A stretch of DNA of 64,000 bases from Alterileibacterium massiliense. GTDB taxonomy: Bacteria > Bacillota > Clostridia > Peptostreptococcales > Anaerovoracaceae. The DNA is taken from NCBI RefSeq assembly GCF_900104645.1, contig NZ_FNWE01000002.1:883289-947288 (forward strand). Direction: 5' to 3'. Both the position numbers and the translations under genes were made by a program. The notes beneath the pieces were generated by a model. It did no database searches and was not told where the DNA came from. It worked only from the letters and a program-made list of their open reading frames with translations. Positions 1 to 64,000 of this stretch are shown one piece after another (positions within the stretch are counted from its first letter, which is position 1; the number at the start of each line of letters is the position of its first letter).

Positions 1-3000
1 AAGAAGCTGCCGGCATTGTTATGTATAAATCAAGAAGAGCTGAGGCGGAGCGAAAACTCAAAGATGCCGGAAACAATTTAGAAAGAGTTAGAGATATTAT
101 CTCAGAAATTGAAGGTAGGATTGACGGATTAAGACAGGATTCAGAAAAGGCAAAAGAATATATCAAGCTTCGAGATAGGTATAAATATCTTGAAATAAAT
201 ATTATCATTCACAATATCGAGGGAATTGATAAAAATCTTTCATCATCCGTGGCTTATTTAGAAGAGATGAGGGAGACACTTTTAAAGAATACAAGTGAAT
301 TAAGCGATATTGGCATCGAATTAGATAGAATTAGAAATAGAGAAGATGAAATAAATGATGATCTTGAAGAATCAAATGCCTTACTAATAAAAAATATTAA
401 TGAATTAAATAGATTATGTAATAGAGGTGAACTCGATAGTGCGAGACTTGTTCAGCTGGATAAAGATATTGATAGATTAAAAAATTTAATAAAAGAAAAT
501 AATGAAAAGCTTAAACTAGAGCAAGAAAAATTTAATGAACTTCAAAAAAATGAAATTAAGATAGATGATGATTTAAAAAAAGATAAAAATAGAATAGAAG
601 AAGCTTTAAATTTAAATGAGGAACATAAGACAAAATTCGAAGATATAAATAGACAAATTGATTTCAATAACAACGAAATAATTGATTTAAACAATGAGTC
701 AATAAAGAAAAAAGCAGAGATTGGCGTCTTATCTAACTATTTAACAACCCTTGAAAGTAGAAAAAATGAAACAATAAATGATTATAAGTCAAAAGATGAT
801 AATTTAAATTCAACTAGGATTGAATTTGAAAGAATTGATAATGAATTAAAATCTAAGATAGATGAAATAAAAGATAATGAAGAAAAATTAAATAGGATCA
901 ATGATGAAATAGTTAGAACTTCTGAAATCAATAAGGATTTGGAAGAAAAAATCAAATTAAATATTGAGAGTAAAAATATCAAGGAATCAAGAAAAAATAC
1001 GCTTAATGAGCTTGAGGATAGATACGAAGGATATAATAATGCTGTTAAAGCTCTCATGAATAATACATCAACTGGCATAATAGGAACAGTATCAGATTTA
1101 ATTTCTGTACCTGATGGATATGAACTTGCAATAGAGACGGCACTTGGAAATCAAATGCAGAGCATCATATGTGATGATGACGATTCAGCAAAAAATGCGG
1201 TTAAATGGTTAAAAAGTTCAAGAAATGGCAGAGCAACATTTTTGCCTGTTAAATCCATATATGGACAGCAATTTAATGCCAATGATGAGATAATAAGTTC
1301 ATCAGGATATTTAGGAATAGCATCTAATATCATATCATATGACAAAAAATATAAGAATATAATGGATTATCTTTTAGGACGAATTATCATAACTGAAAAA
1401 TTAGAAGATGCAATTAAATTATCCAAAAAGAATATTAAAGCGAGCAGAATAGTCACACTTGAAGGTGAAGTTATAAATATGAGCGGTGCCATAACAGGCG
1501 GAAGATATAAACATAAAACCGTAAATTTTTTGGCGAGAAAAAAAGAAATAGAATCTCTATCTCTAGAAATTAAAAAATTAAAAATAGAAGAAAAGAATTT
1601 TATAGAAATGCTGTCTTCTAATAGGGAAGATGTAAAAAAATTAAAAGAAAATAGAGTTAATATATATGAAATTCTTAAAAAAATGGAGATAGATAAGAAT
1701 GTGCTATCAAATGAATTTGAACATATCAATAAACTTTTGAAAAATAAGAAAGAGTCTGATGATAAATTTGATAGAAATATTAGAAATATCGAAGGAGATA
1801 TAAATAATACCAATAATCTAATTAATAAATATCAGGAAGAAATTAAAGAATTTGAAAATAAAGCACAGGATATAAGCACTGAAACAGACTTTCTTTTAAT
1901 AGAATCAGAGAAATACAAAGAGATTATAGAAAAAGAAAATGAGGAAGTGCTTGATATTCACCTATCATTAAATAATAATCAGAATAAAAAGCTTGCAAAC
2001 AACGAGCTGATTGAACAGATAAGAGATAAAATGACTGATTATGAAGATATAATAGATTCTTCAAATGAAGAACTAAGCTCATTTACAAGAGAAAAAGAGA
2101 TATTAAGCGGAAATAGTGAAAATTCAGATGACAAGATAAATGAATTAAAATTGTTAAAAATTAATTTGGAAGATAAAATATCTTTAGCAACTGCTCAGCT
2201 TGAAGAAAATAAGGATAGTTATAAAACTTATTTAAAAAAGCAGGAAGATATTAATCTTGAAGTAAACAAATTGCAAGATGAAATCCACAAGGCGGATATT
2301 AAGCTAGCAAAAAATGAAACAATTAAAGACAGTCTTAAGACAAAGCTATGGGATGAATTTGAAACTTCATATGCAGAAGCTTCCGACTTAAAAGATGAAA
2401 ATATAAAGATTACTACTGCAAGCAAAGAAGCAAAAGATGTTAAAACAAGACTGGAAGCCTTGGGAGATGTGAATATAGGTTCAATATCAGAATATGAGAA
2501 GGTAAGCAAAAGATATGAATTTATGACAGCTCAGGAAATAGATACTCTTGAAGCTATAAAAGAGTTAAATCAAATAATAAGTGGAATTGAAAAGACAATC
2601 AAAATTAGATTTAAGTATAATTTTGACAAGGTTGTCCTCAATTTTGAAGAGATGTTCAAAAAACTCTTTGGGGGAGGAACTGCTGAGTTACGACTTGAAG
2701 ATGAAACAAATCCGCTAGAATCAGGCATTGATATTATTGCACAGCCACCTGGGAAAAAATTAAAGAATATCAATCTGATGTCAGGAGGAGAAAAGACGCT
2801 TATTGGTGTTGCCTTGATGTTCGCAGTCCTAAAGGCAAAACCAACACCATTTTGTATTTTGGATGAGGTTGAGGCTGCACTTGACGAATCAAATATTGAG
2901 AAATTCGGCAATTGTTTAAAAAGTTTCAAAGATATACAATTTGCGATTATAACACATCAAAAGAAAACTATGGAGCATGGAGATGTTTTATATGGAGTAA

Positions 3001-3062
3001 CAATGCCTGAGCAGGGAATATCCAAATTGCTATCACTTAAATTATCAGAGAGGACTGAATAG
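1..3062 (+). CDS. smc: Chromosome segregation protein SMC (5' end outside window)
   Basis: SMC is the ATPase arm of the SMC-ScpAB condensin that compacts and separates chromosomes. The reading frame is open from base 1 and reads EAAGIVMYKSRR, the stretch that normally sits about 150 residues into SMC, so the Walker A head is off the window. What follows is a long Glu/Lys/Asn-rich coiled coil, a globular hinge around visible residues 340-500, a second coiled coil, and the C-terminal head. The head shows the signature SGGEKTL and Walker B FCILDEVEAALD. The ATG at 21 is internal and is not the true start. ftsY follows after 9 bases, as is common in Firmicutes (smc-ftsY). Nothing looks broken in the visible part. 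Confidence 0.97.
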   Translation, partial: EAAGIVMYKSRRAEAERKLKDAGNNLERVRDIISEIEGRIDGLRQDSEKAKEYIKLRDRYKYLEINIIIHNIEGIDKNLSSSVAYLEEMRETLLKNTSELSDIGIELDRIRNREDEINDDLEESNALLIKNINELNRLCNRGELDSARLVQLDKDIDRLKNLIKENNEKLKLEQEKFNELQKNEIKIDDDLKKDKNRIEEALNLNEEHKTKFEDINRQIDFNNNEIIDLNNESIKKKAEIGVLSNYLTTLESRKNETINDYKSKDDNLNSTRIEFERIDNELKSKIDEIKDNEEKLNRINDEIVRTSEINKDLEEKIKLNIESKNIKESRKNTLNELEDRYEGYNNAVKALMNNTSTGIIGTVSDLISVPDGYELAIETALGNQMQSIICDDDDSAKNAVKWLKSSRNGRATFLPVKSIYGQQFNANDEIISSSGYLGIASNIISYDKKYKNIMDYLLGRIIITEKLEDAIKLSKKNIKASRIVTLEGEVINMSGAITGGRYKHKTVNFLARKKEIESLSLEIKKLKIEEKNFIEMLSSNREDVKKLKENRVNIYEILKKMEIDKNVLSNEFEHINKLLKNKKESDDKFDRNIRNIEGDINNTNNLINKYQEEIKEFENKAQDISTETDFLLIESEKYKEIIEKENEEVLDIHLSLNNNQNKKLANNELIEQIRDKMTDYEDIIDSSNEELSSFTREKEILSGNSENSDDKINELKLLKINLEDKISLATAQLEENKDSYKTYLKKQEDINLEVNKLQDEIHKADIKLAKNETIKDSLKTKLWDEFETSYAEASDLKDENIKITTASKEAKDVKTRLEALGDVNIGSISEYEKVSKRYEFMTAQEIDTLEAIKELNQIISGIEKTIKIRFKYNFDKVVLNFEEMFKKLFGGGTAELRLEDETNPLESGIDIIAQPPGKKLKNINLMSGGEKTLIGVALMFAVLKAKPTPFCILDEVEAALDESNIEKFGNCLKSFKDIQFAIITHQKKTMEHGDVLYGVTMPEQGISKLLSLKLSERTE

Positions 3063-3071
3063 ATAAATAAA

Positions 3072-3968
3072 ATGAGTATATTTAATGAAAAAGGAACACT
3101 TAGAAAGATAGGGGAAAGGCTAACAGATATTCTTGTCAACAATCCAAAGATAGATGAGAATCTTATGGATGATATTGAAGAAGCCTTGGTTATGTCTGAT
3201 ATTAACCTCGATACTACTGAAAAGATAATGGAAATGCTAAGGCATGACATTAAAGTTAAATATATAAAAGATTCTGAAGATGTTAAAAAAGCCTTAATTG
3301 AGATAATATCAAAGCTTATTGATAAGGGCGAAAGACAAAAACTTATAGATGAATATCCTCTGATTATTTTAGTTATTGGTATAAATGGCGGTGGCAAGAC
3401 AACTTCAATTGCAAAATTAGCAAAGAAATTTAAAGATGAAGGAAGAAGCGTTATACTTGCAGCTGCAGACACTTATAGGGCTGCAGCATCTAAACAACTT
3501 GAAGAATGGGGCAAAAAAGTTGGTGCAAGAGTAATTAAACATAAGGAAGGAACTGACCCCTCAGCTGTAATTTATGATGCAATTCAAGCGTCTAAGGCTA
3601 ATAAGACGGATGTCTTAATATGTGATACTGCGGGTAGACTTCAAAATAAGACAAATCTGATGAAAGAACTTGAGAAGATGAACCGCGTAATTGATAGAGA
3701 ATATCAGGAAGCAAAAAGAGAAACCTTACTTGTCATAGACGCGACTACAGGTAAAAATGCAATAAATCAAGCTGAAGAATTTAATGATGTTGCCGAGTTA
3801 ACAGGCATGATAATTACAAAATTAGATGGAACAGCACGAGGAGGGATAGCTATAACAATTACCGACCAATATGATATACCAATAAAATATGTTGGAATTG
3901 GAGAAGGAATGGACGATCTAATCGAATTTATTCCCAAGGACTTTGCAGGAGGAATTTTTGATGAGTAA
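3072..3968 (+). CDS. ftsY: Signal recognition particle receptor FtsY
   Basis: FtsY is the membrane-associated GTPase that receives ribosome-nascent-chain-SRP complexes and delivers them to the Sec translocon. The 298-residue protein has a short N-terminal helical bundle and then the NG GTPase domain: P-loop GINGGGKTTS, DTYRAAA, DTAGRLQ, TKLDGTARGG. The acidic A domain of Gram-negative FtsY is missing, which is usual in Firmicutes. The P-loop reads GINGGGKT where most homologues have GVNG(V/T)GKT, a mild change. It is translationally linked to der, which starts 8 bases before its stop. ffh is not adjacent. Confidence 0.97.
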   Translation: MSIFNEKGTLRKIGERLTDILVNNPKIDENLMDDIEEALVMSDINLDTTEKIMEMLRHDIKVKYIKDSEDVKKALIEIISKLIDKGERQKLIDEYPLIILVIGINGGGKTTSIAKLAKKFKDEGRSVILAAADTYRAAASKQLEEWGKKVGARVIKHKEGTDPSAVIYDAIQASKANKTDVLICDTAGRLQNKTNLMKELEKMNRVIDREYQEAKRETLLVIDATTGKNAINQAEEFNDVAELTGMIITKLDGTARGGIAITITDQYDIPIKYVGIGEGMDDLIEFIPKDFAGGIFDE

Positions 3969-5283
3969 ACCTGTACTTGCGATTATAGGTAGACCAAATG
4001 TGGGTAAGTCTACATTTTTTAATAAAATTATAGGCGAGAGACGAGCTATCGTTGAAGATACTCCCGGTGTAACAAGAGATAGAATTTATGCTGAAACTGA
4101 ATGGAATGGAAAACCATTCGCCATAATTGACACAGGAGGAATAGAACCAAACTCAGAAGATCCAATTCTTTCTCAAATGAGAGAACAAGCTGTTATGGCT
4201 ATGGAAATGTCAGATGTCATTTTATTTATGGTTGATGGTAAAGATGGAATTACAACTGCTGATTCTGAGGTTGCCTCAATGCTTAGAAGAACCGGAAAGC
4301 CGGTAATCCTTGTTGTAAATAAGGTTGACAACATGAAAAAGGGTTCCGACAATTTATATGATTTTTATGAACTCGGGCTCGGCAATCCAGTGCCAATAAG
4401 TTCTGTAAACATGCTTAATTTTGGTGATCTCTTGGATGATATTGTAGCTTCATTTCCAGATGATGAATATGATGATAATGAGAGCGAGATAAAAATTGCT
4501 ATTATAGGAAAACCAAATGTTGGAAAATCATCACTTGTAAATGAACTAACAAATAAAACGAGGGTCATTGTCTCTAATATAGCGGGTACTACAAGGGATT
4601 CAATAGATATGCCTTTTGAATACAAAGATTCTAGATATACCCTAATAGATACAGCAGGTATAAGAAGAAAGAGCAAGGTAAGTGAAAACATAGAGAAGTA
4701 TAGCGTTATAAGGGCAATATCAGCAATTGAAAGATGTGATATATGTGTCCTTATGATAGATGCAGAGTCAGGGATAACTGAGCAGGATAAGAAAATTGCA
4801 GGCGTTGCACACGAAGCTGGTAAAGGACTTCTGATAGTAGTTAATAAGTGGGACTTGATTCAAAAAGAAACAAATACCATGAGAGATTATGAAAAAATTA
4901 TAAGAAGTGAACTGCTATTCGCATCATATGCTCCTGTGCTATTTATCTCAGTATTGAAAAGAAGAAAGATATATGATGTAATAGAAATCGCAAAAAAAAT
5001 TCAAGACAATAGAACGCGTCGCATTTCGACAGGACGGCTTAATAATGTAATTGAAGATGCAATTATGATGAAACAACCTCCGTCTGATAAAGGAAAGCGA
5101 CTTAAGATATATTACACAAGTCAGATAGGCACAATGCCACCACTTTTTTCTTTTAATATTAATTCTAGAGATTTAGCCCATTTCTCATATATGAGATATT
5201 TGGAAAACAAGATAAGAGAAGCTTTTGATTTTGAAGGAACATCATTAAAATTCATATTTAATGAAAAACGCGAGGGTAGATAG
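3961..5283 (+). CDS. der: Ribosome-associated GTPase Der (EngA)
   Basis: Der is an essential tandem-GTPase protein needed for assembly of the 50S ribosomal subunit. Two GTPase domains are visible: GRPNVGKS near residue 9 with DTPG and NKVD, then GKPNVGKS near residue 182 with DTAGIRRK and NKWD. A C-terminal KH-like domain follows. The start is placed at the ATG at 3961 because an AGGAGGA ribosome site lies just upstream and the protein then begins MSKPVLAIIGRPN, the family norm. An upstream in-frame ATG at 3943 lies inside ftsY and has no such site. At 440 residues the length is typical. The gene order der-plsY is widely conserved. Confidence 0.97.
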   Translation: MSKPVLAIIGRPNVGKSTFFNKIIGERRAIVEDTPGVTRDRIYAETEWNGKPFAIIDTGGIEPNSEDPILSQMREQAVMAMEMSDVILFMVDGKDGITTADSEVASMLRRTGKPVILVVNKVDNMKKGSDNLYDFYELGLGNPVPISSVNMLNFGDLLDDIVASFPDDEYDDNESEIKIAIIGKPNVGKSSLVNELTNKTRVIVSNIAGTTRDSIDMPFEYKDSRYTLIDTAGIRRKSKVSENIEKYSVIRAISAIERCDICVLMIDAESGITEQDKKIAGVAHEAGKGLLIVVNKWDLIQKETNTMRDYEKIIRSELLFASYAPVLFISVLKRRKIYDVIEIAKKIQDNRTRRISTGRLNNVIEDAIMMKQPPSDKGKRLKIYYTSQIGTMPPLFSFNINSRDLAHFSYMRYLENKIREAFDFEGTSLKFIFNEKREGR

Positions 5284-5285
5284 AT

Positions 5286-6677
5286 ATGTCTAAAGAAATA
5301 ATTGTAATTTTTAACAATATTGCGAGCTATAATAAGGATCAATATTTGTTGCTTATCTTATCATTGCTAATATCTTATTTGATAGGATCTATTTCACCTT
5401 CTACAATAATTTCTAAATATAAGGGTATTGATATAAAGAATTCAGGAAGTGGTAATGCAGGGACAACAAATGTACTTAGGCTTTTGGGTATTAAGGCGGC
5501 AGTTATAACTCTCGGTATCGATATTATAAAAGGCATGATTGCTGTTAAAGTAGGAATGGGATTAGTAGACTTTAATACTGCAGCCCTCTGCTCAATTGCT
5601 GTTGTATTAGGGCATATATTTCCTATCTTTTACAAATTTAAGGGAGGAAAAGGCGTTGCAACTGCTTTTGGAGCCGTACTTATGATTAACTGGCCATCAG
5701 CACTTGCAGCACTTATATTGGTAATTCTAACTGTTGGCATTTCAAAGAAGATGTCGCTTGGTTCTCTTATTGGTGCTATATCATATCCATTACTAATATT
5801 ATTTTATTTTCCAAGATTTTTTATATTTGGAAGCATTCTTGCACTGACTTTAGTTTTAACACACATATCAAATATCAAGAGATTAATAAAAAAAGAAGAA
5901 AAGGCTATATCTGTAGCAAATCCAGAAGAAACAAAGGATATTAAAGATATAAAAGATAGCAATAATATAAAAGAATTAAAAGAAGATTCAGAGCTAAATA
6001 AAGAAGTTAATAAAAATAATAAAGAAGATAGCATTGCAAAAGTTACTGATGAAAGCAGTAACAAAGCAAATGACGAAGATATACCTAAGAATTATTTTGA
6101 TGAAAAAGCAGTTCCAAATCTTAAACCTAAAGATAAGAGAAAAATTGCCTTTATCGGAATTAATAAATATCTATTATCACTTGCAAATATAATGGCATAT
6201 AATGGACATAATGTTATGGTCTTTGGAGAAGATAGAGAGCTTATTTCAAACCTTAGGGATACTAATATGCTAGAGAATGAATTTCCAGACATAAAGCTTT
6301 CTTCAAGGATACAATATACTTATCACATTATGACCGCTGCAAATAAAAGGCATATCATAGTCATAAATGGAAGCTATGAAAAATTGAAAGATTTACTTAA
6401 TAAACTCTCAAAGAAAGCAGATAAAAATACTCTTATAATTAATTTAATAGATAATAACGATTGTAAAAATATTACTGAAGAAGAAGTTAAAAAGATTATG
6501 AAAGATAACCCTTATTTAGAGCTATCTTATAAAGGTGACTGCAAGGACTTAATTATGAATAAAAAGGCTGATTTATTCGTAATTGAAGATGATGGTGAAA
6601 ACATCAATGAGGTCATTAAATCACTTGGAAGCCAAAAGATTAATATTATATCTAAGGAAGTAGGCTCTAAGAACTAA
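5286..6677 (+). CDS. plsY: PlsY acyltransferase fused to a degenerate GpsA-like domain
   Basis: Residues 1-203 form the membrane acyl-phosphate:glycerol-3-phosphate acyltransferase PlsY, which makes lysophosphatidic acid. The three PlsY motifs are present: SGSGNAGTTN (53-62), FKGGKGVAT (118-126) and THISNIKRL (192-200), within several hydrophobic segments. PlsY is normally about 200 residues, but this protein has 463. Residues 204-283 are a charged Lys/Glu/Asp/Asn linker. Residues 284-463 look like the N-terminal Rossmann half of glycerol-3-phosphate dehydrogenase GpsA (KIAFIG, NGHNVMVFGED, PDIKL). The dinucleotide loop is lost, since GINKYLL replaces GAGSWGT, and the catalytic half is absent. 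In many Firmicutes gpsA follows plsY, so fusion and decay of gpsA is the likely origin. The PlsY call is firm; the GpsA origin is inferred by eye. Confidence 0.9.
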   Translation: MSKEIIVIFNNIASYNKDQYLLLILSLLISYLIGSISPSTIISKYKGIDIKNSGSGNAGTTNVLRLLGIKAAVITLGIDIIKGMIAVKVGMGLVDFNTAALCSIAVVLGHIFPIFYKFKGGKGVATAFGAVLMINWPSALAALILVILTVGISKKMSLGSLIGAISYPLLILFYFPRFFIFGSILALTLVLTHISNIKRLIKKEEKAISVANPEETKDIKDIKDSNNIKELKEDSELNKEVNKNNKEDSIAKVTDESSNKANDEDIPKNYFDEKAVPNLKPKDKRKIAFIGINKYLLSLANIMAYNGHNVMVFGEDRELISNLRDTNMLENEFPDIKLSSRIQYTYHIMTAANKRHIIVINGSYEKLKDLLNKLSKKADKNTLIINLIDNNDCKNITEEEVKKIMKDNPYLELSYKGDCKDLIMNKKADLFVIEDDGENINEVIKSLGSQKINIISKEVGSKN

Positions 6678-6701
6678 GGAATTTTTGAAGGAATATGCAA
6701 A

Positions 6702-8021
6702 ATGAAAAAATATAATATAATCACCTACGGCTGCCAGATGAATGAGCACGATTCAGAAAATATTGCAGGAATGCTTGATTCAATGAATTATATATATACC
6801 GATAATCCTCTTGAAGCAGACCTTGTTGTTATGAACACCTGTAGTATAAGGGAACACGCCGACAAGAGGTTTTTTGGTATGCTTGGGCAGTTTAAAAATA
6901 TAAAGAAAAATAATAGAGATTTTATACTTTGCATATGTGGTTGTATGCCTCAACAGGATAGAATTGTTGAAGAGATAAAAAATAGCTTTTCATGGGTAGA
7001 CATAATATTCGGAACTCACACAATAGGTGAATTTCCAAATCTATTAAAAAAAAGATTAGAAACAGGAAAAAAGCAAATCTCAATCGTGGGTGATAGTAGC
7101 AAAATATGCACTTTTGAAAACACAAGAAGGCTTTTTAAACACAAGGCTTTGGTTAATATAACCTATGGTTGCAATAATTTTTGCACCTATTGTATTGTTC
7201 CATATACAAGGGGAAGGGAAAAAAGCAGATCCCTTGATGATGTAGTAAGAGAGATAAAATCTCTTAGCGAAGATGGAGTAATAGAAGTAACTTTGCTCGG
7301 ACAGAATGTCAATTCATTTAAGGATATAAATGGAAATGATTTTTCAGATCTGATTAGGGAAGTTAATAAGATAGATAGAATAAAAAGAATTAGATTTATG
7401 ACTTCACATCCAAAGGATATATCAGATAATTTGATAGAATGTTATAGGGACTGTGAAAAACTATGTAAACACATTCACCTTCCGGTTCAATCAGGAAATA
7501 ATGAAATTTTAAGAAGAATGAATAGGCATTATGATGTAGATAGATATAAGGAGATAATTCTTAAACTTAGAAAAGTATGCCCTGATATTGCAATATCTAC
7601 AGATATAATTGTTGGATTCCCTGGAGAAAGCGATGATGAATTTAAAGATACATTGGATCTCATAAAAGAAGTTCAGTTCGATAGTGCATTCACATTTATA
7701 TATTCGCCAAGACCGGGTACACCAGCAGCAGATTTTGATAATCAAATTCCTGATAAAATTAAACATGAAAGATTCGACAGGCTTACAGAAATTGTCAATG
7801 AATCTTCACTAAGAAAAAATAAGATGCTCGAAAATAAAATTGTTCCAGTCTTAGTTGATGGTAAAAGCAAGAGAAATAATAAAATGTGGACTGGAAGAAG
7901 TGAAGATTTTAAGCTAATTAATTTTTTCAGTAAAAGAGAAAATTTAACAGGGGAAATAGTACCGGTCTTGATAGATGAAGCTAAGACATTTAGCCTTGAT
8001 GGCAGAGAAGATATTTCCTAA
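6702..8021 (+). CDS. miaB: tRNA-2-methylthio-N6-dimethylallyladenosine synthase MiaB
   Basis: MiaB is a radical-SAM methylthiotransferase that adds a methylthio group to i6A37 of tRNAs, after MiaA has prenylated the base. The 439-residue protein has the N-terminal UPF0004 domain with TYGCQMNEHDSE, whose cysteines hold the auxiliary cluster. The radical-SAM cluster motif CNNFCTYC follows at about residues 157-164, and the protein ends in a TRAM RNA-binding domain (LVDGKSKR, WTGRSEDFK). The TYGCQMN signature separates MiaB from RimO and MtaB. Its partner miaA lies about 45 kb away at 51594-53030 on the other strand. The gene is probably in the same operon as plsY and the protease gene after it. 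Confidence 0.96.
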   Translation: MKKYNIITYGCQMNEHDSENIAGMLDSMNYIYTDNPLEADLVVMNTCSIREHADKRFFGMLGQFKNIKKNNRDFILCICGCMPQQDRIVEEIKNSFSWVDIIFGTHTIGEFPNLLKKRLETGKKQISIVGDSSKICTFENTRRLFKHKALVNITYGCNNFCTYCIVPYTRGREKSRSLDDVVREIKSLSEDGVIEVTLLGQNVNSFKDINGNDFSDLIREVNKIDRIKRIRFMTSHPKDISDNLIECYRDCEKLCKHIHLPVQSGNNEILRRMNRHYDVDRYKEIILKLRKVCPDIAISTDIIVGFPGESDDEFKDTLDLIKEVQFDSAFTFIYSPRPGTPAADFDNQIPDKIKHERFDRLTEIVNESSLRKNKMLENKIVPVLVDGKSKRNNKMWTGRSEDFKLINFFSKRENLTGEIVPVLIDEAKTFSLDGREDIS

Positions 8022-8036
8022 AATATGGAGAAATAC

Positions 8037-8765
8037 ATGAAAAAATCAATAAATTTTTTACCTCTAATAATATTAGCCATTTTATTAATAAGCAATTTAA
8101 ATCATGGGATTTTAAGCAATCCTAAGGGATATATAATTAATATGATATTAATCCTACCAGGCATAGTAGTCGGTGTTACTTTTCACGAATTTGCTCATGC
8201 TTTTGCTTCTTCAAAGCTTGGAGATCCTACTCCCAATATGCAGGGAAGGCTTACTTTAAATCCTGCCGCACATTTTGATTTATATGGGTTAATATCTTTG
8301 ATATTCTGCGGTTTTGGCTGGGGAAAACCTGTACAGATTAATAATAGATATTATAAGTCTAAGAGGAGAGATGAGTTAGTTGTTTCGATAGCAGGTGTTG
8401 CTATGAATCTATTTTTGGCTTTTCTATTTTCTATTATTTTAAAAATTTGGTTTAAATTTAATGGAAGTTTAATTATGAAGCCTGATTCACTAATAGGAAT
8501 TATCTCAACTATTCTTATGGGAATTATATCAATTAATATTATTTTGGCAATTTTTAATCTGCTCCCAATTCCGCCTTTAGATGGTTTTTCAATATTGAAT
8601 AATTTATTTAATTTAGAAAAATACGATTGGTATTATAAGATATATAACAATGGGTTTATAATACTTCTGCTTCTGCTTGTAACAGGCGTAGTAAATTTTA
8701 TAATATCTCCGATTTCTAGTTCATTAAATTATTTATTTATATATAAAATAGCAGCTGGACTATAA
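8037..8765 (+). CDS. Site-2-type intramembrane zinc metalloprotease (M50 family)
   Basis: This is a small multi-pass membrane protease of the M50 family, the YwhC-like group found next to housekeeping genes in many Clostridia. The zinc motif HEFAHAF lies in the second hydrophobic segment and the second active-site motif NLLPIPPLDG lies near residue 180. About five membrane segments can be seen. The ATG at 8037 is preferred because GGAG lies 6 bases upstream of it. The in-frame ATG at 8025 overlaps that ribosome site and lacks its own. No PDZ domain is present, so it is not RseP. Its substrate cannot be told from the sequence. Confidence 0.88.
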   Translation: MKKSINFLPLIILAILLISNLNHGILSNPKGYIINMILILPGIVVGVTFHEFAHAFASSKLGDPTPNMQGRLTLNPAAHFDLYGLISLIFCGFGWGKPVQINNRYYKSKRRDELVVSIAGVAMNLFLAFLFSIILKIWFKFNGSLIMKPDSLIGIISTILMGIISINIILAIFNLLPIPPLDGFSILNNLFNLEKYDWYYKIYNNGFIILLLLLVTGVVNFIISPISSSLNYLFIYKIAAGL

Positions 8766-8787
8766 TTTATTTTTTTTAGGAGGAAAT

Positions 8788-10107
8788 ATGAACGAAAAAA
8801 AACCAAATGCTAAAGCGTTGCTTCCGATATTAGTTTTTCTTCTGATGTACCTAGGCAATGGAATTTACTTTGAATATATTAAGCCGATTGAAGGTCAGAT
8901 GGGTTTTTATATAATGTCGGTTGTAGTAGCTTTTGTAATTGCTTTAGTTGTTGCACTTCTTCAAAATAGAAAGCTTAGTTTTGAAGAAAAGATCAATATA
9001 TGTGCAAAAGGAATAGGGGATTATAATATTACAATAATGTTGCTAATCTTTTTGGTAGCAGGGGCGTTTAGTGGTATAGCAAGTGCTGCGGGTGGAGCGT
9101 CAAGTACAGCCAATATGCTTTTAAATATAATACCACCGCAGTTTGCTATGCCAGGTTTATTTATTATTGCTTGTTTAATCTCAATGGCAATGGGTACAAG
9201 CGTTGGTACTATTACGGTTATAGTTCCAATAGCAGTAAATGTTGCTATGGCTACAGGTCTTAATATGTCAATGTGCGTTGCAACTGTTGTAGGTGGTGCG
9301 ATGTTTGGAGACAATCTAAGCTTTGTTTCTGATACAACAATTGCTGCAACAAATACTCAGGGAGTTGAGATGAAAGATAAATTTCGCACAAATTTTAAAG
9401 TGGCACTTCCTGCAGCTATTCTAACCTTGATTATCCTAATTTTTATTTCGCTTGGAAAAGATTCTGTATCACTTGAACATTATGATTTTAATATATGGCA
9501 GGCAATTCCATATTTTATTGTCTTGATAGCAGCTATTATTGGAATTAATGTATTTACTGTCCTATGCTCTGGTACAGTATTATTCTTTATAGTAGGTCTC
9601 GCAACTGGCTCTTTAAGTATACACAGTGCATTTATGGCAATGGGTGATGGAACATCAGGAATGTTTGAGACTATGATAGTAACGATACTTGTTGCATCAA
9701 TAGGTGCTCTGATGAGAGAAAATGGTGGTTTTGCATCTATTCTAAATTTTATAAAAAAATATTTTCATGGAGAAAAGGGTGGAAAATTTGGAATAGGTAT
9801 ACTCACAATGCTGATGGATATAGCAACTGCAAATAATACAGTAGCTATCGTTCTAGCCGCTCCAATTGCTAGTGAGATTAGAGATGAGTATGATATAGAT
9901 CCAAAAGAGACAGCATCTTTGCTCGATACATTTTCTTGTATAGCACAGGGCATTATACCTTATGGAGCACAGCTCTTAATAGCTGCAGGGCTTACAAAAG
10001 GTGCAATATCATCCCTGAATATAATTCCATATCTCTATTATCAATTCCTATTACTTATTTGCGTATCACTATCCATAATATTAAAAAAGAAATCAGTTAA
10101 AAAATAA
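8788..10107 (+). CDS. NhaC-family Na+/H+ antiporter
   Basis: This is a polytopic transporter of 439 residues with about 11-12 hydrophobic segments. The NhaC-family core GGAMFGDNLSFVSDTTIAA is centred near residue 175. Relatives exchange Na+ for H+ or for small organic acids, so the exact substrate is open. A strong AGGAGGAAAT ribosome site precedes the ATG. A good hairpin terminator follows at 10147-10176, so this gene ends the transcript coming from the left. It fits with the Na+-type pyrophosphatase (21762-23777) and Na+-coupled SstT in suggesting sodium-based energetics. Confidence 0.9.
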   Translation: MNEKKPNAKALLPILVFLLMYLGNGIYFEYIKPIEGQMGFYIMSVVVAFVIALVVALLQNRKLSFEEKINICAKGIGDYNITIMLLIFLVAGAFSGIASAAGGASSTANMLLNIIPPQFAMPGLFIIACLISMAMGTSVGTITVIVPIAVNVAMATGLNMSMCVATVVGGAMFGDNLSFVSDTTIAATNTQGVEMKDKFRTNFKVALPAAILTLIILIFISLGKDSVSLEHYDFNIWQAIPYFIVLIAAIIGINVFTVLCSGTVLFFIVGLATGSLSIHSAFMAMGDGTSGMFETMIVTILVASIGALMRENGGFASILNFIKKYFHGEKGGKFGIGILTMLMDIATANNTVAIVLAAPIASEIRDEYDIDPKETASLLDTFSCIAQGIIPYGAQLLIAAGLTKGAISSLNIIPYLYYQFLLLICVSLSIILKKKSVKK

Positions 10108-10146
10108 AAAATAATTAATTGATAATATTATTAGAATATAATTAAT

Positions 10147-10176
10147 AAAATCCTGCAGATTTTGCAGGATTTTTAG
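10147..10176 (+). terminator. Intrinsic terminator after the NhaC gene
   Basis: An 11-base stem, AAAATCCTGCA at 10147-10157, pairs with TGCAGGATTTT at 10163-10173 over a 5-base loop and runs into T residues. It separates the NhaC transcript from the independent promoter at 10201. Confidence 0.88.
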
Positions 10177-10200
10177 ATAAAAAATTTTTATTAATAAAGG

Positions 10201-10229
10201 TTGACAAAAGAATTAAACCAATGTATACT
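10201..10229 (+). promoter_or_regulatory. Consensus sigma-A promoter with no protein gene behind it
   Basis: TTGACA at 10201-10206, a 17-base spacer and TATACT at 10224-10229 make one of the best vegetative promoters in the window. Transcription should start near 10235. No open frame with a ribosome site follows before the terminator at 10331-10364, so the promoter seems to serve a non-coding RNA. Confidence 0.8.
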
Positions 10230-10234
10230 TAAAA

Positions 10235-10364
10235 AGCGTTAGGTAGTAAAAAACTTAACGAGATAAATATGTAATATTTACCTTCAAACTTAACGAATCT
10301 TTAAATATTATCCTTATAATTTTTCTAAAAAATAGCTTGAAGAATTCTTCAAGCTATTTTTTAT
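10235..10364 (+). ncRNA. Putative small RNA, about 130 nt, no known family recognised
   Basis: The unit is bounded by a consensus promoter (10201-10229) and a strong terminator (10331-10364). Inside, CGTTAGG (10237-10243) can pair with CTTAACG (10254-10260). The same CTTAACG word, extended to AACTTAACGA, recurs at 10287-10296 and could compete for that pairing or stay free as a target-binding site. A small AAATAT/ATATTT hairpin lies between. I see no riboswitch, 6S, tmRNA or SRP signature and no credible short peptide with a ribosome site. Promoter and terminator are seen directly; that the RNA exists and is functional is inference. Confidence 0.55.
10331..10364. terminator. Bidirectional terminator between the sRNA unit and sstT
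   Basis: A perfect 28-base palindrome at 10331-10358 (half-site AATAGCTTGAAGAA) is flanked by T residues on the right and A residues on the left. It can end both the rightward small-RNA transcript and the leftward sstT transcript. Confidence 0.88.
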
Positions 10365-10434
10365 ATTTATTAAATATATTCATTTAATATTATTAATTAG
10401 TAATTTATATTAAAAATAATTAATAATTGTTTTT

Positions 10435-11667
10435 TTATATATTTATCTGTTTTTTAATAGCATTCTTACGATTATTATATAATTCTGCAGTTGCAGTAAA
10501 TAAAACATCAGAGGAGGAGTTAAGTGCTGTTTCGCATGAGTCTTGAATTACTCCACATATAAAGCCAACTCCGACAACCTGCATTGAAATATCTGCAGGA
10601 AGTCCAAATAATGAACAAGCTAGAGGTATAAGAAGCAATGAACCGCCAGCTACTCCAGATGCTCCAGCAGCACTTAGAGCAGTTAAAAATATTAAAAGTA
10701 CTGCCGATGGAATATCTACCTTTACGCCCATGGTGTTACAAGCAGCAAGAGCCATTATAGCTATAGTAATCGCTGCTCCAGCCATATTAATTGTTGCACC
10801 AAGAGGAATTGAGATAGGGTAGGTATCGTTATCAAGACCAAGGTCTTTACACAATTCTAGGTTTACAGGGATATTAGCTGCTGAACTTCTTGTAAAGAAA
10901 GCAGTAACTCCGCTTCTTCCTAGAGTTTTAAATACAAGCGGGTATGGGTTAATTCTAGCTGTTATAAATACTATTAAAGGGTTTACTATTAGAGCTACAA
11001 CAAGCATTGTTACTACCAATAATAGAATAAGAGAAGCATATTTCTTTAATGCTCCTAAGCCACTAGTTGATATAGAGTTAAAGACAAGACCCATAACTCC
11101 AAGAGGTGCAAATCTTATTACCCATCTTACACACATAGTAATTGCATCTGAAAATTCTACAATAATATTCTTTGTCGATTCTGAAGCTGGTCTAAGTGCA
11201 ACACCTATTATTAATGCCCATACCAGAACGCCGAGGAAGTTAGCATTACTAATTGCAGTAATAGGATTATCTACCATATTAAATAAAACAGTAGTAAGAA
11301 CAGAAACTATTCCATCAGGTGGTGTAACTTGCTCTGCACTATTTGCTAAAAGTAAGGTCTGAGGGAATAAGAAACTACCGACAACAGCTACAAAACCTGC
11401 TGAAATAGTACCGACAACATATAAAACAATTACAGTTTTCATATTTGTTTTTACACCTGATTTATGCCTCGCAATAGCAGCCATAACAAGTATAAATACC
11501 ATTAGTGGTGCAATAGCTTTTAATGCACCTACAAATAGATTTCCAAATATTGATAAAAAAGATAGCTGTTTGGGTAGAGCGATAGCACAAATAATACCGA
11601 TTAAAAGCCCAATAGCTATTTGTAAAATAAGGCTTAACTTATTCCACGCGTTAAAAAGTGATTTCAT
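10435..11667 (-). CDS. sstT: Serine/threonine:Na+ symporter SstT
   Basis: SstT belongs to the dicarboxylate/amino acid:cation symporter family and takes up serine and threonine with Na+. The 410-residue protein has the expected hydrophobic pattern with two re-entrant hairpins, the serine-rich FTRSSAANIPVN segment, and the later motif GATINMAGAAI. The start is placed at the ATG at 11667, which has GGAGGAAAAC directly upstream. The upstream TTG at 11679 overlaps this ribosome site and is rejected. It is monocistronic, with its own promoter at 11766-11794 and the shared palindromic terminator at 10331-10364. Serine/threonine import would suit an amino-acid fermenter. Confidence 0.92.
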   Translation of the reverse strand: MKSLFNAWNKLSLILQIAIGLLIGIICAIALPKQLSFLSIFGNLFVGALKAIAPLMVFILVMAAIARHKSGVKTNMKTVIVLYVVGTISAGFVAVVGSFLFPQTLLLANSAEQVTPPDGIVSVLTTVLFNMVDNPITAISNANFLGVLVWALIIGVALRPASESTKNIIVEFSDAITMCVRWVIRFAPLGVMGLVFNSISTSGLGALKKYASLILLLVVTMLVVALIVNPLIVFITARINPYPLVFKTLGRSGVTAFFTRSSAANIPVNLELCKDLGLDNDTYPISIPLGATINMAGAAITIAIMALAACNTMGVKVDIPSAVLLIFLTALSAAGASGVAGGSLLLIPLACSLFGLPADISMQVVGVGFICGVIQDSCETALNSSSDVLFTATAELYNNRKNAIKKQINI

Positions 11668-11728
11668 GTTTTCCTCCAAAATGTTCTAATTAATAAATAA
11701 TATAGGTTGCAATAATAATTACATATGT

Positions 11729-11758
11729 TATCACATTATCATCGCATACCTATCACAT
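11729..11758. repeat. Two direct TATCACAT repeats, 22-base period, in the sstT leader
   Basis: TATCACAT occurs at 11729-11736 and again at 11751-11758, about two helical turns apart. The right copy abuts the predicted sstT transcription start. A regulator binding two sites on one DNA face is possible; no known operator is recognised. Confidence 0.4.
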
Positions 11759-11765
11759 GGGAGAT

Positions 11766-11794
11766 ATTTTACATCAAGATTATTAATATATCAA
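11766..11794 (-). promoter_or_regulatory. Predicted sstT promoter
   Basis: On the minus strand, TTGATA (11794-11789), a 17-base spacer and TAAAAT (11771-11766) give a good sigma-A promoter. It implies a leader of about 90 bases before the sstT ATG. Confidence 0.6.
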
Positions 11795-11878
11795 TACAAT
11801 AAATATAAAAAAATTTTGTTATTTTACATAGTTTAAAAGCAAATAAAAAAATATAACACATAAACATCACAATATTTG

Positions 11879-11905
11879 TTAGCACTCTACATAATTGAGT
11901 GCTAA
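11879..11905. promoter_or_regulatory. CIRCE operator (HrcA binding site) upstream of clpB
   Basis: TTAGCACTC, nine spacer bases, then GAGTGCTAA is an exact match to the CIRCE inverted repeat bound by the heat-shock repressor HrcA. It lies 135 bases before the clpB ATG in the sstT-clpB gap. The right arm overlaps an extended -10 (TGC-TAAAAT, 11900-11908), so bound HrcA would block the promoter. The rest of the gap to 12040 is a plain A/T-rich leader with no other structure I can support. Confidence 0.95.
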
Positions 11906-12040
11906 AATACAGATACTGAATTATAATTAATAAAATATAAATAAAATCTTTTGAATAAAATTTAAAAATAATATTTTGAAATAAAAATTAAAATTTAAAA
12001 TCAGAAATTTAAATTAGAAAGAATTTATGGAGGTAAGCAT

Positions 12041-14575
12041 ATGAATATTGATAAATATACAGAAAAAATGCAAAAAGCTCTATTAGATGCTCAGAACTTA
12101 GTATCGTCACTCGGTCAGCAAGAGATAACGGCAGATCATTTGCATTATGTAATAATTGATGATGTAAGTGGTCTTATTCCAAAACTTCTTGTATCGATGA
12201 ATGTTGATACCAATGAATATAAAATAGAACTAAAGAATATAATCGAGAAGAGACCCTCAGTCAGTGGTACTTCGGCACAAATTTATATGTCACAGGATTT
12301 AAGTAATGTTTTAACTAATTCTGAAAAAATAGCAAAAGAATTCGAAGATTCTTATGTAAGTGTGGAGCACGCTTATCTTTCAATTTTAAATAATGAAAAA
12401 TTAGAATCTGCAAATTTAATAAAAAAATTCGGTATATCTAAAGATAACTTTATCAAGGCTTTAAAAATGGTGAGAGGGAATCAAAAAATAAATAATCAAA
12501 ACCCAGAGGACACCTATGATGCTTTAAAAAAATACGGAATAGACCTTGTTGATTCAGCTAAAGCTGGGAAAATTGATCCTGTTATAGGTAGAGATAAAGA
12601 GATCAGAAGGGCAATTGAAATATTGTCAAGAAGAACGAAAAACAACCCTGTTCTCATAGGTGAGCCGGGCGTAGGAAAGACTGCTGTTGTTGAAGGACTA
12701 GCACAGAGAATTGTAAATGGTGATGTCCCAGAAAATTTAAAAGATAAAACTATTTTTAGCCTTGACATGGGTGCATTAATTGCAGGAGCAAAATATAGAG
12801 GCGAATTTGAAGAAAGACTAAAAGCGGTTCTTAATGAAATAGATAAAAGCAATGGCCGTATTATTTTATTTATAGATGAAATACATAATATAGTAGGAGC
12901 TGGAGCAACCGAAGGGTCTATGGATGCTGGTAATCTTCTAAAGCCTAAGCTAGCAAGAGGAGAGCTTCACTGCATTGGTGCTACAACACTCGACGAATAT
13001 AGAAAATATATAGAAAAAGATGCGGCTTTGGAAAGAAGATTTCAAAAGATATTGGTTGATGAACCTAGCGTTTTAGATACAATATCAATTCTAAGAGGAT
13101 TAAAAGAAAAATTCGAAATTCATCACGGAGTTAGAATAACGGATAATGCCTTGATTGCTTGCTCAGTTCTAAGCAACAGGTATATTTCAGATAGATTTTT
13201 ACCAGATAAGGCTATAGACCTTATGGACGAAGCGGCTTCAAGAGTAAGGACCGATATTGACAGTATGCCTTCAGAACTAGACGAAGTTTCAAGAAAGATA
13301 ATGCAACTTAAGATAGAAAAAGAAGCTCTTTCAAAAGAAGAAGATGATGATAGCAAGATGAGAATGAATTTGATTGAAAAAGAACTTGCTGAACTTATCA
13401 GTGAAAACGATTCTCTTATGGCTCAGTGGAATAATGAAAAAACCAATATTCAGGCATTAAAGGATAAGAAAAAAGAAATTGAATCTATTAGACATAAGAT
13501 GGAAGAGGCTGAAAGAAATTATGACCTTGAGATGCTTGCTAGACTTCAATATGGTGAACTTCCAAAGGCAGAAAAAGAGCTTGAAAGCCTAAAGGAAAAA
13601 ATAGAAGAAATTAATAAGAATGGTACCTCTATTATAAAAGAGGAAGTTGGAGAAAACGAAATTAGAGATGTCATATCTGATTGGACCGGTATTCCTGCTT
13701 CAAAATTAGCAGAATCAGAGAGGACTAAACTTCTCAATCTTCCTGAAATTTTACATAAAAGAGTAATTGGTCAAGATGAGGCAGTTGACGCAATATCAAA
13801 GGCAATTCTCCGTGCAAGAGCAGGATTAAAAGAAGAAAATAAGCCAATTGGATCTTTTGTTTTCCTAGGACCAACTGGAGTGGGAAAGACGGAACTTGCA
13901 AAAACACTTTGCAGGACATTATTTGATACTGAAAAAAACTTAATAAGAATTGATATGTCTGAATACATGGAAAAGCATAGCGTCTCAAGACTTATTGGAG
14001 CTCCTCCAGGATATGTAGGATATGAGGAAGGTGGTCAATTAACTGAAGCGGTAAGGAGAAAGCCATATAGCGTTATTCTCTTTGATGAAATAGAAAAAGC
14101 ACATCCAGATGTATTTAATATACTATTACAATTGTTAGATGATGGTAGGTTAACAGATAACCAAGGTAAAACAATTGATTTTAAGAATACAATAGTAATA
14201 ATGACATCTAATTTACCACATGAAAAGCTAAACACATTTTTTAGACCAGAATTTTTAAATAGGGTAGATGATATTATATTATTTCATCATCTTCATATTG
14301 ATGACATTAAAAAAATTGTTGGATTAACAATTGATGGGCTTGCTTACAGATTGAAAAATAAGAAGATTAGTATTGAAATAAGCGATAAAGCTATGGAACA
14401 TATGGCAAAAGAATCATATGATGAAGTATATGGTGCTAGACCTGTAAAGAGATATATTCAAACGAATATCGAAAATGAAATTGCAGGAATGATAGTACGC
14501 TCTGATGTACACGAAGGTCAGACAATTAGAATAGATGAAGATGAGGAATCAAAATTGAAATTCATCGTCAAGTAG
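12041..14575 (+). CDS. clpB: ATP-dependent disaggregase ClpB
   Basis: ClpB is a hexameric AAA+ chaperone that, with DnaK, pulls proteins out of aggregates. The 844-residue protein has an N-domain (1-150), a first AAA+ domain with GEPGVGKT near residue 209, a coiled-coil middle domain (about 400-525) and a second AAA+ domain with GPTGVGKT near 611. The long middle domain and lack of a ClpP-binding loop mark it as ClpB rather than ClpC, ClpE or ClpA. A GGAGGTAAG ribosome site precedes the ATG. The CIRCE operator upstream says it is repressed by HrcA and induced by heat. A hydrolase-like gene follows after 14 bases. Confidence 0.96.
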   Translation: MNIDKYTEKMQKALLDAQNLVSSLGQQEITADHLHYVIIDDVSGLIPKLLVSMNVDTNEYKIELKNIIEKRPSVSGTSAQIYMSQDLSNVLTNSEKIAKEFEDSYVSVEHAYLSILNNEKLESANLIKKFGISKDNFIKALKMVRGNQKINNQNPEDTYDALKKYGIDLVDSAKAGKIDPVIGRDKEIRRAIEILSRRTKNNPVLIGEPGVGKTAVVEGLAQRIVNGDVPENLKDKTIFSLDMGALIAGAKYRGEFEERLKAVLNEIDKSNGRIILFIDEIHNIVGAGATEGSMDAGNLLKPKLARGELHCIGATTLDEYRKYIEKDAALERRFQKILVDEPSVLDTISILRGLKEKFEIHHGVRITDNALIACSVLSNRYISDRFLPDKAIDLMDEAASRVRTDIDSMPSELDEVSRKIMQLKIEKEALSKEEDDDSKMRMNLIEKELAELISENDSLMAQWNNEKTNIQALKDKKKEIESIRHKMEEAERNYDLEMLARLQYGELPKAEKELESLKEKIEEINKNGTSIIKEEVGENEIRDVISDWTGIPASKLAESERTKLLNLPEILHKRVIGQDEAVDAISKAILRARAGLKEENKPIGSFVFLGPTGVGKTELAKTLCRTLFDTEKNLIRIDMSEYMEKHSVSRLIGAPPGYVGYEEGGQLTEAVRRKPYSVILFDEIEKAHPDVFNILLQLLDDGRLTDNQGKTIDFKNTIVIMTSNLPHEKLNTFFRPEFLNRVDDIILFHHLHIDDIKKIVGLTIDGLAYRLKNKKISIEISDKAMEHMAKESYDEVYGARPVKRYIQTNIENEIAGMIVRSDVHEGQTIRIDEDEESKLKFIVK

Positions 14576-14589
14576 TTTATAATTTCATC

Positions 14590-15549
14590 ATGGATAAATT
14601 ATTTAATGAAACAAATGAAAGATATTGCAAAGCAGCGAATGGCGAAGGTAAATTCTATTTAAAGACTTATTTTGTAGATGAGCCTAAGGCAGTCGCTGTT
14701 ATTTTGCATGATTTAATATCTCATGGCAAAAGATATGAAGAATTAGCAGAGGCTCTAAATAAAGAAAAAATTGATGTTTTGCTTCCTGACATAACAGGGT
14801 TTGGGATGAGCAAACAAGGTCATTCAGGAGCTTTTGCAATGAAAAATGGTGGATTAGAATTTGTTCAAAGAGATATAAAGAGATTATTTAACATTTATGA
14901 TAATGAAAAGGGGATATTGCCACATATTCTTATATCAGATGGTAAAACAAATATAATATCATCTCTATTTACAATGAATTATAAATCTGTTGATGCACTA
15001 ATTCTTATGGGATATATGCAGCATTTTAATGTTAGCTCAGCAATGCTCGCCGCTGCTAAGAGTTTTGTTATGATGAGCGGTTATCATTCGGTATCAAATG
15101 CACTTATAAACATGACTGAGGCCCCAGCTTCACAGGGGAGAGGTGAACTTAATAAATACTACTGGATAAGTAGCCTTGAGGAAGAGATATATAAGTTTAT
15201 TGAAGATGAAAACTGTGGTATTCCACTCACTGCTTCGGCATATCTCGAGATTTTTTCTGGTGAAAAACTAACCAATAAGGCAAAATGGATATCGAAATTT
15301 CCAAATTTACCAGTACTATTTTTAGCAGGTGCAGATGATATGATGGGAAATTATGGCAAATCAGCAAGAGATATGGCGAATAATTTATGGGATTCATATC
15401 ATGATTTGGTTTCTATTAATATATATTCAAGTTGCCGTCATGACTTGCTTCATGACAGTCGTAAAAATTCAGTAATCAAAGACATTATAAATTGGATTAA
15501 TGACATAGGTTTAGATATGGATAATGATATAGATAATGAAGCCAAATAA
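14590..15549 (+). CDS. Alpha/beta-hydrolase-fold protein lacking the serine nucleophile
   Basis: The 319-residue protein resembles monoacylglycerol lipase/YtpA-type serine hydrolases. It has the strand-turn-helix start (AVILHDLISHGKRYEELAEAL), an acid-position Asp in GADDMMGNYGKS and the final His in SCRHDLLHD. At the nucleophile elbow, where relatives have GHSMG, it reads SDGKT (about residues 118-122), so the catalytic Ser is a Gly. The DNA around 14936-14955 reads cleanly, with no frameshift. It may be catalytically dead, perhaps a binding or regulatory protein. No clear ribosome site precedes the ATG, so it may rely on coupling to clpB, 14 bases upstream. Its 3' end overlaps the YkvI-like gene by 14 bases. 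Confidence 0.75.
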   Translation: MDKLFNETNERYCKAANGEGKFYLKTYFVDEPKAVAVILHDLISHGKRYEELAEALNKEKIDVLLPDITGFGMSKQGHSGAFAMKNGGLEFVQRDIKRLFNIYDNEKGILPHILISDGKTNIISSLFTMNYKSVDALILMGYMQHFNVSSAMLAAAKSFVMMSGYHSVSNALINMTEAPASQGRGELNKYYWISSLEEEIYKFIEDENCGIPLTASAYLEIFSGEKLTNKAKWISKFPNLPVLFLAGADDMMGNYGKSARDMANNLWDSYHDLVSINIYSSCRHDLLHDSRKNSVIKDIINWINDIGLDMDNDIDNEAK

Positions 15550-16618
15550 GTCTAAGTTACAATCGAATAATAAGTTATCGTGGATAGGGGTATCGGCAGT
15601 CTATATTGGAGTTATAATGGGTGCTGGTTTTGCTTCTGGCCGTGAATGCTGGCAATTTTTCGGAGTTTTTGGCAAACATGGGTTTTATGGCACCTTATAT
15701 GTAACGATAGCTTTTTTTATTATAAGCTTTATGCTTACCTTTATTAGCTTAAAAAAGAACACAAATGATTTAGGAGAATTAATATCACCTGTAGACAATT
15801 CATTCATTAAGAGAATTATCAAGATAATATTAGCAATTACATATTATTCTATGATTATTGCAATGACAGCGGCAGGAGGTTCACTCTTAAATCAACAATT
15901 TGGAATAAATAAGGCAGTAGGCGGAGCTATAATTGGAGTAGCTGTTTTGATAACAATTCTTGGTGATTTTGAAAGAATTTCAATGATTTTTAAATATATT
16001 GAACCAGTTATGATTACAATAGCATTAATAACAATAATTTCTATAATATTTAATAAAGATATATCGCAAAGTGGTAATATATCAGGATTTGAAATAAGTA
16101 AAATGACTCCTAATTGGATTATTAGCAGTATGCTATTTGTGAGTTTTAACAGTCTTGGAATGATAACTATAGCTTCAGACGCAGCTTTAAATGCAAAAGA
16201 TAAGAAAAATGCTTTTTGGGGAGCTGGTATTTCAAGCATATTGCTAGGTTTATTAACAATAATTCTTTTATTTGCACTTCAAAAAGATATGACATTTTCA
16301 GATTCTTTAGATATGCCAATGTTAGGATTCTCAATGAAAATTAATAAAATTTTAAATATATTATATGCTACTATACTTTGTCTTGGTGTTTATTCAACGG
16401 GTTCAGGCACATATTACGCTTTTGGTAAAAGTATACCTGAGTCTAAGCTAAAAAAACCTATATTGATATTTGGAATCTTAGCTGGATATGTAGTTGGTTT
16501 GACTGGGTTTAAAAAAATTGTTTTATACTTATATCCAATTCAAGGTTATCTTGGAATAGTAATATTGGTACTAATATTTTTAAACTTTTGTAAAGAGCTT
16601 AGAAATAATAAAATTTAG
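15536..16618 (+). CDS. YkvI-family integral membrane protein (transporter-like)
   Basis: The 360-residue protein has about ten membrane segments. Its opening, VYIGVIMGAGFASGRECWQFF, is characteristic of the YkvI/COG3949 family, distant relatives of LeuT-fold transporters. Unwound-helix glycines and the ASGRE stretch are retained. The substrate is unknown. The start lies inside the preceding hydrolase-like gene, which implies translational coupling. The gene converges on the GntR-type regulator, overlapping it by 4 bases at the stop codons. Confidence 0.82.
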   Translation: MKPNKSKLQSNNKLSWIGVSAVYIGVIMGAGFASGRECWQFFGVFGKHGFYGTLYVTIAFFIISFMLTFISLKKNTNDLGELISPVDNSFIKRIIKIILAITYYSMIIAMTAAGGSLLNQQFGINKAVGGAIIGVAVLITILGDFERISMIFKYIEPVMITIALITIISIIFNKDISQSGNISGFEISKMTPNWIISSMLFVSFNSLGMITIASDAALNAKDKKNAFWGAGISSILLGLLTIILLFALQKDMTFSDSLDMPMLGFSMKINKILNILYATILCLGVYSTGSGTYYAFGKSIPESKLKKPILIFGILAGYVVGLTGFKKIVLYLYPIQGYLGIVILVLIFLNFCKELRNNKI

Positions 16619-17301
16619 AAATATCTAGACATTCTCCTGAGCTTTGACTGGTTCATATGATATTCCATAGCTTTTTTACCTGCATGAACATTGTGATTTT
16701 CAAAAGCATCAAATATAGCCTTATGTTCATTTAATATCGTATTTAAGTAATCTTCAAAGATTATGCGTGGGGGAGTGCTATATTTTAAATATATTTCATA
16801 AGTTGAAAGAGCTTGGCACAGCATTCTATTTTTTGTCCCATCATAAATCGTATTATGAAAAATTGAATTAAACTGCATCACCTTTTCTGCATCATTTTTT
16901 ATGGTATAAAATTCCATAAATTCGATTGTTTCTCTCAGCTTATCAATTTCATCATCGCTCATTCTTTCTATTGCCCATTCAACTGCTTGCACTTCAAAAG
17001 TGCATCTTAAATCAAATAAGTCGCTAATATCTCTTACAGTTAAAGCATTTATATAAGCTCCTCTGTTAGGAATGTTGTCGATTAAACCATCAGCTTCAAG
17101 TTGTTTGAATGCCTCTCTTACAGGGGTTCTACTGACATTATATCTTTCGCATACGGATTTCTCAGTTATCTTTGTATCAGAAGGTATCTTGCCTGAAAGT
17201 ATGTCAATTCTTAGCGAATTAAATAGGTCATAAGCTAAAGATTTTGATCCTGTCTTATTATCAATATTTTTATTAATATTATTTTCAACATTCTTATTCA
17301 T
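16615..17301 (-). CDS. GntR-family regulator, FadR/FCD subfamily
   Basis: This is a 228-residue transcription factor. An N-terminal winged helix-turn-helix (residues about 20-90, with VSRTPVREAFKQLEADGLI) is followed by an all-helical FCD ligand domain. Asp and His residues that usually hold a metal are visible in FHNTIY, NEHKAIFDAF and EYHMNQS. Such proteins usually sense carboxylic acids or sugar acids; the ligand is not predictable here. It is divergent from nth, and an inverted repeat at 17339-17369 between them is a candidate operator. It may also control the convergent YkvI-like transporter, though no site was seen there. Confidence 0.9.
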   Translation of the reverse strand: MNKNVENNINKNIDNKTGSKSLAYDLFNSLRIDILSGKIPSDTKITEKSVCERYNVSRTPVREAFKQLEADGLIDNIPNRGAYINALTVRDISDLFDLRCTFEVQAVEWAIERMSDDEIDKLRETIEFMEFYTIKNDAEKVMQFNSIFHNTIYDGTKNRMLCQALSTYEIYLKYSTPPRIIFEDYLNTILNEHKAIFDAFENHNVHAGKKAMEYHMNQSKLRRMSRYF

Positions 17302-17338
17302 TTTGGATACCCCTTGTATTATTTTTCATCGATTTTAA

Positions 17339-17369
17339 ATTGTATATATAAAAGCCTTTTGCATACAAT
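17339..17369. promoter_or_regulatory. Inverted repeat between gntR-type gene and nth, possible operator
   Basis: ATTGTAT (17339-17345) and ATACAAT (17363-17369) form an inverted repeat with 17 bases between the arms. The right arm overlaps a -35 element facing nth. The words resemble TTGTATACAA-type FadR-family sites, but the wide spacing makes this a weak call. Confidence 0.35.
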
Positions 17370-17387
17370 AATATATCCCCATATAAA
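17359..17387 (+). promoter_or_regulatory. Upstream promoter for nth
   Basis: TTGCAT (17359-17364), a 17-base spacer and TATAAA (17382-17387). A second candidate, an extended -10 TGT-TATAAT at 17408-17416, lies just before the nth ATG and would give a leaderless message. Confidence 0.5.
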
Positions 17388-17422
17388 AACTCTGTCAATA
17401 GAATATGTGTTATAATCTGAGT

Positions 17423-18121
17423 ATGAAAAGTATTTATTCAAGAAAAAATGCAAATATCGTTTTAGACTTATTAAAAAAAGATTATCCAAAAGCAGGTTGT
17501 GCTTTAAATTATGATACAAAATTTCATCTTTTAATTGCTGTTGCATTATCAGCACAAACAACAGATGTGAGCGTAAATAAAATCACACCGATTCTATGGA
17601 ATAGTTATCCTGATTCAAAAGCATTGTCAGAGGCAAATCAAAATGATGTCGAAGAAATAATCAAGAGCATAGGGTTGTATAAAAATAAGAGCAAAAATAT
17701 AATAGGAATCTCTAAGTCTTTACAAAAGAGGTTGAATAATCTCGATGAAATTGAAAGAAAGAAATATCAAAATTCTATTGATAATAAAGATGGGGTTCCT
17801 GATAAATTTTCTGAACTTATAAAACTACCGGGAGTGGGCAGGAAAACTGCAAATGTAGTCCTAGCAGAAGCTTTCGGATTTCAAAAAATAGCGGTAGACA
17901 CACATGTTCTAAGAGTTTCCAATAGAATAGGACTTGCTGATAATGATGATCCTTATAAGACAGAATTAGACCTAATGAATACTATTCCTGAAAATAGGTG
18001 GACAGAGGCACATCATCTATTAATTTGGCATGGAAGGAATTGCTGTAAAGCGAGGAAGCCTGAATGTCATTTATGCTCAATAAGGAGATTCTGTTTATTT
18101 GCTAATAAAAAGAATGATTGA
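17423..18121 (+). CDS. nth: Endonuclease III (DNA glycosylase/AP lyase)
   Basis: Nth removes oxidised pyrimidines and nicks abasic sites in base excision repair. The helix-hairpin-helix reads LPGVGRKTANVV with the catalytic Lys in the following helix region. The catalytic Asp lies in AVDTHVLRVSNR. The [4Fe-4S] loop has cysteines spaced as C-x6-C-x2-C-x5-C near the end. I start at the ATG at 17423 (232 residues) because an extended -10 (17408-17416) sits 7 bases before it, which would put transcription start on the A of ATG. An in-frame ATG at 17405 also lacks a ribosome site and remains possible. The stop codon overlaps the -35 of the gap promoter. Confidence 0.93.
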   Translation: MKSIYSRKNANIVLDLLKKDYPKAGCALNYDTKFHLLIAVALSAQTTDVSVNKITPILWNSYPDSKALSEANQNDVEEIIKSIGLYKNKSKNIIGISKSLQKRLNNLDEIERKKYQNSIDNKDGVPDKFSELIKLPGVGRKTANVVLAEAFGFQKIAVDTHVLRVSNRIGLADNDDPYKTELDLMNTIPENRWTEAHHLLIWHGRNCCKARKPECHLCSIRRFCLFANKKND

Positions 18122-18146
18122 AATAGATTTTATAAACTGATAGAAT
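18118..18146 (+). promoter_or_regulatory. Promoter of the gap-pgk-tpiA operon
   Basis: TTGAAA (18118-18123), a 17-base spacer and TAGAAT (18141-18146), the latter preceded by TGA as an extended -10. The -35 overlaps the nth stop codon. It leaves a leader of about 45 bases with no regulatory structure I could see. Confidence 0.7.
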
Positions 18147-18197
18147 ATTAAAGCAAATTATTTAATTTTTTTACCGCTCGATAGGAGGATTATCTTA

Positions 18198-19214
18198 ATG
18201 ATTAAGATAGGTATAAATGGATTTGGAAGAATTTCAAGAGTAGTGATAAGAGCTGTCCAAGATATGAATGATATAGAGATAGCTGGTATAAATATCAGAA
18301 ATGCAGATTTAGATTATCTTGCATATATGATTAAATATGATTCTACTTTTGGAAGATTTAATGGTACCGTTGAAAGATGGGACGACAAAGGATTGATAAT
18401 TAATGGCAAAAAAGTCCCAGTTTATAGCAAGGAAGTTGCTTCAGAAATACCTTGGAATGAGTGTGGCGTGATATATGTTATAGATGGAACAGGTGCTTAT
18501 AATACAACTGAAAAAGCCAAAGCACATATTGATGCGGGAGCAAAAAAAGTAATAATATCAGCTCCAGCTAAAGATGATATTACACCTACCTTTGTATATG
18601 GAGTTAATCATGAGGAATATAAAAAGGATATGAATATTATTTCTAACGCCTCATGTACAACGAACTGCCTTGCACCATTATGTAAAATTCTTCAAGATAA
18701 TTGGGGAATAGAAGGCGGACTTATGGCGACGATACACAGTGCTACTTCAAAGCAAAAAACCGTAGATGCAAGGTCAATGAAGGACTGGAGAGTTGGAAGA
18801 AGTGTATTCAACAATATTATTCCAACATCAACAGGAGCAGCAAAGGCAGTTGGGCTAGTTATACCTGAATTAAAGGGAAAGATGACCGGAATTTCCTATA
18901 GAGTACCAACACAAGATGTTTCCGTTGTTGACCTTAATGTTGTATTGAGTAAGCCTGCTAAGAAAGAAGAAATTTTAGAAGAAGTTAAAAAAGCTTCTGA
19001 ATCCTATTTAAAAGATGTTGTTGAATATGTTGATGATGAAGTTGTATCTTGTGACTTTATTGGTGATTCTATAGCTTCAATATTTGATGTTCGTCAGGCA
19101 ATTCAGCTTAATGATAGAACATTTAAATTTGTATCCTTCTATGATAATGAATGGGGATATAGCGTACAGATATTAAGAATGATTAGACATATGGCATCTG
19201 TAGATGAAAAATAA
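18198..19214 (+). CDS. gap: Glyceraldehyde-3-phosphate dehydrogenase (GapA/eukaryote-like type)
   Basis: This enzyme oxidises glyceraldehyde-3-phosphate to 1,3-bisphosphoglycerate in glycolysis. It has 338 residues, the nucleotide motif NGFGRIS, the catalytic [12 protein letters not shown] with Cys near 154, and SFYDNEWGYS near the end. Motifs such as SMKDWR and RVPTQDVSVVDL resemble the E. coli GapA/eukaryotic group rather than the usual Gram-positive type. The segment after the second strand reads GINIRN where NAD-specific enzymes have INDL. The missing Asp suggests relaxed or NADP use, which is an inference. It heads a gap-pgk-tpiA run. A second, classical gap lies at 57600-58616. Confidence 0.93.
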   Translation: MIKIGINGFGRISRVVIRAVQDMNDIEIAGINIRNADLDYLAYMIKYDSTFGRFNGTVERWDDKGLIINGKKVPVYSKEVASEIPWNECGVIYVIDGTGAYNTTEKAKAHIDAGAKKVIISAPAKDDITPTFVYGVNHEEYKKDMNIISNASCTTNCLAPLCKILQDNWGIEGGLMATIHSATSKQKTVDARSMKDWRVGRSVFNNIIPTSTGAAKAVGLVIPELKGKMTGISYRVPTQDVSVVDLNVVLSKPAKKEEILEEVKKASESYLKDVVEYVDDEVVSCDFIGDSIASIFDVRQAIQLNDRTFKFVSFYDNEWGYSVQILRMIRHMASVDEK

Positions 19215-19246
19215 TAATTTTAAAAAATATATAAGAGTTAATAGAG

Positions 19247-19283
19247 AGGTTGCCGATTTAAAAGGCAACCTTTGAATTTTTAT
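19247..19283 (+). terminator. Hairpin between gap and pgk (terminator or attenuator)
   Basis: AGGTTGCC (19247-19254) pairs with GGCAACCT (19264-19271) over a 9-base loop, followed by a T-rich but interrupted run. It could lower pgk-tpiA expression relative to gap or protect the gap message's 3' end. Confidence 0.55.
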
Positions 19284-19316
19284 TTTAGTAGAGATGACTG
19301 TCGGAGGCTATTTCAA

Positions 19317-20504
19317 ATGAAAAAAACTGTAAAAGATATTAATTGGCATAATTTAACAGCTATAGAAAGATGTGATTTTAATGTACCGCTAAAAGATGGC
19401 AAAATAACAGATGAAACAAGAATAATTGCAGCCTTGCCAACAATTAAATATCTGATTGATAATGGAGCAAAGATTGTTCTTTTATCACATTTAGGACGGC
19501 CAAAGGGAAAGCCAAATGAAGATTGCTCTTTAAAACCTGTTGCTTCAAAACTATCAGAGCATCTTGGCATTGATGTTAACTTTTTGAAAAGTGATAATGT
19601 AGTCGATGACGGTGTAAAAAATGAAATTAAAAAACTAAAGGCTGGAGAAGTTGCAATTTTAGAAAATACAAGATTTAGAAAAGAAGAAGAAGAAAACGAT
19701 ACTGATTTTGCAAAAGAACTAGCCTCACTAGGAGATATTTTTGTACAAGATGCTTTTGGAACTGCACATAGAGCACACGCTTCAACAGCTGGAATTGCAT
19801 CATTTCTCCCAGCAGTTGCAGGATTTTTGATTGAAAAAGAATTAAATTTTCTAGGTAAAACGCTTGACTCTCCTGAGAGACCTTTTGTTGCCATTATGGG
19901 AGGAGCAAAGGTAAAGGATAAAATACCTGTGATAACAAGCTTGCTAGAAAAGGTTGATACGGTAATTATCGGCGGAGGAATGTCATATACATTTTTTAAA
20001 GCAAGAGGTTTTGAAATTGGTAAATCAATATGTGATGATGAAGGACTTGAATTGGCAAGAGATATTATGGCAGCAGCTGATGAAAAAAATGTTAAATTCC
20101 TAATTCCTGTTGATACATTAGCTTCGTTTGAATTTGACAATGATTCTCCAAGTGAAACATATGACATGGATAAAATACCAGAAGATAGAATGGGAATGGA
20201 CATAGGAGAAAAGACAATAAAACTTTATAAAGATGAACTAAAAAATGCAAAAACAGTTATATGGAATGGACCTATGGGAGTCTTTGAAATGCCTAATTTT
20301 GCAAGAGGTACAGAAGAAATAGCAAAATGTCTAGCTGATCTTAAAGATGCCAAAACAATAATCGGAGGAGGGGATAGTGCTGCTGCTGTTGCACAATTTG
20401 GACTTTCGGACAAGATGACTCATATTTCTACAGGTGGCGGTGCAAGCCTTGAATTTATAGAAGGTAAGAGTTTACCTGGAATTTCATGTATTGAAGATAA
20501 ATAA
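19317..20504 (+). CDS. pgk: Phosphoglycerate kinase
   Basis: Pgk transfers phosphate from 1,3-bisphosphoglycerate to ADP, the first ATP-forming step of lower glycolysis. The 395-residue protein shows RCDFNVPL, LLSHLGRPKG, the central AIMGGAKVKDK and the C-terminal nucleotide loop GGGDSAAA with TGGGASLEF. The start is at the ATG at 19317, behind CGGAGG. An in-frame ATG at 19272 would add 15 residues with no counterpart in the family. It lies between gap and tpiA, and the hairpin at 19247-19283 precedes it. Confidence 0.96.
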   Translation: MKKTVKDINWHNLTAIERCDFNVPLKDGKITDETRIIAALPTIKYLIDNGAKIVLLSHLGRPKGKPNEDCSLKPVASKLSEHLGIDVNFLKSDNVVDDGVKNEIKKLKAGEVAILENTRFRKEEEENDTDFAKELASLGDIFVQDAFGTAHRAHASTAGIASFLPAVAGFLIEKELNFLGKTLDSPERPFVAIMGGAKVKDKIPVITSLLEKVDTVIIGGGMSYTFFKARGFEIGKSICDDEGLELARDIMAAADEKNVKFLIPVDTLASFEFDNDSPSETYDMDKIPEDRMGMDIGEKTIKLYKDELKNAKTVIWNGPMGVFEMPNFARGTEEIAKCLADLKDAKTIIGGGDSAAAVAQFGLSDKMTHISTGGGASLEFIEGKSLPGISCIEDK

Positions 20505-20516
20505 TTAGGAGATACG

Positions 20517-21281
20517 ATGGATAGAATATTAATTGCGGGCAACTGGAAGATGAATAAAGATGCCAAAGGAACAATTGATTTTGCAAAAAAAATTAAGAAG
20601 TATTCTTTTAATGAAGGTGATGAAGTATGCTTAATCCCTCCATTTACTGATTTAAAAATTTTAAAAGATGAGCTGGATGGAACTAATATAAAGATAGGTG
20701 CACAGAATTGTCATTTTGAAGATAATGGAGCATATACAGGCGAAATATCTTCAGAAATGCTAAAGGAAATTGGAGTAGAATTTTGCATTGTTGGACATTC
20801 TGAGAGAAGAGAATATTTTGGCGAAACAGATAAATCATGCAATAAGAAGATAATTAAATTATTAGAAAAGGGAATAACTCCTATTTTATGCGTTGGAGAA
20901 AAAGAAGATATAAGAGAAGCAGGGGCAGAACAATCACTTATAAGCAAACAGCTTGGGGAAGCCTTTATAGGAATAAAACAAGCTGATGTTCCAAAAGTAA
21001 TAATTGCTTATGAACCGATTTGGGCAATTGGAACAGGAAAGACAGCAACACCAGAGCAAGCACAGGAAATGTCTGCATTTATAAGGGGTTTTATGAGCGG
21101 TCTTTTCAGTGAAGCAATCGGTGAATGTATGATGATTTTATATGGCGGTAGTGTAAAGCCTGAAAATGCAAGAGATATACTAAGGCAGAGGGATATTAAT
21201 GGTGCATTAGTAGGCGGAGCAAGCCTTGATCCTAAATCGTTATATGAACTTGTTAAAATTTCTGCTGATCTAAAGAAATAA
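20517..21281 (+). CDS. tpiA: Triosephosphate isomerase
   Basis: TpiA interconverts dihydroxyacetone phosphate and glyceraldehyde-3-phosphate. The 254-residue TIM barrel has the substrate Lys in AGNWKMN, catalytic His in IVGHSERRE, catalytic Glu in AYEPIWAIGTGKTA (also the flexible loop) and the phosphate loop YGGSVKPEN. A TTAGGAGAT ribosome site lies 12 bases after the pgk stop, so the two are co-transcribed. gpm and eno, often next in such operons, are absent here; secG follows instead. Confidence 0.97.
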   Translation: MDRILIAGNWKMNKDAKGTIDFAKKIKKYSFNEGDEVCLIPPFTDLKILKDELDGTNIKIGAQNCHFEDNGAYTGEISSEMLKEIGVEFCIVGHSERREYFGETDKSCNKKIIKLLEKGITPILCVGEKEDIREAGAEQSLISKQLGEAFIGIKQADVPKVIIAYEPIWAIGTGKTATPEQAQEMSAFIRGFMSGLFSEAIGECMMILYGGSVKPENARDILRQRDINGALVGGASLDPKSLYELVKISADLKK

Positions 21282-21316
21282 ATTCTATTATTTGAGGCCT
21301 TTAGGCATAAAATTCG

Positions 21317-21345
21317 TTGACTTTATATGGCTTGCATGGTAATCT
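21317..21345 (+). promoter_or_regulatory. Predicted secG promoter
   Basis: TTGACT (21317-21322), a 17-base spacer and TAATCT (21340-21345), preceded by TGG as an extended -10. It lies upstream of, not downstream of, the terminator at 21372-21396, so its transcripts must read through that hairpin to reach secG. Confidence 0.6.
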
Positions 21346-21371
21346 AAATAGGCTAAAAAGAAGATTGTATC

Positions 21372-21396
21372 GTCGGAATTAAAGTTCCGACTTTTT
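21372..21396 (+). terminator. Terminator between tpiA and secG
   Basis: GTCGGAA (21372-21378) and TTCCGAC (21385-21391) form a 7-base stem with a 6-base loop, followed by TTTTT. It ends the glycolytic operon and may also attenuate the secG promoter transcript. Confidence 0.8.
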
Positions 21397-21411
21397 GTTG
21401 GGAGGTTATAA

Positions 21412-21645
21412 ATGCACACATTTTTGATGGTATTATTGCTTGTCGATAGTATTATACTAATTCTCAGCGTATTGCTTCAATCAAGCAAAAGCGACGGACT
21501 TAGCGGTTCTATTGCAGGAGGAGCGGAGCAATTATTTGGAAAGAAAAAAAGCACAGGTTATGATGGAATATTAGCAAGAATAACAATTATCACTTCTATA
21601 TTATTTTTCCTAGTATCACTTGTCACTCTTGCTTTTTTTAGCTAG
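21412..21645 (+). CDS. secG: Preprotein translocase subunit SecG
   Basis: SecG is the small auxiliary subunit of the SecYEG channel. The 77-residue protein has two membrane helices separated by the conserved Gly/Ser-rich loop ([25 protein letters not shown] in outline) and [27 protein letters not shown] ribosome site precedes the ATG. In other Clostridia secG often lies near glycolytic genes or rnr-smpB; here it sits between tpiA and the pyrophosphatase gene. Confidence 0.93.
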
Positions 21646-21701
21646 AAAAATTGTAGAATTAAACAATAGATCTTATTTAGATTTAACTTAATAAGTTTAT
21701 A

Positions 21702-21723
21702 ACAGAGATTATTTTTTCTCTGT
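21702..21723 (+). other. Stem-loop between secG and hppA
   Basis: ACAGAGA (21702-21708) pairs with TCTCTGT (21717-21723) over an 8-base T-rich loop. No T-run follows, so a terminator role is doubtful; it could be a messenger 3'-end structure for secG. Confidence 0.35.
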
Positions 21724-21761
21724 AATAATATAGTTATTTATTATCAAGGAGGTTACAGGTA

Positions 21762-23777
21762 ATGAACAGTTTCATTATTCCTATTGTTGCCCTTGTTGGA
21801 TTGCTTGTTGCATTTGCATTAGCATCATTTGTTAATAAGCAAAATCAGGGTAATGACAGAATGAAAGAAATTGCAGGTTATATCAGAGAAGGTGCTTTTG
21901 CTTTCTTAAAGAGAGAATATAGGGTTATGGTTATCGTAATCGTAGCACTTTTCTTAATTATTGGATTTGCAATTAACTGGATTTCAGCAATTTTATATGT
22001 ATTTGGTGCACTTCTCTCTGTGCTCGCAGGTTTCTTCGGAATGAGCGTAGCTACAAAGGGAAATGTTAGAACAGCAAATGCGGCACTTGAATCAGGAATG
22101 CCTCTTGCTTTAAAAGTTGCATTTAGAAGCGGTGCGGTAATGGGTCTTTGCGTAGCAAGTCTTGGATTGCTCGGTCTCGGTATAGTTTTTGTTATACTTG
22201 ATCTCGCTACAATAACGCAGTGTATAACAAGCTTTGGTCTAGGTGCATCATCAATGGCTCTTTTCGGAAGAGTAGGTGGAGGTATCTATACAAAGGCTGC
22301 TGATGTTGGTGCTGACCTTGTAGGTAAGGTTGAGGCAGGAATTCCAGAAGACGATCCAAGAAACCCTGCTGTAATTGCTGACAATGTAGGTGATAATGTG
22401 GGAGATGTTGCAGGAATGGGTTCAGACTTATTTGAATCTTATGTAGGATCAATAATATCTGCTATAACTCTTGCTGCTGTCGCAGTTAACGAATCAGGAG
22501 TATCATCTACTTTCACAAAAGGCACTGCAGCACTATTTCCTCTCCTAATTGCAGCAATTGGTATCATAGCATCTATAATTGGTATTCTCTGCGTTAGGGG
22601 TTCTGATAATATGAATCCTTCAAAATCTTTAAATGCAGGAACATATATTGGTGGAATTATAGTTATTATTTGCTCAATATTCTTAAGCAAGAGTATGCTA
22701 GGTTCATATCGTTACTCATATGCTATTATAGCAGGACTTGCTGTAGGAATTTTAATTGGTACACTCACAGAAGTTTATACCTCAGATTCATATAAGCCGG
22801 TTAAAACAATTGCAGATGAATCTGAGACAGGAGCTGCAACAACTATAATCAGCGGTCTATCAGTTGGTATGAAGTCAACAGTATGGCCAATACTACTAAT
22901 CTGTGTTGGAATTGTAATTTCATATAAGTTTGCAGGATTGTATGGTATCGCCCTTGCGGCAGTAGGTATGCTTTCAAATACAGGAATGACAGTAGCAGTT
23001 GATGCTTATGGCCCTGTATCTGATAATGCTGGTGGAATTGCTGAGATGAGCGAATTGCCTGAAGAAGTTAGAGATATTACAGATACTCTTGACTCAGTAG
23101 GTAATACGACTGCTGCAATTGGTAAAGGATTTGCTATTGGTTCTGCGGCTCTTACAGCACTTGCATTATTTGCATCATTTGCAACAACTGCAGAATTGAC
23201 AGACATTAGCTTGCTTGATCCTATAGTAATTGTCGGACTATTTATTGGTGCAATGCTTCCATTCCTTTTCTCTGCTCTAACAATGAGCTCAGTTGGAAAA
23301 GCTGCTAATCAGATGATTCAAGAGGTAAGAAGGCAGTTCCATGAAAAGCCGGGAATCCTCGAGGGTACTGAGAAGCCTGATTATGCAACTTGCGTTGGAA
23401 TATCAACGGATGCTGCTCTTAAGGAGATGGTTGCACCTGGACTCCTCGCTATAATTGCTCCAATCCTAGTTGGAATTTTATTCGGCGTTGAGGCACTTGG
23501 TGGTATGCTTGCTGGTTCTCTAGGTTCTGGCGTTCTCTTAGCAATTATGATGTCAAATGCCGGAGGTGCTTGGGATAATGCTAAGAAATATATTGAAAGT
23601 GGAACTCATGGTGGAAAGGGAAGCGAAGCTCATAAGGCAGCTGTAGTTGGTGATACAGTTGGTGACCCATTCAAAGATACATCAGGTCCATCTATCAATA
23701 TCTTAATCAAACTTATGACTATAGTATCTCTCGTATTTGCACCTGTATTTGCTGCAATTGGCGGAGTTCTATTCTAA
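21762..23777 (+). CDS. hppA: Membrane-bound pyrophosphatase, K+-dependent, probably Na+-pumping
   Basis: This enzyme couples pyrophosphate hydrolysis to ion export across the membrane. It has 671 residues and about 16 membrane segments. The substrate loop [16 protein letters not shown], the Asp-rich [17 protein letters not shown] and the C-terminal [15 protein letters not shown] are all intact. [10 protein letters not shown] has Ala where K+-independent enzymes carry Lys, indicating K+ dependence. DLFESYVG places the gate Glu as in the Na+-pumping Thermotoga and Methanosarcina enzymes, so Na+ transport is likely. A strong AAGGAGGT ribosome site precedes the ATG and a perfect terminator follows. 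It could recycle pyrophosphate from biosynthesis into a Na+ gradient. Confidence 0.95.
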
Positions 23778-23799
23778 GTTATTAAATTGAAATATCATG

Positions 23800-23829
23800 G
23801 GATGCCATAAAATATGGCATCCTTTTTTT
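23800..23829 (+). terminator. Intrinsic terminator after hppA
   Basis: GGATGCCATA (23800-23809) and TATGGCATCC (23813-23822) form a perfect 10-base stem with a 3-base loop, followed by seven T residues. Confidence 0.93.
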
Positions 23830-23830
23830 A

Positions 23831-23859
23831 TTGAGTTTTATTACATATCATGATATTAT
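23831..23859 (+). promoter_or_regulatory. Promoter of pheST
   Basis: TTGAGT (23831-23836), a 17-base spacer and TATTAT (23854-23859), directly behind the hppA terminator. It leaves a leader of only about 40 bases, too short for a T-box. Confidence 0.7.
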
Positions 23860-23902
23860 TTTTTAGTATGAATTGAAAAAATATTCCAAGGGGGAATAAG
23901 TT

Positions 23903-24940
23903 ATGTCAATAAGTTTTGAAAAAATTAGAGAAGATGGTTTAAAAAAAATTGATGAAGCAAAAGATGTAGATATTCTTCAAGATATTAGAAGAGAGCTTAC
24001 GGGTAAGAAGAGCGTTATCAGCGATATGCTAAAAAAACTAAAGGACTTATCTCCTGAAGAGCGAAAATCTTTTGGAAAGAAAACAAATGATTTAAAGATG
24101 CTTTTCTTTGAGAAAATAGAAGAAAAGAAGAATGAGCTAATTAACAATTCTTCGTCAGTTAGTTCAGATTTTGATATAAGCTTGCCAGGTAATTTAATTA
24201 AGCAGGGGACGCTTCATCCAATTACTCAAATGCAATATGATCTTAATGATGCCTTTAGATCACTAGGCTTTGAAATATTTAAAGAAGATGATATATCAAG
24301 TGAGAAATTTGCCTTCGATAATTTAAATTTTCCCCCAGATCATCCTGCAAGAGCTACTATGGACACATATTGGATAGATGGAACTGAAAATAAGAGGGGT
24401 ACAAAAAGACTTTGTTTAAGACCTCATTTAACAGGTGCAAGCGTACGCTATCTTCTAAAAAATGGTGCTCCTGCTAGATTTGTATATCCTGGAAGAGTAT
24501 ATAGAAATGAAGCAACTGATGCCAGACATGAAAGAGCATTTTTTCAATATGAAGCCCTTGTCGTTGATAAGGATATTAGTTTTTCAAGTGGAAAACTCAT
24601 GATTGATACGATTATGGAAAAGGTATTCGGAAGAAAGGTTAATACAAGAATGAGAGAGGGATTTTTTCCATTTACTGAACCGGGTTACGAGATAGATATG
24701 GAGTGCCTTGTTTGTAATGGTAAAGGATGTAAGGTTTGCAATGGCAATGGATGGATTGAAGTTATGCCGGGGGGAGTTATACATCCTAATGTATTAAAAT
24801 CAGCCAATTTAGATCCTGATGTTTGGAGCGGTTTTTATACAAATATCGGTCTTGATAGACTTGTAATGATGAGATATGGTGTTGATGATGTAAGACTATT
24901 TCACAGTGCTGATTTAAGATTTCTTAAGCAATTCAGGTAA
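23903..24940 (+). CDS. pheS: Phenylalanine-tRNA ligase alpha subunit
   Basis: PheS is the catalytic subunit of the heterotetrameric enzyme that charges tRNA-Phe. The 345-residue protein has an N-terminal coiled-coil arm for tRNA binding (1-90) followed by the class II core: HPITQM, motif 2 RVYRNEATDARHERAFFQ-like region, and motif 3 GIGLDRL-type sequence (NIGLDRLVMMRYG). The Cys-rich insertion VCNGKGCKVCNGNGW is usual for bacterial PheS. Start chosen at the ATG behind AAGGGGGAAT. pheT follows 14 bases later with its own AGGAGG. Confidence 0.96.
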   Translation: MSISFEKIREDGLKKIDEAKDVDILQDIRRELTGKKSVISDMLKKLKDLSPEERKSFGKKTNDLKMLFFEKIEEKKNELINNSSSVSSDFDISLPGNLIKQGTLHPITQMQYDLNDAFRSLGFEIFKEDDISSEKFAFDNLNFPPDHPARATMDTYWIDGTENKRGTKRLCLRPHLTGASVRYLLKNGAPARFVYPGRVYRNEATDARHERAFFQYEALVVDKDISFSSGKLMIDTIMEKVFGRKVNTRMREGFFPFTEPGYEIDMECLVCNGKGCKVCNGNGWIEVMPGGVIHPNVLKSANLDPDVWSGFYTNIGLDRLVMMRYGVDDVRLFHSADLRFLKQFR

Positions 24941-24954
24941 TAGGAGGATTAAAA

Positions 24955-27465
24955 ATGAAAATATCATTAAATTGGATAAGAAAATATGTTGATTTGCCTG
25001 AAGATTTAAGCGAAAAGCAGATAGCTTATGACCTTACAATGAGGACGGTTGAAGTAGAAGATCTTATAGATACATCTTTAAAATATCATAATATAGTAGT
25101 CGGTAAAATTATAAATGTTAACCAGCATCCCAATGCAGATAAATTAAAAGTTTGCACTGTAGACTGCGGACTTGATGAATTAAAAGAGATAGTTTGCGGA
25201 GGTCTTAATCTTTATGAAGGACAATATGTCGCAGTAGCTCTACCAGGTTCGAGCGTTGTATGGCATGGTGAAGGAGAGCCTGTAAAGATTAAAGAAAACA
25301 AGCTTAGAGGTGTTAAGAGCTATGGAATGATTTCTGCCTCTGAAGAAATATACCTCGGTGATATTTATAAGGATGAACCAGAGAACATAATGGATTTAGG
25401 AAAAATTGAGGATATTAAACAAGATGAACTAGTAGCAGGTGCTTCTATTTCTGATGTTTTAAATCTAAATGATTTTATTTTAGATATTGATAATAAGAGT
25501 TTGACCAATAGACCTGACCTATGGGGACATTATGGCGTTGCTAGAGAAATTGCAGCAATTTATAAGCTTAAATTAAAGGATTTATTAGATGAGCAAATAA
25601 ATATACAAGATTATAAATCACTACCTAAATATAAAATTAATATTCTAGAAAAAGAAAAATGCAAAAGGTATCTTGCTTTAAAAATTGAAAATTTATATGT
25701 CAAAGAGTCACCAGCTTGGCTAAAAATTGCTTTAAAAAGCGTAGGAATTAATCCCAAAAATGCAATAGTTGATATAACAAATTATGTAATGCTTGCTACA
25801 GGACAGCCAAATCATGCCTTTGATTCAAATCAGGTAGAGGGTGAAGAAATAGTTATAAGAAATGCAACAAAGGGGGAGAAGATAGTACTACTCGATGATA
25901 ACGACCTTGAGCTATCAACAGATGACCTTGTAATTGCAGATATAGAAGAACCTATGTGTCTTGCCGGCATTAGAGGTGGCAAAAAGGATTCTGTCCTAGA
26001 TAGTACAGAAAGTATAGTTTTAGAGATTGCAAATTTTTCACCTAATACTATAAGAAAAACCGAGCAAAGATTTGGAGAAAAAACAGATTCTGGGATTCGA
26101 TATGAAAAAGGCATTGACACAGAAAGAATTGATATTGCTTTAGATCTGTCACTTGATTTATTTAATAAGATTTATCCTGAAAATAAAATCACAGCATATG
26201 GAGAAGTCACTAATGAACATACAGCATCTTCTGAAATTGATATTTCTCAAGATTTCTTGGATAGAAGAATAGGTACAAAATTAAGTGAGAAAGATATAAT
26301 TGATACACTTTCAATCCTAGGTTATCAGATAGAGGTTAGAGATAAGGGAGCTTATAAGATTGATAAATCTATAAGAAAGGATTCTAACGGTAATCCGATT
26401 GAAGATAAATACTATCATATATTAGCTCCTACATGGAGGTCAACGGGAGATGTTTCAATTCGAGATGATATTCTTGGAGATCTCGCGAGAATGATAGGAT
26501 ATGAGAATTTTAAAAGAAAACCTTTGCCTGTTGAATTTAACAAAGCTATTAAGCAACCAAAAGAAGAACTTGAGAGAAGGATACGAGAATATCTTTCATT
26601 TAGATGTAATTTCTATGAGATTTTTACCTACCCATGGGTAAGTGATAAATATATTAATGCTATTAATTCTGATATAGAAAAAATGGTTAAACTCGCAACT
26701 CCACCTTCACCGGAGCAAGCATATCTAAGATCTACTTTAATCACAGGCTTACTAGAGTCTGCAGAAAAAAATCTAAGATATTTCAACGAATTTAATTTAC
26801 ATGAAATAGCTGAAGTCTTTGAAAAAGGTAAATATAGTCCTAGTACTGATGAAGAAATTTTACCGATTCAAAAGATGATGATTTCCGGAATTTCTGTATC
26901 AAATTCAAATGAAAAAGCTTTCTTTGATATAAAGGGAGTTCTGGAGTCTATGAGCAGATATTGTCATATGGAAGATTTTACTTTTAAAAAGATTGATAAG
27001 CCATCATGGGCAGATGAAAATGCCTATTTAAATATATTATCAAACGAAAATATCATAGGAAGTTTTGGACTTGTATCACTAAAATCACTGCATGAATCGG
27101 GGATAAATAATCCTGCTGTAGCAGTCTTTGAAATAGAGATGTCAAAGCTTAAACCATTTACATCTAGGACAAATAAATATATAAGTTTACCAGTTTTCCC
27201 TCAAGTTGAAGAAGATTTATCGATTGTTGTTGATGAGCAAATTAAATGGAAGGATATTCATTATGCAATTATAAATAAATGCAATGAGGTGAAATTTAAA
27301 GAAGTTTACAGAGGAAAGCAAATTCCTGAAGGTAAAAAGTCCATAATGTTTACAATTTCAATTGGTTCTGATAAAGGAACTCTAAACTCTAAGCAGATAG
27401 ATAAGAAGATGAGATCTATTATTGAAACTTTAAAAAAACTATGTGGAGCTGAGTTAAGAAGCTAA
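24955..27465 (+). CDS. pheT: Phenylalanine-tRNA ligase beta subunit
   Basis: PheT forms the editing and tRNA-anticodon-binding half of phenylalanyl-tRNA synthetase. In order it shows the N-terminal strand (ISLNWIRKYVDLPEDL), the EMAP-like tRNA-binding domain (residues about 40-150; HPNADKLKVC, VCGG), the B3/B4 editing domain, B5, a degenerate class II core and the C-terminal ferredoxin-like anticodon-binding domain (about 745-836; LPVFPQVEEDLSIVVD). At 836 residues it is slightly longer than the usual 800. It is co-transcribed with pheS. Confidence 0.96.
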   Translation: MKISLNWIRKYVDLPEDLSEKQIAYDLTMRTVEVEDLIDTSLKYHNIVVGKIINVNQHPNADKLKVCTVDCGLDELKEIVCGGLNLYEGQYVAVALPGSSVVWHGEGEPVKIKENKLRGVKSYGMISASEEIYLGDIYKDEPENIMDLGKIEDIKQDELVAGASISDVLNLNDFILDIDNKSLTNRPDLWGHYGVAREIAAIYKLKLKDLLDEQINIQDYKSLPKYKINILEKEKCKRYLALKIENLYVKESPAWLKIALKSVGINPKNAIVDITNYVMLATGQPNHAFDSNQVEGEEIVIRNATKGEKIVLLDDNDLELSTDDLVIADIEEPMCLAGIRGGKKDSVLDSTESIVLEIANFSPNTIRKTEQRFGEKTDSGIRYEKGIDTERIDIALDLSLDLFNKIYPENKITAYGEVTNEHTASSEIDISQDFLDRRIGTKLSEKDIIDTLSILGYQIEVRDKGAYKIDKSIRKDSNGNPIEDKYYHILAPTWRSTGDVSIRDDILGDLARMIGYENFKRKPLPVEFNKAIKQPKEELERRIREYLSFRCNFYEIFTYPWVSDKYINAINSDIEKMVKLATPPSPEQAYLRSTLITGLLESAEKNLRYFNEFNLHEIAEVFEKGKYSPSTDEEILPIQKMMISGISVSNSNEKAFFDIKGVLESMSRYCHMEDFTFKKIDKPSWADENAYLNILSNENIIGSFGLVSLKSLHESGINNPAVAVFEIEMSKLKPFTSRTNKYISLPVFPQVEEDLSIVVDEQIKWKDIHYAIINKCNEVKFKEVYRGKQIPEGKKSIMFTISIGSDKGTLNSKQIDKKMRSIIETLKKLCGAELRS

Positions 27466-27520
27466 TTAGACTATATTTTATTGGCATTATAATAACAGAT
27501 TAAGTTTTGAAAGGTATAAT

Positions 27521-28489
27521 ATGGATATTTCACGAATTGGGGTATTAACCAGTGGTGGAGATGCTCCAGGTATGAATGCAGCGGTTAGGGCCATCGTTAG
27601 ATATGGTATTGAGGCAGAGCTAGAGGTCTATGGCATATATAAAGGTTATGAGGGTCTTATTAATGGACTTATCAAAGAAATGAATAGAAGGTCTGTCTCT
27701 GATATATTGCAAAGAGGTGGCACTATATTAAAAACCGCAAGAAGTGAAGAATTTAAAACAGAAGAAGGTGTTAAGAAAGGCATTGATAGGGCAAGGATAT
27801 TTAACCTTGATCTAATTGTTGTAATAGGCGGAAATGGTTCTTTTAGAGGAGCAAAGGCAATAAGCGATATGGGTATGCCTGTGATATGTATTCCATGCAC
27901 AATAGATAATGATCTAGCTTATACAGAGCAAACAATAGGATTTGATACCGCAATTAATACCGTTCTTGAAGCCATAACGAGAATTAGGGATACATCATCA
28001 GCCCATGAAAGAACAACTGTTATAGAGGTAATGGGTAGAGAGTGTGGAGATCTTGCACTATATTCAGGCTTAGCCGGCGGAGCAGAGGTAGCCTTGGTGC
28101 CGGAGCTAGTTGCTGATATGGATTATGTCTGCATGAAGGTTATGCAGGGTGTAAATAGTGGTAAACAGCATAGTATAATAGTAAAAGCCGAGGGTTATCC
28201 TGTTAGCACTGATGATATTGTCAAAGAAGTTGCCAAGAGAACAGGTCGCTCAGTAAAACCTGTTGTTCTATCTTACCTACAAAGAGGTGGCTCACCGTCA
28301 CTTAGGGATAGACTAATAGCCACAGAATGTGCTGATGTAGCGATTAATTTGATTAAGGCAGGAGAATATAATAGAGCTGTAGGAATTATAAATGGTAAGG
28401 TTACAGATATAAGTCTAAGCAAGGCTCTCGAAGCAAAGAGAACATTTAATGAAGCTATGTATAACTCTATTGACATTTTAAGCAAATAA
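27521..28489 (+). CDS. pfkA: 6-phosphofructokinase, with Asn in the GGDGS motif
   Basis: PfkA phosphorylates fructose-6-phosphate, the committing step of glycolysis. The 322-residue protein aligns along its length with bacterial ATP-PFK: LTSGGDAPGMNAAVR, TIDND with the catalytic Asp, IGFDTA, VMGREC and LQRGGSP. The nucleotide/Mg2+ motif reads GGNGSFRG, whereas E. coli-type enzymes have GGDGS, so the Mg2+-linked Asp103 is Asn here. The Gly after it is the ATP-type residue; pyrophosphate-type enzymes have Asp there. The neighbouring motif is PCTIDND instead of PGTIDND. A TATAAT at 27488-27493 may serve a promoter in the short gap after pheT. Confidence 0.93.
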   Translation: MDISRIGVLTSGGDAPGMNAAVRAIVRYGIEAELEVYGIYKGYEGLINGLIKEMNRRSVSDILQRGGTILKTARSEEFKTEEGVKKGIDRARIFNLDLIVVIGGNGSFRGAKAISDMGMPVICIPCTIDNDLAYTEQTIGFDTAINTVLEAITRIRDTSSAHERTTVIEVMGRECGDLALYSGLAGGAEVALVPELVADMDYVCMKVMQGVNSGKQHSIIVKAEGYPVSTDDIVKEVAKRTGRSVKPVVLSYLQRGGSPSLRDRLIATECADVAINLIKAGEYNRAVGIINGKVTDISLSKALEAKRTFNEAMYNSIDILSK

Positions 28490-28557
28490 TTTTAAATTAA
28501 TTATAATAATATGAATAATTTTAATATTTTGTTTATTAAAATGCACAAATAAAATTC

Positions 28558-28585
28558 TTGTATTTTATCAGTTAAATGGTATAAT
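28558..28585 (+). promoter_or_regulatory. Promoter of the 79-residue orphan gene
   Basis: TTGTAT (28558-28563), a 16-base spacer and consensus TATAAT (28580-28585) preceded by TGG as an extended -10. Leader about 50 bases. Confidence 0.7.
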
Positions 28586-28640
28586 TCAATTACAAAAACC
28601 GAGCTAATTATGTAAATTTCAATGCACGGGAGGTTAAAGA

Positions 28641-28880
28641 ATGATTTTTTATTATAAGGCAAATAACAAAGTAACTAAGCCACAAGAGAAGTATGTCCCG
28701 GGCATGGGTATGTGTTGGGAGTTTACGATGCTTCCATTTAAAGATGAGGAAGAGAAGAAATTATACAAAGATACTCTTGCTGAATTTGAAAAAATTCATG
28801 GCCCAATTGAGACAGATAGAGAGCTGAAAGTTTTCTATGATTATACTGTAATTAAGGGATTGATTCCTAGAGGAAAGTAA
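28641..28880 (+). CDS. Small soluble protein of unknown function (79 residues)
   Basis: I do not recognise this family. The protein is charged, soluble and has no signal peptide or membrane segment. It opens with a short aromatic strand (MIFYYKANNK), has the hydrophobic Met/Trp-rich stretch GMGMCWEFTMLPF (residues about 22-34), and continues with an acidic/Lys helix (DEEEKKLYKDTLAEFEK). One Cys (residue 25) is present. It is a stand-alone gene with its own consensus promoter, a GGGAGGTT ribosome site and a terminator, which argues that it is real and well expressed. It sits between pfkA and thiN with no operon partner. Confidence 0.8.
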   Translation: MIFYYKANNKVTKPQEKYVPGMGMCWEFTMLPFKDEEEKKLYKDTLAEFEKIHGPIETDRELKVFYDYTVIKGLIPRGK

Positions 28881-28889
28881 AATTGTAAA

Positions 28890-28914
28890 GACGGAGCTAT
28901 GCTCCGCCTTTTTT
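28890..28914. terminator. Terminator between the orphan gene and thiN
   Basis: CGGAGC (28892-28897) and GCTCCG (28901-28906) form a stem with a TAT loop, followed by C and a run of T. The minus-strand reading also gives T-rich sequence, so it may end thiN transcripts too. Confidence 0.82.
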
Positions 28915-28943
28915 ATGTACTTCTATTTCCTTGCTAATTTTAC

Positions 28944-29639
28944 TTAGTCATTTGATCTTATTATTAATAGGTCTCCATCACTTATAGTGACAGTTGCTAT
29001 CTTATCATTTTTATCAAGAACTTCATTGCTGATACCAAGCGTTCCTGCTCTAGTAAGATCATAATTATCAAGATTATATTTAGCTCCTTTTATTGTCACA
29101 CCTCTAGCTACTTCATCATAAGGTATTATACTAAAATACTTGTAATTTTTAGAATAGGGAAGTAAGATGGTATTATTAGCCTTCGATGATATAAATTCTG
29201 CCGTATTTTTCATATCAACCAACCTTATTTTTATATTTTTGCTCGAATATTTCCTAATTGTATTAATAGCACCGAGAGTATGATCAAGCCTTCCGCCAAT
29301 TCCGCCCAGAAGAGTTATATCTAATTTTTTATTGTTAAAACGATCTATTGCCTCTTTTATTGATGCCTCTGCATCTGTTAAATTCTTTTCAGATGGATAG
29401 GTCACATATTCAGAGTTAAACAATCTATAATTTTTAATATTATTTGTATCTTTATTATCAATATTAAGTTCGGAAGTAGAATCAAAATCTCCTACGCAAA
29501 GGTCAGGGGAGATATTGTGATTTTTTGCAAAAATTTGCCCACCATCAGCACAGATAATATATTCTGATTTTTTTACAAGTTCCTTAACAAAAGAACTATT
29601 AAAATTTTCAATATAGGAGAGTATTATTAAAATATTCAT
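28944..29639 (-). CDS. thiN: Thiamine pyrophosphokinase
   Basis: This enzyme transfers pyrophosphate from ATP to thiamine, making the active cofactor. The 231-residue protein shows the family's key blocks: CADGG near residue 31, PDLCVGDFDST near 45-55, and LLGGIGGRLDHTLGAI near 110-125, with substrate-binding Asp residues intact. The C-terminal beta-domain ends ISDGDLLIIRS. In many Firmicutes the gene follows rpe/rsgA; here it stands alone, divergent from the DUF975 gene. An AAAGGATG ribosome site precedes the ATG. Confidence 0.93.
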   Translation of the reverse strand: MNILIILSYIENFNSSFVKELVKKSEYIICADGGQIFAKNHNISPDLCVGDFDSTSELNIDNKDTNNIKNYRLFNSEYVTYPSEKNLTDAEASIKEAIDRFNNKKLDITLLGGIGGRLDHTLGAINTIRKYSSKNIKIRLVDMKNTAEFISSKANNTILLPYSKNYKYFSIIPYDEVARGVTIKGAKYNLDNYDLTRAGTLGISNEVLDKNDKIATVTISDGDLLIIRSND

Positions 29640-29688
29640 ATTTACATCCTTTATTATTAAAGTATGATTAAAGTATCAATTCCTTAAC

Positions 29689-29717
29689 TTGAATTATATT
29701 TTATCTTATTATAGAAT
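29689..29717 (+). promoter_or_regulatory. Promoter of the DUF975 gene
   Basis: TTGAAT (29689-29694), a 17-base spacer and TAGAAT (29712-29717) in the divergent thiN/DUF975 gap. Confidence 0.5.
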
Positions 29718-29752
29718 ATATTCCAATATTTAAATATAAAGGAATTGTTTTT

Positions 29753-30751
29753 ATGAAATATAATATAGTTACAAAATCACCATTGGAAATTAAGATGGGT
29801 CTAGCTCAAAAAACAAATGGCACTTTAATGCAATATGTATGGGGAATTATTATTTTTTTTGTTTTTACTGACTGGGCTTCATCGCTCTTAGGGCATTATT
29901 ATCCTATGAAGAATATAGATCTTATAATTAATTTTTATAAGAATTTAAATGTTGACACTGCTAACCTTTCAAGATTAGCAGAAATTTTACCTAGTCCAGC
30001 AGCATCTTCCGCACTTTATATGACTATAATTGGAGGAATATTTATATTCGGGAGATGTATATATACACTTCATTATCTTAATAGTTTAAAAAGCGAATAT
30101 CCTTTGATTTTAAGCGGGTTTAAATTCTTTATTAAGGCGGTTATTCTTAATATTTTAATGGGATTCTTTGTTGCATTATGGTCTATGCTATTAATTGTTC
30201 CTGGCATAATTGCTTTTTACAATTATAGACAGGCTTTTTATATCCTAGCCTCAAATCCTGAGAAGTCGCCATTCCAATGTATTAAGGAGAGCAAATTTAT
30301 AATGAATGGAAATAAATTTAATCTGTTTAAGCTGGATTTAAGCTATTTACTCTTGATTATAATTCTTTCACTACCGGCAACAATTATATTAAATTTTGTA
30401 GATACAAAGACCCTTTATGGTTTGATGACATTTTTAATATTTTCAATCCCTCAATATATTGCTTATGCTTCAGCATACCTTGGGCAGGCTGAGTTTTTTA
30501 GATTATTAATAGAGCCATCTGCCAAAGAGTTTTATGCAGGCGATGATATTTCCTATAGCAAAGGGGAAAATTTTATCAATTCTGATAATTCAGAAATTAT
30601 TAAAGAAGATAGAGTATATGCAAATACAAAGATGAAGATAGAAGACTTAAGGAATGTTGCTGGGACTCTTGGTATAGAATTTGATGAAAATTATACTGTA
30701 GAAGAGCTGGTAATGCTAATAAATAATGAATTAAATAGGGGATCAAATTAG
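29753..30751 (+). CDS. DUF975-family integral membrane protein
   Basis: The 332-residue protein has about five or six membrane segments and the DUF975 hallmark around residues 140-190: LIVPGIIAFYNYRQAFYILA followed by SPFQCIKESKFIMNGNK. The family is widespread in Firmicutes and its role is not established. The C-terminal 75 residues are soluble and acidic and end in a small helical segment (KMKIEDLRNVAGTLGIEFDEN in outline) that looks like a short SAP/LEM-like helix pair, though that is a weak impression. It converges on rluD, overlapping its 3' end by 9 bases. Confidence 0.78.
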   Translation: MKYNIVTKSPLEIKMGLAQKTNGTLMQYVWGIIIFFVFTDWASSLLGHYYPMKNIDLIINFYKNLNVDTANLSRLAEILPSPAASSALYMTIIGGIFIFGRCIYTLHYLNSLKSEYPLILSGFKFFIKAVILNILMGFFVALWSMLLIVPGIIAFYNYRQAFYILASNPEKSPFQCIKESKFIMNGNKFNLFKLDLSYLLLIIILSLPATIILNFVDTKTLYGLMTFLIFSIPQYIAYASAYLGQAEFFRLLIEPSAKEFYAGDDISYSKGENFINSDNSEIIKEDRVYANTKMKIEDLRNVAGTLGIEFDENYTVEELVMLINNELNRGSN

Positions 30752-31675
30752 AGATGAAAGTCTCTTTATTAGCAGGTTAATATCTGATGGAATTTCTGCA
30801 TTAAGTTCCATTTCTTCACCACTTGTAGGATGTTTAAATTTAATATATTTTGAGTGAAGTGCCTGCCTTGTCATTTTTTCATCCTTGATATTAGAATATA
30901 AACCATCGCCAATTATAGGGTGATTTATATGGGATAGATGAATTCTAATTTGGTGAGTTCTACCAGTATACAAGGTGAGTTCAGCTAGCGTCGCACCATC
31001 AAATGGTTCAGGCAATTTTTTATTATAAAATCTTTTGATGACTTTGACACCTGTAACAGCATTTTTTCCGCCCTTATCAATTGATAGAACCGAGCGTTTT
31101 GGCGAGGAAGGGTCAGGTCTTCCTACAGGTAAATCAATTATAAAATTGTCTTTTTCAATTATCCCATAAACAAGGGCAATGTACTTTTTTAAGACTAGAT
31201 CTTTTTGCATTTGTTTTGAAATTTCATTTTGTATATTAGAGTTCTTTGCAACTATAATAAGACCACTCGTATCCATATCTAGACGATTACAAAATCTAAT
31301 TTTAAAATTTTGATTGGTCTTTTCTATATATGAAGTTATTCCATTTGCAAGAGTGTTATTTGGATGACCTTTTGTAGGATGAACTGTAATTCCTGCCTGC
31401 TTATTTATTATTAATAGGTCAGAATCTTCATATACTATATCTATCGGAATATCCTCAGGCGGAAAATTGTTCTCTTCGATTGGAAGTCTAACACTTATCA
31501 AATCACCTAAATTTGGTTTTATAAAACCTTTGGATTTAACACCATTTAAGTCAATTAATTCCTGAAATTTAATCTTAGTTTTAAATCTTCTTGAAAATGT
31601 AAAATTTGCACGAAGTATCTGATTAATTGTCATTCCAAGTTCATCTCTATTTACAATGTGTTCGTATTTACCCAT
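30743..31675 (-). CDS. RluA-family rRNA/tRNA pseudouridine synthase
   Basis: The 310-residue enzyme isomerises uridine in structured RNA. It has an N-terminal S4-like RNA-binding region (1-75), then the catalytic domain with HPTKGHPNNTLANG and the active-site Asp in FCNRLDMDTSGLIIVAKN, where the family consensus is HRLDxxTSG. TGRTHQIRIHLSHI is also present. Here the His before RLD is replaced by Asn, a mild variation. Substrate specificity (RluD, RluB-like YhcT or other) cannot be told from sequence alone. It lies 4 bases after nadK in a pepF-nadK-rluD operon. Confidence 0.9.
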   Translation of the reverse strand: MGKYEHIVNRDELGMTINQILRANFTFSRRFKTKIKFQELIDLNGVKSKGFIKPNLGDLISVRLPIEENNFPPEDIPIDIVYEDSDLLIINKQAGITVHPTKGHPNNTLANGITSYIEKTNQNFKIRFCNRLDMDTSGLIIVAKNSNIQNEISKQMQKDLVLKKYIALVYGIIEKDNFIIDLPVGRPDPSSPKRSVLSIDKGGKNAVTGVKVIKRFYNKKLPEPFDGATLAELTLYTGRTHQIRIHLSHINHPIIGDGLYSNIKDEKMTRQALHSKYIKFKHPTSGEEMELNAEIPSDINLLIKRLSSLI

Positions 31676-31679
31676 AAAT

Positions 31680-32522
31680 TTAAATCAGCTTATCCCTTAA
31701 CTTTGTCCAGTAGTCATATTCTTTAAATCTTATTAAATTAATTAAGCGTGATGATTTTTTAATTTCAATATATGAAACATCATCAAATATTGATTCAAAT
31801 CCATCATAGGTTATGTAGATTGGTTCATCTGCAGTTCGTCTTGCTGTAGTAAGCCTAATAACGCCGTCAATAGGGAGTATTATGCTTGAATGATAGGACC
31901 TATACGCATTTGTACTTGCAGGAGCTACAGGCGTTAATTGCAATACACCTAGTCCTGGAGCAACTATTGAGCCACCTAGTGAATAGTTATATGCTGTCGA
32001 TCCAACTTCTGAAGAAACAAGTATTCCGTCACCGCTAAAATTTTGGATTACAGTATCATTTATTTTTACCTCAAAATGAGTTAGATTTGTTAATGGGCCT
32101 CTAACCATCATCTCATTTATTGCATAAATTCTTTCTTTTATACCATTTTTAAATACTATATCTGTTTCTAACACCGGTATAACCTGTAAAATATATTCAT
32201 TATTAAAATAAGCCTTGGAAAATCTTTCAATATCTCTATTGTTAGCATTTAATTCTTGAAAAAAACCGAGATGACCAGTATTTATTCCTATTATTGGTTT
32301 TGATGGGAAGTCACAATCATGGGCAAAATGAAGAAATGTTCCGTCACCACCAATGCAAGCTATTAAATCTGCATCTAATGCCAGCTCTTTTCTACTTTTC
32401 TCATTATATAGAACATCAAAATTAGAATTTTTTAGAGAATTTATAAATTTATTTCTAGCTTCAATGGACATATCTGTTCCATTTGTATAAATATAAATTT
32501 TTCTCAGCTTTGTATCTTGCAT
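31680..32522 (-). CDS. nadK: NAD kinase
   Basis: NadK phosphorylates NAD to NADP. The 280-residue protein has the signature GGDGTFLHFAH near residue 60, NTGHLGFFQE near 87, and the ligand-binding NEMMVRGPL and SGDGILVSSEVGSTAYNYS. A minus-strand AGGGA ribosome site lies upstream of the ATG. Clustering with a pseudouridine synthase is common in Firmicutes (ppnK-rluD). The window's first GAPDH may use the product NADP, though that link is inference. Confidence 0.95.
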   Translation of the reverse strand: MQDTKLRKIYIYTNGTDMSIEARNKFINSLKNSNFDVLYNEKSRKELALDADLIACIGGDGTFLHFAHDCDFPSKPIIGINTGHLGFFQELNANNRDIERFSKAYFNNEYILQVIPVLETDIVFKNGIKERIYAINEMMVRGPLTNLTHFEVKINDTVIQNFSGDGILVSSEVGSTAYNYSLGGSIVAPGLGVLQLTPVAPASTNAYRSYHSSIILPIDGVIRLTTARRTADEPIYITYDGFESIFDDVSYIEIKKSSRLINLIRFKEYDYWTKLRDKLI

Positions 32523-32567
32523 AATTTTTCCCTATCTTTAATAAATTAAACTTATATCAGGATATAT

Positions 32568-34394
32568 TTATATAAGGCTATCTAATTCATCAACCATAAT
32601 ATCAAAAACTTCCATTGCTCTTTCAATAGAATTCTTTGAGTTCATATCGACTCCTGCAATCTTCAAAAGGTCTATAGGATAATTTGAATTTCCACTTTTC
32701 AAAAAATCGATATAATCATCTTTTGCTCGAACGCCATAATTCCCATTGTCATTTGAAAATTTAGAGGAAGTGCCCACTATAGATTTTGCTATTGCATTTG
32801 CTGCAGAATAACCTGTTGCATATTGATATACATAAAAAGGCCTGTAAAAATGGGGTATTCTCGACCATTCGTATCTTATAAATTCATCTTCTTTAACATT
32901 AGGTCCATAGTATAGCTTATTAAGCTCATCATATTTTTTATTAAGCCACTGTGCTGTTAACTGACCGCCTTTTTCAACATATGTATGAGTAAGTAATTCA
33001 AATTCAGCAAACATAGTCTGTCTAAATAATGTTGCTCTAAAAGCGTCAATATACTTATTTACCCAATAAATTTTTTCTTTTTTATTTTTTGCATTATCTA
33101 TTAAATAATTAATTAAAAGTGTTTCATTAACCGTGCTTGCGGTCTCTGCAGTAAATATAGAGTGACTTCCATAGATGAAAGGCTGTTTTTCTCTCGTATA
33201 AATAGAGTGCATTGAGTGTCCGCCTTCGTGAATTAAAGTAAAAGCGTCATCTATCTCATTATTATAATTCATCAATATATAAGGATAACTGTCATAAGAT
33301 CCAAAGCTATAAGCTCCAGAAGTCTTCCCTTTATTCTCATATATGTCAACCCATCTTTCATTTAAGACGCCTTTTTTAAATCTTTTTACATAATCATCAC
33401 CAAGTGGAGATAATGCTATAGAACAAAGATTCACAGCTTCTTCAAAGGAGCATTTTTTATCTTCAAGGGAAGTAATAGGAAGATATATATCGTGCATACC
33501 AAGGTCATCTATGCCAAGAACTCTTTTTTTAATTTTAATATATTTATACATTGACGGCAAGTGATCATGAACTACATCAATTAGATTTCTATATATTTCA
33601 GGGGATATATTTTCGGAATCAAGTGCATAACTTAGAACATCATCATAATTTCTTATCTTAGAACCAGTAACATAGTTTTTTACATTGTATGAATATATAA
33701 CAGAAAGGGTATTATTGAGAGATTTATACTTTGAATACATCTGCTTATATACTTGTTCTCTCAAATCTCTATCATCAGACTCCATAAGCTTAGTATAATT
33801 ACCATGAGTTAAATTAAATTCTTCACCTTTTTTATCTTTAACTATTCCAAAATCTAAATCAACATTATTTAACATGGTAAAAATTTCACTTGAGGCATCT
33901 CTAATATCCGCCAAGTTTGCAAGCAAGGATTCTTCTTTAGATGAAAGGATATGTTTTTTCTCTTTAAAAATTGAAGCTAACATGAACTCGTATATTTTAA
34001 GCCTTGGTTCTATTTTAAAAAAGCTCATAATTTCATCTTCATCTTTTGATATTAATTCAGGTGTAAAAAAAGCTGTATTAGAAGATATTATAGACGCTGC
34101 ATCAATTGCCTTACCCATCATTTCTATATATTTGGGATTAGCATTATCCTCATCTCTCCTCTGCCTTGCATAAACTATAACATTTTCAAATAATCTTGAG
34201 ATATTTGAACTTTGTTCAAGCTGCACGAGAAGGGCAGAAGGATTTTTTCCAACACTACCTTGATATTTTAAAAAGTCATTAGACAATTCAATACATTTAT
34301 TTAAATCTAACTCCCATTTATTCTCATCAGGATACATTCTTTCAATATCCCATTTATATTTATCTTTGATTTCATTCCTATTTAAAATTGGCAT
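32568..34394 (-). CDS. pepF: Oligoendopeptidase F (M3 family)
   Basis: PepF is a cytosolic zinc peptidase that degrades peptides of roughly 7-17 residues. The 608-residue protein has the M3 zinc motif in IHEGGHSMHS near residue 390, with the third ligand Glu about 28 residues on (ETASTVNETL). The N-terminal PepF domain carries YKWDIERMYP. The ATG at 34394 is preferred, with GAGGTGACT before it; an in-frame GTG at 34400 is part of that ribosome site. It heads the minus-strand pepF-nadK-rluD operon. Confidence 0.95.
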   Translation of the reverse strand: MPILNRNEIKDKYKWDIERMYPDENKWELDLNKCIELSNDFLKYQGSVGKNPSALLVQLEQSSNISRLFENVIVYARQRRDEDNANPKYIEMMGKAIDAASIISSNTAFFTPELISKDEDEIMSFFKIEPRLKIYEFMLASIFKEKKHILSSKEESLLANLADIRDASSEIFTMLNNVDLDFGIVKDKKGEEFNLTHGNYTKLMESDDRDLREQVYKQMYSKYKSLNNTLSVIYSYNVKNYVTGSKIRNYDDVLSYALDSENISPEIYRNLIDVVHDHLPSMYKYIKIKKRVLGIDDLGMHDIYLPITSLEDKKCSFEEAVNLCSIALSPLGDDYVKRFKKGVLNERWVDIYENKGKTSGAYSFGSYDSYPYILMNYNNEIDDAFTLIHEGGHSMHSIYTREKQPFIYGSHSIFTAETASTVNETLLINYLIDNAKNKKEKIYWVNKYIDAFRATLFRQTMFAEFELLTHTYVEKGGQLTAQWLNKKYDELNKLYYGPNVKEDEFIRYEWSRIPHFYRPFYVYQYATGYSAANAIAKSIVGTSSKFSNDNGNYGVRAKDDYIDFLKSGNSNYPIDLLKIAGVDMNSKNSIERAMEVFDIMVDELDSLI

Positions 34395-34430
34395 AGTCAC
34401 CTCGTTAACCTATAATTATTATTGATATTA

Positions 34431-34462
34431 TGATATAATTTGCTATGTTTGTAATTATATCA
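34431..34462. promoter_or_regulatory. Inverted repeat carrying opposed -10 elements between pepF and the 167-residue gene
   Basis: TGATATAATT (34431-34440) and AATTATATCA (34453-34462) form a perfect 10-base inverted repeat. Each arm contains TATAAT on one strand, so the divergent promoters may be interlocked, possibly under a shared regulator. No convincing -35 was found for either. Confidence 0.4.
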
Positions 34463-34485
34463 TATTAAGTATTAAAGGTGAACGC

Positions 34486-34989
34486 ATGAAGAGAGATGAA
34501 CTCTATTCGTTAATAGATATTGAGACTCCAAGTGATTTTAAATACTATGAAAATCTTGAACTGCTACTTGAAAATGATAAAAATATAGATTCATATTTAT
34601 TAGAAGAATTATTCTATTCTTTAAATTGGGAACAATTAATTGATTTATTTAAATCATATTTTGATGAGGTAATTAGAATATTACCTGATAATGAAGATGA
34701 CCTTTATATAAAATTTGATGTAATTAAAAGGAAGTTTTTAGGTATTCTTGAAAGAGAAAAGGATAGGGAAAATGTTAAGATTCTTGTTTCTGAGATAGAA
34801 TCCTTTAAAAAATGGTTTATAGAAGATAAATTAGTTAAATATAATGATAATAAAAATACCAGCATTTATGATGCCATATATGATATATATGCTTCAAAAC
34901 TTTTAAATAATGATTGTAAATACGATTTTTCAAATATTAATGATTATAAAATTGATGCTTTTGAAATAAAGATTTCAAAGCTGATATAA
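34486..34989 (+). CDS. Hypothetical soluble protein (167 residues)
   Basis: I do not recognise a family. The protein is acidic, rich in Asp, Glu, Ile and Lys, and predicted to be mostly helical, with no membrane segment or signal peptide. An AAAGGTGA ribosome site precedes the ATG. It ends 10 bases before the M16 peptidase gene, so it likely shares its transcript. Composition matches its neighbours and gives no sign of recent transfer. Helical repeats such as LLENDKNIDSYLLEELF suggest a scaffold or adaptor, but this is only an impression. Confidence 0.7.
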   Translation: MKRDELYSLIDIETPSDFKYYENLELLLENDKNIDSYLLEELFYSLNWEQLIDLFKSYFDEVIRILPDNEDDLYIKFDVIKRKFLGILEREKDRENVKILVSEIESFKKWFIEDKLVKYNDNKNTSIYDAIYDIYASKLLNNDCKYDFSNINDYKIDAFEIKISKLI

Positions 34990-34999
34990 GCGGGGGAAT

Positions 35000-36226
35000 A
35001 TGTTAAAGACTTTAAATTATAAATCCGGTATAAGATTAATCATGGAAAAAATTGAGGGTTCACGCTCTCTATCTTTAGGAATCTGGGTTAATACCGGTTC
35101 ATCTCAAGAGGAATCTAGGGATTTTGGTATTTCTCATTATATCGAACATATGCTATTTAAGGGTACTTATAATAGGACACCTTTTGAAATAGTTAATGAG
35201 ATAGATATGATAGGTGGTCAGCAAAATGCTTTTACTGGTAAAGAAAAGACCTGTTATTTTATAAAGGTCTTGGATGAACATTTTAAAATAGCAGCCGATG
35301 TATTAGTGGATATGATATGCAATCCTCTCTTTGACTTGACAGAAATGGAGAGAGAAAAATTAGTTATCTGCGAAGAGATTAAAATGAATGCTGACGATCC
35401 TGATGATGTAGCTATTGATAATTTAGAAAATATAGTCTACAAAAATACGCCTATGGCACATCCTGTTTTAGGAAGCAGGGAAAGTGTAATGTCTTTTACT
35501 AGGGAATCAGTATTAGATTATTATAAAAGTCATTATACAAAAGATAATATAGTAATTTCGGTTGCAGGTTCTTTTAACGAAGATGAGATAATAGATTATT
35601 TTGAAAATGCTTTTGATAAATTAGGTAGCAAATCACTTCCTAAAAAAGAATATAAGCTCCCTAGCTCAAAAGAAGTTAGCGGATATAATGAAATTCATAA
35701 AGATATAGAACAGTCGCATTTAGCCTTAGGAATCAAAGGAATAGGAGCAAATGATGATAAAAAAACACCTCTTAGGATTTTAAATACAATTCTAGGCGGT
35801 GGAATGTCATCTAGATTATTTCAGAATATAAGGGAGAAGAAAGGCCTTGCATATTCCATTCATTCATCTCTAGGCTTTAATAAAAAAAGTGGATTATTTC
35901 TTATTGAAGCAGGAGTTTCTAATGAAAATGTAGAAAAAACACTGATGAGCATTAAAGAAGAACTAGATAATATTCACAAATATAAAATCTCTGATTCTGA
36001 AATAAATAGTGCAAAAGAGCAGATAAAAAGCACATATATATTTTCATCAGAAAATGTACAGTCAAGAATGATATTAAATGGGTTAACTATTTTAAATGAA
36101 GAAAGGATATTAACCCAAGATGAAATGCTTCGTGAGATCGACTCAATTAAAAGTGAAGATATTGAGAGGGTAAAATATATAATAGATGATTATGATAATT
36201 ATTCCATAATAAATGTTTGTAGCTAA
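35000..36226 (+). CDS. M16-family zinc peptidase (YmxG/processing-protease-like)
   Basis: This is a 408-residue protein with two M16 halves. The inverted zinc motif HYIEH is near residue 47, followed by MLFKGT, and the downstream zinc Glu lies in the NLENIVYKNTPMAHPVLG block. The second half carries GGGMSSRLFQNIREKKGLAYSIHS in outline, typical of the family. It is the stand-alone pitrilysin-type peptidase found beside dut in many Firmicutes. A GGGGGAAT ribosome site precedes the ATG. dut follows after 13 bases. Confidence 0.92.
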   Translation: MLKTLNYKSGIRLIMEKIEGSRSLSLGIWVNTGSSQEESRDFGISHYIEHMLFKGTYNRTPFEIVNEIDMIGGQQNAFTGKEKTCYFIKVLDEHFKIAADVLVDMICNPLFDLTEMEREKLVICEEIKMNADDPDDVAIDNLENIVYKNTPMAHPVLGSRESVMSFTRESVLDYYKSHYTKDNIVISVAGSFNEDEIIDYFENAFDKLGSKSLPKKEYKLPSSKEVSGYNEIHKDIEQSHLALGIKGIGANDDKKTPLRILNTILGGGMSSRLFQNIREKKGLAYSIHSSLGFNKKSGLFLIEAGVSNENVEKTLMSIKEELDNIHKYKISDSEINSAKEQIKSTYIFSSENVQSRMILNGLTILNEERILTQDEMLREIDSIKSEDIERVKYIIDDYDNYSIINVCS

Positions 36227-36239
36227 AGGAGAAACTAAT

Positions 36240-36677
36240 ATGAAATTAAATATAGTAAGCAAATCAGGCAGAATACCTTCATATGCGACAGCTGGTTCTT
36301 CAGGTCTTGATATTACAGCTTTTATATCAGAACCTATAATTTTAAAACCAATGGAAAGACTTCTTATACCTACAGGAATATTTGTTGAGATTCCTAGTGG
36401 ATATGAGGGTCAAATAAGGGCAAGAAGTGGGCTTGCCATAAAGCATGGAATTGGGCTTGTTAATAGCATAGGAACGATAGATAGCGACTACAGAGGAGAA
36501 CTTAAAATCCCACTTATTAATTTTTCAAACGAAAATTTTACTATAAATGATGGTGATAGAATTGCCCAGCTTATTATTACTAAATATGAAAAAGTAAGCA
36601 TAGAAGTAGTTCCAAAGCTGTGTGATACTGAAAGAGGAACGGGTGGATTTGGACACTCAGGAATAAAAAGTAATTAA
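36240..36677 (+). CDS. dut: Deoxyuridine triphosphatase (dUTPase)
   Basis: Dut hydrolyses dUTP to dUMP, keeping uracil out of DNA and feeding thymidylate synthesis. The 145-residue protein has the five trimeric-dUTPase motifs: SSGLDITAF, RARSGLAIKHG, GTIDSDYRGE, IAQLII and the C-terminal GTGGFGHSG arm. The ATG at 36240 is preferred, behind AAAGGAGAAA; an in-frame ATG at 36213 would overlap the peptidase gene and lacks a ribosome site. dgt begins 3 bases after the stop, so two deoxynucleotide-pool enzymes are linked. Confidence 0.96.
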   Translation: MKLNIVSKSGRIPSYATAGSSGLDITAFISEPIILKPMERLLIPTGIFVEIPSGYEGQIRARSGLAIKHGIGLVNSIGTIDSDYRGELKIPLINFSNENFTINDGDRIAQLIITKYEKVSIEVVPKLCDTERGTGGFGHSGIKSN

Positions 36678-36680
36678 ATA

Positions 36681-37685
36681 ATGATTAAACATAGAGAAGA
36701 TTTAGAGAAAAGCGAATATAAAATGCTAAGCCCCCTAGCTACAAAGTCGGCAGATTCAAAGGGCAGATTGAATTATGAAGAAAAGTGCCTCTATCGAACA
36801 GATTTCCAAAGGGACCGCGATAGAATAATTCATTCAAAGGCATTTAGGCGGCTTGTTCATAAAACTCAGGTTTTTATATCTCCTGAGGGTGACCATTACA
36901 GGACAAGACTAACGCATACCTTGGAAGTAGCTCAAATATCGAGGACTATATCAAGAATTTTAGGATATAACGAAGACCTTACAGAGGCAATTTCTCTCGG
37001 TCACGACCTTGGACACACACCATTTGGGCACAATGGAGAAATTTTTCTTAATGAAATACATCCGGGCGGATTTCATCATAATGAGCAAAGCCTTAGAGTT
37101 GTTGATCGTCTTGAGAAAAAAAAGGATAATTATGGCTTAAATCTAACATGGGAAGTTAGAGATGGAATTTTAAATCATAGAAGCAGGAATATGCCATCAA
37201 CACTAGAAGGGCAGATTGTAAGAATTTCCGATAAAATAGCATATATAAATCACGATATTGATGATGCTATAAGAAGCGGTGTAATTACTGAAAAAGATTT
37301 GCCGGAGGAAGACCTTAATATTTTAGGATACACACATGGTGATAGAATTAATAACCTCATAGAAGATCTCGTAAATAATAGCGAAAATAAAAGGCAAATA
37401 TCTTTAAGCGAAAATTTTAACTACGCTCTAATGCATTTAAGAGCTTTTATGTTTAAAAATGTATACAATAGTGAAAAGGTGAAAAAAGAGGAAGAACTTC
37501 AGAGAATTAAAGAGCAGATTGAGGGATTATACGACTTTTTTATAAAAAATCCGTCGGAATTACCTGATATGTATGTTTCTATAATAAAAGAAGATGGTTT
37601 AAATATTGCTGTAAAGGATTATATTGCAGGCATGACAGATAGATATGCGAATAAAATCTTTGATTCTATTATAAAGAATAAATAA
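36681..37685 (+). CDS. dgt: dGTPase-like HD-domain triphosphohydrolase
   Basis: The 334-residue protein is a deoxynucleotide triphosphohydrolase of the HD superfamily. The metal ligands are in RTRLTHTLEVAQ and GHDLGHTPFGHNGE, and the later Asp is in ISDKIAYINHDIDDA. The N-terminal segment CLYRTDFQRDRDRIIHSKAFRRL is also typical. Specificity for dGTP versus other dNTPs is not evident. Its place directly before dnaG and rpoD is the common Clostridial arrangement. The 56 bases before dnaG hold a short palindrome but no terminator. Confidence 0.93.
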   Translation: MIKHREDLEKSEYKMLSPLATKSADSKGRLNYEEKCLYRTDFQRDRDRIIHSKAFRRLVHKTQVFISPEGDHYRTRLTHTLEVAQISRTISRILGYNEDLTEAISLGHDLGHTPFGHNGEIFLNEIHPGGFHHNEQSLRVVDRLEKKKDNYGLNLTWEVRDGILNHRSRNMPSTLEGQIVRISDKIAYINHDIDDAIRSGVITEKDLPEEDLNILGYTHGDRINNLIEDLVNNSENKRQISLSENFNYALMHLRAFMFKNVYNSEKVKKEEELQRIKEQIEGLYDFFIKNPSELPDMYVSIIKEDGLNIAVKDYIAGMTDRYANKIFDSIIKNK

Positions 37686-37741
37686 ACTAAATTTAGTAAT
37701 AAATAAGTTATAAATAATGATACTTAACAAAAGGTAATATA

Positions 37742-39538
37742 ATGTCATTTGATAATAGATTTATTGAAGACTTAAAAAATAGAATAGATATAGTAAATAT
37801 CATTGGCAAGGATGTTAGGCTAAAAAAGAAAGGTGCAAATTACTGGGGTAATTGCCCATTTCACAATGAAAAGACCCCGAGTTTTTCTGTGAATGAAGAA
37901 AAACAGTTTTATCATTGCTTTGGGTGCGGAGTAGGTGGTGATGTCATAAAATTTGTCCAAGATTTTTATAAATTGGATTTTAATGAAGCAATTACAAAAA
38001 TATGTGCTGATAATGGAATAGAACTACCCAAAATGGTACATAGGTCAAATGTTGATTACAAGAGATTTTATGAGATTAATCGTCTGACAGCTACATACTA
38101 TTTTAAAAGCCTAAGGAAATTACCAAATTTGGGTTATAAATATATATCAAATAGAAAGATAGATAATCAGGCTTTAAATAAATTTGGAATTGGTTTTTCT
38201 AATAATTCCTGGGATGGTTTATATAAATATCTTCATTCACAAAATATTAAAGATGAAGAAATGATTAATCTAGGTCTTGTTAAAAAGGGAAAGAATAATA
38301 AGCTCTATGATAAATTTAGAAATAGAATTATGTTCCCTATTATTGACACTCGCTCTAGAGTCATAGGTTTTGGTGGAAGGAGCGTATCAAATGAAGATAA
38401 GCCTAAGTATCTAAATTCTGATGAAAGCGATATTTTTCACAAAAAAAATAATTTATATGGGCTAAATATTGCCTCTGAATATATAAAGAAAGAGGGGAAT
38501 ATAATCATTGTAGAAGGTTATATGGATGTAATAAGCTTATATCAATCAGGTATAAGGAATGTTATAGCTTCTCTAGGAACAGCACTCACAGATGAGCAGG
38601 CAAGGCTTATCTCTAGGTATACAAAGAATATTATCCTCTCATATGATTCTGATGAAGCAGGGATAAAGGCGAATTTAAGAGCGATAGATGTATTAAGAAA
38701 AAACAATTTAAATGTAAAAGTAATACAAGTCGAAGGTGGAAAAGACCCTGATGAATACATAAAAAAATATGGTAAGGATAAATTTAAAAATTTAGTAACA
38801 AATGCCCTTCCTTCTACAGACTTTATACTGATTACCTTAAAAAGAAATTTCGATCTAAAAAGAGATGAAGATAAATTAAATTATATTAAAGAATGTATTA
38901 GGGTATTAAACACCTTATCACCAGTAGAGCAAGATTTTTATATTAAAAAAATATCAAGAGAACTTGATATTTCTGAACAAGCTATTAGGACTGAAGTGAG
39001 CACGAGAGGAAGAGAAGAGGTTAAAAGATATACGAATGAGAGGGGAATCTACAAGGATAATATAAATAATGAAATAACGGCAATATTAAAGACTGAACTT
39101 TATTTGCTATATATAAGTTCAGTAGATTCATATTATTTAAAAGAATTAGAGAAAGATAATGTAATATTTACAACATATCTTGCAAAAAAAATTCATAAAA
39201 TTTTGATAGAAATTTGTAGCAAGGATTTAAAAAACGATAGCTATAATATTAAAGATATTAATTTAAATATAATTGATGAGATAAGTAAGAATCTTGATAA
39301 AGATGAAGATATGGCTTTTCGCAAGGCTACTAAGGGACTTTTTATCGGGGGAGATATTGAAGAGTTTTACAATAAATGCTTAAAAAAATACAAACTTGAG
39401 ATTTGTATTGAAAGAAAAAATCAATTACAAAATGAACTCGAAGTATCTGAAAAAATAAATGATAATAGTTCAAGCGAAGATATTGCGAAAGAATTACTAT
39501 TTTACGAATCAGAAATTAGAAGGTTGAAAGGGGATTAG
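37742..39538 (+). CDS. dnaG: DNA primase
   Basis: DnaG lays down RNA primers for replication. The 598-residue protein has the CHC2 zinc finger (Cys38, His41, Cys59, Cys62), the RNA-polymerase-like core, and the TOPRIM fold with [10 protein letters not shown] near residue 260 and SYDSDEAG near 302. A C-terminal DnaB-interacting helical region follows. It belongs to the dgt-dnaG-rpoD macromolecular synthesis cluster. The rpoD ATG begins one base after its stop codon. Confidence 0.97.
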
Positions 39539-39539
39539 A

Positions 39540-40763
39540 ATGGCAAAAAAAAGAATCGATCCTAACAGTATTGAAGGCAAGGTAAAGGCTATTGAGCATA
39601 ATATCGAGCTAACTCCTGAAGAGAAAGAAAATGCAATAAAAAAAGAAAAAACTCTAGCCATGAGAGATCAATATGTCATGGACCTAGAACAAATTGCAAA
39701 GAAAACAAATAATGAAATCACAATTGGAGAAGTTAGCAACTATCTATATGATTTAGAGCTTGATAAAAATGATATAGAAATGACCTATAAAATGCTCGAA
39801 GATAAGGGAATAAAGGTTGTTGAATTTAGAGAACCTGCTGATTCAGAATTAAAAAATGATGAAGATGCGGACGATGGAGTTGTAATAAATAAAAATGGAG
39901 AGATAGATGTCGAAGCTACAGTCCCTAAGTCTGTTCCTACTGATGACCCTGTAAGAATGTATCTTAAAGAAATAGGTAAAGTTAGCTTGCTAACAGCAGA
40001 TGAAGAAAAAGAGCTTGCAAAGCGTATGGAAGAAGGAGATGAATGGGCTAAGAAGAGGTTATGCGAATGTAATCTAAGACTTGTAGTAAGCATAGCAAAG
40101 AGATATTTAAATAGGGGCTTATCTCTCCTTGATCTAATACAGGAAGGTAACCTTGGTCTTATAAAAGCTGTAGATAAATTCGACTATACTAAGGGATACA
40201 AGTTCAGCACATATGCTACTTGGTGGATAAGGCAAGCTATAACAAGGTCTATAGCTGATCAAGCAAGAACGATAAGGATTCCTGTTCACATGGTAGAAAC
40301 TATAAATAAGTTAATAAGGGTTAGTAGACAGCTACTTCAAGAATATGGTAGAGAACCAACATCTGAAGAAATTGCCGAAGAAATGGGAATAACTGTTGAC
40401 AAGGTAAGAGAAATAAAGAAAATATCCCAAGACCCCGTCAGCTTTGAAACACCAATTGGAGAAGAAGAAGATAGCCACCTAGGTGATTTTATTCCTGATG
40501 AGGATGCTCTTGAACCAGTAGATGCAGCGGCTAACTCAATGTTAACAGAACAATTAATGGAAGTTTTGGACACACTTAGTGAAAGAGAAAAGAAAGTATT
40601 ATTACTGAGATTTGGTGTTGAAGATGACAGACCAAGAACTCTTGAAGAAGTGGGAAAAGAATTTAATGTAACAAGAGAAAGGATAAGGCAGATTGAAGCA
40701 AAGGCATTAAGAAAGCTTAGGCACCCATCAAGAAGGAAAAAATTAAAAGAGTATTTAGAGTAA
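39540..40763 (+). CDS. rpoD: RNA polymerase primary sigma factor
   Basis: RpoD (SigA) directs RNA polymerase to vegetative promoters of the TTGACA/TATAAT type seen throughout this window. In order it shows region 1.1 (to about 100), region 1.2 ([12 protein letters not shown]), region 2 ([42 protein letters not shown] contacts the -10), region 3, and region 4 ([25 protein letters not shown] contacts the -35). At 407 residues it lacks the large non-conserved insert of proteobacterial sigma-70. A GGGGAT ribosome site lies at the dnaG end. Confidence 0.98.
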
Positions 40764-40792
40764 TTCTTAATAAATTACTTATAAAAGTACCA

Positions 40793-40835
40793 AATAGTTT
40801 AAATAATTTAAGCATTCTAAATAATTTAAACTATT
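40793..40835. repeat. A/T-only near-perfect inverted repeat after rpoD
   Basis: Eighteen-base arms at 40793-40810 and 40818-40835 (starting AATAGTTTAAAT and ending ATTTAAACTATT) differ at one position and enclose a 7-base loop. It lies 30 bases after rpoD and upstream of the better terminator at 40877. No T-run follows. Confidence 0.6.
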
Positions 40836-40876
40836 TAAATTAGCTCAATAATATTAAGAAATATTAATTGATTGTA

Positions 40877-40909
40877 AGAGGTAGAGGTGAGAAATCCTAC
40901 CTCTTTTTA
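40877..40909 (+). terminator. Terminator of the dnaG-rpoD transcript
   Basis: AGAGGTAG (40877-40884) pairs with CTACCTCT (40897-40904) across a 12-base loop and is followed by TTTTT. Confidence 0.82.
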
Positions 40910-41260
40910 TATTTTATATTGGAGCTAATAAACAAAAAAACAAATACTTATTTTTTAAAATATTTATGAAATATAAAAAAATTAAAACAATAATCAAAAA
41001 AGAAAGAGTAAAAAGGGTTAAAAATCTAAAAATAGATTGATTGGACATATTGTTATCTTTTTTTTAATAATTTACAAAATATAGATTGGTTTACAATAAA
41101 ATATAGTCTTTATGTGATATAAATATGTATAATAAAATCACATTACTTTTATTTTTGCTTTATTTTTTTATTTTTTCTTTTTTATTTATAAGTAGATGCT
41201 AAAATCTCGTTAACATTTTTATAGATTTTGCTACGAATTTTAAAGACGAGGTATTTAGAA
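40910..41260. other. Non-coding A/T-rich stretch upstream of the lysozyme gene
   Basis: About 350 bases with no gene. The strand switches from A-rich (40910-41040) to T-rich (41140-41200). An extended -10, TGA-TATAAA at 41115-41123, is the best promoter candidate for the lysozyme gene, but it lacks a -35 at proper spacing; a TATAAT lies at 41128-41133. I see no riboswitch or RNA gene. Confidence 0.4.
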
Positions 41261-42379
41261 ATGAAAAAACAGATATTAAAGATTGGAATAATTACATTGA
41301 TAATGATATGCTTTTCCATTCCAAGTTTTGCAAGCAAAAGTGGTATTAGAGGAATAATAAATAAGCCTGCTTCATCTGCTTTTAAATCCTTACAAAGTAA
41401 GACTTTAGAAGCTGTAACGGATGCTTTAATAAAAAAGCAGATTTCTGATAATGCTGAAAAAAGTGAAATTAATATTAAAATGGATGAATCAAAGAAGAGT
41501 GTCGCTATAAGAGAAGCTGATGAGGCATCTGGTAAGGCTGCTGCAGAGCACAAAAATGCTTTAGAAGCAAATTCTTCATCTAATGCTCAGCAAAATGTAA
41601 AGCCACAGGCTAAAGCAAAAGAATTTGATAGCAGTGAGTTAACTACTCCGGATTCTTCAATAGATAATTCTTCATCTGATAATAATAATGATAGTGCTAC
41701 TGATAACAATACTAATAATACAGATAGCTCAACTGATAATAAACCTCAGAATAATCCTAGTTTTGACAGTTCAATAATTCCAGCTGGTAGCCTTGGAATA
41801 GATGTATCAGAATTTAATGGATATATTGATTGGCAAGCAGTTGCAAACTCAGGTGTAAAATTTGCTTACATTAGAGTTGCGGGTAGATTTAGCGTTAGTG
41901 CTAGTATATATGATGATGCAAGATTTGATTATAATATTGCTCAAGCTAAGGCAAATGGTATAAAGGTTGGTGTTTACTTCTTTACACAGGCTGTTAATGC
42001 TGATGAAGCAATTGAAGAAGCAAGATATACAATAGAAAAGATTAAGCCTTATGGAGTTGACCTTCCAATAGTAATCGATTCAGAAAATGTAAGCGGTGGC
42101 GGAAGACATTCAGCAATTAGCACAGCTTCAAGGACTGAAGTTATTAAAGCATTCTGTGATGAAGTGTCTAATGCTGGATACACTCCAATGCTTTATGCAA
42201 GCACATGGTGGTTAAATAATAAGCTTGATATGAACCAGTTAAATGGTTATAGAGTATGGGTTGCACAGTACTATGACAAGGTAACATATGGAGGCTCATA
42301 TAATGTATGGCAGTACACAAGCACAGGCAGAATTACAGGAGTAAATGGAAATGTTGACTGCAATTACTGGTATAACTAA
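41261..42379 (+). CDS. Secreted GH25 lysozyme (peptidoglycan muramidase)
   Basis: The 372-residue protein cleaves peptidoglycan between MurNAc and GlcNAc. It starts with a signal peptide (MKKQILKIGIITLIM, then CFSIPSFAS). A Ser/Lys/Ala-rich helical region and a low-complexity Asp/Asn/Ser/Thr linker (about 125-170) follow. The GH25 barrel has IDVSEFNGYIDW, YIRVAGR, the catalytic acidic pair in IVIDSENVSG and a C-terminal WQYTSTG. No anchoring motif or SH3 domain is seen. The ATG at 41261 is chosen because the signal peptide begins there; an ATG at 41228 would add 11 residues ahead of it. It separates rpoD from trmK, which are normally adjacent. Confidence 0.92.
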   Translation: MKKQILKIGIITLIMICFSIPSFASKSGIRGIINKPASSAFKSLQSKTLEAVTDALIKKQISDNAEKSEINIKMDESKKSVAIREADEASGKAAAEHKNALEANSSSNAQQNVKPQAKAKEFDSSELTTPDSSIDNSSSDNNNDSATDNNTNNTDSSTDNKPQNNPSFDSSIIPAGSLGIDVSEFNGYIDWQAVANSGVKFAYIRVAGRFSVSASIYDDARFDYNIAQAKANGIKVGVYFFTQAVNADEAIEEARYTIEKIKPYGVDLPIVIDSENVSGGGRHSAISTASRTEVIKAFCDEVSNAGYTPMLYASTWWLNNKLDMNQLNGYRVWVAQYYDKVTYGGSYNVWQYTSTGRITGVNGNVDCNYWYN

Positions 42380-42406
42380 TTTTAATATTATTACTGGTAT
42401 AACTAA
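42363..42406 (+). repeat. 17-base direct repeat at the end of the lysozyme gene
   Basis: ATTACTGGTATAACTAA at 42363-42379, which encodes the last residues and stop, recurs exactly at 42390-42406 in non-coding DNA. It looks like a local 27-base-step duplication. Confidence 0.85.
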
Positions 42407-42464
42407 GTTGAATTTAATTGTAGTTTTAACAATATAGTTGATAGAATTTTTAGAAATAATATAA

Positions 42465-43166
42465 ATGAAAATTAGCAATCGTCTTTATAAAATATATGAA
42501 GAAGTAGCAACAGGTGAAACTGTTGCTGATGTCGGAACGGATCATGGATTCGTTCCGATTCTTCTAATAAAAAATAAAATATCGCCAGCAATTATTATGA
42601 GTGATATTAGTTCAAAATCCCTAGATAAGGCTATTAATAATTTAAAAGATATAAAAACAAGCACATTAACATCATTTAGAGTGTCAGATGGCTTAATTGA
42701 GATTTCATATGGAGAAGTCGATGATATTATTATTGCAGGTATGGGAGGACAGCTTATTATAGATATTTTAGAAAAGGATATTGATAAGACACATTCTTTT
42801 AAAAAATTAATTTTACAACCTAGGAATAATAGTGGCAGGCTAAGACATTGGTTATATAAAAATAATTTTAATATAGAAAAAAATGTACTTGCAAAAGAAG
42901 GAAAGTTTGTATGTGAAATAATAGTTGCAAAAACAGATTTTAATATCAATAAAATATATGAAAATATAGATAAAGATAGTATTAAATGGGAATTTCCTAA
43001 GTCGTTTAAATACTCTGAAAAAGAGCTTTTAAAAGAAAAAATCAATTGGAAAATTGAAAGTATAAATAATGAGATTAATAATTTAAAAAAAAGCAAAGAT
43101 GATAAAACTTACTTAATAAAAAAGCTTGAAATAGATTTAGAATATCTAAAGACTTTATTAATATAA
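42465..43166 (+). CDS. trmK: tRNA (adenine22-N1)-methyltransferase
   Basis: TrmK methylates N1 of A22 in bacterial tRNAs using S-adenosylmethionine. The 233-residue protein has the Rossmann SAM motif VADVGTDHGFVPILL near residue 20, IMSDISSKSLDKA, and the catalytic-region AGMGGQLIIDILE and LQPRNNSGRLRHWL. A C-terminal coiled-coil helix pair follows, as in Bacillus TrmK. In Firmicutes the gene normally follows rpoD directly; here the lysozyme gene lies between them. No clear ribosome site precedes the ATG. Confidence 0.93.
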   Translation: MKISNRLYKIYEEVATGETVADVGTDHGFVPILLIKNKISPAIIMSDISSKSLDKAINNLKDIKTSTLTSFRVSDGLIEISYGEVDDIIIAGMGGQLIIDILEKDIDKTHSFKKLILQPRNNSGRLRHWLYKNNFNIEKNVLAKEGKFVCEIIVAKTDFNINKIYENIDKDSIKWEFPKSFKYSEKELLKEKINWKIESINNEINNLKKSKDDKTYLIKKLEIDLEYLKTLLI

Positions 43167-43186
43167 AATATATAATATGGTATAAT
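43158..43186 (+). promoter_or_regulatory. Promoter of rnpB
   Basis: TTAATA (43158-43163), a 17-base spacer and consensus TATAAT (43181-43186) preceded by TGG as an extended -10. It overlaps the trmK stop and would start the RNA near 43193. Confidence 0.7.
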
Positions 43187-43191
43187 ACTTC

Positions 43192-43540
43192 CAGGGTAAA
43201 CCAGACGATCGCGTGTCTTTAGACATGAGGAAAGTCCGGGCTCCAAAGGGCAAGAATGCCTGATAACATCAGGCGCAGGTAACTGTAGGGAAAGTGCAAC
43301 AGAAACATTCCGCCGAAACGGTTAGGCCGTGGTAAGGTTGAAATGGTGAGGTAAGAGCTCACCGGCGTCATGGAGACATGACGGCCGTGTAAACCCCATT
43401 CGGAGCAAGACCAAGCAGGGCATTATTTGTGGCTGCCCGTCACTGCCCATAGGTAGGTCGCTTGAATCATTTAGCAATAGATGATCTAGATGGATGATCG
43501 TCAAATACAGAACCCGGCTTATAGGTTTGCCCTTTTTTTA
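43192..43540 (+). ncRNA. rnpB: RNase P RNA, bacterial class A
   Basis: This is the catalytic RNA that trims the 5' ends of tRNA precursors. The universally conserved 5' block GAGGAAAGTCCGGGCTCC is at 43227-43244 and the 3' block ACAGAACCCGGCTTATAGG at 43507-43525. Together they build the P4 core. The ends pair as P1 (GGGTAAACC 43194-43202 with GGTTTGCCC 43524-43532), followed by seven T residues as terminator. The internal order, including AGTGCAACAGAAA, GGTAAGAGCTCACCGG and GTAAACCCC, matches the ancestral class A fold of E. coli rather than the class B fold of Bacillus. Confidence 0.97.
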
Positions 43541-43595
43541 TTAGGGGCATTTTTTATTTTTTGTTCAATTTTTAACTATTTAAAAGAGGAATGAA

Positions 43596-46500
43596 ATGAA
43601 ACTTGGTATAGATGTAGGCTCTACAACAGTAAAGCTAATATTGCTTGGTAGTAATGACGAAATAATATATTCGAGATATGAAAGACATAATTCTGATGTT
43701 TTTCAGAAGGTTAGAGAACTTCTATTTGAATTAATTAAAGAAATGGGAGATCTTTCAATAAAAGCTATTATAACAGGTTCAGGAGGTCTTTCCCTTGCTA
43801 AAATATTAAATTTGAAATTTGAGCAGGAGGTTATCTCATGCACTGAAGCTGTTAGTAAAATTATACCGGAAACTGATGTATCTATTGAGCTTGGCGGTGA
43901 GGATGCAAAGATTACATATTATAATCCATCTATTGAACAGAGAATGAATGGTTCTTGTGCAGGAGGTACAGGAGCTTTTATAGATCAAATGGCAGTCCTT
44001 TTAAATACCGATGCAAGCGGTTTAAATGAAGCTGCTAAATCATATAATATCATCTATCCTATTGCATCAAGGTGTGGAGTTTTTGCAAAAACTGATATTC
44101 AGCCATTAATAAATGATGGTGCAAAAACATCAGATATTGCTATTTCAATATTTCAAGCTGTTGTAAATCAACTAATATCAGGACTTGCATGCGGTCACCC
44201 AATTAAAGGTAATGTTGCTTTCCTAGGTGGCCCTTTGACATATTTAAGTGAGCTTAGAAAAAGATTTATTGAAACGCTAAAGCTTCCAGAGGAAAATGTT
44301 ATTTTTCCCGAAAATTCAAAATATTTTGTGGCTATAGGTGCCGCTTTGCTTTCTGAAAATGAAGATAATACTAATATCTCAGATCTTATTTCTAAAATCG
44401 ATAATTCTGATTCTAAAGATATATCATCTACAAAATACATAGATCCTCTATTTGATGATGAAAATCACCTTGAAAGTTTTAGGAAAAGACATGACAAATA
44501 CAAGGTAAAAAGAAACGACCTATCTATGGCAAAAGGGCCTTTATTCTTAGGTATTGATGCAGGTTCAACTACAACCAAGGCAGGTTTAATTAATAGTGAA
44601 AATGAGCTACTTTATGAATATTATGAAAATAATAATGGAGAACCTTTAGAAGTTGTAAAAAAAATATTACTTGATATTTATAAAAAAATTCCAAATGATG
44701 CTTTTATAGCAAGATCTGTAGTAACCGGATATGGCGAAAATCTTATTAAAGCTGCTATAAAGATGGATGATGGTATTATTGAAACAATGGCACATTATAA
44801 GGCAGCTGAAGAATTTTTGCCAGGCGTAAGCTTCATACTCGATATTGGCGGTCAAGATATGAAGTGCATGAAAATTAAGAATGGTGCTGTATCTTCAATA
44901 ATGTTAAATGAAGCATGTTCTTCAGGTTGCGGTTCTTTTATTGAAACCTATGCTAAGAGTGTAAATATGAGTGTCCCTGAATTCGCAAACTTAGCTTTAA
45001 CAGCTGAGAATCCCGTTGACCTTGGGACCAGATGTACTGTTTTTATGAATTCCAAGGTTAAACAGGCACAAAAAGAAGGTGCAAAAATAGGGGATATATC
45101 CGCAGGACTTTCTTTATCAGTAATTAAAAATGCTCTATATAAGGTTATAAAGTTAAGAAATCCAGATGAAACAGGGGATAAGGTAGTAGTTCAAGGCGGT
45201 ACATTTTTAAATGAAGCAGTTCTAAGATCTATTGAAATAATACTAGGAAAAGAGGTTATTAGACCCGATGTTTCAGGACTTATGGGAGCCTATGGTGCAG
45301 CTATAATTGCTCATGAGCAATACGAAGAAAAAATAAAAGAAGATGCAAATCTTAGCTCAAGTTTACTGCCTAAAGACAAAATTGATAATTTCAAAATTAC
45401 TACATCAAACAAAAGATGCGGTAAATGCGGAAACAACTGTCTTTTAACCATAACAGAATTTGGTGATGGCTCAAGATATGTAACAGGAAATAGGTGCGAA
45501 AGGGGAGCCGGCGAAATTGCTAAACAAAATGATAATCCCGATCTCTATAAAACCAAATTTAAATTGTTATTTAATAGACCTAGCCTGGAAGATGATGCAG
45601 CTTATAGAGGAATTATTGGTATTCCAAGAGTATTAAATATGTATGAAGATTATCCATTTTGGCATACATTTTTCAGTAGGCTAGGGTTTAAAGTTGTTTT
45701 AAGCCAGGTAAGCTCTAAGGATATTTATGAGCTCGGAATGGACTCAATATCTTCTGATACGGCTTGTTATCCAGCTAAGCTTGTCCATGGTCATATTAAA
45801 TGGCTAGTAATGCACAATATAAAAAGGATTTTTTATCCATGTATAAATCACGAAATAAATGAAGATCCTTCGGCTCCTAACCACTATAATTGTCCAATAG
45901 TAGCGACTTATCCGGAAGTTATAGATAAAAATATGGCTGATTTTTTCAATGATAACGATGTTGAATTTTATCATCCATTTCTACCATATGATAGTGATTC
46001 CAGATTAAATGAGGAATTATATAAGTTTTTTAATGGTAAAAGAGATGTCGATATTGAAGCAAGGGCTAATATAAATAATTTATATAATTTTGATAATAAA
46101 AATATTAATTATTCCTTATTTAAATTAGGCATAAATAGAAGAGATATAGCAGAAGCAATAGATGAAGGTAGAATAGAATATAAAAAATTTAAGCGTTCTC
46201 TTATCAAGGAAACGGATTTCGCCCTTGATTATATGAAAAAGCATAATAAAAAAGGTATTATACTTTCAGGAAGACCTTATCATATAGATCCCCATGTAAA
46301 CCATGGAATAAATAATATTATTACACAGCTAGATATGGTTGTTTTAACTGAAGATGGAGTAAGCGATAGAATAATCGAAGAAAGGCCCCTCAGGGTGCTC
46401 GATCAATGGGTATATCATTCAAGGCTATATAAGGCTGCCTTGTTTGCAGGGCAAAGACAAGATCTTGATATTGTACAATTAAATTCTTTTGGCTGCGGTG

Positions 46501-47927
46501 TTGATGCGGTAACAACTGATGAAATTGAAGAATTATTAGAGTATAACAACAAATTATATACAGTATTAAAAATTGATGAGGGTTCTAACCTAGGAGCTAT
46601 AAAAATTAGGCTTAGATCGTTAAAAGCAGCCCTTGATGAGAGAAGCAAAACTGAAATTAAGCCTCTTGGTGTCAATAAGCCATATGAAAGAATTAAGTTC
46701 ACTAAAAAAATGAAACTAGACGGTTATACTTTGTTAATTCCACAGATGTCACCCATACACTTTCAATATTTAGAGCCTATTTTAAATCACCTTGGTTATA
46801 ACGCTGTAATGCTACCGCCAGTGACAAAGAATTCAGAAGAAGAGGGGCTTAAATATATTAATAATGATGCTTGTTATCCTACAATTGTAACCCTAGGTCA
46901 GATTATATCGTCATTAAAATCGGGCAAATATGATTTGAATAAGGTAGGTGTCTTTATGTCGCAAACGGGTGGAGGATGCAGGGCTTCTAATTATGTTGCT
47001 CTATTAAGAAAAGCTTTGATAGATCTTAATATGCCTCAAATACCTGTAATATCTTTTAATATGGCTGGACTTGAATCAAATAAGGGATTCCGCATTTCTA
47101 TGAAAATGCTTTTATCCTTTGTAATTGCTACTATGTATGGAGATTTAATGATGAAATGCTTATATCATGTAAGACCATATGAAAAAATAAAAGGTTCAAG
47201 TAATAAGATAATGGATAAATGGTTTGATAAAATTATATCAAACTGTATCAATTTGAAAACAAATCAGTTTAAGAAGAATATTAGTGAGATTGTCAAGGAC
47301 TTTGATAAACTTCCAATTGATGAAAACATGGTTAAACCTAAGGTTGGAATAGTTGGAGAAATTCTAGTTAAGTATCATCCAAATGCTAATAATAACCTTG
47401 TAGAATTAATAGAGGAAGAAGGCGGTGAGGCAGTAGTACCAAGCCTTATAGACTTTTTTGAGTATGGAATGTATAGTAAAAAATTTAATTATAAACATCT
47501 ATCTGGAAAGATGAATGATATGATGATAAATAATACTGCACTTAGTATAATTGAGCATTATAGGGATATGGTTAGAGAAGTTTTGCGAAATTCATCTCGA
47601 TTTACACCTGATACAACAATTGAAAAAACAGCTAAAAATGCATCAAAAATACTTAGCATAGGCAATCAATGCGGAGAAGGCTGGCTTTTAACTGGAGAAA
47701 TGGTTGACCTTATAGATGAAGGAGTCAAAAATATTCTCTGCCTTCAGCCATTTGCGTGTTTACCAAACCATGTCGTAGGAAAAGGCATGATTAAGGCTAT
47801 AAGAAATTATGATAAGGATTCTAATATAGTAGCTATAGATTATGACCCTGGTGCATCTAATGTAAACCAGCTTAATAGGATAAAGATGATGATGGCTACA
47901 GCTTTTAAAAACATTTATAGGAATTAA
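43596..47927 (+). CDS. Giant 2-hydroxyacyl-CoA dehydratase activase-related protein
   Basis: The 1443-residue protein joins two BadF/BadG/HgdC-type ATPase domains to a long C-terminal region. Domain one (1-270) opens GIDVGSTTVKLILL and has NGSCAGGTG and SRCGVF. Domain two (about 310-590) opens GIDAGSTTTKAGLI and has ACSSGCG and TRCTVF; the Cys residues match the [4Fe-4S] ligands of archerases. A Cys cluster (RCGKCGNNC, about 606-614) and a DUF2229/HgdB-like region follow. Single-domain relatives drive electrons into 2-hydroxyacyl-CoA or benzoyl-CoA enzymes with ATP. The job of this stand-alone multi-domain class is not established, and no dehydratase gene is adjacent. It is monocistronic, behind rnpB. 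Confidence 0.9.
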   Translation: MKLGIDVGSTTVKLILLGSNDEIIYSRYERHNSDVFQKVRELLFELIKEMGDLSIKAIITGSGGLSLAKILNLKFEQEVISCTEAVSKIIPETDVSIELGGEDAKITYYNPSIEQRMNGSCAGGTGAFIDQMAVLLNTDASGLNEAAKSYNIIYPIASRCGVFAKTDIQPLINDGAKTSDIAISIFQAVVNQLISGLACGHPIKGNVAFLGGPLTYLSELRKRFIETLKLPEENVIFPENSKYFVAIGAALLSENEDNTNISDLISKIDNSDSKDISSTKYIDPLFDDENHLESFRKRHDKYKVKRNDLSMAKGPLFLGIDAGSTTTKAGLINSENELLYEYYENNNGEPLEVVKKILLDIYKKIPNDAFIARSVVTGYGENLIKAAIKMDDGIIETMAHYKAAEEFLPGVSFILDIGGQDMKCMKIKNGAVSSIMLNEACSSGCGSFIETYAKSVNMSVPEFANLALTAENPVDLGTRCTVFMNSKVKQAQKEGAKIGDISAGLSLSVIKNALYKVIKLRNPDETGDKVVVQGGTFLNEAVLRSIEIILGKEVIRPDVSGLMGAYGAAIIAHEQYEEKIKEDANLSSSLLPKDKIDNFKITTSNKRCGKCGNNCLLTITEFGDGSRYVTGNRCERGAGEIAKQNDNPDLYKTKFKLLFNRPSLEDDAAYRGIIGIPRVLNMYEDYPFWHTFFSRLGFKVVLSQVSSKDIYELGMDSISSDTACYPAKLVHGHIKWLVMHNIKRIFYPCINHEINEDPSAPNHYNCPIVATYPEVIDKNMADFFNDNDVEFYHPFLPYDSDSRLNEELYKFFNGKRDVDIEARANINNLYNFDNKNINYSLFKLGINRRDIAEAIDEGRIEYKKFKRSLIKETDFALDYMKKHNKKGIILSGRPYHIDPHVNHGINNIITQLDMVVLTEDGVSDRIIEERPLRVLDQWVYHSRLYKAALFAGQRQDLDIVQLNSFGCGVDAVTTDEIEELLEYNNKLYTVLKIDEGSNLGAIKIRLRSLKAALDERSKTEIKPLGVNKPYERIKFTKKMKLDGYTLLIPQMSPIHFQYLEPILNHLGYNAVMLPPVTKNSEEEGLKYINNDACYPTIVTLGQIISSLKSGKYDLNKVGVFMSQTGGGCRASNYVALLRKALIDLNMPQIPVISFNMAGLESNKGFRISMKMLLSFVIATMYGDLMMKCLYHVRPYEKIKGSSNKIMDKWFDKIISNCINLKTNQFKKNISEIVKDFDKLPIDENMVKPKVGIVGEILVKYHPNANNNLVELIEEEGGEAVVPSLIDFFEYGMYSKKFNYKHLSGKMNDMMINNTALSIIEHYRDMVREVLRNSSRFTPDTTIEKTAKNASKILSIGNQCGEGWLLTGEMVDLIDEGVKNILCLQPFACLPNHVVGKGMIKAIRNYDKDSNIVAIDYDPGASNVNQLNRIKMMMATAFKNIYRN

Positions 47928-48014
47928 AGCAAGCTTATTAAGGTGTGATTTAAAATAAGTAATTTAAAATAAAATAAAGGGAATATAGAGAATATAATGG
48001 TAGAAGAGAGACAT

Positions 48015-48048
48015 AACTATTCCTAAAATCACAATTTTGGGAATAGTT
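48015..48048. terminator. Stem-loop between the convergent activase and VTT-protein genes
   Basis: Fifteen-base arms (AACTATTCC... at 48015-48029 with ...GGAATAGTT at 48034-48048) pair with one G-T wobble over a 4-base loop. T-runs on either side are weak, so this may be a terminator or a 3'-end stabilising hairpin for both genes. Confidence 0.6.
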
Positions 48049-48049
48049 A

Positions 48050-48949
48050 TTATTCCTTTTTATCATTCATATCAATTTTCCTATTTTTATTCTCTATATC
48101 AATTTCTATCTTTCTCTTTTTCTCTCTGCGTTCCTTATTTATATTTTTAATCTTAAGTCTATATTCACGATCTAGTTCTTCCATTCGATCGCCTTTTTCT
48201 TCAACGCTATCAATCCATTCTGCAATTTCTTTTCTTCTATAAATTGAAACTCCAAATATTAAAATAGCTATTACGGATACTATTGCTAACCCTTCATAAT
48301 TATGTGTCTTAGAAAAATATCCTAGCAAAAGACTTCCTGCTACACCTGGGATTCTTCCAAGTGTAGATAAATATATAAATGGTCTTAATTTTATCTCTGA
48401 TATACCTGCTATATAGCTCACACTATCCTTTGGTATACCTGGTATAAGATATAAAATAAATATAATTAGATAAGATTTTCGATTATTTAATTTTTTGGAA
48501 TATTCATTAATCTTATCTTTACCAAAAATAATTCGCATGGCACTTCTTCCAAGAAATGATGCTAGCATATATGTTATTATAGTTCCTAAAATAGCACCTG
48601 TGAGAGTTATTAAAAGTCCTCCCCAGAATCCAAAAGTATAACTTGCAGCTATTTGTATAGGTTGACCTGGTATAATAGATATGATTATCTGGGTTATCTG
48701 CGTTAAGATAAGGACTATAAAAGCTTCAAATTTATTATTTGAAAATGATGTCAAAAGATGCCTTAAAGACTTGGTATTAAAGAAAATATCCCTATAAAAA
48801 ATAATAATTATAAGTGGCAAACCAATTATAATAAAAAGAAAAGCCATTAGCTTAGCAATAATGATAAACTTTTCTTTTCTTGTTAAATCAGCTGTATTAG
48901 TCTTGATATTATTAATTATATTAAATCGCTTTTTTTTATTTTTAAGCAT
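48050..48949 (-). CDS. TVP38/TMEM64 (VTT-domain) membrane protein
   Basis: The 299-residue protein has about five or six membrane segments with the VTT/SNARE-associated core: IIPGQPIQIAASYTFGFWGG near residues 93-112, GAILGTIITYMLASFLGR, and YLIPGIPKDSVSYIAGIS near 165-182. Relatives (DedA, YdjX, YdjZ) are linked to membrane-lipid scrambling and homeostasis, but this member's role is unknown. The ends are unusual: a basic N-terminus before the first helix and a highly charged, coiled-coil-like C-terminal tail of about 55 residues. It is the last gene of the long minus-strand block, 94 bases after the YnbB-like gene. Confidence 0.88.
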   Translation of the reverse strand: MLKNKKKRFNIINNIKTNTADLTRKEKFIIIAKLMAFLFIIIGLPLIIIIFYRDIFFNTKSLRHLLTSFSNNKFEAFIVLILTQITQIIISIIPGQPIQIAASYTFGFWGGLLITLTGAILGTIITYMLASFLGRSAMRIIFGKDKINEYSKKLNNRKSYLIIFILYLIPGIPKDSVSYIAGISEIKLRPFIYLSTLGRIPGVAGSLLLGYFSKTHNYEGLAIVSVIAILIFGVSIYRRKEIAEWIDSVEEKGDRMEELDREYRLKIKNINKERREKKRKIEIDIENKNRKIDMNDKKE

Positions 48950-49043
48950 CTATAAATCCTATCCCAGTAATTTTATCTATAAATTATATTTCAGTAATTT
49001 TTAAATAAAAATTTTTTGATATTATTAATAATTTTTAATTAGT

Positions 49044-50450
49044 TTACGATAATGATGTATCGTCAATTAAGCCTTTTTTTACAAGTAAATCCAGACTTTT
49101 TATAACTCCATATTTTGAATGTTCATATGTTAAACCGCCTTGAAAATAAGCGATATAAGGCTCTCGCATAGGTGCATCTGCACTTAGTTCAATTGATGAT
49201 CCCTGTACGAAATTACCTGCTGCCATGACTACCTTATCATCATACCCTGGCATTTCCCATGGTATCGGTGTTACATAAGAATCAATCGGTGATGCAGCTT
49301 GTATTGACTGACAAAAAGTTACCATTTTTTCGGGATCATTAAATTTGATAGCTTGCACAATATCATTTCGCTTTGCTTTTACAGGTGGACATACCATAAA
49401 TCCAAGCTTATCATAAACAAGGCCACATAATAAGGCACCTTTAGCAGCTGAATTAACAACCTTTGGAGCTATAAAAAGGCCTTGCAATATAGTTCTATTT
49501 TGACCAAAGGTTAATCCACACTCATCGCCTATCCCAGGGCAGGTAAGCCTGTAAGATGCTAGTTTTACCAGTTCTTCTCTTCCTGCAATATATCCTCCGC
49601 TAAGTGCAAAACCACCGCCCGGATTTTTAATAAGTGACCCTGCAATTATATCTACCCCTATATCTGTAGGCTCTATAGAATCAATAAATTCTCCATAGCA
49701 ATTATCTACAAAAATAATTATATTGGGATTGATTGATTTAATTAAGGTTGATGCTTCTTTTACCTCAGATATGCTTATAGCTGAACGCCAAGCATACCCA
49801 GTTGACCTCTGTAATGCTATAACCTTTGTTTTATCGCTTATCATTTCTTTTAATAAATCTAAGTCTATGTGTCCATCTTTTTTTAATGGAACGGACTTAA
49901 ATTTAATACCATAGTCTAGAAGAGTTCCCTTGTTATAAATTTTATCTTCATTGTTTTTGGCATCTTTATATTCAAAATTTGAAGAATTATTTACCTGTTT
50001 TTTACCTGATAAGTGTTTACTGCTTGCTGTTGAACTAATGCTTCCTGACATAGTTCCTATAACCGTCTTTAATGTGTCATAAGGCTCCCCTGTCGCATAT
50101 ATTAACTCATCACCTGCTCTTAAAAGTCCAAATAATACTGTTGAAATTGCATGGGTGCCATTTACAATTCCAGTTCTAACTAGGGCAGTATCTGTATTAA
50201 AAATAGAGGCATATACTCTCTCTACTGCATCTCTTCCTGAATCATCATAACCATATCCTGTATTCCAAGAAAAATGAGAGTCATTAATATGATTTTCCTG
50301 AAAAGCAGATAAAACTTTAAGCTGGTTTATAGAACATATTTCATCTAGATAATTAAATTCTTCTGAGAGCTCATTTTCACTATTTTGAATAAAATCATAT
50401 ACTTTTGGATTTATTTCAAATTTATCTAATAAAAAATCTTTATAAATCAA
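49044..50450 (-). CDS. YnbB-like PLP enzyme (methionine gamma-lyase/aluminium-resistance family)
   Basis: The 468-residue protein belongs to the PLP-dependent Met_gamma_lyase family, which includes Bacillus YnbB. FVDNCYGEF carries the cofactor Asp and GSLIKNPGGGFAL the PLP Lys. The reaction of this group is not firmly assigned. About 40 extra residues (roughly 125-165; rich in Ser, Asn and Lys) interrupt the segment after GTMSGS that is continuous in relatives. Translation begins at TTG (50450) inside the overlap TTGA with the recombinase stop, behind a GGAAG site. The place after mutSL-miaA matches the Bacillus order, but hfq is absent. Confidence 0.88.
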   Translation of the reverse strand: MIYKDFLLDKFEINPKVYDFIQNSENELSEEFNYLDEICSINQLKVLSAFQENHINDSHFSWNTGYGYDDSGRDAVERVYASIFNTDTALVRTGIVNGTHAISTVLFGLLRAGDELIYATGEPYDTLKTVIGTMSGSISSTASSKHLSGKKQVNNSSNFEYKDAKNNEDKIYNKGTLLDYGIKFKSVPLKKDGHIDLDLLKEMISDKTKVIALQRSTGYAWRSAISISEVKEASTLIKSINPNIIIFVDNCYGEFIDSIEPTDIGVDIIAGSLIKNPGGGFALSGGYIAGREELVKLASYRLTCPGIGDECGLTFGQNRTILQGLFIAPKVVNSAAKGALLCGLVYDKLGFMVCPPVKAKRNDIVQAIKFNDPEKMVTFCQSIQAASPIDSYVTPIPWEMPGYDDKVVMAAGNFVQGSSIELSADAPMREPYIAYFQGGLTYEHSKYGVIKSLDLLVKKGLIDDTSLS

Positions 50451-51580
50451 TTATCTTCCTTTCTTTCAAGCTCCCATTCCATATCATTTACAAGGTCCCT
50501 CTTAACATTTATCTTGTGCGAAGCATAGAGCTGGGTAGTAGTAACCTGCTCGTGGTCAAGAAGTGCTTGAACATCATAAATAGAATTACCCCTGCCGATA
50601 AGACTTGTAGCTGCAGTTGCTCTTAATTTATGTGGGCTATATCCATCTTTACGACTAGTACTAAGTGCAATCGATGTATATTTTTTTACAAGATCTCTTA
50701 TCGCTCTTGAAGTAATTCTTTTTCCCTGTAATGACAAGAAAAGTGCTTCTTCATCGCTAGCTTCAGGATTTCTTTCGTTGTCAATATAGTCCTTTACAAC
50801 AATTTCAACGCTTCTATTTATTGGCATCGTTGACTCTTTTCCTCTTTTTCTATATATCTTAAAGTCACCTCTTGAAAAATTAAAACTGCTAATATTCAGT
50901 TGCTCAAGTTCCGACAATCTAAGACCATATGTTAAAAAAAGAACAAGAATTGCCTTATCACGAAGTTTTGTTTTTTCCCAATATTTTTTTTCATGTTCAG
51001 TCAGATGAGAACCGGTAGTAACAGCATCTAGCATTATCATCACTTCATCGTCTTGAAGTGCTTTTATTTCTTTTTCGCCTGGTTTTGGAACTCTTATCGG
51101 GTCAAATCCATCAGTTATATTTTCCTTAATTAAACCGTCCCTATAGAGCTGTTTAAATAAAACACTTATGGAGCTTTTTTTCCTTGCAAGTGTTTTATTT
51201 GAGTTTTCATAAACAACTATGCTATCACCCTCATCAACTGTATATTTTCTGCAGTAATCAATAAAGAGATTGATGTCTGAAGCTCTAATATTATCAATTT
51301 CAGAAACCGTTATATCCTTTGCACTTTGTGCTTTTGTCAAATCAGTTTCACTTATAAGATAATTAAAGAAAAATCTTACATCTCTTAAATAAGCAAGTCT
51401 ACTCATAGGAAGAATATTTCCCTTTAAATAAACGAAATACTGACGAAGAAATCTTGGAAGTTCTTCTTCTATCTTCTCACATTCAAGATAAATTTGATTC
51501 TCTTTCTCAACTATATTGTCAGGCTTATCGCTTTTATTATGAATCCTATATTCTTTTTTTGTTATCTTAGTTTTACCCAT
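50447..51580 (-). CDS. Tyrosine recombinase, XerS/XerC-like
   Basis: The 377-residue integrase has an N-terminal SAM-like core-binding domain (about 35-165) and a C-terminal catalytic domain. The catalytic Arg is in YGLRLSELEQL, the Lys in RKRGKES, His-x-x-Arg in PHKLRATAATSLI, the second His in LLDHEQVTTTQ and the Tyr in QLYASH. All five key positions are filled. The size and extended linker resemble the stand-alone XerS of streptococci more than XerC or XerD. No phage genes surround it and it sits inside a housekeeping operon, so chromosome dimer resolution is the likeliest job. No dif-like site was recognised next to it. Confidence 0.88.
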   Translation of the reverse strand: MGKTKITKKEYRIHNKSDKPDNIVEKENQIYLECEKIEEELPRFLRQYFVYLKGNILPMSRLAYLRDVRFFFNYLISETDLTKAQSAKDITVSEIDNIRASDINLFIDYCRKYTVDEGDSIVVYENSNKTLARKKSSISVLFKQLYRDGLIKENITDGFDPIRVPKPGEKEIKALQDDEVMIMLDAVTTGSHLTEHEKKYWEKTKLRDKAILVLFLTYGLRLSELEQLNISSFNFSRGDFKIYRKRGKESTMPINRSVEIVVKDYIDNERNPEASDEEALFLSLQGKRITSRAIRDLVKKYTSIALSTSRKDGYSPHKLRATAATSLIGRGNSIYDVQALLDHEQVTTTQLYASHKINVKRDLVNDMEWELERKEDN

Positions 51581-51593
51581 TTATTACTCGATT

Positions 51594-53030
51594 TTAATTA
51601 TTTGCTTTTTCAATTATTGATAGCACAATACCGCTTAATCTATCGCCTTTATTTATCTCTATCCACTTAATGTCATCATATCTTTTAAGCCAAGTTAACT
51701 GTCTTTTAGCATAATGCCTAGTATTTTTCATCACATCCGTAATAGCTTCCTTTAATGTAATTTCTTTTTCAAGATACGAATAAATCTCTTTATATCCAAT
51801 CGCTTTCATCGCTGATGAATTCTCAGGAATACCCATTTCTTTTAATTTTTTAACCTCATCAATAAGACCATTTTTTGCGAGTTTTAGCGTCCTTTTATTA
51901 ATTCTCTCATATAGCCAATCTCTATCCATTGTAAGTCCAAAGAGCTTAAAATCGTACTTATTATTTGGCTTGCACTTGTTTATCGGTTCAATATTACTTC
52001 CTAATTCATAAGCCTCAATCGCTCTGATTATTTTACGAGTATTATTAGGATGTATCCTTTCTGCTGTCTTTTTATCAACAGATGACAAATACTCATGTAG
52101 ATATTTTGAACCATTTTCGCTCGCTAATTTTTCAAGTTCTTCCCTCCTCTTTTTATCAGGAGATACTACTGCAAAATCCATATCATATAAAATAGAATTA
52201 AGATATAAACCTGTGCCACCACATATAATTGGAGTCTTTCCTCTATTTATAATTTCATCTATGGTATCAAGTGCCATTCTTTGATATTCGGCTACAGTAA
52301 GTGGAATTCTTGGGTCTTGAAAATCATATAGGTGATGTGGAACCTTATTCATTTCTTCTTTTGTTGGCTTTGCACTACCTATATCAAGATATTTATATAT
52401 TTGAACCGAATCACAGTTAACTATCTCGCCATCTATTTGTCTAGCAAGCATAGCTCCTATTGAACTCTTCCCTACTGCTGTTGGTCCAGATATAATATAT
52501 ACTACTGGCTTAACCTTTGGTGAATTTGAATTTATCGCATCTATGGCATCTGAAGAATCTTCTTTAATTTCTATATTAAGTTTTTCAGCATTTTCTTTCT
52601 TTTTTTCTTCTAAATTCTTAAGGGCCTTTTCCCTCTTTTTCTGAATTAGAGCCTTACGAATAAGTTCAAGCCTTTCATTTTGCTCCTTTTTTCTCTTAAT
52701 TCTTTGCATTTCAAGCTCATGTTGCTTTTCTTTAAAAGCTATATCCTTTTGCCTCTTTAAGTCTTCTATATCTTCTTTTAATTGTATTTTTGCCTCTATT
52801 TTCTCAGCAATTTCTTCCTTTTCATTTAATTTATTTTCAAGTTCATCTCTATGCTTTATAATTTCATCATCTAGATTATTTGCCTCTATATCTTTTCTTA
52901 GTTTTAATTCAGCTATTGCAACATTTTTAAGAGCATTTTGTTTCTCTTTAAGGCTATCCCTTTTATTTTTTATTTCTTGAATACGCTGTAGAAGTTCTTC
53001 TTTTGATAAATAATTGTTATCTTTGCTCAT
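51594..53030 (-). CDS. miaA: tRNA dimethylallyltransferase MiaA with N-terminal coiled-coil extension
   Basis: MiaA prenylates A37 of tRNAs that read UNN codons, the substrate later methylthiolated by MiaB. Residues 173-478 are a complete MiaA of the normal ~306 residues: P-loop SGPTAVGKSS (181-190), DSVQIYKYLDIGSAKPT, GGTGLYLNSILYDMDF and the C-terminal TRHYAKRQLTWL. Residues 1-172 are an added Lys/Glu-rich helix that is strongly coiled-coil (heptads from about 10 to 150), plus an acidic spacer. The ATG at 53030 has an AGAGGAC ribosome site, and no Met lies between about residue 108 and the P-loop. The extension is therefore genuine rather than a start error. It follows mutL by 9 bases. Confidence 0.94.
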   Translation of the reverse strand: MSKDNNYLSKEELLQRIQEIKNKRDSLKEKQNALKNVAIAELKLRKDIEANNLDDEIIKHRDELENKLNEKEEIAEKIEAKIQLKEDIEDLKRQKDIAFKEKQHELEMQRIKRKKEQNERLELIRKALIQKKREKALKNLEEKKKENAEKLNIEIKEDSSDAIDAINSNSPKVKPVVYIISGPTAVGKSSIGAMLARQIDGEIVNCDSVQIYKYLDIGSAKPTKEEMNKVPHHLYDFQDPRIPLTVAEYQRMALDTIDEIINRGKTPIICGGTGLYLNSILYDMDFAVVSPDKKRREELEKLASENGSKYLHEYLSSVDKKTAERIHPNNTRKIIRAIEAYELGSNIEPINKCKPNNKYDFKLFGLTMDRDWLYERINKRTLKLAKNGLIDEVKKLKEMGIPENSSAMKAIGYKEIYSYLEKEITLKEAITDVMKNTRHYAKRQLTWLKRYDDIKWIEINKGDRLSGIVLSIIEKANN

Positions 53031-53039
53031 TTCTGTCCT

Positions 53040-54917
53040 CTACTTTCTCTTAAATATCTTTTCTACATCATTTTTGTTAATTTTTATCATCGTCGGTCTG
53101 CCATGTGGACAGCTAAATGGATTGTCGCATTTACTCATATCATCAATTAGTTCCTGCATTTCCATTATACTTAGTTTATCTCCGCCTTTAACCGATTTTT
53201 TGCAAGATTTCATAATAAGCTTATCAATAACCCTGCTGTTTAAAAAATTAAGGTTTTCATACCTATTTAGAAATTCTTCGTCAAGCTCATCTATAAAAGT
53301 TTGAACAAATAGTCTTGCTTCTTCTATATTCATATATTTAGGTATGCCTCTAAATATAAATGTTCTATCTCCAAAGTCATCAAAATCAAAGCCAAGTTTT
53401 TTTAGAATTTTAGACCAAATGTCTTCTCTTTCATATATTGAACTAGATACTTCAATTGAAAAAGGAGTTAAAATGCTCTGAGGTGATTGTGTTTTTTTAT
53501 TATATGCTTCTACCAATCTCTCATAATTAATTCGTTCATGAGCTGCGTGTTGGTCTATAATATATAGATTATCACCTGCGTTAGTTATTATATATGTTTT
53601 AAATATATATCCTGCAATCTTCAAATCATTAAAATCAAGAGAATTGAACGAATTATTTAAGTCTTTTTTTATTTGGATAATATTATCAATGTTGTTATTA
53701 TCATCATTAATATTATCAATATTATTTATATTATCTATAACTTCTTCTTGCTTATAGAATATATTTATATCTTCTTTTAATTCTTCTAAATCTTTCCTTC
53801 CTTCTTCCCTTAGTGATACCTTCCTTTTTTCTTTCAGATAATTTTTAATATCAAGCTGATAATCTAAGGTCTTACCTTCTTCTTTTTCATTTACTTTTTT
53901 ATCATATATAGAAATTTTTGGAATTGATTTTTCAGCTTTCATTGAGCTAGAAATAGCCTTAGAAAGTACATATATAATATCATTTTCATTTATAAATTTA
54001 ATTTCTTTTTTACTTGGGTGAATATTTATATCGATCAAGCCTGCCGAAATATTTATAAATAATATTGTTACAGGAAAGCCTTTAAAAACCCTATCTCCAT
54101 ATCCATTATCTATTCCCTTATCTATTATTTTACTTGATACGATTCTTCCATTGACAAAGGTTATTTGAGATTTCCTTGTTTTTTTTGTGCTCATTGGGTC
54201 ACTAATATACCCATTAATACTGATATTTGATAAGTAATCATGAAAATCCACTTTAATCATATCTTTATAATCTTTAAATGGATATATATTTTCAATTGTA
54301 TTTTTTAAATTCGAATCACCAGCTGTATTAAAAATATCCCTTCCATTATTTATCAGTCTAAATTTTATATTTGAATAATATAGTGCTATTTTTTCTAAAA
54401 AATCAATTATCGCAGCTGCTTCAGCACCATCTGATTTCATAAACTTTCTTCTTGCTGGCGTATTATAGAAAATATCTTGAACGATTATACTTGTACCTTT
54501 ATTAATACCTATTGAGTCATGATATATTTCTTTACCAGCATGGAGTATTAGTTTTGTGCCCAAAATTTCATCATTTGTTTTAGTTAAAATTGTCAGCCTT
54601 GAAATTGCAGCAATACTGGTTAAAGCTTCCCCCCTAAAACCTAAGGTGTGGATATTATTTAGATCATCTAAAGAACTTATCTTTCCCGTTGCGTGTCTAT
54701 AAAAAGCTATACTGACCTCATCTTGGGGAATTCCATCGCCATTGTCGGTTATTCTTATAAATGATTTACCGCCATTTTTTATCTCTATTGTAATTTGACT
54801 CGCATTTGCATCTATTGAATTTTCTACTAGCTCTTTTACTATTGAAACAGGTCTTTCTATTACTTCTCCTGCAGCAATCTTATCTGCAATATTCTTATCT
54901 AAAATATTAATGGTCAT
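53040..54917 (-). CDS. mutL: DNA mismatch repair protein MutL
   Basis: MutL links MutS mismatch recognition to strand incision. The 625-residue protein has the GHKL ATPase domain (1-330: ENSIDANAS, DNGDGIP, TLGFRGEALTSI) and a linker. The C-terminal dimerisation/endonuclease domain carries the metal motif DQHAAHERINYE plus SCKKSVK and CPHGRPT. It is therefore a nicking MutL, as expected where MutH is absent. The linker (about 395-415) is a run of Asn, Asp and Ile from imperfect AT repeats (about 53685-53745). It lies between mutS and miaA, the usual order. Confidence 0.96.
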   Translation of the reverse strand: MTINILDKNIADKIAAGEVIERPVSIVKELVENSIDANASQITIEIKNGGKSFIRITDNGDGIPQDEVSIAFYRHATGKISSLDDLNNIHTLGFRGEALTSIAAISRLTILTKTNDEILGTKLILHAGKEIYHDSIGINKGTSIIVQDIFYNTPARRKFMKSDGAEAAAIIDFLEKIALYYSNIKFRLINNGRDIFNTAGDSNLKNTIENIYPFKDYKDMIKVDFHDYLSNISINGYISDPMSTKKTRKSQITFVNGRIVSSKIIDKGIDNGYGDRVFKGFPVTILFINISAGLIDINIHPSKKEIKFINENDIIYVLSKAISSSMKAEKSIPKISIYDKKVNEKEEGKTLDYQLDIKNYLKEKRKVSLREEGRKDLEELKEDINIFYKQEEVIDNINNIDNINDDNNNIDNIIQIKKDLNNSFNSLDFNDLKIAGYIFKTYIITNAGDNLYIIDQHAAHERINYERLVEAYNKKTQSPQSILTPFSIEVSSSIYEREDIWSKILKKLGFDFDDFGDRTFIFRGIPKYMNIEEARLFVQTFIDELDEEFLNRYENLNFLNSRVIDKLIMKSCKKSVKGGDKLSIMEMQELIDDMSKCDNPFSCPHGRPTMIKINKNDVEKIFKRK

Positions 54918-54956
54918 TTTCGCTATATTATATTTCCCCCATATTTTTCATATGAT

Positions 54957-57596
54957 TTATATCATCTGTTTTAACTCATTTAGCTTGTTAAGTGCATCAA
55001 TTGGAGTTATATTATCTATTTCAATATCGTAAAGTGCATCAATTAATTTGTCATTATTACTCGTCGCATCATCTATTTCATCAAAAAATTTAATCTGCCC
55101 CATGTTATTATTTATACCAATTGAAAGACTTGATTTTTCAAGCTCTTTTAACTTCTTTTCAGCCGATATTCTAATTTTTGAAGGAACGCCCGCAATTTTA
55201 GCGACATGAATACCATAGCTCTTATTAGCTGGTCCATCAACAATCTTATGTAAAAATACAACATCTTTCCCATTATCTGATACTGCAACAGATAGGTTTT
55301 TAACTTTTTTATTCTGAGACTCAAGAAGCGTTAGTTCATGATAATGCGTTGCAAACATCGTCCTTATAGCATCTTCGTTCGTTGAAAGATAATCTGCTAC
55401 TGCCCACGCTATTGATAATCCATCAAAGGTGCTGGTGCCTCTCCCAACTTCGTCTAAAATAATAAGGCTTTTTCTAGTTGCATTTCTAAGTATGTTTGCC
55501 AGTTCGCTCATTTCAACAAAAAAAGTTGATTGTCCATAGCTTAGATTATCTGAAGCCCCTATTCTCGTAAATACTCTGTCTACAATTCCAATTCTTGCAT
55601 AACTAGCAGGGACATAGGAGCCAATTTGAGCCATTAAAACTATCAGAGCTGTCTGCCTCATATATGTTGATTTACCTGACATATTTGGACCGGTTATAAT
55701 AAGCATACTCTTATCATATGGTGGCTTATCATCGAGAGAAATTAAGGTATCATTTGGAACAAAAATATTATCTCCTAGTATTTCTTCAATTGACGGATGT
55801 CTTCCTTCTTTTATATCAATGATGCCACTATCATCAATAATTGGTTTTATATAATTATTTCTAATTGCGACTTCAGATAGTGAGAGGAGTACATCAATTT
55901 CTGCAACAGCCTTGGATGCTTTTTGTAATCTAATGGTATATGGAATGATTTTTTCTCTAATTTCTTGGAAAATCTCATATTCAAGCTTATTTATTTTAGC
56001 CTCTGCTGTTATAACCAAAGATTCTTTTTCTTTTAATTCTGGGGTAACATATCTTTCATTATTTACAAGAGTTTGTTTTCTTATATATTCATCAGGAACA
56101 TTATCAATCTGTGACTTGCTGACATCAATATAATATCCGAAAATCTTATTATATCCCACCTTTAATGTCTTTATTCCAGTCCTCTCCTTTTCGCTGTTTT
56201 CTAGGTTTAAAATCCAAGACTTTGCAGACTTAATGGATTCTTTTAGAGAGTCTAATTCTGTAGAATATCCTTCATTAATTATATTCCCCTCTCTTATAGT
56301 TACAGGTGGTTCTTCAACTATTGAATTATGAATAAGCTCATATAAATCATCAAAATCATCCAGATTTTCATATATCTCTTTTATAAGCACTGAATCAATT
56401 GGCTGTAGAATTTTTTTAATTTCTGGTAGGGCTGAAATGGTTTGTTTTAAAGAAATTAGATCTCTCGCATTTGCCCTTCCCTTTGCAATTTTTGATGTTA
56501 GTCTTTGAAAATCATAAATCTTTTTTAACTGATTATTTAATTCTTTCTTTGCTATATTATTATTTATAAGAGACTCTAATGAATTCTGTCTTTTGATTAT
56601 TTCATCCTTATTAATCAAAGGCTCTCTAATATATCTCTTTAAAAGTCTCTCCCCCATAGAGGTCTTAGTCTTATTTAATACTCCAATAAGAGAACCCTTT
56701 GCCTTACCTTCATATATCGTCTCAAGCAATTCCAAATTTCTTACAGTAGATTTATCTAGAATCATATAATCTTTATTATTTCTAATTTCAAGCTGTTTTA
56801 TATTTGTTAAATCTTGCATCTCTGTTTCTAATATGTATAAAAGCAAAGAACCGCAAGAGCTTATTATCTCATCACGACCATCAAGTCCGATAGGAATAAG
56901 CGTATTTACTTTAAACTGCCTTAAAATAATATCCTTACAATTTGAAATTTTATAATAGGAATCGTCAATTATATTGATATATGGCGAAATTAAATTGTTA
57001 TTTAGATAATCTAATAGTTTGCCCTCTGTATCCTTACTCATAATGAGCTCTCTAGGATTTATAAGTGATATTAACGAAATCAAATTTGCATAATCACTTT
57101 TATCAAAGCTCGTGGATATTAATTCACCAGTTGAAATATCAGAATATGTAAAAGAATATTTATTTAAAGCAAAGGAAATAGATCCAATAAAAACATTATC
57201 ATTTCCATCTATTTCGCTATTTAAATCAACTGTTCCGGGAGTTACTATTCTGACTACTTCTCTTTTTACTATTCCTTTTGATAATTTAGGATCTTCTACC
57301 TGCTCACATATGGCTATCTTATATCCCTTGTCGGCAAGTAATTTTAAATATGGTGCCACTGAATGATATGGAACACCACACATTGGTGCTTTTTCTTTAA
57401 GACCGCAGGCTCTACCAGTTAATGTAAGCTCAAGTTCTCTAGATACTGTTATTGCATCATCAAAAAATAGCTCATAAAAATCACCTAATCTGAACATTAG
57501 CAAGCAGTCTGGGTATTCATTTTTTACAGCAAGATATTGCTGCATCATCGGTGAAAGATTCTTAGTGTCCAAAGGATACTCCTTAAAGTAGTTCAT
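54957..57596 (-). CDS. mutS: DNA mismatch repair protein MutS
   Basis: MutS recognises mismatches and small loops. The 879-residue protein has the N-terminal wedge FYE motif in RLGDFYELFF, connector, lever and clamp domains. The ABC-type ATPase follows with Walker A GPNMSGKST near residue 640, the YGQSTFFVEMSE segment and Walker B LIILDEVGRGTSTFDG. The ATG at 57596 follows the gap stop after 3 bases and has no ribosome site. An in-frame TTG at 57572 lies 6 bases behind AAGGAG and would give 871 residues starting closer to other MutS proteins, so that start is quite possible. It is probably co-transcribed with gap2 and mutL. Confidence 0.96.
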   Translation of the reverse strand: MNYFKEYPLDTKNLSPMMQQYLAVKNEYPDCLLMFRLGDFYELFFDDAITVSRELELTLTGRACGLKEKAPMCGVPYHSVAPYLKLLADKGYKIAICEQVEDPKLSKGIVKREVVRIVTPGTVDLNSEIDGNDNVFIGSISFALNKYSFTYSDISTGELISTSFDKSDYANLISLISLINPRELIMSKDTEGKLLDYLNNNLISPYINIIDDSYYKISNCKDIILRQFKVNTLIPIGLDGRDEIISSCGSLLLYILETEMQDLTNIKQLEIRNNKDYMILDKSTVRNLELLETIYEGKAKGSLIGVLNKTKTSMGERLLKRYIREPLINKDEIIKRQNSLESLINNNIAKKELNNQLKKIYDFQRLTSKIAKGRANARDLISLKQTISALPEIKKILQPIDSVLIKEIYENLDDFDDLYELIHNSIVEEPPVTIREGNIINEGYSTELDSLKESIKSAKSWILNLENSEKERTGIKTLKVGYNKIFGYYIDVSKSQIDNVPDEYIRKQTLVNNERYVTPELKEKESLVITAEAKINKLEYEIFQEIREKIIPYTIRLQKASKAVAEIDVLLSLSEVAIRNNYIKPIIDDSGIIDIKEGRHPSIEEILGDNIFVPNDTLISLDDKPPYDKSMLIITGPNMSGKSTYMRQTALIVLMAQIGSYVPASYARIGIVDRVFTRIGASDNLSYGQSTFFVEMSELANILRNATRKSLIILDEVGRGTSTFDGLSIAWAVADYLSTNEDAIRTMFATHYHELTLLESQNKKVKNLSVAVSDNGKDVVFLHKIVDGPANKSYGIHVAKIAGVPSKIRISAEKKLKELEKSSLSIGINNNMGQIKFFDEIDDATSNNDKLIDALYDIEIDNITPIDALNKLNELKQMI

Positions 57597-57599
57597 TTT

Positions 57600-58616
57600 T
57601 TAAATTAAATTTGCCATATGTCTAAAAGTTCTTATAAGCTGAGCGGTGTATCCCATTTCATTATCATACCATGAAACAACTCTTACTTCGTAAATATGAG
57701 TGCCTGATTTCTGAACCAAGGTCTGGGTAGCATCAAATAGAGAACCATAAGAAGTTCCAATAATATCACTTGAAACAATTTCTTCTTCAGTATATCCGTA
57801 GCTTTCATTAGCAAATGATTTCATACATTCATTGATGCCAAGAGCTGTTACTGAGTCCGTCTTATCTTTTAACATAGCGTCTAGTATGGTAATAGAACCT
57901 GTTGCTACCGGCACTCTTTGTGCAGACCCAATAAGCTTACCATCAAGCTCAGGTATAACAAGACCAATTGCACTTGCAGCTCCTGTCGTTGTTGGTACTA
58001 TATTGATAGCAGCAGCTCTTGAACGCCTTAAATTTCCTTTATCAGCAGGTGCGTCGAGTATTTTCTGATTGCCTGTATAAGCGTGTATAGTAGTCATAAA
58101 TCCAGTTCTAAGCTCTCTATAAGATGCTAAAGCCTTTGCCATGGGTGCAAGGCAATTTGTAGTGCAAGATGCACCAGAGACTATAATATCATCTTTAGTG
58201 AGCGTTTCATGGTTAACCCCATAGACTATGGTTTTGATGTCATCTCCAGCAGGTGCAGAAATAAGAACTTTTTTTGCTCCTGCATTTATATGTGCCATAG
58301 ACTTTTCTTTGCTCGTATAAAAACCCGTACATTCAATTACAATATCAACTTCTAAATCCTTCCAAGGCAGGTTGTTTGCATCTTTTTCTTTGAATATTTT
58401 AATCTTATCATTATCAACAATCAAAGTTCCATCTTTGAGGCTTATATCGTGACCGTGATAAGCTCCCTGCGTACTGTCATATTTTAGAAGATATGATAAC
58501 TGTACTTCATCTGAGAGATCATTTATAGCAACTATATCTACATCATTCATTTCATGAATCTTTCGAAAAGCTAATCTTCCTATTCTTCCAAAACCATTAA
58601 TTGCCACTTTAATCAT
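57600..58616 (-). CDS. gap: Glyceraldehyde-3-phosphate dehydrogenase, classical Gram-positive type
   Basis: This is the second GAPDH, 338 residues. It has NGFGRIG, the NAD-specific INDL after strand two, the catalytic [12 protein letters not shown] with Cys near 152 and [28 protein letters not shown] and [12 protein letters not shown] mark the usual Gram-positive/Clostridial lineage, unlike the GapA-like copy at 18198-19214. The intact Asp predicts NAD use. An AGGAGAAATT ribosome site precedes the ATG. No clear promoter was found in the 54 bases after the upstream terminator. Its stop is only 3 bases from the mutS ATG, an odd pairing of metabolism with repair. Confidence 0.94.
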
Positions 58617-58667
58617 AATTTCTCCTATGTTTATTAATCAAAGAACTGCTTTTATCTTATAAATAAT

Positions 58668-58708
58668 ATAAAAAACTCTTGGATGCATTTAAATGTTCAA
58701 GAGTTTTT
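58668..58708 (-). terminator. Terminator of the Dlt-like cassette
   Basis: On the minus strand, AAAACTCTTG pairs with CAAGAGTTTT (58698-58707 with 58672-58681) around a loop that holds a CATTTAAATG palindrome, followed by T residues. It lies just after the carrier-protein gene and isolates the cassette from gap2. Confidence 0.85.
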
Positions 58709-58725
58709 GGTAGCGAATATAAAAA

Positions 58726-58962
58726 TTAAAAATCTTCTTCCTGAAGTTTATGTATTAACTTAACCATCGATTTAACATCATTAAAATTTTCAGCTTCAAG
58801 ATCATCAGGATTGATATTTATATCGTATTCCTCATTGAATTCTTGAACAATCGCTATAATATCAAAAGAATCAAGAATATCATCATCAATAAGCTTATTT
58901 TCAGCTTCAAAATCTACATCAGGTCTAATATCTTCTAAAATTTCAATTACTCTTTCGTTCAT
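58726..58962 (-). CDS. DltC-like acyl/aminoacyl carrier protein
   Basis: This is a small acidic four-helix carrier protein whose Ser takes a phosphopantetheine arm. The attachment site is DDDILDSFDIIAIV, with the Ser in the DSFD motif as in DltC (DSFG/DSMG). The start is the ATG at 58962 behind GGAGGAC, giving 78 residues, exactly the usual DltC length. An in-frame ATG at 58974 overlaps that ribosome site. It is the last gene of the cassette, 12 bases after the GNAT gene. A role in carrying the residue activated by the adenylation enzyme (59798-61309) follows from family knowledge. Confidence 0.88.
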   Translation of the reverse strand: MNERVIEILEDIRPDVDFEAENKLIDDDILDSFDIIAIVQEFNEEYDININPDDLEAENFNDVKSMVKLIHKLQEEDF

Positions 58963-58974
58963 ATTGTCCTCCAT

Positions 58975-59805
58975 TTATTTAATATATTCATATGCCCTTT
59001 TGTTGGATAAATTATATCCAAACTTATTATACATTGATAAAGCAGGTATATTATCTATGTCAACCCAGTGAATAAAACCTTTAACTCTATCATAGTAATC
59101 GTAATGATATTTATTTATAAGTGAATTTGCAACACCCATACCACGAGCATCTTGGTTAACTAATATATGGTTAATTATAGCATATGATTTGGTAGAACAA
59201 CAATTTAAAAGACCTAGTATTTTACCTGAATAAGACTTTGCTATATATACTTTATTATTTAGAATTTTATTAATTAATTCATCTTCTGTTGGAATATATG
59301 CATAAAGTTTATTGAAAGTATTTTTTATATTATAAAAAATTTCATGTAAGTTTGAGGGATCTGCATATACTATTTCATAATCTTTGCTTTTTGAATTGCT
59401 AATTATAACATCTTCAGAAGATAGTAGCATTTGTGCACTATTTCTACCAAGTTTAAATCCCATTGTTTTCACAAAATTAATATCTGAATATATTCTATTT
59501 TCTCTTAACTTACTATATGGTAATTCAATTACTGCAGGTTTACATAAATTTATCTTGTTACAATAAGGCTCTTTAATACTATAATAAAAAAATATCCTGT
59601 AAAAACTAATTTCATCTTCAGCAATTATTAGAGAATTATTTATAAAAGAGTACATTAGCTTTTTTGAGAGTATTTTTGATAATAATGTATCCCCTATATA
59701 ATAAAAATTATTTTTATTTAAACCATTTAATTTAGCCTTATTAATTATTTTATTATATGTTTCAATATCATCTATATTTGAAAAAGTTAAAAAATTATTA
59801 TTCAT
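58975..59805 (-). CDS. GNAT-family acyltransferase within the Dlt-like cassette
   Basis: The 276-residue protein has a C-terminal GNAT domain. The acetyl-CoA pyrophosphate loop is QDARGMGVA near residue 223, preceded by strand four (AIINHILV) and followed by the closing NIPALSMYNKFGY. The first 140 residues have no clear motif and may be a second, degenerate GNAT fold. Its ATG lies inside the end of the adenylation gene (8-base overlap), so the two are translated together. Canonical dlt operons have no GNAT. It may N-acylate the amino acid held on the carrier protein or the final product, but that is speculation. Confidence 0.82.
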   Translation of the reverse strand: MNNNFLTFSNIDDIETYNKIINKAKLNGLNKNNFYYIGDTLLSKILSKKLMYSFINNSLIIAEDEISFYRIFFYYSIKEPYCNKINLCKPAVIELPYSKLRENRIYSDINFVKTMGFKLGRNSAQMLLSSEDVIISNSKSKDYEIVYADPSNLHEIFYNIKNTFNKLYAYIPTEDELINKILNNKVYIAKSYSGKILGLLNCCSTKSYAIINHILVNQDARGMGVANSLINKYHYDYYDRVKGFIHWVDIDNIPALSMYNKFGYNLSNKRAYEYIK

Positions 59806-61309
59806 TACAGTATTTTTTCCTTAAATAATCTCTATCAATTTTACCATTTATACTAATAGGTAATTCTGTTAATTTTATAAATCTATTTGGCCACATATAT
59901 TTTGGTATGATTTTTTTTATTTCCAATATTATTTCTTTCTTATCAATATTACCAACATAAATACATATTATTAAGTCTTTATCTTCATTAAAAACACAAC
60001 AAGCTCTATCAATACCTTCTAGAGAATTTAAGGCATTTTCAATTTCTCCTATTTCTACCCTATATCCCCTATGCTTTATTTGGTCATCTTTCCTTGTTAA
60101 AAATAATAATTCACCTTTTTCATTATAAACACCGATATCTCCTGTTCTGTAAACAATTTCATTATATTTATTATTAAGAGGGTTTTGAATAAAGGCTTCA
60201 TTAGATTTTTCTTTATTATTATAATATCCCATGGATACCGAAGTTCCTCTAACATATATTTCTCCAATTTCTCCTGGGTTTGCCTTTTTATTATCTTTAA
60301 TTAAAAGAATATCTATATTTTTACAAGGATTTCCAATAGGAATATTATCTTTATATGTAAAATTATTGTCTAATATATAATAAGTACAATCAACAGCTGT
60401 TTCAGTTGGACCATAAAGGTTGACATATTTTGCTTCTGGAAGATATTTTTTCCATATATTTAAAGCATTTATCGGCAATGCTTCGCCCGCAAATGCTATT
60501 GTCTTTAATGTTTTAGGAATTTTAATTTCAAATATTTTTTCATTTGCTGCTATACATAAGGCTGATGTCGCCCATAAAATTGTGTTTATTTTTTTTTCAA
60601 CTAAATATTCAAATAGTCTACCAGTCATGCCAAAAAATTTTTTAGGGATAATTTCTAGTGTTGCTCCACATTTAATTGTACTATATATATCCTTAACAGA
60701 AGCATCAAAAAAAAATGGTGTTTGATTACCAAATACTGTATTTTCATCAAATTTCAACGCTGGTACAATCCATTCAACTAAATCAATTATGTTTTTATGG
60801 TTTAAAACAACCCCTTTCGGTACACCTGTTGATCCGGATGTAAAGATTATATATAGAGGATCAGTGTCAATATGTTTATTTCTAATTGTATTTAATATAT
60901 TATCATCTATTTCATCACTTATTGCTTGATTAAAATTAATAATCTTTCCAGTATATTTAATTGTTTTTAAAATATTCATTCCATTGTCATCTGTTACAAC
61001 TATAGGAAAATCAAGCACTTCTAAGATTAACTTAATTCTCTTTATAGGCATTTCGTTATCAATTGGAGAGTAAGGATGCCCTGAATAAACAATTCCAAAA
61101 TATGTGGCTAATGAGTCAATACCTTTTTCCATCAAAACTGCTATAGGCGTATTATCGTTATCAATATTTTTTGATAACGATGTACCTATTTTTTTTGATA
61201 TATTTATTAATTCTTGATATGAATACTTTCGTTCATTTTCAGAAAAAACTGTTTTATTAGGAAATTTATTCTTACTGCTTTCTAAATATTCTAAAACATT
61301 GTATATCAT
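59798..61309 (-). CDS. DltA-like stand-alone amino-acid adenylation enzyme
   Basis: This is an ANL-family ligase that activates a carboxylic acid (normally an amino acid) with ATP and loads it on the carrier protein. It shows A3 FTSGSTGVPKGV, A5 LYGPTETAVDCT, A7 YRTGDIG, A8 RKDDQIKHRGYRVEIGEIE and the catalytic A10 Lys in NGKIDRDYL. The ATG at 61309 behind GGGAGGAGG gives 503 residues, the normal DltA length; the open frame extends 48 bases further up without need. By eye the pocket (FDASVKDIY, ILWATSA, TIAFAGE) does not match DltA (FDLSVMDIY, VWTSTPS), so the substrate may not be D-alanine. Confidence 0.88.
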   Translation of the reverse strand: MIYNVLEYLESSKNKFPNKTVFSENERKYSYQELINISKKIGTSLSKNIDNDNTPIAVLMEKGIDSLATYFGIVYSGHPYSPIDNEMPIKRIKLILEVLDFPIVVTDDNGMNILKTIKYTGKIINFNQAISDEIDDNILNTIRNKHIDTDPLYIIFTSGSTGVPKGVVLNHKNIIDLVEWIVPALKFDENTVFGNQTPFFFDASVKDIYSTIKCGATLEIIPKKFFGMTGRLFEYLVEKKINTILWATSALCIAANEKIFEIKIPKTLKTIAFAGEALPINALNIWKKYLPEAKYVNLYGPTETAVDCTYYILDNNFTYKDNIPIGNPCKNIDILLIKDNKKANPGEIGEIYVRGTSVSMGYYNNKEKSNEAFIQNPLNNKYNEIVYRTGDIGVYNEKGELLFLTRKDDQIKHRGYRVEIGEIENALNSLEGIDRACCVFNEDKDLIICIYVGNIDKKEIILEIKKIIPKYMWPNRFIKLTELPISINGKIDRDYLRKKYCNE

Positions 61310-61356
61310 GATACCTCCTCCCATGGAATAAAAATGTAGAAGATTTTTTAGCAACA

Positions 61357-62421
61357 CTAATGAACATAATAAATATATTCGTCTGGATTTTTATTATATT
61401 CTTTATATTGGTTTTCTATAAATTCATAGTAAGCTATAGCATTCTCGTACCAATTATCATAGTTTTTATCATTTCTATGATCTATCAAGTCATATTTTTG
61501 TTGTATATAATTAGCAAAATATTTAGAAAATTTTTCTACTCCCCAATAATTAAAATGCTCTATATCCATAAAATCTTTTTGTGTATCTAGTCCAATTTCA
61601 TTAATTTCGCTTAATTTTTCAAATTTTAATAAATCTATATTGTTATCTTCACAAAATTGCTTTGCAGAAAGCAAATAATTAATATCTAATTCTTTTTTAG
61701 GCGTAATAACAGCCTGAATTTTTATATTTCTTTTTTTACATTCTTTGACAATTCTTTTATAGTATTCTATTTGCGGATTGTTTTTATTTTTATTATTAAC
61801 TACAAGGTTTTCTGACCATGATTGCGACTTAGTTGTAAAATATGAAGCAACTCCTTTTTCGTAACCAGAATAATATCTTGATATTGAATTATCTCTTGAA
61901 TATATCCATCTATCATGATATCTGAGAAGCGGGAACAACCAACTAGATTTATAATTACTCCTTTTTATTACATCTACAAAATATTTTCGTTTTAAATCTT
62001 TATCAGGGAAAGTATCAAGAAAAAGTCTGTATCCTACTTCCCATTGTTCATCATCTGGACTTCTTTTATCTGAAATTCCGGAAAGATCAAGAACTATTAA
62101 TTTAGGAGTTTGAAATTTAATTGCATACATAAATAGATAATATATCGAAATGGGATTTGTTGTTTGAGCACCTAAATTAAAGCTTGTAATACCGGATTCC
62201 AAAAAAACTGCATTCGGATTAATTCCATCTTGAATTGAACTTGTTCCTAAATATAACACATCAATTTTATTTTTATCTTCTTTTTCATAATATGAATATC
62301 TCTTGGTATAAAATTCATCATAATTATATTTAAATATTAAAAAATAACTAAAAAAACACCAAAGACAAATAAAAATAAAAATAAAAACTATTGATTTTAT
62401 AATAATTGTTTTATTTTTCAA
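61357..62421 (-). CDS. SGNH-fold, DltD-like membrane-anchored protein
   Basis: The 354-residue protein has one N-terminal membrane helix (about 6-29) and an extracellular domain. Residues LGTSSIQDG (about 56-64) fit the SGNH nucleophile block. MDIEHFNYWG near 300 provides the Asp-x-x-His pair, as in DltD and the AlgJ/AlgX partners of MBOAT enzymes. Translation starts at TTG (62421) behind AGGAGAG. The 9 bases between the MBOAT stop and this ribosome site imply one operon. It probably acts as the extracellular transfer or acceptor partner of the MBOAT, but overall identity to DltD looks low, so no symbol is given. Confidence 0.78.
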   Translation of the reverse strand: MKNKTIIIKSIVFIFIFICLWCFFSYFLIFKYNYDEFYTKRYSYYEKEDKNKIDVLYLGTSSIQDGINPNAVFLESGITSFNLGAQTTNPISIYYLFMYAIKFQTPKLIVLDLSGISDKRSPDDEQWEVGYRLFLDTFPDKDLKRKYFVDVIKRSNYKSSWLFPLLRYHDRWIYSRDNSISRYYSGYEKGVASYFTTKSQSWSENLVVNNKNKNNPQIEYYKRIVKECKKRNIKIQAVITPKKELDINYLLSAKQFCEDNNIDLLKFEKLSEINEIGLDTQKDFMDIEHFNYWGVEKFSKYFANYIQQKYDLIDHRNDKNYDNWYENAIAYYEFIENQYKEYNKNPDEYIYYVH

Positions 62422-62432
62422 GTTTATCTCTC

Positions 62433-64000
62433 CTAAAACCCCTGATATATAAAGCGTGCAGCATAACCTATACCATATTTACCAAATATTATTATTGAAA
62501 AAATACCGATAAAATATAATGTCCATCTAAATACGATGTCTTGTTTTGATATATATTCTCTAATTTGAATATTATTTTCATGAAGAATATCAATTATAAT
62601 CCATAAAATCATTGCTAAAAATAAAATTGTAAAGTCGTAAATTCCAATTCCTCCAATTTCTAGGATAGATGGTCTTATTATTACCCACGGATCAAATCTT
62701 TTTAATGTATTTTTAATCAATTTTAATGCAATATTAAAACTGTCAGCTCTTGTCATATACCTTCCCACAGTAACAAGAAATATAGTTCTAGCAGTTTGAA
62801 AAATCCTCCATGAAATTAAATCATCAGTTATTTTAAGTTTTGATTTTATTTTTATATAATTTTTTTCAAATAAAGTGCCCGAAGAAACAAAAAAAGCATT
62901 ATATATTCCATAAAATATATATTTCCATGATGCTCCATGCCATATACCTACACACAAAAAAACTATAAAAGAAGCAATAACTGCTGGCAATATTTTCCCC
63001 ACTTGATTTCCAAAAATACTTCGTGATTTTTTGCCTAATTTATTAAATTTTTTTGATAAGGCAAGAGGATAGAATAGATAATCTCTCATCCAAGTACCAA
63101 GCGTTATATGCCATCTTTGCCAGTAGTCTGCAATACTTTTTGCCATAAACGGTTGCTTAAAATTTTCTTCCATTTTAATGCCTAGTATTTCAGATGTTCC
63201 TATTATAATGTCTATTCCACCTGAAAAATCAGCATATATTTGAAATCCATATAAGAAAGCTGCAAAAAATATAATGAATCCTGAATAGTTATCAGGATTG
63301 TTAAAAATAGCATCTACAATAATAGTTGCCCTTTCGGCTATAATAAGTTTTTTGAAATACCCAAAAAGCATCCTTTGAATTCCAAATTTAGCTCTTTTAT
63401 AATCCCATTGGTGAGTATCATAAAGTTGATTTGCTAGTTGATTATATCTGGATATTGGTCCTTGTATGATTTGAGGGAAATATGAAACAAAAAGAGCAAA
63501 CTTAAAAATATCTTTATCTGCTTTAATTTTACCTCTGTATACATCAATAATATATCCAATGGATTGGAATGTATAAAAAGAAATTCCTAGTGGTAATAAC
63601 AAGTTAGGTGTAGCAATGTTTTTATTAAGATTGTTATGTGCAAATATATGATTTATTTGTTCAACGATAAATCCGCTGTATTTTAATACTGCCAATATTC
63701 CAAGATTAAATATAATAAATATTGAAAGTATAATTCTCTTTTTTGTTCTATTATCAACTTTTAATTGTTTTAATTTATGTTTTTCAAATTTATCTTTATT
63801 TTCCTTAATAAAACATTCATATTTTTTTTGAGTCTTTTCCAATAAAATTCCAGCTATGAATGTTGAAATAGTAGTAATTATTAAAAATGGTAAAGTTTTT
63901 AAACCACCACAAAAAATATAAAATAAGTAACTGGCAATAAGTAAACATACCCATTGCCTGTTCTTTAAGATGGTAAAATAAAATAATACAATAACTATAA
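62433..64000 (-). CDS. MBOAT acyltransferase, DltB/AlgI-like (5' end outside window)
   Basis: MBOAT proteins move acyl groups across or at the membrane onto cell-surface polymers. The frame is open through the window edge; bases 63843-64000 still encode matching hydrophobic sequence (LLIASYLFYIFCGG), so the TTG at 63842 is not the real start. About ten membrane segments are visible. Family blocks are DFSGGIDIIIG, YWQRWHITLGTWMRDYLFYPLA and the catalytic-His motif GIWHGASW. With the SGNH protein, adenylation enzyme and carrier protein it forms a Dlt-like export path. The AlgI-like WRRWHI block leaves open polysaccharide O-acylation rather than teichoic-acid alanylation. Confidence 0.9.
   Translation of the reverse strand, partial: IVIVLFYFTILKNRQWVCLLIASYLFYIFCGGLKTLPFLIITTISTFIAGILLEKTQKKYECFIKENKDKFEKHKLKQLKVDNRTKKRIILSIFIIFNLGILAVLKYSGFIVEQINHIFAHNNLNKNIATPNLLLPLGISFYTFQSIGYIIDVYRGKIKADKDIFKFALFVSYFPQIIQGPISRYNQLANQLYDTHQWDYKRAKFGIQRMLFGYFKKLIIAERATIIVDAIFNNPDNYSGFIIFFAAFLYGFQIYADFSGGIDIIIGTSEILGIKMEENFKQPFMAKSIADYWQRWHITLGTWMRDYLFYPLALSKKFNKLGKKSRSIFGNQVGKILPAVIASFIVFLCVGIWHGASWKYIFYGIYNAFFVSSGTLFEKNYIKIKSKLKITDDLISWRIFQTARTIFLVTVGRYMTRADSFNIALKLIKNTLKRFDPWVIIRPSILEIGGIGIYDFTILFLAMILWIIIDILHENNIQIREYISKQDIVFRWTLYFIGIFSIIIFGKYGIGYAARFIYQGF

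Follow-up and report, generated by a model that had tools for sequence, protein, structure and literature searches.

The window, the 64,000-nucleotide stretch of the Alterileibacterium massiliense genome that was analysed, carries between der and miaB a single reading frame that starts with ATG at 5286, stops at 6675-6677 and is open from end to end. As the initial annotation had pointed out, the frame runs far past the end of PlsY: the product has 463 residues and the PlsY domain stops at residue 212. Judged by its sequence, the frame encodes a complete PlsY, to which a disordered linker attaches the Rossmann (NAD-binding) half of GpsA. The end of der and the start of this gene are separated by 2 bases, and no remnant of the 3' half of gpsA was found in the 24-base gap in front of miaB. 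The features of the locus are as follows.

3961..5283, + strand: der (EngA GTPase), immediately upstream of plsY::pseudo-gpsA; a conserved neighbour, assigned from its ORF and the gene order of relatives
5286..6677, + strand: plsY::pseudo-gpsA gene, 463 aa, flanked by der and miaB
5337..5921, + strand: PlsY acyltransferase domain, residues 18-212 (own HMM); PF02660 and TIGR00023 above cut-off
5922..6083, + strand: low-complexity charged linker, residues 213-266, mostly disordered
6084..6128, + strand: junction motif PKNYFDEKAVPNLKP, residues 267-281; matches PxDYY....PxL of intact fusions in alignments
6129..6674, + strand: degenerate GpsA Rossmann domain, residues 282-463; stops ahead of the catalytic domain; PF01210 47.1 bits
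6156..6176, + strand: one-time GxGxxG cofactor loop, today GINKYLL, residues 291-297; placed by alignment to GNGSFGT of intact fusions
6702..8021, + strand: miaB, 24 bases downstream of plsY::pseudo-gpsA; same neighbour in relatives

PlsY acylates glycerol-3-phosphate (G3P) with acyl-phosphate at the membrane. In the window protein, PF02660 matches residues 29-200 (E 6.5e-48, 163.4 bits, cut-off 24.1) and TIGR00023 reaches 160.3 bits (cut-off 137.2). The sequence contains GSGNAGTTNVLR, GGKGVAT and HISNIKRLIKKEE (pattern HxxNIxRLxxxEE), so that all three motifs which we take to be the conserved cytoplasmic motifs of PlsY are present. In the model of the window protein the PlsY part is helical, with pLDDT mostly >90. 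The whole domain, the motifs and the predicted membrane helices are thus shared with acyl-phosphate:glycerol-3-phosphate acyltransferase (PlsY; PF02660, TIGR00023). Unlike an ordinary PlsY, the window protein bears ~250 additional C-terminal residues. In function it would now be a plain PlsY. The N terminus of the window PlsY (5286-5336) is ~17 residues longer than that of relatives, and a start codon further downstream is possible.

Within the linker, residues 223-262 have a pLDDT <50, and the junction motif that follows reaches about 73-89. Linker length varies from 58 to 408 residues across the intact fusions described below. Very acidic, unusually long linkers of ~400 residues are found in the PlsY-GpsA fusions of G154 and G099 (L142:2784-5591 and L143:2967-5738, respectively).

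For the tail, it had been proposed that residues 284-463 resemble the N-terminal segment of GpsA, that the GxGxxG loop is replaced by GINKYLL and that the catalytic half is missing. PF01210, the N-terminal domain of GpsA (cut-off 23.1), matches residues 286-388 with 44.5 bits (E 2e-11) in a search with the whole protein, and the tail alone scores 47.1 bits (E 3.4e-12), well above chance. The homology therefore stands, and the segment can be described more precisely as the entire Rossmann domain, from about residue 282 to its boundary at 463. The replaced loop is seen at residues 291-297. The site of the catalytic lysine reads NLIDNND, compared to NLAKGIE in intact fusions, and the lysine of NxAKGI is gone; the substrate loop reads SYKGDCKD instead of SGPSHAEE. 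The C-terminal catalytic domain of GpsA, PF07479, is absent from the window protein by profile search, and the frame ends before GVELGGALKN, with which intact GpsA continues. With the NCBIfam GpsA model the protein scores 41.9 bits, far from the cut-off of 257. Both GpsA domains at full length with intact motifs were found in 14 relatives and not in the window protein. Intact fusions share 82 columns at a conservation of 85% or more; the window tail keeps 23 of these, and the decayed relatives G032, G131 and G212 keep 30, 27 and 30, respectively. Since the GpsA motifs are lost, we do not consider catalysis by the window tail credible.

AlphaFold2 predicted a confident Rossmann fold for the tail (pLDDT 86, pTM 0.85). 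A comparison of the tail with the GpsA fold had been suggested as a check, and such a match was obtained with two programs. In a Foldseek comparison with the PDB the best matches were glycerol-3-phosphate dehydrogenases (E 7e-13). VIA-align placed Coxiella (C. burnetii) GpsA on top (Z 22.2, rmsd 2.4 over 180 residues); glycerol-3-phosphate dehydrogenases fill the first 14 ranks, with Z from 22.2 to 18.9, ahead of the first other enzyme at 18.7. Because the alignment behind the model held GpsA rows, this structural match is consistent with the sequence result and not fully independent of it. A phmmer search of PDB sequences with the tail alone gave nothing meaningful. Hydrophobic class is kept somewhat better at strand positions than elsewhere in the tail (p 0.04). 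Further Rossmann families match the tail weakly by sequence and also by structure, as would be expected if it were a different Rossmann protein and not GpsA. This is highly improbable, since the best sequence matches are GpsA families, the leading 14 structural matches are of the same kind and the tail aligns with intact fused GpsA over its length. In summary, the tail is homologous to the Rossmann domain of NAD(P)-dependent glycerol-3-phosphate dehydrogenase (GpsA; PF01210 and PF07479) and keeps its predicted fold; unlike GpsA, it is without GxGxxG, the NxAKGI lysine, the SGPSHAEE loop and the C-terminal catalytic domain.

Most genera of the family have plsY and gpsA as two adjacent genes, usually arranged der-plsY-gpsA-miaB. 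Full-length in-frame PlsY-GpsA fusions were found in 14 genomes of the genera g80, g95 and g101; they measure 590-935 aa, and their GpsA domains are complete with intact motifs. This count comprises fusions verified by strict ORFs; G1239, G1241 and G1242 are fused by alignment only and are extra to the 14. The 14 intact fusions have the same der and miaB neighbours as the window gene. In the fusion of G147 (623 aa), PF02660, PF01210 and PF07479 are all above cut-off. The window protein shares gene position, junction motif and domain order with such fusions of sister genera, but these retain the two GpsA domains with every motif, and the window protein has lost them. The intact fusions are apparently bifunctional. 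Additional candidates drawn from open-frame lengths (e.g. G010, G242) were discarded, as strict ORFs show true stop codons between plsY and gpsA. Among strong matches from 391 genomes of the class, no fusion was found outside the family. In G719, from another family of the class, plsY and gpsA match in one frame (L210), and the match is interrupted by five TAA codons; the two are probably plain neighbours.

The truncated tail is common to the window genome (G000) and to G032 and G131, two genomes of another genus in which the gene holds the same position between der and miaB. The shortened domain and the missing motifs are pseudogene-like and could raise the suspicion of a sequencing or assembly artefact, with a frameshift or chimera joining plsY to a broken gpsA. 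An artefact is nevertheless barely conceivable: separate genomes show the same truncated architecture at the same place, the frame is uninterrupted with miaB just 24 bases away, and a frameshift would not delete a loop from a frame that otherwise aligns. The same two genomes contradict the case that the initial annotation had named as fatal to its reading, relatives with plsY and the tail as separate genes and a sequencing frameshift here, and they provide the relatives of like architecture that it had called for. In a related-locus search of genome contigs with the window gene, the matches listed covered only the PlsY part or the linker.

Other relatives differ from both the intact and the truncated form. 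G212 (L144:2412-4271) has a full-length, degenerate GpsA half with a GSGVLA loop and lost catalytic motifs, and is an intermediate stage of GpsA decay. This half has an added C-terminal extension with a basic stretch at its end. In G114 and G283, PlsY is without any tail. In G310, G299, G316 and G318, which are nested within the fused clade, plsY and gpsA are two genes again. In G310 (L137:2439-4115) both lie in one frame with a single TAA between them, and DYYAGTVIPDL, the junction motif, still opens gpsA; the fused gene seems to have been split again recently.

All fused PlsYs fall into one clade of the PlsY tree (support 96/81), and a tree of Der, PlsY, MiaB and FtsY again gave one clade of fused lineages (100/99). 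In a GpsA tree the degenerate tails have saturated branches, and their placement rests on PlsY and the neighbouring genes. Common descent of the window gene with the intact fusions is supported by the same locus, the junction motif and both the PlsY and the concatenated trees. Forcing G000, G032, G131 and G212 together was rejected (AU p 5e-5). Forcing together the three truncated forms (G000, G032, G131) was weakly rejected (p 0.019); five residues that the three truncated tails have in common, and that no intact fusion has, run against that weak rejection. By these tests the decayed forms do not group together, and the GpsA half appears to have decayed at least twice, and probably three times. 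It had been suggested that gpsA, as a neighbour of plsY, was fused to it and became inactive afterwards. Every stage of this course is found among the relatives, from separate genes to complete loss, and a history of fusion followed by decay is well supported by the sequence comparisons.

The window genome also has a separate full-length gpsA (G000:C1:213383-214435), the intact copy that the initial annotation had proposed to look for. Genes of this type, here called type A, are present as full-length, separate copies in 4/4 genomes with decayed fusions (G000, G032, G131, G212) and in the tail-less G114, and in 0/14 genomes with intact fusions. The type A copies have 66-75% identity to the copy of the window genome. 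The five genes form one clade (100), their nearest kin being GpsA from a different family within the class (98, SH-aLRT only), and type A was probably gained horizontally from that family. Type A goes together with decay in five genomes of perhaps four lineages, a suggestive rather than a statistical link. The fused GpsA is the sole gpsA in six genomes (G147, G184, G084, G099, G154, G105; 90-99% complete). The g101 genomes have a free gpsA of another type, B, in a separate clade adjoining family members. Eight of them (L159, L160, L161, L165-L169) hold an intact fused GpsA alongside type B; redundancy alone therefore does not force decay. Type B is also present in G283, which has no tail.

We consider it likely that the window gene descends from a bifunctional PlsY-GpsA fusion, and that its tail is a dead, folded and weakly constrained relic on a working PlsY. 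GpsA converts dihydroxyacetone phosphate (DHAP) to G3P. As the sequences show, gpsA lay beside plsY in the family and the two came to share a single reading frame in one clade; one polypeptide of the intact fusion would make G3P from DHAP and acylate it. Acquisition of a type A GpsA from another family may then have made the fused GpsA dispensable and led to its decay. In the window genome the GpsA part was cut to its Rossmann domain, with loss of the NAD-binding loop, the catalytic lysine and the substrate loop as read from the alignments. PlsY presumably gets its G3P from the separate type A GpsA there, and the dead tail may be kept under weak constraint mostly as it must still fold.

Selection was estimated between G032 and G131, which are both truncated, so that dN/dS reflects constraint after decay; a shared synonymous rate was used. 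The values are rough, as the pair has diverged by ~1.5 neutral substitutions per site. The tail has a dN/dS of 0.31 (0.25-0.42) and the linker one of 0.38, compared to 0.06 in PlsY and 0.025 in the free GpsA. A tail omega of 1 was rejected (LRT 61.8), and with a dN/dS below 1 the tail is not fully neutral. The N-terminal GpsA domain of intact fusions has a dN/dS of 0.02-0.03 in two other pairs, and the G032/G131 tail is ~ten times looser. The window tail shares ~24-25% identity with those of G032, G131 and G147; its divergence is saturated, and dN/dS comes from G032/G131 only.

Two observations count against a mere relic: two genera keep the tail precisely as far as the domain boundary, and its dN/dS of 0.31 is significantly <1. 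Together with the in-frame position of the tail, the confident GpsA-like predicted fold and the five residues that set the three truncated tails apart from intact fusions, they would fit a repurposed domain. The dead GpsA domain would then be a pseudoenzyme tail, a non-catalytic scaffold that holds stand-alone GpsA near PlsY and gathers it or its product at the membrane, or a sensor that tunes acyltransferase activity. We regard such a role as rather unlikely. In G032/G131 the tail is as weakly constrained as the disordered linker, and the identity of the window tail to those of G032, G131 and G147 is low. Conserved positions are slightly more frequent in the core strands, and the comparison revealed no surface common to the tails; furthermore, G114 and G283 live without a tail. 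The more specific proposal of a tail for sensing or channelling G3P or NAD(H) found no support: the cofactor and substrate motifs are lost, and selection in G032/G131 is as loose as on the linker. The sequence, structure and selection analyses gave no pointer to a ligand or partner of the tail. A relic of a former fusion thus remains our preferred interpretation.

If bifunctional, an intact fusion would form and acylate glycerol-3-phosphate on one chain at the membrane, a natural enzyme with which substrate channelling into phospholipid synthesis could be tested directly at its first step. Taken together, the clade is a natural experiment in which a fusion and the gain of an unrelated replacement gene were followed, in separate lineages, by decay, truncation, loss or re-splitting of the fused half. 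Genomes whose GpsA comes from the fused gene alone may be overlooked in annotation, and a dead tail may be credited as GpsA. In an open-access literature search no published PlsY-GpsA fusion was found, and two candidate papers describe none; the fusion may be unreported so far. The bidomain glycerol-3-phosphate dehydrogenase of Dunaliella (DsGPDH, 6iuy) is likewise a GPDH joined to another domain; its GPDH half is part of a eukaryotic enzyme, and its partner domain is a different one.
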